From Thermotoga sp. (lineage in GTDB: Bacteria; Thermotogota; Thermotogae; Thermotogales; Thermotogaceae): a stretch of 44,146 bases of DNA. Below are positions 1 through 44,146 of the stretch, piece by piece. Location: the NCBI RefSeq assembly GCF_021162145.1, contig NZ_JAGGZH010000014.1, positions 1 to 44,146 on the forward strand, written 5' to 3'. Made by a program: the position numbers and the translations under genes. The notes beneath the pieces are model-generated. The model searched no databases, was not told where the DNA came from, and saw only the letters and a program-made list of their open reading frames with translations. Positions within the stretch are counted from its first letter, which is position 1; the number at the start of each line of letters is the position of its first letter.

Positions 1-766
1 ATGCAGGAGTACCTTCAGAAGAGTAGACGAAGTGCGGGCTGACTGTCAGAGTAGCAGGCTCCACTACAAAGGAATATTCATACTCTGCTTCAACCAGGTA
101 AAGATTTGTTGCTTCGTAAGCATAAGCAAGGTTCACTTCAAGGCCGTCAAGAATGTCTTTTCCAGTAAGATTCAGGTGAGCTGCATAGCCATAAGCACTT
201 GTAGAAGGATCTGTGTCGGTGTCATAGAGAGCCGCAAAGAGTGTTGCATCAAGAAGGTCAAGGTTTGTGACTCCTACTTTCAAAGCGATCGCGTCGTCGA
301 AGTAGTTGTTGGTGTCGTTTGTGGCATTATCAAGGTCTGTTTCGGAAACGATATCGGCAAAGTAGGCTGTCAGGGAGATTCCTTCAAAACCTAGTTCCGG
401 TGTGAATTCAAGAGTTCTTTCACCTACGTAGTAGAACACGTAGCCATCCCCATAAATATCGGAGTTGTTGTAAACAAGATCGAAGAGATCAGTTTCAACA
501 GAAATTTTGTTAAGAGAAGCAGTTGTACCAAGAACATCAATAGAAAATTCCGCTGTGATGGTAGCAGGTGCTGTCACACTTCCAGAGCTTGGTGAGAGGC
601 TGACAGAAAGATCGTTAATACCGCCTTGGAGGTCGATACCTTCTTCATCAAGTATCGCTTTGAAGTAAGCGGTACCAGAAACGTTAACCTTCACCACATC
701 TTCGTACGCGAATGCTGCTGCGGCTAAAAGACCAAGTACCAGGAAAAGAGCGAGCAACTTCCTCAT
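1..766 (-). CDS. ompB: Putative outer-membrane beta-barrel toga protein (partial, C-terminus missing)
   Basis: The frame is open for 255 codons from an ATG at 766 to the window edge, so the C-terminus is missing. The first 20 residues are a clear Sec signal peptide (MRKLLALFLVLGLLAAAAFA). The mature part alternates polar and hydrophobic residues, is rich in Tyr, Asp, Thr and Asn, and has no long hydrophobic helix, as in outer-membrane beta-barrels. It lies 34 bases downstream of ompA1 on the same strand, with a GGGAGG site before the ATG. This pairing and order match the T. maritima OmpA1/OmpB toga genes as I remember them. The barrel assignment rests on composition and context, since no domain signature is visible. 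A porin or other toga structural protein would look the same. Confidence 0.7.
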   Translation of the reverse strand, partial: MRKLLALFLVLGLLAAAAFAYEDVVKVNVSGTAYFKAILDEEGIDLQGGINDLSVSLSPSSGSVTAPATITAEFSIDVLGTTASLNKISVETDLFDLVYNNSDIYGDGYVFYYVGERTLEFTPELGFEGISLTAYFADIVSETDLDNATNDTNNYFDDAIALKVGVTNLDLLDATLFAALYDTDTDPSTSAYGYAAHLNLTGKDILDGLEVNLAYAYEATNLYLVEAEYEYSFVVEPATLTVSPHFVYSSEGTPA

Positions 767-800
767 AACATCTTACCTCCCCTCAAAATAAAATTTTGAG

Positions 801-2003
801 TTATTTACCACTGATTGCAAGCAGAATGAGACCAAGGATTCCAAAGAAGGCACCTGTGAGTATGCTGAGGTTTCTGTTGTAAGCCTTCACACTTTCGATC
901 TTACTTTCGAGTTCCGCCTTCACCTGATCGATCTTCTCGTTGGTCTCGTTGTACTTCAGATTGAGATCTTCCTCGAGAGAAGATGTTTTACCGTACAGAT
1001 TGATGATGTCCTGTTCGTGAAGATCGACCGTCCTCTGGATCTCTGCATCTTTTTCTTTGAGAGCATCGATCTCACCGCTCAGTTTGCTTTCCACGTCAAG
1101 GAGTTTCGTGTAGACCATGTTCAGCGTCTTTTCCTGTGACTCTATTTTAGCAGAAAGTTCGGCCTTCGTGTCAAGTATTTTCTTGTTGAGATCTTCGTTG
1201 AGTGCGGAGATCTTGTTGTAGAGGTTTATGATGTCCTTTTCGTGGAGTTCCACCATTGCGGAGATCTCTTCATCTTTCCCGGAGAGTTTTTCCTCCGTTG
1301 CAGCGATCTTCTTGTTCAGTTCTTCGTTCACGGAAGCGATCTTGTTGTAGATGTTGATGATGTCCTTCTCGTGGAGGTTGACCACTCCTTCGAGGTCTGC
1401 TATCTTGTTGCTGAGCTCTTTTTCAAGATTTGCAAGCTTGTTGTTCACTTCCGAGATCTTTGTGTCCACACTCTCCTTGTATCTTTCGTAATTTCTGGAG
1501 AGATTCCCGAGCCTGAGACCGATGTTATTTATCACTTCTCTGTTCAGAGAAATCTCCTGCGTAAGTTTCTGCTCGAGCTCTTCTTTCACAGAATCGATCT
1601 TTTCGAGGACCTTCCTGTTTGCATCTTTGAAGTTAACCTGGGTGTTACCTATCTGGGCTGCAAGGGTATCGAGAACACTTGTTAAGCTGTTCACCTTCTC
1701 TTCAAGAGCCATGTACTTGTCGGAGAGGTTTCCAACGACCTGGGTGAGATTACCAGAGACTCCCGCAAGCATCTTCTGTTCGATGAAATCGAGGAGCCTG
1801 CTCACGGCCGTGGCGGCTTCGTACCTCGTGATGTACCTGTCCCCTTTGAATTCGCCATCAGGATAACCTATGAAGATACCCCTTTGCCAGAGCTTCCAGA
1901 CGTACTCGTAAGCCCAGTGGTCTTTTGGAACGTCCGGGAAGAACGCAAACGCTGCTGAGAAAAAGACTGAAATCACAATAATGGCAAGAAGAACTCTCTT
2001 CAT
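801..2003 (-). CDS. ompA1: Outer membrane protein alpha, SLH-domain coiled-coil toga anchor
   Basis: This 400-residue protein matches the T. maritima Omp-alpha architecture. Residues 1-20 are a signal peptide. An SLH domain follows at about 22-72 (FPDVPKDHWAYEYVWKL, then IGYPDGEFKGDRYITRYEAA), which should bind the cell-wall sheath. Residues about 75-375 are a long heptad-like coiled coil, and residues 378-398 are a hydrophobic segment that can sit in the outer membrane. The protein would act as a rod spanning the wide Thermotoga periplasm and tying toga to cell wall. Within the rod, a block starting LHE(K/Q)DIIN recurs at residues 210, 253 and 328, with a weaker copy near 289. The gene has its own promoter upstream and ompB follows it, so the two are probably co-transcribed. 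Confidence 0.93.
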   Translation of the reverse strand: MKRVLLAIIVISVFFSAAFAFFPDVPKDHWAYEYVWKLWQRGIFIGYPDGEFKGDRYITRYEAATAVSRLLDFIEQKMLAGVSGNLTQVVGNLSDKYMALEEKVNSLTSVLDTLAAQIGNTQVNFKDANRKVLEKIDSVKEELEQKLTQEISLNREVINNIGLRLGNLSRNYERYKESVDTKISEVNNKLANLEKELSNKIADLEGVVNLHEKDIINIYNKIASVNEELNKKIAATEEKLSGKDEEISAMVELHEKDIINLYNKISALNEDLNKKILDTKAELSAKIESQEKTLNMVYTKLLDVESKLSGEIDALKEKDAEIQRTVDLHEQDIINLYGKTSSLEEDLNLKYNETNEKIDQVKAELESKIESVKAYNRNLSILTGAFFGILGLILLAISGK

Positions 2004-2047
2004 GGGACAAACCTCCCTTCACATTGATTACACTAAATCCTGTGGTG

Positions 2048-2077
2048 ATTATACCATCACGCCCAAAAGAAATTCAA
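2048..2077 (-). promoter_or_regulatory. Sigma-A-type promoter of ompA1-ompB
   Basis: On the minus strand a TTGAAT box (2077-2072) and a perfect TATAAT box (2053-2048) are separated by 18 bases. They lie about 45 bases upstream of the ompA1 ATG, in the gap between tyrS and ompA1. A strong housekeeping promoter fits an abundant structural protein. Confidence 0.75.
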
Positions 2078-2106
2078 GAGTTTTCTAAAGTTTTTTTGTC
2101 TCCATT

Positions 2107-3291
2107 TCAGGAGATTCTGTAGAATTTCCTCTTTCCAACCCTCAGAACTCGCTCTCCGTCAGGTTTTACAACGAATTTTATGTCTCCTATCCTTTTTCCA
2201 TCCAAGTAAACGCCACCCTGAGAAATGAATCTTTTCGCCTCGCTTCTGCTGGAAGCCGCTCCTATCCTCACCAGGAGGTCAACGATGTTCGTCTCCTGGG
2301 AGAGCTCAACGACGGGCATCTCATCCGGGAGTTCTTTCCTTTGAAAGACCTTCACGAAATGCTCCTGAGCCTTTTTTGCGTTCTCTTCTCCGTGGAAAAA
2401 GCGTGTGATTTCGTAGGCAAGGATCATCTTCACGTCTCTTGGATTGATCTTTCCTTCTTTCATCTTTCTTTCGTACTCACTGACCTGCTCCTCTGGAATG
2501 TCCGTGAGGAGTCTCATGTACTTTACGATGAGCTCGTCGGGAATGGACATGAGTTTTCCGTACATGTCTTCTGGCGTATCGTTGAATGCGATGTAGTTTC
2601 CGTAGCTTTTGCTCATCTTGAGTTTTCCGTCCGTTCCTTCTATGATTGGCATCGTCATGACGACCTGAGGTTCCTGCCCGTATTCTTCCTGTATTTCTCT
2701 TCCTACGAGAAGATTGAAGAGTTGGTCGGTTCCACCGAGCTCCACGTCCGCCTGGATCGCAACGGAATCGTAAGCTTGGGCGAGAGGGTAAAGAAATTCC
2801 GCTATGGTGATGGGAATGCCCTCTTTGTATCTCCTGGCGAAATCGTCCCTCTCCAGCATCCTCGCCACCGTGTACTTGGAGGCGAGAACTATAACATCGG
2901 CGAACGTCATTCGATCAAGCCACTCACCGTTGAACCTGAGCTCTGTTCTCTCGGGATCCAGTATCTTGAAAGCCTGTTCTTGGTAGGTCCTTGCGTTCTC
3001 CAGCACCTCTTCTTTCGTCAGCATGGGACGTGTCTCGTTTCTTCCCGATGGATCACCGATTCGCGCGGTGAAGTCTCCTATTATGAGGACGACTGTGTGA
3101 CCGAGATCCTGGAATTCTCTGAGTTTTCTGAGCACGACGGCGTGCCCCAGGTGAAGATCTGGTCTTGAGGGATCCACACCGAGTTTCACTCGAAGTTTTC
3201 CCTTTCTTCTTATCCTGTCGAGGAGTTCTTCCTCGTTGACAAGATCGACAACGTTTCTCTTCAGGATCTTCACCTGTTCTTCCGGTGCCAT
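2107..3291 (-). CDS. tyrS: Tyrosyl-tRNA synthetase
   Basis: This cytoplasmic class I enzyme charges tRNA-Tyr. The protein has 394 residues. The Rossmann catalytic domain carries a HIGH-type motif (HLGH, residues 47-50) and the KMSKS loop appears intact (LKMSKSYGN, about 225-235). The C-terminal 60 residues form an S4 RNA-binding domain (SRSEAKRFISQGGVYLDGKRI). The length suits the TyrZ-like subgroup rather than the 420-residue TyrS of E. coli. The gene starts five bases after the secG stop and is the last gene of the DUF401-uvrA-secG-tyrS run. No T-box leader is visible. Confidence 0.96.
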   Translation of the reverse strand: MAPEEQVKILKRNVVDLVNEEELLDRIRRKGKLRVKLGVDPSRPDLHLGHAVVLRKLREFQDLGHTVVLIIGDFTARIGDPSGRNETRPMLTKEEVLENARTYQEQAFKILDPERTELRFNGEWLDRMTFADVIVLASKYTVARMLERDDFARRYKEGIPITIAEFLYPLAQAYDSVAIQADVELGGTDQLFNLLVGREIQEEYGQEPQVVMTMPIIEGTDGKLKMSKSYGNYIAFNDTPEDMYGKLMSIPDELIVKYMRLLTDIPEEQVSEYERKMKEGKINPRDVKMILAYEITRFFHGEENAKKAQEHFVKVFQRKELPDEMPVVELSQETNIVDLLVRIGAASSRSEAKRFISQGGVYLDGKRIGDIKFVVKPDGERVLRVGKRKFYRIS

Positions 3292-3295
3292 CTCA

Positions 3296-3526
3296 TCACC
3301 TCGTCAGAACAAATGCTGTTGCTATGCAGGACACGAAGAAAAGTATGGAGAGAACGAGTGTTATCTTTCCTCCAGTGTCGAGACCTCTCTTTCTCCCGAA
3401 GACCGTGTGGAGACCACCGCTCCCAAAGGCACCGCCGAGTTCCGAGAACTTCGACATCTGCACCTGGACCATGTAGATGAGGGCCACACTTACGATGGTG
3501 TGAACGATGAGAAAGAGCGTCTTCAT
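3296..3526 (-). CDS. secG: Protein translocase subunit SecG
   Basis: This is a 76-residue protein with two hydrophobic segments (about residues 2-20 and 53-73). They are separated by a Gly-rich loop containing the SecG-typical stretch FGSGG followed by TVFGRKRGLD. SecG is the small accessory subunit of the SecYEG channel and stimulates SecA-driven export across the inner membrane. The gene sits between uvrA (20 bases upstream) and tyrS (5 bases downstream) on the same strand, so it is probably part of one transcript. Confidence 0.93.
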   Translation of the reverse strand: MKTLFLIVHTIVSVALIYMVQVQMSKFSELGGAFGSGGLHTVFGRKRGLDTGGKITLVLSILFFVSCIATAFVLTR

Positions 3527-3546
3527 CCGCTACACCTCCCCAGGCA

Positions 3547-6297
3547 TTATAACACACTCTTCAGGAATCTTCCGGTGTACGAAAGTGGATTCCTTGCTAC
3601 TTCTTCCGGGGTTCCTGTTGCGACAACGAATCCCCCTTCTTTTCCCCCTTCTGGACCGAGGTCTATGATGTAGTCGGCGTTTTTTACAACGTCCAGATTG
3701 TGTTCTATGACGACGACCGTGTTACCCCTGTCGACCAGTCTGTGGAGAACCTCCACCAGTTTTCTCACATCCTCGAAATGTAGCCCCACAGTGGGTTCGT
3801 CCAATATATAGAGAGTCCTTCCCGTATCTCTTTTTCTCAGTTCGGACGCGAGCTTTATCCTCTGGGCCTCACCACCTGAGAGAGTGGTTGCGGGCTGACC
3901 GAGTTTTATGTAACCGAGTCCCACGTCGTGAAGAACCTGCAGAGTCCTTCTTATAGAAGGAACGTTTTTGAAAAACTCCAGAGCCTCATCCACCGTCATT
4001 TCGAGTATATCAGAAATGTTCTTCCCTTTGTACGTCACCTCCAGAGTTTCTCTGTTGTACCTTTTTCCTTTACAGACGTCGCATTCCACGTACACATCGG
4101 GCAGGAAGAGCATCTCTATCTTCACATATCCCTGCCCCTGACACGCTTCACATCTACCACCTTTCAGGTTGAAGCTGAATCTGCTTTTTGTGTAACCGCG
4201 CGCTTTTGCCGCCGGAATCATGGCGAAAAGAGTGCGTATTTCATCAAAGACCTTCGTGTAAGTTGCCGGATTGCTCCTCGGGGTTCTCCCGATCGGTGAC
4301 TGATCTATCGCTATCACCTTGTCCACGTTCTCATGGCCTTCTATTGAATCGAACTCACCGGTTGGAAGCTTTGTCTTGTGAAGAATGTTCATGAGAGCAG
4401 GGTACAGGGTCTCCATGATGAGCGAGGATTTACCGGAACCTGATACTCCCGTGACACAGACGAACACACCGAGGGGAATCTCGACGTCTATATTCTTCAG
4501 ATTGTTGTGGCGGACCCCTTTCAGCTTCAGGAATCCGTAAGGACGCCGTCTCACTTTTCTGTATGGGATTTTTTTCTTTCCAGAGAGATACTCTCCGGTC
4601 AGAGAACCATTTGGATTTTTTATCAGGTCCTCCACGCTACCCTGGAACACAACATGACCACCGTTTGTTCCCCCTCCAGGTCCGATGTCTATCACGTAAT
4701 CGGAGCTTCTTATCACCTCTTCATCATGCTCCACCACTATCACTGTGTTCCCAAGGTCTCTCAGCTTTTTCAGGGTCTTCACGAGTCTTTCCGTGTCCCG
4801 GGGATGGAGCCCAATCGTGGGTTCATCGAGAACATATATGACTCCTGTGAGACCAGATCCTATCTGTGTTGCGAGCCTTATCCTCTGGGACTCTCCTCCT
4901 GAGAGCGTGGTGGCAGATCTGGAGAGTGTCAGATACCCGAGGCCAACGTCCATCAGGAACTCCAGTCTCTTTTCGATCTCGTTCAGGAGTTCTCCGACGA
5001 TCCTCTGCTCCCTCTCTGTGAGTTTTAGATTCCTCAAGAACTCGAGTTCCTCTTCAACAGAAAGATCGGTAAACTCGTGTATATTCAGGCCGTTTATTCT
5101 GACCGAAAGGGCCTCTCTGTTGAGTCTCTTTCCACCGCAGGCAGAACACGTTCTCTGCACGATGAAATTCCTCTCCAGCCACTCTTTCATCTCCACGGAA
5201 TCCGTTTCTCTGTGCCATCTCTGTACCTTTGGAACAATCCCCTCGAAGTGTTCATCGCCATACAGAACGAACTCTTTTATCTTCTCTGGAAGTTCCCTGA
5301 AAGGAACGCTGGGAGAACCACCACGTTTTTCTACCTCTCTTGCCACACGTCTGGTGAGTCTTCTATCCCATCGGTAAGGCACGATCGCACCTTCGAGAAT
5401 ACTTCTATCTTCCTCTATCACCAGAGAAGGATCTACCTCGAAGGTGAAACCGAGCCCGTGACAGTTCGGGCACGCCCCGTACGGGCTGTTGAACGAGAAC
5501 AGCTTTGGAGTGATCTCCGGGAATCCGATCCCACAGACTGGACACATGAGGTTCTCACTGAAGAGTTTGGTTTCTCCAGTATCGACGTTTCTAACCTCCA
5601 CGAATCCCTTTCCTTCCCTCATCGCAAGTTCCAGACTGTCCAGTATTCTGTGTTCGTTCTTGCTTTCGAGGGTCAACCTGTCAACCACCAGTTTCACCGT
5701 GTGTCTTCTGTTTTTGTCGAGTTCCGGCACCTCTTCGAGTCTGTACATTTCCCCGTCTATCTCGATCCTTGTGAAACCCTTTGAAGCAAACTCCTCCAGT
5801 TCTTTCTTGAAACTTCCCTTCCTCTCTGTTGCGATCGGGGCGAGGATGTATATGCGATTTTTCTCCCTGAAGGAGTGAAATAGATCGTTGAGGATTTCGT
5901 CGATGCTTTTCTTCTCGAGAGGTCTTCCACACTGAGGACAATGTGCCTTTCCTATTCGTGCATAAAGAACCCGCAGATAGTCGTATATTTCTGTGACAGT
6001 TCCCACTGTGGATCTGGGGTTGTGGGAGACCGTCTTCTGATCTATAGCGATGGCGGGGGAGAGGCCTTCTATTTCATCCACATCCGGTCTTTTGAGCTCG
6101 CCGAGAAACTGTCTTGCGTATGTAGAGAGAGACTCCAGATACCTTCTCTGTCCTTCCGCGTATATGGTGTCCATGGCAAGGGAAGATTTACCCGAGCCGG
6201 AGATTCCTGTTATGACGATGAACTTGTTCTTTGGAATTCTCACCGTTATGTTCTTCAGATTGTGAACTCTGGCTCCCCTGATCACAATTTCGTTCAC
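3547..6297 (-). CDS. uvrA: Excinuclease ABC subunit A
   Basis: UvrA is the damage-recognition ATPase of nucleotide excision repair. From a GTG at 6297 it has 916 residues, the usual length. Two ABC modules are visible, with Walker A motifs GISGSGKSS and GVSGSGKSS and signature motifs [11 protein letters not shown] and [11 protein letters not shown]. Zinc-binding CxxC pairs are present (CPVCG with CPNCHG, and CEACQG with CDVCKG). The open frame extends about 100 codons further upstream, but that stretch is antisense-like to the preceding gene and lacks UvrA features. GTG 6297 gives the family N-terminus ([15 protein letters not shown]) and forms a GTGA overlap with the upstream stop, suggesting translational coupling. 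Confidence 0.97.
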
Positions 6298-7448
6298 AAA
6301 ACCACCCCCAGGACCAGAGTCCCAAGAAGTAACGTGAGAACCAGTGGAAAAAGAATCTTTTTCAGGATTTCGAACACCTCTACCCCGAAAAAATCCGCTG
6401 ACAGAACCACACAGAGATGAACCGGAGACAGTATCACACCACCGACGGCGAACATGTAGGTGTATATGGCGTACTCCTTGCTGAACATGCTGAGAACGAC
6501 AGGCAGAGAGATTCCAACCGCTGCCTGTGTAATCCCTGTGGAGATACCGGATATGAAAGGCAGAAAAACAAGAAGAAGCCACGGAGAGAGGTTCCACTTG
6601 ACGAATTCCCTGGCGATCCCTTCACCCACACCCATAGTGTCGATCGCTACCTTGTACCAGTAAACGAGAAAGAGCACGATGAGAACATCCCACTTCTTGA
6701 GAGTACCCTTCAAAGCACTCAGAAAGAATTTCCTTCTGAAAACAATGTACCCTGACGTGTTCAAAAGGAGGGCAAACCACCCCGGTATCCTGAACACAAG
6801 AATCATCACACCGGTTCCAGCGATGGGAAGCAACACAACAAGGTTGGAAATGAAACGTGGCCTTGACAGACGGGGTGTCTGTCTTCCGTTGAAAAACAGC
6901 CAGCCCGTTATAAAGGCGATGGCGAAGATAGGAAGCAGTTTTGAAGAAATGCTACCCACGCGAATGTCGGAAAGTTCCGACACGAGCACCACTGCAGGGT
7001 ACATGGGCCAGAAAAATTCTACCGTGTGCCTGAACCAGTAGTTTTTGACAGCAAGTCTGAGAGGATTTTCGCCTGGAAGGGAGTTCTTCACCATTGGAGC
7101 GGTGAACAACGCACCACCGGGCATCGGCATGAGTCCGATGATGGCAGGAACGAACGAGTCCACATTTTCAGAAAAGACGTTGCGCATCTCTTCTGAAAAT
7201 TTTCTGTAGTCACCGGACGCCTCCATCATACTAGAAAGGAGATAAATCAAAAACACTGTCGATAGGAGAGTCCAGAACGAAGAGGATGTCAACACACGTA
7301 GGGCGATCTCCGTCACATCGGGAATTCTCAGCATGAGAAACAAAACTATCACTCCGGACAAAAGGGACAGGGAAAGTTTTTTCAAGGTTCTCTGAACGAT
7401 CACGATCGTTATCAATGAAACTACTACGGAGAGGGTGTACAATTCCAT
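6294..7448 (-). CDS. DUF401-type integral membrane protein, probable transporter
   Basis: This very hydrophobic protein has 384 residues and roughly ten predicted membrane segments. Motifs such as [16 protein letters not shown] and [14 protein letters not shown] resemble the DUF401 family, which is related to anion and dicarboxylate transporters. The substrate is unknown. The open frame runs back into the tRNA-Gly gene, but ATG 7448 is preceded by GGAGG at good spacing, so I start there. It overlaps uvrA by four bases (GTGA). The family call rests on remembered motifs. Membrane location is secure, function is not. Confidence 0.8.
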
Positions 7449-7460
7449 CGACCTCCAATA

Positions 7461-7490
7461 AAGAAAAAGAAGAAGGGGTTTCCCCCTTCT
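7461..7490 (-). terminator. Rho-independent terminator after the tRNA cluster
   Basis: On the minus strand an 8-bp stem (AGAAGGGG paired with CCCCTTCT) with a 4-base loop is followed by TCTTTTTCTT. It starts a few bases after the tRNA-Gly CCA end and precedes the DUF401 gene, so it should end the tRNA transcript. Confidence 0.8.
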
Positions 7491-7496
7491 CTTTTC

Positions 7497-7571
7497 TGGA
7501 GCGGGCGACGGGATTCGAACCCGCGACCCCCAGCTTGGCAAGCTGGTGCTCTACCACTGAGCTACACCCGC
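7497..7571 (-). tRNA. tRNA-Gly (anticodon GCC)
   Basis: This 75-base cloverleaf has acceptor stem GCGGGTG paired with CGCCCGC. The anticodon loop TTGCCAA is closed by CCAGC/GCTGG, giving anticodon GCC. The T-arm contains GGTTCGAATCC, and the terminal CCA is encoded. It is the third and last tRNA of a tandem minus-strand cluster. Confidence 0.96.
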
Positions 7572-7583
7572 CTAACACCATCC

Positions 7584-7670
7584 TGGTGCGAGAGGTGGGA
7601 CTTGAACCCACACGGGCATCAGCCCACTGGATTCTAAGTCCAGCGCGTCTGCCAGTTCCGCCACTCTCGC
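7584..7670 (-). tRNA. tRNA-Leu (anticodon UAG)
   Basis: This 87-base tRNA has acceptor stem GCGAGAG paired with CTCTCGC, a long class II variable arm, and an anticodon loop CTTAGAA closed by CTGGA/TCCAG. The anticodon TAG reads CUN leucine codons. CCA is encoded. It is the middle gene of the three-tRNA cluster. Confidence 0.96.
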
Positions 7671-7675
7671 ACCGC

Positions 7676-7751
7676 TGGTGACCCGGGTGGGATTCGAACC
7701 CACGGCCCCCTGATTAAAAGTCAGGTGCTCTGCCTGCTGAGCTACCGGGTC
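7676..7751 (-). tRNA. tRNA-Lys (anticodon UUU)
   Basis: This 76-base tRNA has acceptor stem GACCCGG paired with CCGGGTC, an anticodon loop CTTTTAA closed by CCTGA/TCAGG, a standard T-arm and an encoded CCA. It is the first gene of the cluster and follows a clear promoter. Confidence 0.96.
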
Positions 7752-7761
7752 GCCGGTACAA

Positions 7762-7790
7762 ATGATATCATAGACTGCAGAGGATTTCAA
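7762..7790 (-). promoter_or_regulatory. Promoter of the tRNA-Lys/Leu/Gly cluster
   Basis: A TTGAAA box (7790-7785) and a TATCAT box (7767-7762) on the minus strand are separated by exactly 17 bases. They lie about 11 bases upstream of the mature tRNA-Lys 5' end. The spacing and position are ideal for a stable-RNA promoter. Confidence 0.8.
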
Positions 7791-7800
7791 GAGGGAAAAG

Positions 7801-7829
7801 TTGAGGATGAAACTTTTTGGTGTTAAAAT
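7801..7829 (+). promoter_or_regulatory. Promoter of the activase-fusion gene
   Basis: TTGAGG (7801-7806) and TAAAAT (7824-7829) are separated by 17 bases, about 22 bases upstream of the chosen ATG at 7852. It is arranged back to back with the tRNA promoter. The predicted transcript start falls near 7836, which argues against the longer in-frame start at 7801. Confidence 0.65.
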
Positions 7830-7851
7830 ATGCAACAAAGAGGTGATACCA

Positions 7852-10800
7852 ATGACCGGTGTGTGCATTGGGTCCTCGAGCGTTTCTTTTTACAACGAAA
7901 ATGAGAAGGGGAATCTTCCCCACAACGGAGACCCGCTTGCACTCCTTTCTTCGATGATACCCACCTTTCTCGAAAGAGGCCCCGTTGTCCTCACTGGACG
8001 CAAGACGAGAGAAGCGATAGACCTTCCTCAGATTTCTGAGGCCGAAGCGACCGAGATCGCCTACAGACATCTCATGAAGAAATACGGACAGGTGGAGGCC
8101 ATAGTCAGCGCAGGCGGGGAGAACACCGTACTCTACAGGGTGAACGAGAAGGGAATCATAACAGGTATATACACAGGTAATAAGTGTGCCTCGGGCACGG
8201 GTGAGTTCTTCCTGCAGCAGCTTCAAAGGATGGGAGTCTCTCTGGAAGAGGCGAACAAGGTGAACGTAGAGGACTACTACGAACTTTCTTCAAGATGCAC
8301 GGTTTTTTGTAAGAGTGATTGTACACACGCGCTGAACAAGGGAGTGCCCAAAGAACTCGTTCTAAACGGATTGGGAAAGGTGATGGCCGATAAGATAGTC
8401 GAACTCGCACACAAGGCGAGTGTGAGAAAGATTCTTCTGGTCGGGGGCACGACCAGAAACAAGCTCATGTTGAAGCACCTGAAAAAACTCCTTGAGATCG
8501 TTGTCCCGGAAGAAGCCCTGTTCTTCGAGGCGTACGGGGCGTACCTCTGGGGAATTGCAAGTGGAGTCGAAACGAAGCGCACTTTCGTGGTGAAGAAGGA
8601 GAAAAGAACCAGCTTTCCTACACACGAACCCTTGAGGAAATACGCTCATCTGGTGGAATTCAAAGAAATGCCTTTCCAGGAAGCCCGGGATGGTGACGTT
8701 TGTGTCCTGGGAATAGACGTTGGATCGACCACCACGAAGGCAATCCTGATGAGGTACGAGGACAACGCGATACTGGCGGGAGTGTACCTGAGGACGCTGG
8801 GAGATCCCATAAAAGCAGCCCGTCAGTGCTACACATCGATTCTCGAACAGCTGAACGGAACCAAGGTGAGGATAATTGGACTGGGTGTGACAGGCTCCGG
8901 AAGGAAGATAGTGGGACTCTACTCTCAAACGGACGCTGTCTACAACGAGATCATGGCTCACGCCAAAGCGGCGGCCTACTTCGACCCGGAGGTAGACACC
9001 ATATTCGAAATAGGAGGCCAGGATGCGAAGTATACCTACCTGGTGAACGGTGTACCCACCGATTATGCTATGAACGAGGCATGTTCTGCTGGAACTGGCT
9101 CTTTCCTCGAAGAAGCGGCTGGAGAATCCCTGAGGGTTCATTACACGGAGATCGGAGATCTTGCTATGAAGGGTGAAAATCCACCGAACTTCAGTGACCA
9201 GTGCGCTGCCTTCATAGGAAGCGATGTCAAAACAGCCGTGAACGAGGGCATCTCCAAGGAAGATATTTGTGCGGGTCTCGTGTATTCCGTGTGCATGAAT
9301 TATCTGAATCGGGTCAAGGGGAACAGACCCATCGGAAAGAAGATCTTCATGCAGGGTGGGGTTTGTTACAACAAAGCGGTCCCCATCGCCATGGCCGCAC
9401 TGGTCGGGAAGCGAATAGTCGTGCCTCCGCATCCTGGTTTGATGGGAGCCTATGGAGTGGCACTACTCACCAAAGAGAATCTGGAACTTGGATTTCTGAA
9501 GGAAAGGGAGTTCGATCTGAAAAAATTGATATCCAGGGAGGTCAAGTACAGAGGAACGTTCATCTGTCCCGGTGGGAAAGAAAGGTGTGACAGAAAGTGC
9601 GAGATCAGGATCATAGAAATTGATGGGAAGAGATTTCCGTTCGGTGGTGCCTGTAACATGTACGAGAACGTTGTGAGGCACCTGAACGTTGACAGCACAA
9701 AGTACAACTTCGTGAAGAGAAGGGAGAGGTTCATATTCGGTTTTGAGCGCTCGAGTAGGTCAAGAAAGACGATCGGCCTGAGCAAATCTCTTGCGATGAA
9801 CAACCTGTTTCCTCTATTCTATACGTTCCTAGAGGAGCTGGGGTTCGATGTGGTCGTTCCTGAAAAATCCGACAGGCGCGGTTGGGAGATGAAGAACTCC
9901 GAGTTCTGTTTCCCGGTTGAACTCTCCCACGGATACATGTACGACTTACTCTCGAAAAATCCAGATTTGGTTTTCATTCCCAGGATACGCGGAATAAAAG
10001 TGGAGAATTCAGAAAACTACAACGTATTCTGTCCTTTCGTGCAAAGTGAGGTGGACTGGCTTTCCTCGGCCTTTCCGTCTTTGAAAGGGAAGCTTGTGAC
10101 AGAATACTTTGATTTTTCACGTGGAGACGAAAGGGAGCAATTCCTCAAACTGGCAGAAAAACTTGGAAAATCCCGTGAAGAAGGAGAAAAAGCTTTTGAA
10201 AGGGCTCTGGAGATCTTCCACGAGAGATTCGAGTCGATAAAAAAACAGTGGAATGATTTCTTGAGAACCCTTGAAGATGCAGAATTCGGGGTTGTTCTCT
10301 TTGGAAGGTCCTACAATGCGTTTTCTTCCGATGCGAACATGGGGATCCCCGAGAAGTTTGCCACCCGTGGAATACCTATCATAAATTTCGACTCTCTTCC
10401 CTTCGAGAAAGAAGATGGTTACAGAAACATGTACTGGTCGTGGGGCGAGATGATATTGAAGGCGGCGCGTTTTGTGAAAAAGCATCCCAAACTCTTCGGT
10501 GTCTACATCACCAATTTCAGTTGTGGGCCAGATTCTTTCATCATTTCTTACTTCAGAGACATCATGGGGAAGAAGCCTTCTTTGATACTGGAGCTGGACA
10601 GCCACACAGCGGATGCCGGCGTGGAAACGAGAGTGGAAGCGTTTATTGACATAGTCAGGAGCTATCTCAAGTTGAAGAAGAAGGACGAAGAAAGAAAAGA
10701 AATAAAGAGACCTTACACCATTCTGGAGAAAGGCAAGCTCTACGTCATCACGCCGGACGGGAAAAGGAAGACGCTTGATGATGAACAGGTGAAGGTTGTC

Positions 10801-12099
10801 TTTCCTTCGATGGGGCAGTTCGGTTCTCAGTGCCTTTCTGCAGCGTTCAGATACTACAACGTCAGGTCCGATGTGTGCCCACCACCGGATGTGGAGGAGT
10901 TCAAGCTCGGAAGAGGAAATTCCCTGTCGAAAGAGTGTCTTCCACTCCAACTCACACTCGGAAGTCTCATAAAGTACGTGAGGGAGAAGATGAACCAGGA
11001 CGAGATCGTTCTTTACTTCATGCCGGAGACGATGGGTCCGTGCAGATTCGGACAGTACAGTGTTTTCATGAACCTGTGGCTGGACAGAAACAGTGTGAAG
11101 AACGTCGCGCTCTTTGGGCTGAACTCCGAAAACGCCTACGCTGGTCTGGGAGTGGCTTTCAGAATAAGAGCGTGGCTTGCTGTGGTCGTGTCAGACGTCT
11201 TTTTCGACGTGGAACGAGGTGTAATGACGCTTGCAAAGGACAAAGAAGAAGCAAGAAAGGTGGTGGAGGGTTGTAGAGAGAAAATATTGCTCAGTCTGGC
11301 GAACGACCCCCTGGGGAAATTTTTCAAAACGCTGGAAGAGGTTGCCGAGATACTCTCCAGCATCGAAAGAAAGATGAATTACGAAAGTGCTCCCAAAGTG
11401 CTCTTGACGGGGGAGATATATGTCCGAAGAGACGAGTTCTCCAGAAAGAACCTCGAAGAACTCATGGAAAAGAACGGAATCATCATGCACATTTCTCCTG
11501 TGCACGAGTGGATTTACTACACAGATTATCTTTTCCTGAACAGGTTGATTTCACCCAACTCCACGACGATGGACAGGCTGAAAAAGCGTGTGGAAGTGCT
11601 GGTCAAAAGGTACATAGAAAAAAGAGTGAAGAGGATTATGGAAAAAACAGGTTTTTACAAGAGACATGTTGTGAACGTGAAGGAGATCGTCGAGTCTGCC
11701 AGAAACTACCTGAACCCAAGGCTCACGGGCGAAGCGATTCTCACGATTGGTACCATTCTCCACGAGATAGTGGCTCATTACGATGGTGTCATCTCCATAG
11801 GACCTTTTGGATGTATGCCAAGTAGAATAGCAGAGGCGATCGTGAAGAAAGGATTGGAAGAGCAAAAACGCAAAGTAAAAGGAAGGATAAAAAAGGTACT
11901 GGAGGAATTCGGAGACCTTCCGGTGATCCACATAGAGTCCGATGGAAATCCCTTCACACCAACTGTCCAGAGCAAGCTGGAAGCTTTCATGTTCCAGGTG
12001 AGGCGTTTGAGAAACTACCTCAACGGTGTGCTCAATGGCTCAGGTGTTGTGGAAGAATGTCCGGAGAGCGCTTCGGAAGAGATCAGGGTTGATTCATAA
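7852..12099 (+). CDS. Large CoA-substrate-specific activase fusion (HgdC-like ATPases plus HgdB-like/DUF2229 region)
   Basis: This is a 1415-residue fusion related to activators of 2-hydroxyacyl-CoA dehydratases and benzoyl-CoA-type reductases, which couple ATP hydrolysis to low-potential electron transfer. Two ASKHA-fold modules are visible. A divergent one spans about residues 1-255 (SAGGENT, CASGTGEFF). A canonical one starts near 284 (LGIDVGSTTTKA, IGGQDAKY, NEACSAGTGSF). Cysteines near 411 and 451 sit where HgdC binds its bridging [4Fe-4S] cluster. A Cys cluster near 572-583 (CPGGKERCDRKC) opens a DUF2229-like region. The C-terminal half has HgdB-like motifs (SKECLPLQ, ETMGPCRFGQY, IGPFGCMPSR). 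ATG 7852 has an AGAGGTGAT site. The natural substrate is unknown, and no separate dehydratase subunits lie nearby. Confidence 0.88.
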   Translation: MTGVCIGSSSVSFYNENEKGNLPHNGDPLALLSSMIPTFLERGPVVLTGRKTREAIDLPQISEAEATEIAYRHLMKKYGQVEAIVSAGGENTVLYRVNEKGIITGIYTGNKCASGTGEFFLQQLQRMGVSLEEANKVNVEDYYELSSRCTVFCKSDCTHALNKGVPKELVLNGLGKVMADKIVELAHKASVRKILLVGGTTRNKLMLKHLKKLLEIVVPEEALFFEAYGAYLWGIASGVETKRTFVVKKEKRTSFPTHEPLRKYAHLVEFKEMPFQEARDGDVCVLGIDVGSTTTKAILMRYEDNAILAGVYLRTLGDPIKAARQCYTSILEQLNGTKVRIIGLGVTGSGRKIVGLYSQTDAVYNEIMAHAKAAAYFDPEVDTIFEIGGQDAKYTYLVNGVPTDYAMNEACSAGTGSFLEEAAGESLRVHYTEIGDLAMKGENPPNFSDQCAAFIGSDVKTAVNEGISKEDICAGLVYSVCMNYLNRVKGNRPIGKKIFMQGGVCYNKAVPIAMAALVGKRIVVPPHPGLMGAYGVALLTKENLELGFLKEREFDLKKLISREVKYRGTFICPGGKERCDRKCEIRIIEIDGKRFPFGGACNMYENVVRHLNVDSTKYNFVKRRERFIFGFERSSRSRKTIGLSKSLAMNNLFPLFYTFLEELGFDVVVPEKSDRRGWEMKNSEFCFPVELSHGYMYDLLSKNPDLVFIPRIRGIKVENSENYNVFCPFVQSEVDWLSSAFPSLKGKLVTEYFDFSRGDEREQFLKLAEKLGKSREEGEKAFERALEIFHERFESIKKQWNDFLRTLEDAEFGVVLFGRSYNAFSSDANMGIPEKFATRGIPIINFDSLPFEKEDGYRNMYWSWGEMILKAARFVKKHPKLFGVYITNFSCGPDSFIISYFRDIMGKKPSLILELDSHTADAGVETRVEAFIDIVRSYLKLKKKDEERKEIKRPYTILEKGKLYVITPDGKRKTLDDEQVKVVFPSMGQFGSQCLSAAFRYYNVRSDVCPPPDVEEFKLGRGNSLSKECLPLQLTLGSLIKYVREKMNQDEIVLYFMPETMGPCRFGQYSVFMNLWLDRNSVKNVALFGLNSENAYAGLGVAFRIRAWLAVVVSDVFFDVERGVMTLAKDKEEARKVVEGCREKILLSLANDPLGKFFKTLEEVAEILSSIERKMNYESAPKVLLTGEIYVRRDEFSRKNLEELMEKNGIIMHISPVHEWIYYTDYLFLNRLISPNSTTMDRLKKRVEVLVKRYIEKRVKRIMEKTGFYKRHVVNVKEIVESARNYLNPRLTGEAILTIGTILHEIVAHYDGVISIGPFGCMPSRIAEAIVKKGLEEQKRKVKGRIKKVLEEFGDLPVIHIESDGNPFTPTVQSKLEAFMFQVRRLRNYLNGVLNGSGVVEECPESASEEIRVDS

Positions 12100-12790
12100 G
12101 AATTTTCAAAGTATCCTTTTCTATCTTGGAGAAACGTGGATCCGAGAGTACTTCGAGCATCCTCGGTTTTGGAAACGGTACTGAAATTTCTTTCAACACC
12201 TTTGTGGGTCGCGGAGAAAGAACCAGAATTCTGTCGGAGAGAAATACAGCTTCCTCCACGTCGTGTGTGATTAGGATAGCGGAACTTCCCATCCTGTGTA
12301 TTTCCTCTGAGAGCCATATCTGAAGCTTTTTCCTCGTGTACGCATCGACCGAGGAAAAAGGTTCGTCGAGTATCAAAAGATCTTTTCCGGACAGAACGGC
12401 TCTCAGGACTGAAAGCCTTTGCCTCATACCTCCGCTCAACTGGTAGGGGCGCTTGTTTTCGAACCCTGAGAGTCCAAACCTTTCAATCAGTTCCTTCACG
12501 TTCTCTGTGGCTTTTTCCTTCCTCAAAATGAGTGGAAGAATGGCGTTCTCGTAGACCGACATCCAGTCGAAGAGTACATCCTTTTGAGGGCAATACCCCA
12601 CACTGGATGTAGAGAGCACCACACTTCCTTCGTGTGGAATAAGTCCGAGAATGGCCTTCACGATGGTTGTCTTACCACAGCCGGAAGGCCCCACGAGAGA
12701 GAGGATCTCCCCCTCGAAAAGGTCCAGGGAGAGATCCTCCACCACCGGTATATCATCGTATCGAACCCTCAGGTTCTTTACCGAGATCAC
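12083..12790 (-). CDS. ABC transporter ATPase of a thiamin/pyrimidine-type importer
   Basis: This 235-residue ABC ATPase of the nitrate/taurine/HMP family has Walker A GPSGCGKTT, signature [10 protein letters not shown], Walker B LLILDEPFSSVD and a switch His (ITHDVEEAV). It would energise import through the adjacent permease at the inner membrane. GTG 12790 forms a GTGA overlap with the upstream binding-protein gene and gives the usual N-terminus. The longer open frame upstream lies inside that gene and is rejected. The 3' end overlaps the convergent activase-fusion gene by 17 bases. The substrate is inferred from the neighbours. Confidence 0.88.
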   Translation of the reverse strand: MISVKNLRVRYDDIPVVEDLSLDLFEGEILSLVGPSGCGKTTIVKAILGLIPHEGSVVLSTSSVGYCPQKDVLFDWMSVYENAILPLILRKEKATENVKELIERFGLSGFENKRPYQLSGGMRQRLSVLRAVLSGKDLLILDEPFSSVDAYTRKKLQIWLSEEIHRMGSSAILITHDVEEAVFLSDRILVLSPRPTKVLKEISVPFPKPRMLEVLSDPRFSKIEKDTLKILMNQP

Positions 12791-13733
12791 GGGAGAAACT
12801 CGTTTGTGAACGCCTTCGTCACATCTATTATTTCCTTCAGAAAACCCGTCGAATGAAGCCATTCTGCGTATCTCCTCCACACCTCTTCTTTCTGGTATCC
12901 CCACTTTTTGGTGTCTGCTTTGTATTGACTGGCAAGGTACTTCTGAGATTCCACGACTATCTTCTCGTCGAGTTCTGGAGCGTATTTCAAAAGTATCCTG
13001 GCTGCCTCAAGGGGATGTTGTACAGCGTATTCGTAACCCTTCGCCGTCGCCCTGAGAAATCTCCTCACAAGATCCGGATCCTTCTCTATCAGAGATTCAC
13101 TCGTTATGAGAACTGGGGTATAGTAATCAAAGATTTCGTCTATCTCTCGAAGCGGAAGAAATTCTATTTCTATTCCTTTCACCTTACTTGCAACACCATC
13201 CCAGCCGTAGAAGATCCAAGCGAAGTCGAATACATCGTTCAAGGTCCCGGCGAAGAAGTCCATCTGTCCGACGTTCACGAAGATCACCTTCGAAGGATCG
13301 GCACCGCACTTCTTCATAATGTATTCTATTGTCGCTCTCTCTCTATGGGAGATCCCCAGGTTCCGTATCTTTTCCCCTCCCAGTCTTTCACGCTCTTTAT
13401 ACCTTCACTCTTCAACCATGCAAATCCTGATGTGTTGTGCTGTATGATAGCGGCTATCGAGACGATAGGTAGTCCTTCTCCTCGAGCGAGCGTTACCGCC
13501 TCCTGGTAGCTGACGCCAAAATCCGCCTTACCACTGGCCACGAGTTGTTCCGCTGTGAGTCTGGAAGGTTGAACGATCTCCACGTTTAGGCCTTCTTCTT
13601 CGTAATACCCGAGATCCTTGGCAACGTAGAGCCCTGTGTGATTCGTGTTTGGATACCAGTCCAGAACAACTGTCACTTCCTTCGCGAAGAATACAAGGGG
13701 GATCAAAAAAAGGAGCGCCAAGATCTTTTTCAC
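12787..13733 (-). pseudogene. Frameshifted periplasmic binding protein (NMT1/THI5-like, ThiY type)
   Basis: Two frames together make one full-length binding protein. The N-terminal part starts at GTG 13733 with a signal peptide ([16 protein letters not shown]) and the typical [20 protein letters not shown]. It runs to GSPIERERQ and stops at 13326. The C-terminal part continues in another frame as [17 protein letters not shown] down to 12787. The switch falls on a (CT)5 run at 13335-13344. Removing two bases, or adding one, restores a continuous protein of about 315 residues. Such proteins bind thiamin or its HMP precursor. The cause could be real inactivation, slippage-based switching or a base-calling error. 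It overlaps both neighbouring transporter genes by four bases. Confidence 0.85.
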
Positions 13734-14482
13734 GATACCAGCCTCCTTTCCTCAAACCACGATGTGAACCTTCTCGAGAGCAGATCTACCATTTTGAACA
13801 CAGCCACGCTCAGAACTACCACTATCACGATGGAAACGAAGAGTCTGTCTGCTCTGAATGTGTTCATTGCTCTGATCATGTAGATTCCAAGTCCTTTCTC
13901 TGCTCCAAGCCACTCACCTATAACGGCAGAGACCACGGCGTACGTTGCGGATATTTTCAGACCAGAAAAGACGTACGGAAGTGTGTGGGGAATTACCAGG
14001 TGCCTGTAGATCTGGACTTTGGATGCTTTCATCACCCTGAAAAGATCCAGCGCGTCCGGGTCTATCGTTCTGAAGCCTTCTAGGGTGTTGAGCGCCACGG
14101 GGAAAAGTGTCACAAAGGCCACGACACCGACCTTCGTTCCAATTCCAAGTCCAAACCAGATGACAACGAGTGGTGCCACAGCGACTATGGGAATCGCCTG
14201 TGAAACGATCAGGATGGGATAGAGTATCTCCCTGATCACCTGAAGGAGATCCATCAAAATAGCAAGCCCCACACCGATCACAAGACCGATTGCTAGCCCG
14301 GAGAGGGACTCAGCAATGGTGTAAAGACTGTGCGCAAGCAGGATCCTCCACTGTGAGATCATCTCTGAGACAATGGAAGACGGCTTTGGAAGGAGGTACT
14401 GTGGAACACTTGAAAGCTCCCAGATGGTCAGTAGAGCAAGCAGAAAGCACCACTTAGCGATACTTTGATACTTTCTCTTCAA
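13730..14482 (-). CDS. ABC transporter permease of a thiamin/pyrimidine-type importer
   Basis: This 250-residue inner-membrane protein has about six hydrophobic segments. It carries the binding-protein-dependent permease loop that docks on the ATPase ([21 protein letters not shown]). It belongs to the ThiX/SsuC/TauC-like group. TTG 14482 is chosen because GGAGGT precedes it by seven bases. The longer frame from 14527 lacks this and runs further into the upstream gene. It overlaps the thiamin-binding protein gene by 29 bases and the binding-protein gene by four (GTGA), indicating a tightly coupled operon. Confidence 0.87.
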
Positions 14483-14738
14483 TGGTGATACCTCCAGACC
14501 TGTAGTCCACATCGAGCTGGAGAACAAATCTTCTTACAAATCCCTGGAGATACCTGGCGAGCTCCTTCACCCGATCCATGATCTCATCGAAGTCTCCCTC
14601 CACCGTGGTGTTGGAAGGTCCCACTTCGTACTTCATACCCCACGATGCGATCTTTTCTATTGCTCTGTCAATTACTTCGTGGAGTTTTCCATCCTCTACA
14701 GCAGGTACTACTTTTATAGAAACTGTAACCTTCGGCAT
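14454..14738 (-). CDS. Thiamin-binding protein, MTH1187/YkoF-like (DUF77)
   Basis: This 94-residue cytoplasmic protein has the MTH1187/YkoF ferredoxin-like fold pattern (VTVSIKVVPAVEDGKLHEVI, then YEVGPSNTTVEGDFDEIM). The T. maritima counterpart, TM0486, has been reported to bind thiamin. Here it heads an operon with a permease, a binding protein and an ATPase, so a role in thiamin or HMP handling is a reasonable inference. GGAGGTGATCGT precedes the ATG. No TPP riboswitch is visible in the short leader. Confidence 0.87.
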   Translation of the reverse strand: MPKVTVSIKVVPAVEDGKLHEVIDRAIEKIASWGMKYEVGPSNTTVEGDFDEIMDRVKELARYLQGFVRRFVLQLDVDYRSGGITIEEKVSKYR

Positions 14739-14783
14739 ACGATCACCTCCAATTCGGTTCTTCTAATTTTAATTGTATCATAG

Positions 14784-16388
<1,605 letters not shown>

Positions 16389-16392
<4 letters not shown>

Positions 16393-17123
16393 GAGATTCC
16401 TCCCTTTTTCATCACATTGTTGGCAAAATCCACAACGTCTGCATTGTACCTCAACGTTGCAAGATCATCAAGGGGGGTATCACCCATGTTCACGATGACG
16501 AGCCTTCCACCGCTTCGAACGGTCATGAGAGGCAGTTCGGCAGCTGGATACACGACCAGAGAGGATCCCATCACGATCATCAAATCTGCCCTTGAGGAGA
16601 GACGAATTGCCTCATTCAGGGCGTTCTGGGGCAAAGTTTCTCCGAAGAACACGATGTTCGGCCTGATCAAACTCGAGCAAGCGTCACACCTGGGAACACA
16701 GTCCTTTTCAAGCTTTTTCATGACATCTTCCACCGTGTATTCCCTTCCACATTTCACGCAGTAATATTCTTCGACGTTTCCGTGGAGCTCTATGACCTTT
16801 TTGCTTCCCGCTTTCTGATGGAGTCTGTCGATGTTCTGTGTGATAACCGCTTCTATGAACCCTCGCTCTTCCAGTTTTGCCAGCAGAATGTGTGCAAGAT
16901 TCGGTTTCGCGTCCAGCATTGGGAAGATGCCCTCTTTTGCGAACTCGTAGAACTTCCCGGGATGAGAGTAAAAGAAGTCTACATCGAAGACATTCTGCGG
17001 GTACTTTTTGTATATCCCCTGTGGCCCTCTGAAATCAGGTATTCCACTGGGTGTACTTATCCCGGCCCCTGTGAGTACCACTGTCAATCTGGATTCATTC
17101 AGCAGTTTTAGAAACTCCTTCAT
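16389..17123 (-). CDS. cobB: NAD-dependent protein deacetylase, Sir2 family
   Basis: This 244-residue sirtuin removes acyl groups from lysines while consuming NAD+. Conserved features are GAGIS (19-23), PDFRGPQG (29-36), TQNID (95-99), the catalytic HG at 114-115, and four zinc-binding cysteines (about 122, 125, 146, 149). It closely resembles the structurally studied T. maritima enzyme Sir2Tm but appears two residues shorter at the start. GAGGGTGA precedes the ATG. It overlaps the upstream exported-protein gene by 29 bases and the downstream HTH gene by four. Confidence 0.95.
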
Positions 17124-17700
17124 TCTCTGTCACCCTCTTGAAGATGACGCTTGGGAACCTCATTGGTTCCCTTGGTTTCCAGATCAACGTGTTATTTCTC
17201 CACTCCATTGGTGTTGGAGTGACAGAAAGCACAGTGGCATCTTTCGGTAGTTTGAGGACAATTTCAGTTTCGCCCGCCACGTTCAACGTGAGGCTTCCCA
17301 TGCTCGTGTCCAGGACATCACCATTCACCTGGGCGGCACCTTTCAGAAGGGTTGTTTCTGTGACCTCAAGCATGCCACCAGAGTCGCTCACGCTCACCTT
17401 GTAGTCCAGTGGGATTATTTCTCTTCCGACCTCTTGACTGACCTGTGAGAAGTACTCGTTCAGTCCCTTCTTGGAGGCGGAAGCGTAGTTTGCCTTGTAT
17501 TCCTCCTTTTTTTTCTCATCCTTGAAATACAATTTCGCATTTGTGGTAAACGTTGCGTTCCCAGAATAATCGTACTCCATCGTGCTCTTGTAGTATACTA
17601 TTTCAAAGGGAGCTCGCCCTCCCAGCAGGAAAAACAGAAACTCCACGAGCATGAAGACTACCATGATGACGAGTAATATGTAGATGGTTTTTGAACTCAA
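17095..17700 (-). CDS. Conserved hypothetical protein with N-terminal membrane anchor
   Basis: This protein has 201 residues, with one hydrophobic segment near the start (TIYILLVIMVVFMLVEFLFF) and a largely beta-type outside domain. I do not recognise a family. The C-terminal half has short hydrophobic strands separated by Gly, Thr and Asn (GSLTLNVAGETEIVLKLP), suggesting a beta-sandwich. TTG 17700 is chosen because a GGAG site at 17711-17714 is ten bases upstream. GTG 17709 would sit only one base from it. The long frame upstream runs antisense through trpS and is rejected. The gene leads the sirtuin/HTH transcript. Confidence 0.72.
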   Translation of the reverse strand: MSSKTIYILLVIMVVFMLVEFLFFLLGGRAPFEIVYYKSTMEYDYSGNATFTTNAKLYFKDEKKKEEYKANYASASKKGLNEYFSQVSQEVGREIIPLDYKVSVSDSGGMLEVTETTLLKGAAQVNGDVLDTSMGSLTLNVAGETEIVLKLPKDATVLSVTPTPMEWRNNTLIWKPREPMRFPSVIFKRVTENEGVSKTAE

Positions 17701-17756
17701 CGTTCTCACTCTCCTTTTTTTAATTAATGTTACCACAGAAAACGGAGGGATAGAAG

Positions 17757-18743
17757 TTGAGAATTTTGAGCGGTATGAGACCAACGGGGAAACTTCACAT
17801 AGGCCATCTGGTGGGGGCTCTGGAGAACTGGGTGAAGCTTCAAGAAGAGGGAAACGAGTGTTTCTACTTCGTAGCCGACTGGCACGCTTTGACGACCCAC
17901 TACGACGATGTTTCTCAGTTGAAAGAGTACACACGAGATCTGGTGAGGGGGTTCCTCGCCTGTGGAATTGATCCTGAAAAGTCCGTGGTGTTTGTTCAGT
18001 CCGGTGTGAAGGAACATGCGGAGCTGGCACTCCTGTTCAGTATGATAGTTTCCGTATCGCGCCTCGAAAGGGTTCCCACCTACAAGGAGATAAAGAAAGA
18101 GCTAAACTACAAGGATCTGTCCACCGCGGGGTTTCTCATATATCCCGTCCTTCAGGCTGCAGACATTCTGATATATAAAGCGGAAGGAGTACCCGTTGGT
18201 GAGGATCAGGTCTACCATATAGAGCTCACTAGGGAAATTGCCAGAAGGTTCAACCATCTGTACGCGGAAGTGTTTCCCGAACCGGATGCCATACTCTCTA
18301 GGGTACCCAAGCTCCCGGGGACGGATGGGAGGAAAATGAGCAAAAGTTATGGGAACATCATAAATCTTGAAATTTCGGAGAGTGAGCTGGAGAGGACCAT
18401 TCTGAAAATGATGACGGATCCAGCTAGAGTGAGGAGGACAGATCCTGGAAATCCGGAAAACTGTCCTGTCTGGAAATATCATCAGGCTTTCGATATAAGC
18501 GAAGAAGAGAGCAAATGGGTCTGGGAAGGATGTACAGCGGCTAGGATCGGATGTGTCGACTGTAAAAAGCTTCTTTTGAAGAACATGAAGAAAAAACTGG
18601 CACCGATTTGGGAAAACTTTTCCAAAATAGACGAAGATCCACATTATGTGGATGACGTGATTCTCGAGGGAACGAAGAAAGCCAGGGAAGCAGCTGGCCA
18701 GACTATGGAAGAAGTGAGAAGGGCCATGAATCTCATGTTCTGA
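17757..18743 (+). CDS. trpS: Tryptophanyl-tRNA synthetase, [4Fe-4S] type
   Basis: This 328-residue class I synthetase charges tRNA-Trp. The HIGH motif is at residues 14-17 and KMSKS at 193-197. A C-x22-C-x6-C-x2-C pattern begins at Cys236. It matches the unusual Fe-S cluster motif known from T. maritima TrpRS, which sits near the anticodon-binding region. The start is TTG 17757, preceded by GGAGG with eight bases between. It is followed ten bases later by scpA, so trpS, scpA and scpB probably form an operon. Confidence 0.96.
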   Translation: MRILSGMRPTGKLHIGHLVGALENWVKLQEEGNECFYFVADWHALTTHYDDVSQLKEYTRDLVRGFLACGIDPEKSVVFVQSGVKEHAELALLFSMIVSVSRLERVPTYKEIKKELNYKDLSTAGFLIYPVLQAADILIYKAEGVPVGEDQVYHIELTREIARRFNHLYAEVFPEPDAILSRVPKLPGTDGRKMSKSYGNIINLEISESELERTILKMMTDPARVRRTDPGNPENCPVWKYHQAFDISEEESKWVWEGCTAARIGCVDCKKLLLKNMKKKLAPIWENFSKIDEDPHYVDDVILEGTKKAREAAGQTMEEVRRAMNLMF

Positions 18744-18752
18744 GGTGAGAAG

Positions 18753-19430
18753 ATGGAACTCGTTTTCAAGCTTCCAGTTTTCGAAGGACCTCTTGACCTT
18801 CTGCTGTATCTTGTGAAAAAGAAGAAGGTGGACATCAGGCAAATTCCTATATCTCAGCTTGCAGACGAATTCGTCGAGTACCTGGAGCACATGAAAAGGC
18901 TGGATATGAAGATCACGTCCGATTTTCTGGAGATGGCGTCTACGCTGATGGAGCTGAAGTCTAAACTTCTCATCCCGAGAGTAAGGGAGAAAGAGAGAGA
19001 AGAGATAGAAAGGAAACAAGAAGAGCTGTACAGGAGATTGGAAGAATATACGAAAGTGAAGGAGATCGTCCAGAGGTTGAGGAAAGAGGCGTCTCTTTTG
19101 AAGAGGAAACCCGTTCGGTTGAAGACCCCTTTTTTCGGAAAGGCCGAAAGGCTGGAGAAGTTCAGAGAGATTCTGGAGCGTATCTGGAAAGAAGAGGCTC
19201 TCCGCGAATCTGTCCACCGTGTGAGGGGTGAGATCCTCTCTGTGGAAGATATGATGGAAAAGATCCTCGAGGAGATCGATGGAGAAGTGGAAATCTTCTC
19301 TTTGCTCTCTCGTGCGAAGAGCGTCTACGAGCTCATAGTGAGGTTACTCGCCATTTTGGAACTTGTGAAGATCGGAAAGCTCGTCCTTCTCGAAGATATG
19401 AGGATCAGGAGGTTCGCCCATGCACCTTAA
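18753..19430 (+). CDS. scpA: Segregation and condensation protein A
   Basis: ScpA is the kleisin subunit of the bacterial SMC-ScpAB condensin and bridges the SMC heads with ScpB. The 225-residue protein starts with the family block (FEGPLDLLLYLVKKKKVDI, then IPISQLADEFVEYL). It has a charged central helical part and a C-terminal winged-helix-like end (SVYELIVRLLAILELVKIGKL). AGGTGAG precedes the ATG. It overlaps scpB by 11 bases. Confidence 0.95.
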   Translation: MELVFKLPVFEGPLDLLLYLVKKKKVDIRQIPISQLADEFVEYLEHMKRLDMKITSDFLEMASTLMELKSKLLIPRVREKEREEIERKQEELYRRLEEYTKVKEIVQRLRKEASLLKRKPVRLKTPFFGKAERLEKFREILERIWKEEALRESVHRVRGEILSVEDMMEKILEEIDGEVEIFSLLSRAKSVYELIVRLLAILELVKIGKLVLLEDMRIRRFAHAP

Positions 19431-19923
19431 GGCCGCTATCGAAGCTCTTCTGTTCGCCTCAAATGGCATATCATCGGAGAGATTGGCAAGGGTGCTCGAA
19501 GTGGACGAAGAGAAGGTGAAGGAGGTTCTCGAGGAGCTGGTCAAAGAATACAAAAGGTCGGAGCACGGAGTTATCTTGAGAGAAGTCGCGGGTAAGTATC
19601 GATTTTACACAAAGCCTGAGTACGCGGATCTCGTTTCCAAAATAACCAGACGAAAGTATAAGAATCTCACCGAAACCCAGATGGAAATCGTGGCGTTGCT
19701 TCTTCTCTCTGGGCCACTGCCGAAGAGCGAGATAGACGCGTTCAGGGGGAAGGATTCGTCGACCGTTCTGTCTTCTCTTCAAAAGATGGGAGTGGTTCGC
19801 AAGAAAAGACACGGAAGGGGATTCCTCTATCAGCTTTCTCCCTCTTTCGTCGAGAGTACCATGTTGGACGAGATGTTGAGAGATGTTTCACAGAAGCTCG
19901 GCGGCAATGGTAGCCAGCCTTGA
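19420..19923 (+). CDS. scpB: Segregation and condensation protein B
   Basis: ScpB is the dimeric winged-helix partner of ScpA in the SMC complex. The 167-residue protein has the N-terminal winged helix (AAIEALLFASNGISSERLA) and a second one containing ETQMEIVALLLLSGPLPKSEI and a Lys/Arg-rich wing. The start lies within the scpA end. The last 36 bases overlap the convergent phoH-type gene, and no terminator is visible between them. Confidence 0.93.
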   Translation: MHLKAAIEALLFASNGISSERLARVLEVDEEKVKEVLEELVKEYKRSEHGVILREVAGKYRFYTKPEYADLVSKITRRKYKNLTETQMEIVALLLLSGPLPKSEIDAFRGKDSSTVLSSLQKMGVVRKKRHGRGFLYQLSPSFVESTMLDEMLRDVSQKLGGNGSQP

Positions 19924-21144
19924 TCTCTCTCCTTTCTCCAGTTTTATAACGGCAGAAAGATCCGATTCGAGGAGTCTCAGAGCGGCGTAGACCAGTCCGT
20001 TTGTGTCCTTGTCCAGGTACGGTGTGTCTATTTGATATGGATCGCCGACCAGCACGATCTTTGTGTCCTCACCAACGCGTGTAAGTATTGTCTTCACTTC
20101 GTGCGGAGTGAGGTTCTGTGCCTCATCTATGATGATGAACTGTTTCGGTATCGTTCTTCCTCTGATGAAGGAAAGAGCTTCTATCTCCAGAAGATCCTGT
20201 TTCTCCAGTTCCTTGATTTTCAACCCAGAGAGAGATGAGATCAACTCGAGATTGTCCATTATCGGTTGAAGCCACGGTTTCATCTTCTTTTCCAACTCCC
20301 CTGGAAGGTATCCTATATCACGGCCCACCGGAACGGTGGGCCGTGTCACAATCAGTTTTCTGTAGTGTTTTTCCACCAGCACTTTGTAAAGACCGGTTGC
20401 GAGAGCCAGAAGAGTCTTTCCCGTTCCCGCTATTCCTACGAGGAACACAAGAGGAATTTCATCGTCCAGGAGTGCATCCATGGAAAAGATCTGCTCCCTG
20501 TTTCTGGGGAATATCCCCATTATCTCGGAAGATTCTACGCGAACGATCTTTCCCCTTCTGTATCTGCCGTAAACTTCTCCCAGATCGATGTAGAAGTTGT
20601 CAAGAAGATCCAGTTTCTTTTCGACCACCTCTTCATTCTCCAGCGCTCTTTTGAGTTCTTCGTCCTGGAGCTCCACATAGCCTTTCGGCATGGTTTCGAG
20701 TTCTGATCTGTCCGTGAGATAGTCCTGGGCGGGTATTCCAAGTGAATCTGCCTTCACACGAAGGTTTATATCTTTACTGACGAGTATGGTGGGAATGTTC
20801 TCTTTGTTCATGATGTCTATCACGTAAGCGAGAATGATGTTGTCCATGTATCTTTCATGAAGAAAGCGCGGTACTCCTTCCACTTCCCTGTCCAGCACCT
20901 GAACACGCAGTGTTCCCCCGTTCTCCAAAGGGATACCCTTTCTGAGATTTCCCTTTTTTCTGAGTGCATCCAGGCGTCTTATCACCTCACGTGCGTTCCT
21001 ACCCACGCTGCCGTGTTCTCTCTTCAACTTATCCAGTTCCTCCAGAACCGGTAGAGGAATGATGACGTTGTTGTCCTCGAAAGAAAATATGGAATCTGGA
21101 TCGTGAATCAGAACATTCGTGTCAAGAACGTAGTTCTTCACCAT
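19888..21144 (-). CDS. PIN-PhoH fusion ATPase/RNase (PhoH2-like)
   Basis: This 418-residue protein joins an N-terminal PIN nuclease domain (YVLDTNVLIHDP; acidic residues recur through about residue 130) to a C-terminal PhoH ATPase. The ATPase has Walker A GIAGTGKTLLA, Walker B IIIDEAQN and the motif LVGDPYQID. PhoH2-type proteins from other bacteria have been described as RNA helicase/RNases. The substrate here is unknown. ATG 21144 has GGAGGT at good spacing. The longer frame upstream runs into the exonuclease gene and is rejected. A perfect hairpin lies in the coding sequence around 20332. Confidence 0.92.
   Translation of the reverse strand: MVKNYVLDTNVLIHDPDSIFSFEDNNVIIPLPVLEELDKLKREHGSVGRNAREVIRRLDALRKKGNLRKGIPLENGGTLRVQVLDREVEGVPRFLHERYMDNIILAYVIDIMNKENIPTILVSKDINLRVKADSLGIPAQDYLTDRSELETMPKGYVELQDEELKRALENEEVVEKKLDLLDNFYIDLGEVYGRYRRGKIVRVESSEIMGIFPRNREQIFSMDALLDDEIPLVFLVGIAGTGKTLLALATGLYKVLVEKHYRKLIVTRPTVPVGRDIGYLPGELEKKMKPWLQPIMDNLELISSLSGLKIKELEKQDLLEIEALSFIRGRTIPKQFIIIDEAQNLTPHEVKTILTRVGEDTKIVLVGDPYQIDTPYLDKDTNGLVYAALRLLESDLSAVIKLEKGERSRLATIAAELL
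20319..20345. repeat. Perfect 12-bp inverted repeat with 3-base loop inside the PIN-PhoH gene
   Basis: The arms CACGGCCCACCG and CGGTGGGCCGTG flank GAA. The 24 paired bases fall on codons for the RPTVPVGRD block of the PhoH domain. They would form a very stable hairpin in the mRNA or cruciform DNA. There is no T-run after it, so it is not a standard terminator. Confidence 0.9.
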
Positions 21145-21148
21145 GGTT

Positions 21149-21709
21149 TTACCTCCACTTCTTTCGTATGAAGTCGTCCACCTTGTGTTCCCCAAGCAGT
21201 TTCACCAGTCTCACGAAGACCTTCGCGGTTACCACTGCATCGGAGAGTGCCCGGTGCTCTATTTTGTCCTTCACACCGAGTTTCTCACAGAGCCATTTCA
21301 GCGAATGCGGTCTTCCGAAGATCTCTTCAGAGATGTCCAGCGTGTCTATGTAAGCATTCGCTAGCGGGAAGTTTCTGGTTTCCTTTGCCATCATGTCCAG
21401 GAACGTGAGATCGAAGTTGGCATTGTGGAAAACAAGAACAGTCCCCTTCACGTAATCTCTGAAGAGTTCATAAACTGTTCCCATGTCAGGAGCTTCTTCC
21501 ACTTCTTCATTGCTGATTCCGTGTACTTTTTGAATCAAAGCGGGTATTCTAACATGGGGATTCACCAGGGAGTGGAACGCCCTGTCCAAGAAAATTTTCC
21601 CTTTGAACACGGGGACAGCGGCTATTTCAATTATGCGATCTCCACCCAAAGGGTCGGTTCCGGTGGTTTCTGTGTCCACGACGCAAAAAACGGTATCGTT
21701 CCATATCAT
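21149..21709 (-). CDS. DnaQ-like 3'-5' exonuclease (DEDDh family)
   Basis: This 186-residue exonuclease resembles the DNA polymerase III epsilon proofreading domain. The metal-binding acidic residues are in VVDTETTGTDP (Exo I), FHNANFDLTFLD (Exo II) and HRALSDAVVTAKVF (Exo III, with His and Asp). No other domain is present. It could be a stand-alone proofreading subunit or an RNA/DNA trimming enzyme. ATG 21709 is preferred over GTG 21718 because the GGAG site directly overlaps the GTG. Its gene follows the broken iron transporter closely and precedes the PIN-PhoH gene. Confidence 0.9.
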   Translation of the reverse strand: MIWNDTVFCVVDTETTGTDPLGGDRIIEIAAVPVFKGKIFLDRAFHSLVNPHVRIPALIQKVHGISNEEVEEAPDMGTVYELFRDYVKGTVLVFHNANFDLTFLDMMAKETRNFPLANAYIDTLDISEEIFGRPHSLKWLCEKLGVKDKIEHRALSDAVVTAKVFVRLVKLLGEHKVDDFIRKKWR

Positions 21710-21721
21710 TTTCGACACTCC

Positions 21722-22520
21722 TTATATTTCGATTCCAAAGATCCTTCGAGCGATCACTCCGACGAGGAAAGAGAAAGCAGCCACACCGAAGCTGAAGAGG
21801 AACATCTCCAAAAAGTAGCTACTGAACTCCTTGACCACAGAAGCGAAGAAGGTGAAGAAAAGAACAACCAGAATGGCTCCAGTCAGTGTGAACACCAGGG
21901 CCACGAAAGGATTCCCGAGAACGAGGAAGGGGTTCACAAGTATTGCAACGGTAACTGTGTAAGCAAGACCCGTGTACAGTGCTGCCTCGTAAAGGGTTAG
22001 TTCTTTCGGCTTGTTCCTCCGCTATGCTTGTTATCAGTCCGGGAAGCCCTACTATCTTGGAGTTCTGGAAGGCGAAGGTGAGACCCACAAGTACTCCCGT
22101 CAACTCAACCAGGGCGTCGTTAAGGCCAAAAACCGTGGAGCTGACATAGTTCAAACGTTCCTCATCGAGCATGTTCAGGATCTCCTCTTCGTGCCTTTCC
22201 TCGTCTTTCATGATTTTAACCACTTCGGGAAGGTCTATCTTTTCATAGGCTTTCCCAGCATTTCTCTCGTTTCCTCCCATGAGCTTCAGGGCAAAAGTGA
22301 GACCGAACAAAGTGGCGAAGAGCATGTACCAGAAAGCCAGAAACATCGAAGGCTTGGCTTCTTTTCCTGTGATCTTCCTGAAGATTTCGTAGTGTCTTTT
22401 TTCATCTTCAGCTATAGAAAGAAAGATCTTGATGTTCTTCCTAGAACCTTTCTTGGCCAATCTTCCGTAAACGTAGTACTCTGCGATTTTTTTCCTTTGA
22501 AACTCAAGTATTTCTCTCAA
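21722..22520 (-). pseudogene. Broken Er-VIT/CCC1-type iron transporter (ferritin-like plus VIT domain)
   Basis: The N-terminal part (TTG 22520) has a ferritin-like domain with paired acidic/His motifs (DEKRHYEIF and DEERHEEEIL). Membrane segments follow, up to SSTVFGLNDALVELTGVLVG and GLPGLITSIA. The frame then goes wrong. The correct C-terminus continues one frame over as RRNKPKELTLYEAALYTG, then AYTVTVAILVNPF, to the stop at 21722. In the second frame a stop sits just before this block. About 13-15 residues normally found here, including the family's conserved MxxxEYxS-type segment, are absent. One frameshifting deletion near 22018-22026 explains both facts. Intact relatives move iron or manganese across the membrane. 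Confidence 0.82.
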
Positions 22521-23496
22521 CGCTCACTTCCTCCTCAATAGGGTTGAAGCACCTCACAAAATGATTTTCTTCTATCTCAACGAGTTCCGGCATCTCGGTT
22601 AAACATCTGTCGATCCTTCTGGGGCAGCGTGGTAAGAAAGGACACACAGGTGGTATGTCCACCATCCTGGGGGGCTGGCCAGGTATGGATTCGAGCTTTT
22701 CTAATCTCTTGTCAACTCTTGGTACGCTTCTCAGAAGCATCTTCGTGTACGGGTGGCGTGGGGAATAAAAGATCTGATCAGACGTTCCAATCTCCATCTG
22801 TCTTCCACCGTACATCACCATGATCCTGTCCGCCATGGACGCGATCACTCCGAGGTCGTGTGTTATGAACAGAAGACCCGTTTTGAACTCTTTCTGAAGT
22901 TCCTTCATGAGTTCGAGGATCTGTGCTTGGATGGTGACGTCCAGAGCTGTCGTGGGTTCGTCCGCTATCAACACGCTAGGATTACAGGAAAGTGCGATCG
23001 CTATGACCACCCTCTGTCTCATTCCCCCCGAGAACTCAAAGGGATAGTTGTTCATTCTCTTTTCCGGTTCAGGGATTCCGACGAGCTCTAACATTTCAAC
23101 AGCCCTGAGGTAGGCCCTTCTTTTGTCGTAACCCAGGTGGTGTCTGATAGTTTCCATGAGCTGATCGCCGATCGTGTACAGGGGGTTCAGAGACATCATC
23201 GGATCCTGAAAGATCATTGATATCTCTTTTCCACGAATCCTGTGCATGTCCCTTTCTGGTATTTTCAGAATATCTTGTCCTTTGTACATGACCTGACCGT
23301 CCACGATCTTTCCTGGGGGTTTTATGAGACGCATAATGGATTTCACTGTCACACTCTTTCCGGAGCCCGTTTCTCCTACGATCCCGAGCACCTCATTGGA
23401 ATTCAAAGTAAAACTCACGTCGTTTACCGCTTTCACCACACCTTCTTCCATGTAAAACCATGTGCTCAGGTTTTTCACTTCGAGAAGTGCTGCCAA
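22504..23496 (-). CDS. Peptide-type ABC transporter ATPase (OppD/DppD-like, second copy)
   Basis: This 330-residue ATPase has Walker [11 protein letters not shown]-loop [11 protein letters not shown], signature FSGGMRQR, Walker [12 protein letters not shown] and switch His THDLG. The C-terminal oligopeptide-transporter domain has the Cys pattern [14 protein letters not shown], probably a metal or Fe-S site. TTG 23496 is chosen because GGAGG lies eight bases upstream and overlaps the alternative GTG. It is a paralogue of the ATPase at 25155-26156 and shares a 76-base stretch with it at one mismatch. Two D-type ATPases in one cluster are unusual. It overlaps the broken iron-transporter gene. 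Confidence 0.92.
22895..22970 (-). repeat. 76-base near-identical direct repeat, copy 1
   Basis: This stretch matches 25552-25627 at 75 of 76 bases in the same orientation. It encodes the block around the Walker B region ([20 protein letters not shown] and onward). The match ends abruptly on both sides, where the two genes return to ordinary paralogue divergence. Confidence 0.9.
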
Positions 23497-23508
23497 AGTG
23501 TTCACCTC

Positions 23509-24000
23509 CTACGGACCGAAAAAGACGAGTTCTTCCGTTCTGGGATCGTACCTTGCAACGCACTTACTTTCAGAAAACAGGTAGATGTCTCCACAGTAGT
23601 ATTCGTTCTCGAAAAAAGAGCTATCTCCTTTAAAAAAGCTATCTAACGCTTTCTCCAGCATCACATCCCTGGTGGCGATCTCGGTTTCTGTGGCCGAGAG
23701 TATCACTCTTTTTTGGAATAAGGATTCGGCCAGTTTTTTCACCTTTTCCTTTTCTTCGTTACTCCAGTCTAAACGAAGGACCACACCGTTCGGTGGCAGA
23801 ATTACTCTGTCTTCTTCAATCACTAGAGCGTTCTTCTCGCTGTCAACAAAGGAAAACCTGTAGTGCTTTTCGACGAGGATCTTCTTCACCACCTCTTTGA
23901 GTTCTAGATCTTTCACGTAGATCTTCTTCACATCCCACTTGATTCTGAAAAACAATATGACACTCACTATTAAAGGTAACAGGAGCCAGTGCCTTTTCAT
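23509..24000 (-). CDS. Hypothetical protein with signal anchor, inside the ABC transporter cluster
   Basis: This 163-residue protein has an N-terminal hydrophobic segment (HWLLLPLIVSVILFF) followed by a soluble domain of alternating charged and hydrophobic stretches. It contains two cysteines near the C-terminus (YYCGDIYLFSESKCVARYD). I recognise no family. It overlaps the upstream ATPase gene by an ATGA and is 12 bases from the next ATPase, so it belongs to the operon. It could be a membrane-attached accessory protein. It is too short to be the missing binding protein. Confidence 0.75.
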   Translation of the reverse strand: MKRHWLLLPLIVSVILFFRIKWDVKKIYVKDLELKEVVKKILVEKHYRFSFVDSEKNALVIEEDRVILPPNGVVLRLDWSNEEKEKVKKLAESLFQKRVILSATETEIATRDVMLEKALDSFFKGDSSFFENEYYCGDIYLFSESKCVARYDPRTEELVFFGP

Positions 24001-25151
24001 CTCAGCTCACCCGGAAAGTGACAGGCAACGAAATGCCCGTCCTCGATCTCCCGAAGGGGAGGTTCCTCCTTGGCACATACATCCTTTGCTATGGGACATC
24101 TTGGATGAAACCGGCATCCAGAAGGCGGATTTACGGGACTCGGCACGTCTCCTTTCAGTATTATTCTTTTCCTCTTCTTGTTCGGATCCGGCACCGGTAT
24201 CGCCGACATCAGAGCTACGGTGTAAGGGTGCAGAGGATTTTCGAACAGGATTTTCTTCGGAGCGAGTTCCACCATCTTTCCGAGGTACATCACACCGATT
24301 CGGTCGCTGATGTGTTTCACGACGGCCAGGTCATGCGAAATGAAGATGTAGGTGAGCTTGTGCTCCCTCTGGAGATCTTCCATGAGGTTTATGATTTGAC
24401 TCCTTATCGAAACGTCGAGGGCGGCCACTGCCTCGTCTGCCACGACAAGCTTCGGCTCCAGTGCAAGGGCTCTTGCGATGCCTATTCTCTGTCTCTGCCC
24501 TCCGGAGAACTCATGGGGAAATCTGTAGATGTAGGCAGAAGGGATACCAACGTCCTCGAGGATCTCTTTGACCCTCTCTTCAACCTCTTCACCACGTGCG
24601 AGCTTGTGCGTGACAATACCTTCTCTCACTATACTCCTCACTCTCAGCCTGGGGTTTAGAGAACTATACGGATCTTGGAAAACTATCTGCATTTCTCTCC
24701 TGAACTTTTTTCTTTTTTCCTTCAGATCGTTGAGGAGGATAAACATGAACTTCTTCGGTGAGGCCTTCGCTTCTTCGAAGAAAAGACGAGCGTACTTTCT
24801 ATCCACTCCATCGAGCTTTTCTATGTCTTCTTTTTTCATCTTCTTGAACCTGTTCACATACGTTCTTCTTATATAATCTTTCGCCTTGGATCGGGGCATG
24901 AAGTAATAGGTCGTGTCTTCTCCGCTCACGATTATTCGTCCTGCCGTTGGTTCGTATAACCTTAAGAGAGTCATTCCAACGGTGGTTTTGCCGCATCCCG
25001 ATTCTCCCACCAATCCGAAAGTTTCACCCTCGTTTATGCTGAAACTCACGCCGTCCACTGCTTTGACCCATCCGACGATCCTCTTGAAAACTCCAGCTCT
25101 TATGGGAAAATATTTCACGAGATTTTCCACTCTCACGATTTCCTTGCTCAC
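23997..25151 (-). CDS. Peptide-type ABC transporter ATPase (OppF/DppF-like) with a ~65-residue insertion
   Basis: This 384-residue ATPase has Walker [10 protein letters not shown] (49-57), Q-loop [11 protein letters not shown], signature [11 protein letters not shown], Walker [13 protein letters not shown] and a C-terminal Cys-rich tail ([14 protein letters not shown]). Between about residues 80 and 148 it carries a very basic, helical insertion not seen in typical 320-residue OppF proteins. The Walker B aspartate is followed by EAVAALD rather than the common EPTSALD. GTG 25151 has a GAGGTG site. It pairs with the OppD-like ATPase encoded just upstream. Confidence 0.92.
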
Positions 25152-25154
25152 ATC

Positions 25155-26156
25155 TCACACCTCACTTTTTGTGCGTCTGATCTCATCGAGTTTCTGCCAG
25201 AAGAAGCACCTGACCTTGTGGCCTCCGAGGTCTTCCAGTTCAGGTTCTTCAACATCACACTTTCCTTTCATGAAGAACTCACATCTCGGATGGAATTTGC
25301 ACCCCCTGGGAAAGTTGAGGGGATCGGGGACGTTTCCGGGTATACTCTTCAACCTTTCATGATCTATATCGATCCTCGGAGTGGATTCGAGGAGCGCATA
25401 AGTGTAGGGATGTTTCGGTTCGTTGAAGATGGTCTTCACGTCTCCATATTCCACCACTTTCCCTGCGTACATGACAGCCACTTTGTCCGACACTTCCGCG
25501 ATGACTCCCATATCGTGAGTGATGAGAATGATGGCCATCCCATACTCTTTTTGAAGTTCCTTCATGAGTTCAAGGATCTGTGCTTGGATGGTGACGTCCA
25601 GAGCTGTCGTGGGTTCGTCCGCTATCAGAAGACTCGGCCTGCATGAAAGTGCCATGGCAATCATGGCACGCTGCCTCATGCCACCAGACAACTGGTGAGG
25701 ATACTCGTCGACTCTCTTCTCGGACTCTGGAATCCCAACTTTTTTCAACATGTCTATCGCCATCTTCCTCGCTTCTCTCTCGGAAACGTTCTGATGAAGC
25801 ATGATCGCTTCCATAATTTGGTCTCCGATGGTAAAGACGGGGTTCAGCGCCACCATGGGTTCCTGGAAGATCATGGCGATCTCTTTTCCTCGAATCTTCC
25901 TCATCTCACTCTCCGAGAGCTCGAGGAGATTTTTCCCCTTGAAGACGATCTTTCCGTCGACGATTCTCCCGTTTTGATCGAGAAGTCTCATTATGGAAAG
26001 CGAGGTCACGCTCTTTCCACTCCCAGATTCTCCAACGATTCCAAGGGTTTCTCCTTCGAACACGTCAAACGAAACGCCATCAACGGCCTTCACAACGCCG
26101 TCTTCTGTATAGAAGTATGTCTTGAGATTTTCTACTTGAAGCAAGGGTTCTTTCAA
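25155..26156 (-). CDS. Peptide-type ABC transporter ATPase (OppD/DppD-like, first copy)
   Basis: This 333-residue ATPase has Walker [11 protein letters not shown]-loop [11 protein letters not shown], signature [11 protein letters not shown], Walker [12 protein letters not shown] and switch His THDMG. The C-terminal domain has [18 protein letters not shown] 26156 has GGAGG seven bases upstream. Together with the OppF-like ATPase and the two permeases it forms a complete inner-membrane importer core. The peptide-type family also carries oligosaccharides in Thermotoga, so the substrate is open. Confidence 0.93.
25552..25627 (-). repeat. 76-base near-identical direct repeat, copy 2
   Basis: This is the partner of 22895-22970 with one mismatch, in the same orientation and about 2.66 kb apart. 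It lies in the first OppD-like gene at the equivalent codons. Confidence 0.9.
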
Positions 26157-26168
26157 CTCGATCCCTCC

Positions 26169-27110
26169 TTAGAGTTTGAGCCTTGGATCGAAGGCATCCC
26201 TGAGGGCATCTCCCAGTAGATTCCATCCGAGGACGAACAAGACCATGGCGGTTCCCGGATAAACGAGAGCGTACCAGTGTTTTCCGATCTCCATCATCCA
26301 ATCTCTGGAGTAGCTGAGGATGGATCCCCAGTCCGCGTATCCCTGGGGAGCCCCAAGACCGAGAAAGCTGAGCACAGCAGCCGTTATCACCAGAGATCCC
26401 ATGTTCATGGACGCCCAAATCAGAACGGGGAAAATGGAGTTTGGGAGCACGTGTTTTAGTATGATGAGAAAGTCTGGCACACCGATCGCCTTTGCCGCGA
26501 GGACGAACTGCTCTTCCCTCACTTGCAAGATGTTTCCTCTTATGAGCCTCGCTGCTCCCATCCAGCCGAATATGATCATTGCTATCATGACTTTGTCCAG
26601 ACCCGTTCCAAGAACTGTCGTCAGAACAACAGCGGCTATCAGGAACGGGATGGAGAGGAATATATCGGTGATCCTCATGAGGAGTTCGTCTACCCATCCT
26701 CCGAAATAACCAGAGATGGATCCTATCAGAATCCCTATTAGAAGCCTCGCCAGAGTTACTATTATTCCTATTTTGAAGGCGGTCCTTGTTCCCCAGACAA
26801 CACCGTAGAATATGTCTCTTCCACCTATGACACCAAACGGATGGTAATCCACTCCACGTATTGGTTCTCTGTTGGGATTCTTCGTGATAGCGTCCGTTTT
26901 ATGGGTGGGAGGCTGTGGACTCTGATTCCAGCTTACAACAGGCATCAAGTAAGGATCTGGTAGTTTCATCCTCGTGAGTGGATGAACGGGAGGTGCGATA
27001 ATGGGGGCGAGGATAGCCACCACCGTGAAAAAAAGAACCAGGGAAAGTCCTATAACCGCAGATGGGTCCTTAAAAAATCTCTTCAAGATCCTCTTCAACT
27101 CCTGATTCAC
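26169..27110 (-). CDS. Peptide-type ABC transporter permease (DppC/OppC-like)
   Basis: This 313-residue inner-membrane protein has an N-terminal membrane segment (VIGLSLVLFFTVVAILAPII) and a long periplasmic loop. The transmembrane core ends in the DppC-type tail NLLGDALRDAFDPRLKL. The ATPase-contact loop (AAKAIGVPDFLIILKHVLPN) is visible. GTG 27110 has a GAGGTG site. The pair of permeases forms the channel. Confidence 0.94.
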   Translation of the reverse strand: MNQELKRILKRFFKDPSAVIGLSLVLFFTVVAILAPIIAPPVHPLTRMKLPDPYLMPVVSWNQSPQPPTHKTDAITKNPNREPIRGVDYHPFGVIGGRDIFYGVVWGTRTAFKIGIIVTLARLLIGILIGSISGYFGGWVDELLMRITDIFLSIPFLIAAVVLTTVLGTGLDKVMIAMIIFGWMGAARLIRGNILQVREEQFVLAAKAIGVPDFLIILKHVLPNSIFPVLIWASMNMGSLVITAAVLSFLGLGAPQGYADWGSILSYSRDWMMEIGKHWYALVYPGTAMVLFVLGWNLLGDALRDAFDPRLKL

Positions 27111-27123
27111 GTCATTTCACCTC

Positions 27124-28161
27124 TCATCCGAGTCTTATTCTGGGATCTATGAGAGCGTAGAGTATATCTATGATGAGATTTCCTATCACTAGGATCGTGG
27201 AGAAGAATAGAGCTGAGGCCATGACGGACGCGTAGTCGAGCTGAAGAGCTGCCTGTGCCGTGAAACTTCCTATCCCTGTTCTATTGAAGACGGTCTCCAC
27301 GATCACCGTTCCAGAGAACAGCCCAATTACCATACCACCTGCCACCGTGGTAACGGGAATGAGGGCGTTTCTTTTGGCGTGCTTGTTTATGACCACATCT
27401 TCTGAAAGTCCCTTTGCCCTGGCTGTCCTCACGTATTCTTTGTTCAAGACTTCAAGCATACTGGATCTTGTGATCCTCAAAAGATACGCCCACCAGAGCC
27501 AGGAAAGAGTCAGGATGGGACCGATGAGGTGCTTCAAACCGTCCCAAAAAACGTCGAACCTTCCGTTCAACAGAGCGTCAATTGTGATGAGTTTCGTGTA
27601 ACGGTGGAATTCGGGGGATCTGATCACCTCCTCAGCCCATATGCTGAGATTTCCAGGAGGGAGCCAGTTTAGAATGCTGTAGAATATCATCAAAACGAGT
27701 AGGCCGAACACAAAATCCGGAAAAGACCAGCCCACAACGGCGAATATTCTGATGAAGTGATCCAGAAATTTTCCTCTGTGCACGGCAGCCTTCACACCTA
27801 ACCAGATACCAACGAATATAACCGGGAATATGGCATAGAGCGCGAGTTCAACCGTATATGGAAGTCTCTTCAAAAGAGCGTCTTTCACAGGTTCTTTCCC
27901 AACGAGTGACCATCCGAGGTCTCCTCTCAGGGTGTTGAAAAGCCATTTGCCATACCGAACCACGAAGAAATCGTTCAAACCGTACTTTTCCTTCAAGGCA
28001 TCCATCTGTTCTGGTGTCAGTTTGTCCAGCATGTTCGGATTCACGTAAGCGGCCAGCAGTTTGTCGGGTCCAAGTGACTGGATCATCGAGAACACAATGA
28101 ACGTTACACCGAGGAGTATCAGGGGAAGAAGAAGCAATCTTCGTATAACGTATGCTGTCAC
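27124..28161 (-). CDS. Peptide-type ABC transporter permease (DppB/OppB-like)
   Basis: This 345-residue permease begins TAYVIRRLLLLPLILLGVTF, the family's N-terminal signature. It contains the ATPase-contact loop VRTARAKGLSEDVVINKHAKRN and ends YALIDPRIRLG. GTG 28161 is chosen because GGAGG lies eight bases upstream. GTG 28170 overlaps the site itself. It is the first gene of the long minus-strand transporter cluster. No substrate-binding protein gene accompanies it in the window. Confidence 0.94.
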   Translation of the reverse strand: MTAYVIRRLLLLPLILLGVTFIVFSMIQSLGPDKLLAAYVNPNMLDKLTPEQMDALKEKYGLNDFFVVRYGKWLFNTLRGDLGWSLVGKEPVKDALLKRLPYTVELALYAIFPVIFVGIWLGVKAAVHRGKFLDHFIRIFAVVGWSFPDFVFGLLVLMIFYSILNWLPPGNLSIWAEEVIRSPEFHRYTKLITIDALLNGRFDVFWDGLKHLIGPILTLSWLWWAYLLRITRSSMLEVLNKEYVRTARAKGLSEDVVINKHAKRNALIPVTTVAGGMVIGLFSGTVIVETVFNRTGIGSFTAQAALQLDYASVMASALFFSTILVIGNLIIDILYALIDPRIRLG

Positions 28162-28201
28162 AAAGTACACCTCCTGGTCGATTTTCTTGTACCTTCATAT
28201 G

Positions 28202-28207
28202 ATTATA
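28202..28207 (-). promoter_or_regulatory. Possible -10 box of the ABC transporter cluster
   Basis: A perfect TATAAT on the minus strand lies about 40 bases upstream of the chosen dppB-like start. I see no good -35 hexamer at 16-18 bases, so strength is uncertain. Confidence 0.45.
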
Positions 28208-28249
28208 CAATACTCTGAACCTTCCCGGGGAGAATGAAGTCAAGGAAAG

Positions 28250-28258
28250 TGGTATAAT
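28250..28258 (+). promoter_or_regulatory. Extended -10 promoter of tmRNA
   Basis: TGG directly followed by TATAAT (28253-28258) forms an extended -10 element 16 bases before the mature tmRNA 5' end. There is no clear -35 box, as is usual for extended -10 promoters. Confidence 0.6.
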
Positions 28259-28274
28259 TATTATGGCAGAACCA

Positions 28275-28631
28275 GGGGGCGAATGGGTTCGACGGGGATG
28301 GAGTCCCCTGGGAAGCGAGCCGAGGTCCCCACCTCCTCGTAAAAAAGGTGGGAGTTCGAATAAGTGCCAACGAACCTGTTGCTGTTGCCGCCTAGTAGAT
28401 AGGCGGCCGTCCTCTCCAAGGTTGGCTGGGCCTTGGAAGAGGGCGTGAGAGAACCAGCCTACCGATCTGGGTTCCGCCTTCCGGCCCAGATTGGGAAGGT
28501 ACAGGAAGGCTGTGGGAAGAGACACCCTGCCCGTGGGGGGTCCTTCCCGAGACAGAAAACACGGGCTGCGCTCGGAGAAGCCCAGGGGCTTCCATCTTCG
28601 GACGGGGGTTCGAATCCCCCCGCCTCCACCA
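28275..28631 (+). ncRNA. ssrA: Transfer-messenger RNA (tmRNA)
   Basis: This 357-base tmRNA rescues stalled ribosomes by trans-translation. The tRNA-like ends pair GGGGGCG with CGCCTCC, followed by ACCA with CCA encoded. The T-arm contains GGTTCGAATCC, and the 5' part has GGTTCGAC as in other tmRNAs. The mRNA-like part reads GCC AAC GAA CCT GTT GCT GTT GCC GCC and then TAG (28366-28395), adding the tag ANEPVAVAA. That tag matches T. maritima as I remember it. The G/C-rich middle forms pseudoknot-type helices. It lies between the transporter cluster and groESL, with its own terminator. Confidence 0.97.
28366..28395 (+). other. tmRNA tag-peptide reading frame
   Basis: The resume codon GCC starts nine sense codons (ANEPVAVAA) ending in TAG, with a second TAG directly after. 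The hydrophobic Ala-Ala end is the usual degron for ClpXP-type proteases. Confidence 0.93.
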
Positions 28632-28640
28632 GAAGAAACG

Positions 28641-28669
28641 GGGGTGCTTTAAGCACCCCTTACGTTTTT
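28641..28669 (+). terminator. Terminator after tmRNA
   Basis: GGGGTGC and GCACCCC form a 7-bp stem with a TTTAA loop, followed by TTACGTTTTT. It begins ten bases after the tmRNA CCA end. Confidence 0.75.
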
Positions 28670-28748
28670 GGAATGTGGTTTTAAACATCGTTAGCCCGCG
28701 TTTAATTATATCGTAATTTTTCTGTCATTCTCTCTTAAATTGTTGTGC

Positions 28749-28777
28749 TTGAAGTCGCATGGAAAAAGTTGTATATT
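28749..28777 (+). promoter_or_regulatory. groESL promoter
   Basis: TTGAAG (28749-28754) and TATATT (28772-28777) are separated by 17 bases. The predicted transcript start falls in the left arm of the CIRCE operator, so repressor binding would block initiation directly. Confidence 0.75.
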
Positions 28778-28781
28778 TATA

Positions 28782-28808
28782 TTAGCAGTCATGCATCGAG
28801 AGTGCTAA
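28782..28808 (+). promoter_or_regulatory. CIRCE operator (HrcA binding site)
   Basis: The inverted repeat reads TTAGCAGTC, nine bases, then GAGTGCTAA. It matches the CIRCE consensus (TTAGCACTC-N9-GAGTGCTAA) with one change in the left arm. HrcA binds CIRCE and represses chaperone genes until heat shock. It lies 26 bases upstream of the groES ATG. Confidence 0.95.
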
Positions 28809-28833
28809 AAATTTTCCAGAGGAGGGATGAAGC

Positions 28834-29109
28834 ATGAAGGTGATACCTCTCGGCGAAAGATTGCTGATTAAACCCATCAAGGAGGAAAAGAAGACCGAAG
28901 GAGGAATTGTGCTTCCGGATTCAGCAAAAGAGAAACCCATGAAAGCTGAGGTCGTTGCGGTAGGAAAGATCGATGATGACGAGAAGTTCGACATTAAGGC
29001 TGGGGATAAAGTGATTTTCTCCAAGTACGCTGGTACAGAGATAAAGATCGATGACGAGGACTACATCATCATCGATGTGAACGATATACTCGCGAAAATC
29101 GAAGAGTGA
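28834..29109 (+). CDS. groES: Co-chaperonin GroES
   Basis: This 91-residue heptameric lid of the GroEL chamber contains the N-terminal strand KVIPLGERLLIKPI, a mobile loop region (KTEGGIVLPDSAKEKP) and the C-terminal EDYIIIDVNDILAKIEE. GAGGAGGG precedes the ATG. It follows a CIRCE-controlled promoter and is 14 bases upstream of groEL. Confidence 0.97.
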   Translation: MKVIPLGERLLIKPIKEEKKTEGGIVLPDSAKEKPMKAEVVAVGKIDDDEKFDIKAGDKVIFSKYAGTEIKIDDEDYIIIDVNDILAKIEE

Positions 29110-29123
29110 GGGAGGTGTGAGAT

Positions 29124-30740
<1,617 letters not shown>

Positions 30741-30747
30741 TGAATAT

Positions 30748-30777
30748 CAGGGGGCCGATGGCCCCCTGTCTTTTTTG
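30748..30777 (+). terminator. Terminator of groESL
   Basis: A perfect 9-bp stem, CAGGGGGCC paired with GGCCCCCTG around GAT, is followed by TCTTTTTT. It starts eight bases after the groEL stop. Confidence 0.93.
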
Positions 30778-30801
30778 GGAGATGTGGTACAATGGGTCCG
30801 A

Positions 30802-30884
30802 ACGTCAATAATTCCTCACGGGTATGGAAACTTCCCAAGAAATCGTTCGAGTTGGTTCAATACTTCCTCTGAGGTTTTTAAAAC
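30802..30884 (+). CRISPR. Two degenerate CRISPR-like repeats (array remnant)
   Basis: Two stretches resemble the 30-base Thermotoga CRISPR repeat as I remember it. That repeat begins GTTTCAATA, continues (A/C)TTCCT, and ends GAGGTATGGAAAC. The first copy (30802-30831) keeps TCAATAATTCCT and GGTATGGAAAC, about 24 of 30 positions. The second (30854-30884) keeps TTCAATACTTCCT and TGAGGT, ending AAAAC, with an extra base. The 22 bases between them are shorter than a normal spacer. There are no further copies and no cas genes nearby. The pair lies in the short gap between two convergent terminators. Confidence 0.55.
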
Positions 30885-30910
30885 AAAGGGGACCACTAGG
30901 GTCCCTTTTG
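30876..30910 (-). terminator. Terminator of the minus-strand rarA-macro operon
   Basis: An 11-bp stem containing one G-U pair (CAAAAGGGACC on one side) with a 5-base loop is followed on the minus strand by TTTTAAAAA. It starts a few bases after the rarA-macro stop at 30915. The T-run overlaps the second CRISPR-like repeat. Confidence 0.75.
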
Positions 30911-30914
30911 TGTT

Positions 30915-32714
30915 TCAAAGCTTCAGATTCTCTTCGAACACTCTGGTTGTCTCTTCGTCGATGTTACATATGCGAATCTCCTCCAGTAAGGTGTCCGGAT
31001 GATGATCGATGAAGTCTTTAATTACTCTGGCGAAGATAGCAGCTGCTCTTTCTTTTGGAAACCCGAAAATACCGGTACTGATGGCTGGCATTGTAACGCT
31101 TTTCAAATTCAGTTCATGAGCCCTGAGCAGAGCGTTGTAGACTGCCCTGTACAGAAGTTCGTCTTCTCCGTAATTTCCGCCCCTCCAGACTGGCCCTACT
31201 GCATGGATCACGTATCTAGCCTTGAGGTTTCCCGAACCCGTTACCACGGCTTCTCCTGTGGGTATTCTGCCGCGTTCTCTCACTATTCTGTCGCTTTCCT
31301 CCTGTATTACGCTGCCGCCTGCCCTTACAATCGCACCTGCAACCCCTCCGCCGTGCTTCAAATATTCGTTGGCGGCGTTCACTATCGCGTCGACCTCCTC
31401 TCTTGTGATATCTCCCTTCACGATCTTTATCTTTCTGCCTTTGTACTGCTGCTCTTTCCTGATTTCGGACATACCATCACCCCCATACTTCTCCGGCCAA
31501 AGGTGTTTTAATCTTTCGAGTAGTTCTTCTTCAAATCCAACACCCTTTGGGGAAAAGATCACCTCGTTTTTCAGTCTTTCTGGAAGGTAGTTCATACTGA
31601 CAAATCCTCCGAAGTCGTGGGGGTAGAGATACCCCTTTCCGTATCCCCTTTTCTCCATCTCTTTTGTCACAGGATTTCTCAAAAGGAGTGGGACTTCTTC
31701 TACTGGAAGCACCTGCGCCTTTTTCATAGCGAGGTAGACCGAGTTGCTCTTTGGAGCAAGGGAAAGGTAAACAGCACACTCTATCAAATTCATCAAACAT
31801 TCTGGAAGTCCCACGTGTTCGACGGCGAGTGCTGTGGAAACGGCCAGGTTCAGGGCGTTTGGATCGGCCAGTCCAACATCTTCGCTTGCAAATATGATCA
31901 TCCTTCTGGCTATGAATCTGGGATCTTCCCCCATGTCTATCATCTTTACGAGATAGTAGATCGCTGCATTCGGATCGCTCCCTCTCATGCTCTTTATGAA
32001 CGCGGATGCAAAATCGTAGTGCTCTTCTTTCGAATAACTCACACTTTTTCCAAAAAGACCTGTCAGATCTTCTATGGTTACCTTCTCGTTTTTGAACACC
32101 TGGTGGACGATCTCGAGGGTGTTCAGTAACCTTCTTGCGTCTCCCTCAGCATTTCTTACGAGCGCTTTCTTCACATCATGATTCAGTTTCATATCGAGCC
32201 TTTCTACTGCTTTCTCGATGATCTTCAATAGATCATTCTCTGAGAGTTGTTTGAAGTAAAGGATTTTGCACCTTGAGAGAAGAGCAGGAATAACGGCAAA
32301 ACTAGGATTTTCTGTTGTGGTTGCAACAAGCACGACATCTCCTCTCTCCACGTGTGTTACCAGGACCGTCTGTTGATTTCTGTTCAACCTGTGTATCTCA
32401 TCGAGAAACAAAAGCAGTTTCTTTCCGTACCTTTTCAGTTGCTCTCCTCTTTTGAGCACGTTCTTTATCTCAGAAACACCATGAACAGTGGAGCTCAGAT
32501 AGACGACTTCTCCTTTGAAGTACCTTTCCAGTAACGAAAGAACCGAGGTCTTTCCAGACCCCGGTGGTCCATACAGTACGGCAGAGAACATGTTTCCCGT
32601 CTTCAGAGTTTTCTTCAAAATGCCGTCTTCACCGAACAGGTGATCTTGACCAACGAAATCATCGAAATCTTTGGGACGTAACAGTTCAGTCAAGGGTCTT
32701 TCTGAAATACTCAA
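30915..32714 (-). CDS. rarA: RarA/MgsA-type AAA+ ATPase fused to a macro domain
   Basis: The 599-residue protein joins two activities. Residues 1 to about 410 are a RarA (MgsA/WRNIP1) clamp-loader-like ATPase. It has Walker A GPPGSGKTS, Walker B LLLFLDEIH, the ATTENPSF sensor block and the C-terminal tetramerisation part. RarA acts at stalled replication forks. Residues from about 415 form a macro domain (GDITREEVDAIVNAANEYL, HGGGVAGAIVRAGG, AISTGIFGFP), which binds or hydrolyses ADP-ribose. TTG 32714 has GAGG seven bases upstream and overlaps the epimerase gene. An internal ATG at 31472 begins the macro part and has a GGGGGTGAT site. Confidence 0.93.
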   Translation of the reverse strand: MSISERPLTELLRPKDFDDFVGQDHLFGEDGILKKTLKTGNMFSAVLYGPPGSGKTSVLSLLERYFKGEVVYLSSTVHGVSEIKNVLKRGEQLKRYGKKLLLFLDEIHRLNRNQQTVLVTHVERGDVVLVATTTENPSFAVIPALLSRCKILYFKQLSENDLLKIIEKAVERLDMKLNHDVKKALVRNAEGDARRLLNTLEIVHQVFKNEKVTIEDLTGLFGKSVSYSKEEHYDFASAFIKSMRGSDPNAAIYYLVKMIDMGEDPRFIARRMIIFASEDVGLADPNALNLAVSTALAVEHVGLPECLMNLIECAVYLSLAPKSNSVYLAMKKAQVLPVEEVPLLLRNPVTKEMEKRGYGKGYLYPHDFGGFVSMNYLPERLKNEVIFSPKGVGFEEELLERLKHLWPEKYGGDGMSEIRKEQQYKGRKIKIVKGDITREEVDAIVNAANEYLKHGGGVAGAIVRAGGSVIQEESDRIVRERGRIPTGEAVVTGSGNLKARYVIHAVGPVWRGGNYGEDELLYRAVYNALLRAHELNLKSVTMPAISTGIFGFPKERAAAIFARVIKDFIDHHPDTLLEEIRICNIDEETTRVFEENLKL

Positions 32715-33615
32715 CGGTGAGCCTCAACCCCTCCTCAAGAGGAATTTTCGGTTCCCATCCGAGCTTTTCCTTCGCTTTCGTCCAGTCGAGGATGCTTTTT
32801 CTCACGTCGCCTTTCCTCGGAGGTTTGTAGACAGGCTCTCTGTCGTAGCCAGTGATTTCTTTCAGCATCCTGAAGAGTTCGTTCACGGTGATACCCTTTC
32901 CCGTTCCAATGTTGAACACGTCGTTGTCTCCTCTCTCCATAGCGAGAAGATTCGACTCGGCCACATCATCAACGTAGACGTAGTCTCTCACATACTCTCC
33001 ATCGCCGAATATGTGGACTTCTTCTCCCTTCAGCATCCTCTCAGTGAAAATAGCCACAACACCAGCTTCACCGTGTGGATCTTGTCTTGGACCGTAAACG
33101 TTGGCATACCTGAGAACGGTGTATTTCAACCCGTACTCTTTCGCGAAGAAATCCAGATACATCTCCACACTGTACTTCGCTATGCCGTAGGGTGATATGG
33201 GATGGGGAATTTCTGTTTCCGGTGTGGGAAAGATCCTCACGTTCTCACCGTAGATCGCTCCACCGGTGGAGGAGAATATGAACTTCTTCACACCATGTTT
33301 GATCGATTTTTCGAGTAAGACAAGAGATCCTAAAATATTCGTTTTCGCGTCCCTTGCGGGTTCCCTTACCGAAACAGACACACTCGCCTGGGCTGCAAGA
33401 TGAAACACGTATTCGGGTCTATGCAGGGAAAAGATGCGTTCCATCATCTCTTCATCTTCTATGCTCTGCTCGTAGAACAGAGCGTTCCTGTTAAGATTCT
33501 CGACCTTTCCAGAGGATAGGTTGTCGATTACAATGACGCCGTAACCCTTCTCTATCAATCTGTCGACCACATGTGAGCCGATGAATCCCGCGCCACCCGT
33601 TACCAGAACATTCAT
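32686..33615 (-). CDS. galE: UDP-glucose/galactose 4-epimerase-type SDR enzyme
   Basis: This 309-residue extended short-chain dehydrogenase interconverts UDP-glucose and UDP-galactose or related sugars with bound NAD+. The nucleotide-binding GGAGFIGSHV is at residues 7-16. The catalytic Tyr-Lys pair is in YGIAKYS, and the substrate loop RYANVYGPRQDP is typical. The T. maritima homologue TM0509 is, as I recall, described as a 4-epimerase. The ATG lies one base after the upstream stop, with the Shine-Dalgarno supplied by the Glu codons of that gene's tail. It overlaps rarA by 29 bases. Confidence 0.9.
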   Translation of the reverse strand: MNVLVTGGAGFIGSHVVDRLIEKGYGVIVIDNLSSGKVENLNRNALFYEQSIEDEEMMERIFSLHRPEYVFHLAAQASVSVSVREPARDAKTNILGSLVLLEKSIKHGVKKFIFSSTGGAIYGENVRIFPTPETEIPHPISPYGIAKYSVEMYLDFFAKEYGLKYTVLRYANVYGPRQDPHGEAGVVAIFTERMLKGEEVHIFGDGEYVRDYVYVDDVAESNLLAMERGDNDVFNIGTGKGITVNELFRMLKEITGYDREPVYKPPRKGDVRKSILDWTKAKEKLGWEPKIPLEEGLRLTVEYFRKTLD

Positions 33616-33616
33616 A

Positions 33617-34129
33617 TCACGCTTCCTCCTCTTCTTCCTCCTCGATTTTCTTTGCCTCCTCCGGAATCTCTTGAACGTTCACGATCTTCTTGCTTTCTTC
33701 GAGGAACTCTTTCAATTCCTGCACTTTGCTCTCGCCGAAGTTCACCATGATATCGTAGAACTTTTTGAACCTGCTCCTGGTACGTGAATCCAAGAAGTGA
33801 GAAAAGTGACGTGCCAGTTTCTCAGCCGTCGGAGAAGGGATTCCCATGACGTAGAAGAAAAAGTTCCTCAGTCTGTTCTGTGATCCTCTGAGGGATCTTG
33901 CCTTCCTCTTTCCCTTCTCGGTGAGTGTGATGTAACCGTACTTTTCGTACTCTACGTACCCGAGTTCTGAGAGTCTTTTCATGGCGTTCGTCACACTGGG
34001 AAGACTAACGCCCATCTTCTTCGCTACAACACTCACCCTCGCTGCAGGTTGCTTCTGAAGTATTTCCTGAATCACAGAAAGGTAGTCCTCGAGTGCCGGT
34101 GTCAACGTTTTCTTTCTTCCTCTAGGCAT
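33617..34129 (-). CDS. DtxR/MntR-like winged-helix transcriptional regulator
   Basis: This 170-residue regulator has an N-terminal winged helix (EDYLSVIQEILQKQPAARVSV, SLPSVTNAMKRLSELGYVEY). A DtxR-type helical dimerisation region follows (RNFFFYVMGIPSPTAEKLARHF). The usual metal-site residues are only partly recognisable: the Cys/Met, Glu and His of the classic site are not all evident. The C-terminus is a poly-Glu tail (KKIEEEEEEEA). It could sense Mn or Fe, or have lost metal control. It sits between the uracil-DNA glycosylase and the epimerase in a tight operon. Confidence 0.82.
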   Translation of the reverse strand: MPRGRKKTLTPALEDYLSVIQEILQKQPAARVSVVAKKMGVSLPSVTNAMKRLSELGYVEYEKYGYITLTEKGKRKARSLRGSQNRLRNFFFYVMGIPSPTAEKLARHFSHFLDSRTRSRFKKFYDIMVNFGESKVQELKEFLEESKKIVNVQEIPEEAKKIEEEEEEEA

Positions 34130-34130
34130 T

Positions 34131-34709
34131 TTATCGACCCTCCTTTATGAAACTTTTTGCTTTCTCCAGATCTTCCAGGACGATCTTCCTCAGTTCTTTA
34201 CTCCTGTTCCTCAGAAGATAACTCGGATGAAACGTTGGGACAATTTTCTTTCCCCCCAGCCAATCTATGGGATTTCCACGCACCCTGGTTATGGACACCT
34301 TCTTTCCATCCATGAAAAAGGACAGGGCAGTGGCTCCCAGAGCAACTACGACACTCGGGTTTATGATTTCAAGCTGTGCGAGCAAAAAATGTCCACATGC
34401 AAACATTTCTTCCAATGTTGGGGTACGGTTGTTAGGAGGTCTGCATTTCACAACATTACAGATGTAGACATCTTCTCGTTTGATTCCCACCTCGTTCAAA
34501 AGCTCAGTCAGGAGCATGCCTGCTCTTCCAACGAACGGCCTTCCCGTCCTGTCTTCTTCTTCCCCAGGACCCTCACCGACGAAGACGATCTTCGTGTCCA
34601 AGCTTCCTTCCCCCACGACGACATTAGTTCTTGTAAGGTGCAGCGGACACATGGTGCATTCTCTAACCCTTTCTACCACTATCTCCATGAGTTCTTCCTT
34701 GGTGAACAA
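34131..34709 (-). CDS. udg: Family 4 uracil-DNA glycosylase, [4Fe-4S]
   Basis: This 192-residue thermophilic uracil-DNA glycosylase starts base-excision repair of deaminated cytosine, important at high temperature. The Fe-S cysteines are Cys18 and Cys21 (ECTMCPL), then a C-x15-C pair (KCRPP to ACGHF). Motif A (GEGPGEEEDRTGRPFVG) and motif B (HPSYLLRN) are intact. TTG 34709 is chosen because GGAGG is eight bases upstream. The longer TTG start at 34724 lies on top of that site. The result matches the T. maritima protein length. Confidence 0.95.
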   Translation of the reverse strand: MFTKEELMEIVVERVRECTMCPLHLTRTNVVVGEGSLDTKIVFVGEGPGEEEDRTGRPFVGRAGMLLTELLNEVGIKREDVYICNVVKCRPPNNRTPTLEEMFACGHFLLAQLEIINPSVVVALGATALSFFMDGKKVSITRVRGNPIDWLGGKKIVPTFHPSYLLRNRSKELRKIVLEDLEKAKSFIKEGR

Positions 34710-34819
34710 AACTTTCTCCTCCAAATTCTGGTAAAATATTATCGAGAATTAACGGAACCTTACTTAATTCTATCATTCCTCATACGGTTTTCGCAAATCT
34801 CCAAAACGAGGTGATTGTT

Positions 34820-35251
34820 GTGGCCTTTAAGTTTAGACTCCAGAGGATATACGAAGTTCGAAGAAAGGAAGAAGAAACTTTAAAAAGTGATCTCTCAAAG
34901 ATCTCTGAAAAAATCGAAAATCTCAGAGACATTATACAACAATTGACCAGAAAAAAGAAACAAATAGAAAGCAACTTTCTTCAGAAAGGACAGCTCTCGA
35001 AGAAAGATTTACTCGAACTCGAATGTGAGATAACTTTTTACGAAGTGGAGATAGAAAAGTATCGGGAAGAACTGCAGAAGCTGCTGAAAGAACAGGAAAG
35101 AATCAGGGAAAATCTTTTGGAGAAGATGAAAGAGAGAAAGATGCTTGAGAAGTTGAGAGAGAGAAGATTCAGAGAGTATCTGACGGAAGAGAACCTGAGG
35201 GAAAGAAGAAAGATGGACGAAATCGCCGAGAGAAAATTCTGGTGGAGTTAG
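34820..35251 (+). CDS. fliJ: FliJ-like flagellar coiled-coil protein
   Basis: This 143-residue, strongly charged protein starts AFKFRLQRIYEVRRKEEE, the typical FliJ opening, and is a coiled coil throughout. It ends ERRKMDEIAERKFW as FliJ proteins do. FliJ assists the flagellar type III export ATPase FliI. GTG 34820 is six bases after GAGGTG. GTG 34811 overlaps that site and is rejected. It is isolated from other flagellar genes here. Low-complexity coiled coils are easily misassigned, so the call is moderate. Confidence 0.72.
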   Translation: MAFKFRLQRIYEVRRKEEETLKSDLSKISEKIENLRDIIQQLTRKKKQIESNFLQKGQLSKKDLLELECEITFYEVEIEKYREELQKLLKEQERIRENLLEKMKERKMLEKLRERRFREYLTEENLRERRKMDEIAERKFWWS

Positions 35252-36753
35252 TCGTCTCTGAACCTGTACTGCAGTGCCTCTGCTAAATGTCTCATTCTCA
35301 CTCTTTTTTCGCCATCTAGATCGGCTATCGTTCTCGAAAGCCTCAATACCTTGTCGATCCTCCTACCGGAAAGTCCGTATCTTTCCACGTACTTTTCCAG
35401 CAAATCTTCACTTTTATCATCCAGCTTTACATGTTCTCTCAACATCCTGTGTGTCATCTGAGAGTTGTAAGAGATGGGTGTGTTCTGGAAACGTTGGAGC
35501 TGTATCTCCCTTGCCCTCATGACTCGCTCTCTTATGGATGCACTCTTTTCCCCTTCGGGTTTTTTCATCATCTCTTCGAAGGAGAGTTTTGGAACGTTCA
35601 CAACGATGTCTATTCTGTCCAGAAGAGGTCCTGATATCTTCTTTTTGTATCTCAGGATGTCCCTTGGGGAACAGACACAGGGCTGTTTCGGATCCCCGAG
35701 ATTCCCGCAGGGGCATGGGTTCATCGCTCCAACCATCATGAAACGGGCGGGATAGGTTACGGAGAACTTCGCTCTCGAGATGGTGACGCATTGTTCCTCG
35801 AGCGGTTGTCTCAGGGCTTCGAGTACGTCCCTTTTGAACTCCGGAAGTTCGTCGAGGAAGAGAACACCGTTGTGTGCCAGGGAGATCTCCCCGGGTTTTG
35901 GCGTTGTACCGCCACCAATGATGGAAACAGTCGAAGCCGTGTGGTGCGGTGAACGAAACGGTCGTTTTCGAACAAGACCGAGACAGCCAGCAGCACTGTA
36001 CACCTTGCTTGTCTCGATGATTTCCTCTTCTGACATCGGAGGGAAAATGGTGGGGATCCTCTTTGCGATCATGGTCTTTCCAGAACCAGGATTTCCCACC
36101 ATGAGGATGTTGTGAAACCCTGCGACCGCTATCTCAACAGCCCTTTTCACCATCTCATGGTCTCGAACGTCCGAAAAATCGACGGAGTAATCTGGCACGC
36201 TCTCTCTTATTCCGACGTATTCGACCTCTTCTAACATCTTGTCTCCTCTCAAGAACTCCACACACTCTCTAAGGGACTCCACCGTGTAGACGTGAAGATC
36301 CTTCACACATGTTGCTTCTTCTTCGTTTTCCTTTGGTATCACGACGGTTCCTTTGAAATGCCCTGAAAGAGACAGAAGAACGGGTAGAATGCCGTTTACA
36401 CGCTTCACCTCACCGTTCAAGGACAGTTCTCCAACAGCGAGGATGTTTTCACTCACCTGAACGATGCCTGTCGAGGCAAGAATACACAGGGCTATCGGAA
36501 GATCGAGCATAGAACCTTCCTTCTTCAGGTCTCCGGGTGCAAGATTCACAACGAACTTTCCGTGGGGCAGGGAGAAACCACTGTTCAGTATGGCGCTCTT
36601 CACCCTCTTTCTGCTTTCTTTCACAGCAGTGTCCCCGAGTCCCACCACGTCGATATCGTTGAAGACACTTCTGTTGTCGAAATCCACCTCCACATCTATC
36701 CTCATCGCCTCTATACCCTGCAGAGTAGCGGAAGAAAGACGGCTGTAGTTCAC
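35248..36753 (-). CDS. comM: ComM/YifB-family AAA+ ATPase (Mg-chelatase-like)
   Basis: This 501-residue protein has a Lon-protease-like N-terminal domain ([19 protein letters not shown]). The AAA+ core has Walker [14 protein letters not shown] and Walker [12 protein letters not shown] Cys cluster ([15 protein letters not shown]) probably binds zinc. ComM is a helicase promoting branch migration during natural transformation. The older name Mg-chelatase is misleading. GTG 36753 overlaps the proS stop (GTGA) and has GGGAGG upstream. The 3' end meets fliJ convergently with a four-base overlap. Confidence 0.95.
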
Positions 36754-38483
36754 CCGACGACCTCCCTGGGATCGTATTCTGCTTTCATTCTGTCCAGAGT
36801 TTCGAAGAGCAAATTAAGGCCGTTCTGGACATTCACCCTTACAAGCTCGCTCGAGTATCGCTTTTTCAATTCCACGACACCGTTTTTGAGGGATCTTCCC
36901 ACGTTTATCCTTATGGGGAAACCGATCAGATCGGCATCTTTGAACTTGAAGCCTGGTGAGACTTCTCGATCGTCCAGAACAACCTCCTCACCTTTTTCCA
37001 TAAGTGCTCTGTAGATCTCTTCCCCAACGCGCTTCTGATCCGGATCGTTCACGTTCAGAATATCGACTATGACCGTGTACGGTGCTATGGACAGGGGCCA
37101 GATCATACCGTTTTCGTCGTGGAAGTGCTCCACAACCGCTGCCATTGTTCTGGACACGCCCCAGCCATAGCATCCCATGATGAAGGGCTTTGTTTCCCCG
37201 TTTTCGTCCATGAAGTAGGCTCCCATCACCTCAGAATATTTCGTTCCTAGCTTGAAGATATGACCGAGTTCTATTCCTTTCGTGCCCCTGAGGGGTTCAC
37301 CACATACGGGGCAGGGGTCTCCCTCCACAACCGTTCTCAGATCGTACCACTCGTTTATCTTGAAGTCTCTTGGGTGATTTGCGTTGATGTAATGAGAGTC
37401 CTCTTCCATTCCTCCCACAACGAAGTTTTTCATTCCCCTGACGCTGAAATCTGCTACTTTCCTGACATTCGCACCGATGGGTCCGATGAACCCGATGGAA
37501 ACACCGAAATCCTTCAGAACTTCTTCAGGTGTAGCGAGCCTCAGCGACTGGTCTCTCAGATGAGCCTTGAGTTTCGCTTCGTTCAACTCCAGGTCGCCCC
37601 TTATAAGAGCCATCACGTATCCGTCTCTTCCCTTGAAAAGAAGGGATTTGACTATCCTGGTGGGGGATATACCGAGAAATTCGGATACTTCTTCTATTCT
37701 CTTCACGTCGGGTGTAGAAACTTTTTCGAGTGCCTTTTCCGGTTCGTCATCCTGGGGATACTCGCCTTTGTACTCGGCTTTTTCGTCGCTCACCTGATAT
37801 CCGCACTTTTCACAATAGAGCACGTTCGTCTCACCTATCTTCGCGGGGACAACGAACTCGTGTGAAGCGTTTCCTCCTATGGTACCTGTTTCCGCCTCTA
37901 TGACCATGTACCTCACACCAAGTCTCTCCATGATCCTCGAGTAAGCCTCTTTGAAACGCTCATAAGTCTCGTCGAGTGATTCCCAGCTCGAATGAAAACT
38001 GTAAGCGTCTTTCATGATGAACTCTCTGGCCCTGAGGAGTCCGAACCTGGGCCTTATCTCGTCTCTGTACTTATTCGCTATCTGGTAGACGACGAGAGGG
38101 AGTTGTCTGTAAGAGCGAAGCTCGTTTTTCACAAGGTCTGTCACGATTTCTTCGTGCGTAGGTCCAAGCGTGAAATCCCTGTCGTGTCTGTCCTTGAGCT
38201 TCATCATCTCCGGGCCATAATCGTCCCATCTTCCCGATTTCTTCCACAACTCAGCAGGTTGGAGTATGGGCATCAGGATCTCCTGTGCCCCTATCCTGTT
38301 CATCTCTTCACGGACGATATTTTCTATCTTGAGAAGTACCCTTCTTCCAAGAGGGAGGTAGGTGTATATTCCGGCGGCCACCTTTCTGATGAATCCTCCC
38401 CGCAGAAGGTACTCATGACTCACCGTTTCCACGTCGGACGGGGTTTCTTTGAGTGTAGGAGCGTACAGCTGTTTCATTCGCAA
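36750..38483 (-). CDS. proS: Prolyl-tRNA synthetase (bacterial type, with editing domain)
   Basis: This 577-residue class II synthetase charges tRNA-Pro. Motif 2 ([23 protein letters not shown], about 140-162) and motif 3 ([18 protein letters not shown]) are intact. Between them lies the INS editing domain, about residues 225-390, that clears mischarged Ala-tRNA. TTG 38483 is seven bases after AGGAG. ATG 38477, two codons later, is the alternative. It is translationally coupled to comM downstream. Confidence 0.95.
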
Positions 38484-38552
38484 GGCCGATCTCCTCCTCG
38501 AGCGCTGGTTCTTTTGAAACTATTGTATCATAAGAACTGAGGAGGGAAGGTT

Positions 38553-39464
38553 GTGCGCTACAGGAAGCTCAGCGAGTATCTGAAAGAAAGATACGGAGAA
38601 AGAGTTCAGAGGATCGTGATCTTCGGAGGATTTTCCTGTCCAAACAGAGACGGAACGAAGGGAAAAGGTGGCTGTATCTACTGCGACGCCACCGGGAGTG
38701 GGTTCACTACGCTCATGAATCTTCCCATCAGAGAGCAGGTACTCAGAATGAAGGAGCGATTCGAAAAGAGAGGTATCAAAAAGTTCATAGCCTACTTCCA
38801 GGCGTTCAGCAACACGTACGCACCCACCGAGGAACTCAGAAAGAAATACGAAGAAGCGCTGGTGGACGATAGCATAGTTCAGCTTTCCATCTCTACAAGG
38901 CCCGATCTTGTCCCCGAAGAGGTGCTGGATCTCCTCGAAGAGTTCAAAAAGCGTGTGGATGTTTCCGTTGAGCTCGGGCTTCAGACGGTGAACTACAGGA
39001 CCCTGAAGAGAATAAACAGAGGTCACACACTTGCGGAGTTCATCGACGCGGCTGTGCGAGTGAAAAAAAGAGGGTTTGAACTCGTCGTCCACGTGATACT
39101 GAACCTGCCCTGGGATGATATGGAAGATGTAGTGGAAACGGCGAAGGTACTTTCTGCCCTGGACGTGGACGGTGTGAAACTTCATTCCCTGTACGTGGTG
39201 GAAGGAACGAAACTTGCGGAGATGTACAGAAAGGGGGAGGTAAAGATCTGCAGTCAGGAAGAGTACGTGGAAAGGGTGATCACATTTCTTGAATATCTAT
39301 CACCGAAGGTGGTCATTCACAGACTGGTCGCCGATCCGCCGAAAGAAGGCACAATATTTGGAAACTGGGGAAAGAGTAAAATAGAGACCATCAACATGAT
39401 AGAGAAAGAACTTGAAAGGAGAGATACATATCAAGGGAAGAAGTTCGATTATCTTAACTGGTAG
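38553..39464 (+). CDS. Radical SAM protein, TIGR01212/YhcC family
   Basis: This 303-residue radical SAM enzyme has the unusual spacing C-x12-C-x2-C (CPNRDGTKGKGGCIYC, from about residue 29), which carries the [4Fe-4S]-SAM site. Family markers are AYFQAFSNTYAP, SISTRPDLV, ELGLQTVN and HSLYVVEGTKL. Members of this group have no settled substrate, though a role in tRNA or cofactor chemistry has been suggested for relatives. GTG 38553 has GGAGG seven bases upstream. The last 53 bases overlap the next gene. Confidence 0.93.
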   Translation: MRYRKLSEYLKERYGERVQRIVIFGGFSCPNRDGTKGKGGCIYCDATGSGFTTLMNLPIREQVLRMKERFEKRGIKKFIAYFQAFSNTYAPTEELRKKYEEALVDDSIVQLSISTRPDLVPEEVLDLLEEFKKRVDVSVELGLQTVNYRTLKRINRGHTLAEFIDAAVRVKKRGFELVVHVILNLPWDDMEDVVETAKVLSALDVDGVKLHSLYVVEGTKLAEMYRKGEVKICSQEEYVERVITFLEYLSPKVVIHRLVADPPKEGTIFGNWGKSKIETINMIEKELERRDTYQGKKFDYLNW

Positions 39465-40500
39465 TCTGTTTCTTCTGCTCTTCAGCTGTGTCTTTGTTCC
39501 CAACCGCACGCTCTCTTTTCTCGTCTGGATGGCCGCAGACAACAATCTGGAGGATTACATAGGTCAAGATCTGGAAGAGATGAAGGAAAATCCATCATGG
39601 ATAGATGTTTTTGCGATGGTGGACTTTGCATCTTCTCCGGATACCCTCTATCGTGTGGAAGGTGATCTGATCCCTTTGAAAACGTTCAATGAGATAAACT
39701 CTGGGGATCCAGGTGCTCTCTCCTCGTTCTTGAACAAATACCAGGGGAGCGACCTTTCCTTCCTCGTGATCTGGAATCATGGAGACTGGTGGCGTGGCGA
39801 AGCGCAGGCGAGAACAAAGGGTGTGGCTTACGACGAAACGAACAGAGCTTTTCTCTCGGTAGGAGAGATAAAGAGTGTTTTAAGAAATTCTCCTGTCACG
39901 GTCCTTGGTTTTGATGCCTGCCTGATGGGAACCTTTGAGATTCTCTGGGTGCTCAAGGATTGTGCAGACTACATCGTAGTTTCCTCCAAAGAAGTGCCAG
40001 CGGCGGGCTGGAATTACACGGCGTTGAGAGGAGTGAAAGATCTTTCTTTGTTGCTTTACAGAATCGTTCAAAAGTACCACGAGATGTACGGGGAAGATTT
40101 CTCTTTGAGTGTCTGGGACACTTCGAAGCTAGAGGAAGTCATGTACTGGTTGAATAGTATTTCTCAATATATGATGGATAATGAAGTATCACCGTGGAGT
40201 TTCAGCGTCGAAAGGAGAACAGCAGGAAGTTCCAGCACCGAGCTCATAGAGTTTGGAAGTTTCGCGACGGCACTTCGGGAGTCTTCAGATGGAACACTCA
40301 GAGATTACGGAGAAAAGCTCTATGATGCTGTTGTTTCTGCCAGAGTCTTTGGAACACCGGAAGACTACACAGATCTTCTCGTGTATCTGCCGGAAAATGT
40401 GAAGAATCCAGAATACTGGGACGACTTTTCCGCCCTGAGTGATTTTACAAGAGATAGCAGCTGGGATGATTTCATTCTGTACTGGAGGGATAAAAATTGA
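39412..40500 (+). CDS. Clostripain-like (peptidase C11) lipoprotein
   Basis: This 362-residue cysteine peptidase is predicted to be a lipoprotein. A hydrophobic stretch (IILTGSLFLLLFSC) ends at lipobox Cys26. The catalytic pair is His123 (IWNHGDWW) and Cys170 (GFDACLMGTFE), as in clostripain and gingipain-fold enzymes. These usually cut after Arg or Lys. It would act outside the inner membrane. TTG 39412 is the best visible start but has only a weak GAG site. No ATG or GTG occurs before the signal, so the exact start is uncertain and lies within the radical SAM gene. Confidence 0.85.
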   Translation: MKGEIHIKGRSSIILTGSLFLLLFSCVFVPNRTLSFLVWMAADNNLEDYIGQDLEEMKENPSWIDVFAMVDFASSPDTLYRVEGDLIPLKTFNEINSGDPGALSSFLNKYQGSDLSFLVIWNHGDWWRGEAQARTKGVAYDETNRAFLSVGEIKSVLRNSPVTVLGFDACLMGTFEILWVLKDCADYIVVSSKEVPAAGWNYTALRGVKDLSLLLYRIVQKYHEMYGEDFSLSVWDTSKLEEVMYWLNSISQYMMDNEVSPWSFSVERRTAGSSSTELIEFGSFATALRESSDGTLRDYGEKLYDAVVSARVFGTPEDYTDLLVYLPENVKNPEYWDDFSALSDFTRDSSWDDFILYWRDKN

Positions 40501-41111
40501 AAAGGGTGAACGTGAACCTCGCTTGGATCGGCGTGATCTTCTCGATTGCAAGCACCATGCTGTTGATAAAATATTACAGAGGGATCGCCGCTGGAAGGCC
40601 AAGCCATGCCCTTGGTATCACGGTATTCTTTTTCTCAATTGTCTCTTCTTTTTCTCTCCTTGTAGTCTACAGGCAATGGGCTGCTTTGCTGAATGAAAAT
40701 GCCTTGAAAACGCAGAAGTTGGCAGAAAGCCATGCTCTTGATTTGAAAGGAAAACCGATCGTTCCAGACTGGACATATTTTGCCTTTGTTGCCTGCTGGT
40801 TTCTCAACTTTCTTTTCCCAGGAATGTGGATGTTTTCGTTGTTTCAGGTGGTACTCTTTGTAGTCTTTTTGCACTTTCTCTTCGAGGCGATCAAGAAACT
40901 TCAAGAAGAGAAGGCGTACCTCTACCGCACGCTGTTCGGTGTGGAATACCGACCCATCATCAGGGAGAGAAACGTCCTTTTTGTCCTTTTACTGACTATG
41001 TTCACGCTCGGTGTGTACTGGTTGTACCTGGTTATCAGACTTTCGAAGGAAATCAACGAATTCCTCGACACAGACGATCGAATCACGAAGAATCTGGAGG
41101 TGAAACCGTGA
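40497..41111 (+). CDS. Membrane protein with DUF4234-like C-terminus
   Basis: This 204-residue protein has about four or five membrane segments. The C-terminal part ([22 protein letters not shown]) resembles DUF4234 proteins. The function is unknown. TTG 40497 overlaps the peptidase stop (TTGA) and has GGAGG eight bases upstream. Its stop overlaps the next gene by GTGA, so the three genes from the peptidase onward are translationally coupled. Confidence 0.82.
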
Positions 41112-41302
41112 AAACCTGTCCGAACAAAGAAAGGAACCTGTCCTACTGTAACTGTTCCTACCCGGGTTGTCCAAGGAAGGGAATTTGTTGTGAGTGTATG
41201 CACTACCACAGGCAGCGTGGTGAACTTCCAGCATGTTACTTCCCGAACGATGCGGAAAAGACCTGGGACAGATCGATCGAGCATTTCAAGAGAGTGGTGT
41301 GA
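41108..41302 (+). CDS. Small Cys-rich protein (DUF6485-like)
   Basis: This 64-residue protein contains eight cysteines in a C...CxC...C...CCxC...C pattern ([13 protein letters not shown], then [17 protein letters not shown]). It ends [11 protein letters not shown]. The pattern suggests zinc or Fe-S binding and resembles the DUF6485 family as I recall it. Its role is not known. GTG 41108 has GGAGG seven bases upstream. The coding end lies in a perfect inverted repeat shared with the convergent gene. Confidence 0.85.
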
Positions 41303-41321
41303 GAGCTCCCCTCACACCACT
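41293..41321. terminator. Bidirectional hairpin between convergent genes
   Basis: The arms AGTGGTGTGAG and CTCACACCACT form an 11-bp perfect stem with a seven-base loop. The stem includes the stop codons of both the Cys-rich gene and the GAF gene. T-runs on either side are short (TTT on plus), so it is a weak classical terminator, but its position suggests it serves both. Confidence 0.6.
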
Positions 41322-42241
41322 TTGGATACGAGTTCACATATCCTCTCGAGAAACCTTCTGTCCTCCTCGGAGAATGGAGAGGGACTGTACGAGTCTATGT
41401 CCAGTTCTCCCACAATCTCTCCGTTTTTGAACACGGGTACCACTATCTCCGCCTTTGTTTTCGGACTGCAGGACAAATAGTTCGTCTCCCTGGTCACATC
41501 TTGGACAACGAACGTTTCCTTTCTCTCTGCGGCCTGTCCGCATACACCTATTCCGAACGGAATCTCCACATGCTCTGTGGGTTCACCCACGAAGGGTCCG
41601 AGCTTCAGTTTACCATCCTCAACAAAGTAGAACCCAACCCAGTCGTAGTAAGAAACGTGATTTCTCAAAAATTCACACAGATCCTTAAGGGTCTCTTTTC
41701 CTTCACTCAGGATCTCTTCCACCTTTTTCAGAAGTGAGTTGAAGTACGCTTTCTTTCCTCCGTAGTTTCCCACGTTTTCCCCCTTCCTGAAGCCGATCGC
41801 CGCCTGAAGGGTTGCTAGCGAAAGCTCTTTGAGCAGCCCCTTTCTCCAGAGAGAAAAGACGTCTATCAAAACGATCTTCTCTTTTTCTCCATCAACGACC
41901 ATCCAATCTGTTTTTCCAAGGAGCGCCATCAGAAACACGGAAAAGTCCTCTCTTTTCAGCTCGAGGAATTCTGCTCTTTCGGAGAGAGACTCCGCACACT
42001 CCACTTTCTTGTTTCGAGAAACATCGAGCCATTCCCATTTGAACCTGTCCAGCTCCCGCCTCTCCGTGTTCCAGAGAATCTTTTTGACCTCCTCGTCACT
42101 GAGTCTGAGGACCTTTTCGTAGTTCGGTACGATGGGGCCGAACTTTTTTCTCAAACTCTCCCAGAAATCAGCCCATTTCGTCCTGTCCCATCTCAGGATC
42201 TCGAGGCACTCTTCGACCTTGTTCTGTACGATGCTTCTCAT
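41312..42241 (-). CDS. GAF-domain protein related to free methionine-(R)-sulfoxide reductase
   Basis: This 309-residue protein has an N-terminal helical part of unknown type (1 to about 160) and a C-terminal GAF domain. The GAF part follows the fRMsr pattern: YDWVGFYFVEDGKLKLGPFVGE, GVCGQAA with Cys234, LSCS with Cys258, and EIVVPVF, then ELDIDS. In fRMsr a third cysteine (in the IAC motif) sits before GVCG, but here that position reads TEH. It may reduce free methionine sulfoxide with two cysteines, or sense redox. It overlaps mnmA by ATGA. Confidence 0.82.
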   Translation of the reverse strand: MRSIVQNKVEECLEILRWDRTKWADFWESLRKKFGPIVPNYEKVLRLSDEEVKKILWNTERRELDRFKWEWLDVSRNKKVECAESLSERAEFLELKREDFSVFLMALLGKTDWMVVDGEKEKIVLIDVFSLWRKGLLKELSLATLQAAIGFRKGENVGNYGGKKAYFNSLLKKVEEILSEGKETLKDLCEFLRNHVSYYDWVGFYFVEDGKLKLGPFVGEPTEHVEIPFGIGVCGQAAERKETFVVQDVTRETNYLSCSPKTKAEIVVPVFKNGEIVGELDIDSYSPSPFSEEDRRFLERICELVSKVV

Positions 42242-43314
42242 GAAATTCCCTCCTTTATGATCGCTCCTCCAAGAAGTGTGTCTTCATCGTAGAAAGCAGC
42301 GATCTGTCCGGGAGTCACCGCGAAGACCTTCTTCTCGAAACTGACCTCCACCTCACCATCTTTCACCTTGACGATTGCAGGAGCTTCTTCCGCCTTCTTT
42401 CTCACCCTGCAGACACACCTGAACTTCTCTGGAACATCAACGTGCCAGACAGGATCGATGGCAACCAGTCCGGAGAAGAAGACACCTTCAAGTTCCGATA
42501 CCACCAGAAGGTTTTCCTCTGGTATCTTTTCCTTCACATAGAATCTTCTGCCAAACTTTTCTATCTTCATCCCCCTTCTCTGTCCGATCGTATAGAGTGG
42601 ATAACCCAGATGAGTTCCGACGATCTCTTCACCCATCGTGATGACCCTTCCTTCTGTGAGCTTAATTCCTTCCTCTTCTAGAAAGTTCTCCAGATTCCCA
42701 TCGGGTATGAAACATACGTCCTGACTTTCCTGTTTTTTCGCCACGTGAATCCCTGCTTCTTCGGCGATTTTTCTTATCTCTTCCTTCGTGTGGTTGCCAT
42801 TCGGAAAGAGGAGTTTTTCTATTCTCCAGGGTTCTATCCTGGCAAGAAAATACGACTGGTCTTTCTTCTTATCTATGCCTTTCTTTAGAACCTTTTTTCC
42901 GTACCTGTCACTGAACTCAACACGTACGTAGTGCCCGCTTGCAAAAGCATCGAATCCCTGCGACAGAACGTAGTCCATGAAATAGCCGAATTTCACGTAC
43001 CTGTTGCAGTGGACACAGGGATTGGGGGTGAGTCCCCTGAGCAGGTCTGCTTTGAAGGGTTTGATCACCTTTTCCCTGAAAATTTCCCTCACGTCGACGA
43101 TCTCTATCTCCACCCCCAGAGAGTGAGCGATCCTGATTGCGTCCGCTGTGTCCGAGGGACTGCAGCACACCTTCTTTTTTATTTCTTTTCTTATGAAGAA
43201 CTCATCATCTTTCGTTTTCATGTGAAATGCCTTCACCTCGTGCCCTTCTTTGAGCAAAAGGTAGAGGGCCACTGCGCTGTCCACACCACCACTCAGTGCA
43301 ATGCCTACCTTCAA
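42238..43314 (-). CDS. mnmA: tRNA-specific 2-thiouridylase
   Basis: MnmA adds sulfur to U34 of tRNAs for Lys, Glu and Gln, using ATP and a sulfur relay. The 358-residue protein has the PP-loop SGGVDSAVAL (8-17), the catalytic Cys in NPCVHCNRYVKF, and the second Cys in CFIPDG. The C-terminal barrel domain is complete. TTG 43314 has only a G-rich site upstream. The lysine tRNA gene with a UUU anticodon elsewhere in the window is one of its expected substrates. Confidence 0.94.
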   Translation of the reverse strand: MKVGIALSGGVDSAVALYLLLKEGHEVKAFHMKTKDDEFFIRKEIKKKVCCSPSDTADAIRIAHSLGVEIEIVDVREIFREKVIKPFKADLLRGLTPNPCVHCNRYVKFGYFMDYVLSQGFDAFASGHYVRVEFSDRYGKKVLKKGIDKKKDQSYFLARIEPWRIEKLLFPNGNHTKEEIRKIAEEAGIHVAKKQESQDVCFIPDGNLENFLEEEGIKLTEGRVITMGEEIVGTHLGYPLYTIGQRRGMKIEKFGRRFYVKEKIPEENLLVVSELEGVFFSGLVAIDPVWHVDVPEKFRCVCRVRKKAEEAPAIVKVKDGEVEVSFEKKVFAVTPGQIAAFYDEDTLLGGAIIKEGIS

Positions 43315-43394
43315 GTTCGCACCCCCTTATTTAAAATGATACCATTTCCTTTATTCAAAGAATTGAGTTAAAATAACTTGAGGAGGTGCAGAAC

Positions 43395-43925
43395 ATGAAA
43401 TTCCACGGTACAACGATTCTCGTAGTGAAAAGAAATGGAAAGGTCGTAATGGGCGGGGATGGACAGGTGACACTCGGTTCCACTGTTTTGAAGGGAAACG
43501 CAAGAAAGGTGAGAAAGCTCGGTGAAGGGAAGGTGCTCGCCGGGTTTGCAGGATCAGTGGCGGATGCCATGACGTTATTCGATAGATTTGAGGCGAAGCT
43601 GAGAGAGTGGAGTGGAAACCTCATGAAAGCGGCGGTTGAACTTGCAAAGGACTGGAGAACCGATAGAGTTTTGAGGAGACTCGAAGCACTCCTTCTTGTA
43701 GCCGACAGGGATAACACCTTCATCATCTCTGGGAACGGTGAGGTCATTCAACCTGATGACGACGCAGCCGCCATAGGCTCCGGAGGGCCTTATGCACTCG
43801 CCGCTGCGAAGGCCCTGCTCAGAAACACAGATCTCTCCGCAAGGGAGATCGTAGAAAAGGCCATGATGATAGCTGGGGAGATCTGCATTTACACGAACCA
43901 GAACATCGTGATAGAAGAAATCTAG
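43395..43925 (+). CDS. hslV: ATP-dependent protease subunit HslV
   Basis: HslV is the proteasome-like peptidase that partners the ATPase HslU. The 176-residue protein begins [15 protein letters not shown]. Processing before Thr6 exposes the catalytic Thr of TTILVV. Family blocks [27 protein letters not shown] and [17 protein letters not shown] are present. ATG 43395 has GGAGG eight bases upstream. GTG 43386 overlaps that site and is rejected. It is co-transcribed with hslU 11 bases downstream. Confidence 0.96.
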
Positions 43926-43936
43926 GAGGTGTTCTT

Positions 43937-44146
43937 ATGAAGAGTTTCGACGAGATGACCCCAAAAGAAATTGTTCGGGAGCTCGATAAATACATCGTTG
44001 GTCAGCAGGAGGCGAAAAAAGCAGTCGCAATTGCCGTTCGAAACAGAATAAGAAGACAAAAGCTTCCCGAAGAATGGAGAAAGGAAGTCCTGCCGAAGAA
44101 TATACTGATGATCGGACCCACAGGTGTTGGGAAAACGGAGATCGCT
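43937..44146 (+). CDS. hslU: HslU ATPase subunit (partial, 5' end only)
   Basis: The first 70 codons of HslU are present before the window ends. It starts [20 protein letters not shown], followed by the [17 protein letters not shown] block and Walker [14 protein letters not shown] lies upstream of ATG 43937. The AAA+ ring unfolds substrates and feeds them to HslV. Confidence 0.95.

Follow-up and report, generated by a model that had tools for sequence, protein, structure and literature searches.

A binding-protein gene of an ABC importer in Thermotoga sp. is split exactly at a short run of CT dinucleotides, which raises the question of whether the break is an on/off switch for vitamin uptake, a recent knockout or a sequencing error. 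These three readings came from a first-pass annotation of the window, i.e. the whole stretch of 44,146 nt analysed here, which comprises bases 1–44,146 of contig C14 (111,349 bases). The genome holding the window (G000) is a 152-contig draft of 1,686,372 bases that is 99.04% complete. We compared it with the six other genomes of the genus (G001–G006), all of which belong to species other than that of the window. The single-contig relative G002 served as the main comparison genome.

The broken gene, here called thiY, lies on the minus strand together with importer genes that overlap or almost touch one another. A thiamine-binding protein gene, MTH1187/TM0486-like by family (14454..14738, minus strand; PF01910, 76.4 bits), is accompanied by an ABC transporter permease gene (13730..14482, minus strand; PF00528, 100.2 bits, scored on ORF 13730–14527), by thiY itself and by an ABC transporter ATPase gene (12083..12790, minus strand; PF00005, 105.5 bits, scored on the longer ORF 12083–12904). 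The thiamine-binding protein scored 34.4 bits against TIGR00106, under the cut-off of 54.7. The start of the permease gene is uncertain, its ORF being open to 14527, and that of the ATPase gene was placed by comparison with the relatives and by its overlap with the end of thiY. All of these genes are present in 7/7 genus genomes, as is the thiY region. The permease and ATPase genes on either side of the break had been judged intact from the sequence alone, and alignment with the six relatives agreed, covering 249–250 of 250 permease codons and 234–235 of 235 ATPase codons; the thiamine-binding protein gene was likewise intact (94 of 94 codons). Between 12000 and 14900 there was no terminator-like site and no minus-strand promoter-like site, and the two plus-strand promoter-like matches found there were no more than shuffled sequences give. 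Since the genes overlap or nearly touch and this region holds no terminator-like site, the thiamine-binding protein, permease, binding-protein and ATPase genes likely form one operon. The closest known system is the ThiXYZ or TM0483–TM0486-type thiamin-precursor importer of Thermotoga, and 14738–14454 is presumably the counterpart of TM0486. Elsewhere, the window also holds a tmRNA gene (28275–28631) and three tRNA genes (7500–7751).

The (CT)5 run, CTCTCTCTCT, occupies 13335..13344 of the plus strand and reads as (AG)5 in the coding sense. The N-terminal part of thiY (13326..13733, minus strand; 135 aa, GTG start, TAG end) passes through the run as an ORF from 13733 to 13326 and reaches its stop eight bases beyond it. 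The C-terminal part uses a different frame, which is already open upstream of the run; taken from its first ATG at 13317, this part extends to 12787 (12787..13317, minus strand; 176 aa). PF09084 (NMT1/THI5-like, ThiY-type) matches both parts above its gathering cut-off of 20.5 bits and over adjoining ranges of the 216-position profile (1–105 at 150.3 bits and 112–216 at 103.7 bits). Both parts also match the same solved chain, 4nmy_A, at residues 5–122 and 129–302. The frame is lost at one place only, where the run differs by two bases; this place is mid-gene, at about codon 132, and both parts are otherwise open. It is 13.3 kb into the 111-kb contig, clear of the contig ends. Opposite the broken gene, a 280-aa plus-strand ORF (12667–13509) spans the run and was taken as a shadow ORF. 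The gene differs from its relatives in two other details: the start is GTG (13733) in the window and ATG in 6/6 relatives, and residue 18, which probably falls close to where the signal peptide ends, is Lys in the window and Glu in the relatives.

In all six relatives, thiY is one open frame of 314–316 aa from ATG, and every alignment shows a two-base gap relative to the window exactly at the run. The (CT)5 run is present in 0/6 of these genomes. The site reads AGAAAGAG in G002 and G005, AGAGAAGG in G001, G003 and G004, and AGAAAAAG in G006, and the window differs from its nearest relatives at the run by a synonymous GAA/GAG change plus the two extra bases. The proposed split at 13335–13344 is therefore borne out in the assembly by a two-base excess against 6/6 relatives, and the accompanying frame arithmetic, that losing two bases or gaining one gives a full-length protein, is right. 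Across the order, a thiY match at 1e-40 was found in 15 of 45 genomes, comprising 13 with one open frame, the window's split gene and one match (in G013) divided between two contigs; of the other copies, those lying on one contig are single-frame in 13/13 cases. A wider contig scan, which may omit the window's own genome, found 18 related loci; judged by the extent of the match, 15 cover the query from at least residue 19 to residue 314. Among the genomes compared, thiY is interrupted in that of the window alone.

In 642,948 bases of G000 there are 13 dinucleotide runs of at least five units, 11 of which are AG/CT and none of which exceeds 11 bases. Five simulated sequences under an order-1 Markov model gave 6–11 such runs, and five under an order-2 model gave 13–23. 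The 1.6 million bases of G002 hold 20 such runs, the longest of 12 bases, so that run density is somewhat higher in G000 (13 in 0.64 Mb) than in G002 (20 in 1.6 Mb; p = 0.18). Eleven of the 12 other runs in G000 lie within ORFs of at least 120 aa, a test that is weak by itself as the thiY run too lies in an ORF (the 280-aa shadow). These ORFs (11/11) match G002 nearly full length, 10 at 68–94% identity and one, on C44, at 38%; the run-bearing ORFs at C14 82079–85420, at C30 2943–4655 and on C44 show one stop apiece in their G002 alignments. At the DNA level, 11 of the 12 other runs align with G002 across the run, with no full five-unit run in G002 and, unlike in thiY, no gap inside any run. 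Judged from these alignments, point changes seem to make and unmake the five-unit runs of G000, which do not form a class of maintained switches. The (CT)5 run in thiY is at chance level and unremarkable, and the split that it marks is real in the assembly.

We examined selection on both parts of thiY, using 308 of about 314 codons and leaving out the few at the break. Between the window and G002, dN/dS was 0.025 for the N-terminal part and 0.038 for the C-terminal part; the values for the permease (0.089), the ATPase (0.055) and the thiamine-binding protein (0.056) were all above both. On the window branch, amino-acid to synonymous changes numbered 12:38 in thiY and 22:70 in the neighbours with G001 as the outgroup, and 15:35 and 23:57 with G006 (Fisher p = 1 in each case), compared with a neutral single-step ratio of 2030:605. 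Comparing amino-acid changes on the window branch with those on the G002 branch leaned weakly toward more change in thiY on the window branch, with 12 v 6 for thiY and 22 v 15 for the neighbours (outgroup G001; Fisher p = 0.77) and 15 v 4 and 23 v 19 (outgroup G006; Fisher p = 0.09). For the C-terminal part, the counts were 9 v 2 (p = 0.28) and 10 v 2 (p = 0.10). With the synonymous changes of that same branch as the scale, nothing of this difference was left (p = 1 for thiY; 0.82 and 0.49 for the C-terminal part). On balance, these counts suggest that for almost the whole of the window branch thiY was held by purifying selection like that on its neighbours. Since thiY shows no relaxation on this branch, the break is either very young or an error; a very young break would leave no trace in such tests, which show youth only if the break is real. 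An old pseudogene was rejected, as neither dN/dS nor the branch counts show relaxed selection.

Frameshifts elsewhere in the two genomes were counted in both directions. Of 394 G002 proteins searched against the fetched part of G000, 28 were flagged, and of 407 G000 proteins searched against 1.6 Mb of G002, 31 were flagged. Reading these by hand (limited to ORFs no shorter than 120 aa whose match covered 80% or more with an identity of 70% or higher) left about 5/394 clean coding frameshifts in G000 and 7/407 in G002 (p = 0.77). The G000 cases are thiY, C14:21989, C10:6880, C38:5846 and C49:2254, and a smaller first pass together with DNA alignments gave the same thiY, C10:6880 and C14:21989 cases. 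Flags with in-frame stops only were set aside, being taken, as a class, mostly as shadow ORFs or upstream starts, as were differences 5′ of the likely start (C24:12505, C10:13873, C10:30726 and a four-base difference of the C14 17098–18030 ORF from G002), an ORF of 208 aa that contains stops (C42:17879) and an apparently degenerate gene (C7:4621–5311). Counting C42:17879 and C7:4621–5311 as well gave about 7/394 in G000 and 7/407 in G002 (p = 1). The idea of an error-ridden assembly was therefore unsupported, because the coding-frameshift rate of G000 is no higher than that of G002. Two-base changes made up 3/5 of the clean frameshifts in G000 and 0/7 in G002, where all were one-base (Fisher p = 0.045, on tiny, hand-picked numbers); two of the four G000 cases other than thiY are two-base, one of them at an AG repeat. 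This excess could fit slight dinucleotide slippage in the lineage, or a habit of the assembly.

Within the window, a VIT1-family gene (21725–22520, minus strand) is broken too, with a one-base difference from G002 near 21989 and a 45-base in-frame loss near 22023, and is one frame in 6/6 relatives. Near 6880 of C10, a two-base loss at an AG repeat, a change like that in thiY and of opposite direction, breaks a gene whose G002 homologue has DHODB_Fe-S_bind as its sole Pfam match. Coding frameshifts relative to G002 also affect a GH94 glycoside hydrolase gene (C49 near 2254) and a calcineurin-like phosphoesterase gene (C38 near 5846), and the apparently degenerate gene at C7:4621–5311 shows several length changes against its 276-aa G002 homologue.

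ThiC, Thi4 and ThiN were each found in 7/7 genus genomes, and TMP-TENI (thiE) in 0/7; ThiN is a replacement of thiE. Each of the seven genomes has one TPP riboswitch, directly upstream of thi4-thiC, and none was found in the window at the Rfam gathering threshold. In G000, thiC is split over the end of contig C94 and the start of contig C43, between which there is an overlap of exactly 46 identical bases, and this is an assembly break, not a broken gene; the overlap was the single informative one among the contig ends compared and says nothing firm on the assembly method. With thiC, thi4 and thiN present, the loss of uptake is therefore probably tolerable: the organism probably has its own route to thiamin and, under some conditions, can probably do without the importer. 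As to what is imported, the first-pass annotation had named a thiamin/HMP-type binding protein. The family and the neighbouring gene fit this name (PF09084 and PF01910), but neither piece of thiY reaches an NCBIfam cut-off, though low scores would be expected of fragments in any case. Of the relatives with solved structures, 3ix1 bears the name of an N-formyl-4-amino-5-aminomethyl-2-methylpyrimidine binding protein, and the closest, 4nmy, is only generally named. Together, the Pfam family, these two structures and the neighbouring thiamine-binding protein gene suggest thiamin or pyrimidine precursors of it as the putative ligand. TM0486 is given as a thiamin-binding protein of T. maritima in work cited in PMC6393860.

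We favour the reading that the one-genome frameshift is a real and recent slippage knockout, an ordinary mutation, with a probability of about 0.58. Chance change in Glu-Arg codons, where the nearest relatives differ by the synonymous GAA/GAG change, is the most likely origin of the run itself, which would not be a maintained switch. Replication slippage would then have added one CT unit to this short run in the thiY-like gene. The extra unit would cut the binding protein after about 132 of 314 residues, and a truncated lobe plus a C-terminal part without a signal peptide should not make a working periplasmic receptor. The sequenced cells probably take up nothing through this importer and probably make their own thiamin. 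We infer that the insertion is real, that it originated by slippage and that uptake is lost.

Alternatively, the gene would be intact in the cells and the extra unit would have come from sequencing, amplification or assembly. The break is a singleton in a 152-contig draft, the relatives' genes are intact, and thiY shows no decay, which suits an error just as well. According to a survey of frameshifts in prokaryotes, singletons that BLASTp validates are expected to be sequencing errors and not genuine indels (PMC3711429). However, coding frameshifts are no more numerous in G000 than in the single-contig G002, the run is short, and 11/12 other runs of such length stand in open ORFs. We rank the knockout over the error on two grounds, the shortness of a five-unit run and the open frames in which the genome's other runs lie; this weighting is a matter of judgement, and an error is a possible but less probable source of the extra unit.

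Among the three readings first proposed, the recent knockout and the error both fit our data, and the phase-variable switch was not supported. In such a switch, frequent and reversible slippage of the run would toggle the importer within the population. The break does fall exactly in a dinucleotide run, CT/AG runs are described as switching genes elsewhere (H. pylori oipA and Mycoplasma mycoides mmyCI), and run density in G000 is somewhat above that in G002. Yet the run occurs in none of the six relatives, all of other species and all in frame; it sits mid-gene; five-unit runs are at chance level with none beyond 11 bases; and the examined part of the genome yielded no set of dinucleotide runs that are long or that differ in unit number. 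Variation of the run was not seen either, as a single genome could show none. With the run at chance level and unconserved, and other runs in open ORFs, the switch was rejected as the main reading and is very unlikely. We regard as equally improbable a young contingency locus in a hyperthermophile, in which chance synonymous changes made the AG run and slippage reversibly sheds and regains a dispensable importer in a thiamin-making population. A useful protein might still be made from the split gene by ribosome or polymerase slippage, or by a restart at the ATG at 13317. That codon, the first ATG of the second part, is eight bases past the first stop, and repeats can in principle permit slippage. 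Such recoding is the least probable explanation of all, given that the frame break is conserved in 0/6 relatives and 6/6 read straight through. Moreover, the RNA fold from 13350 down to 13240 (111 bases) is no better than those of shuffled sequences (z −0.28; 72/200 as good), no slippery heptamer was seen by eye, and a restarted C-terminal part would be without a signal peptide.

As it stands, a one-genome frameshift in a probably dispensable importer gene matters little. If the recent knockout is real, it would be a clean example of an organism that has lost vitamin uptake very recently and retains genes for making the vitamin itself. There is also a caution for annotators, who should not list G000 as being without ThiY, nor read chance CT runs as switches.

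In an overview-level search of the literature on Thermotoga thiamin transport, frameshifts and phase variation, we recognised no account of the thiY break. Compared with the ThiXYZ or TM0483–TM0486-type importer, the window has the same families side by side (PF09084, PF00528, PF00005 and PF01910), and differs in that the binding-protein gene is interrupted, in the window's genome only among the genomes compared. Among contingency genes with CT/AG repeats, H. pylori oipA is described as likewise breaking its frame at a repeat of these two bases, but there the repeats fall within the signal-peptide region at the 5′ end and differ in unit number among isolates, whereas the run in thiY is mid-gene. 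The mmyCI methyltransferase gene of Mycoplasma mycoides is reported to be in frame with 10 AG units and out of frame with 12; its run is at least twice as long as the five units of the window, which are unconserved. The p78 lipoprotein gene of Mycoplasma fermentans, mentioned in PMC3711429, is likewise an ABC-transporter operon gene with a localized frameshift, but is, according to the title of its report, subject to high-frequency phase variation, of which the broken thiY shows no sign. The case also resembles the singleton frameshift class as outlined in the same survey (PMC3711429): as in that class, a single genome is affected at an unconserved site, the homologues are intact, and both Pfam and the relatives confirm the frameshift. 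With no further decay in thiY, the case is compatible with either a pseudogene or an error.
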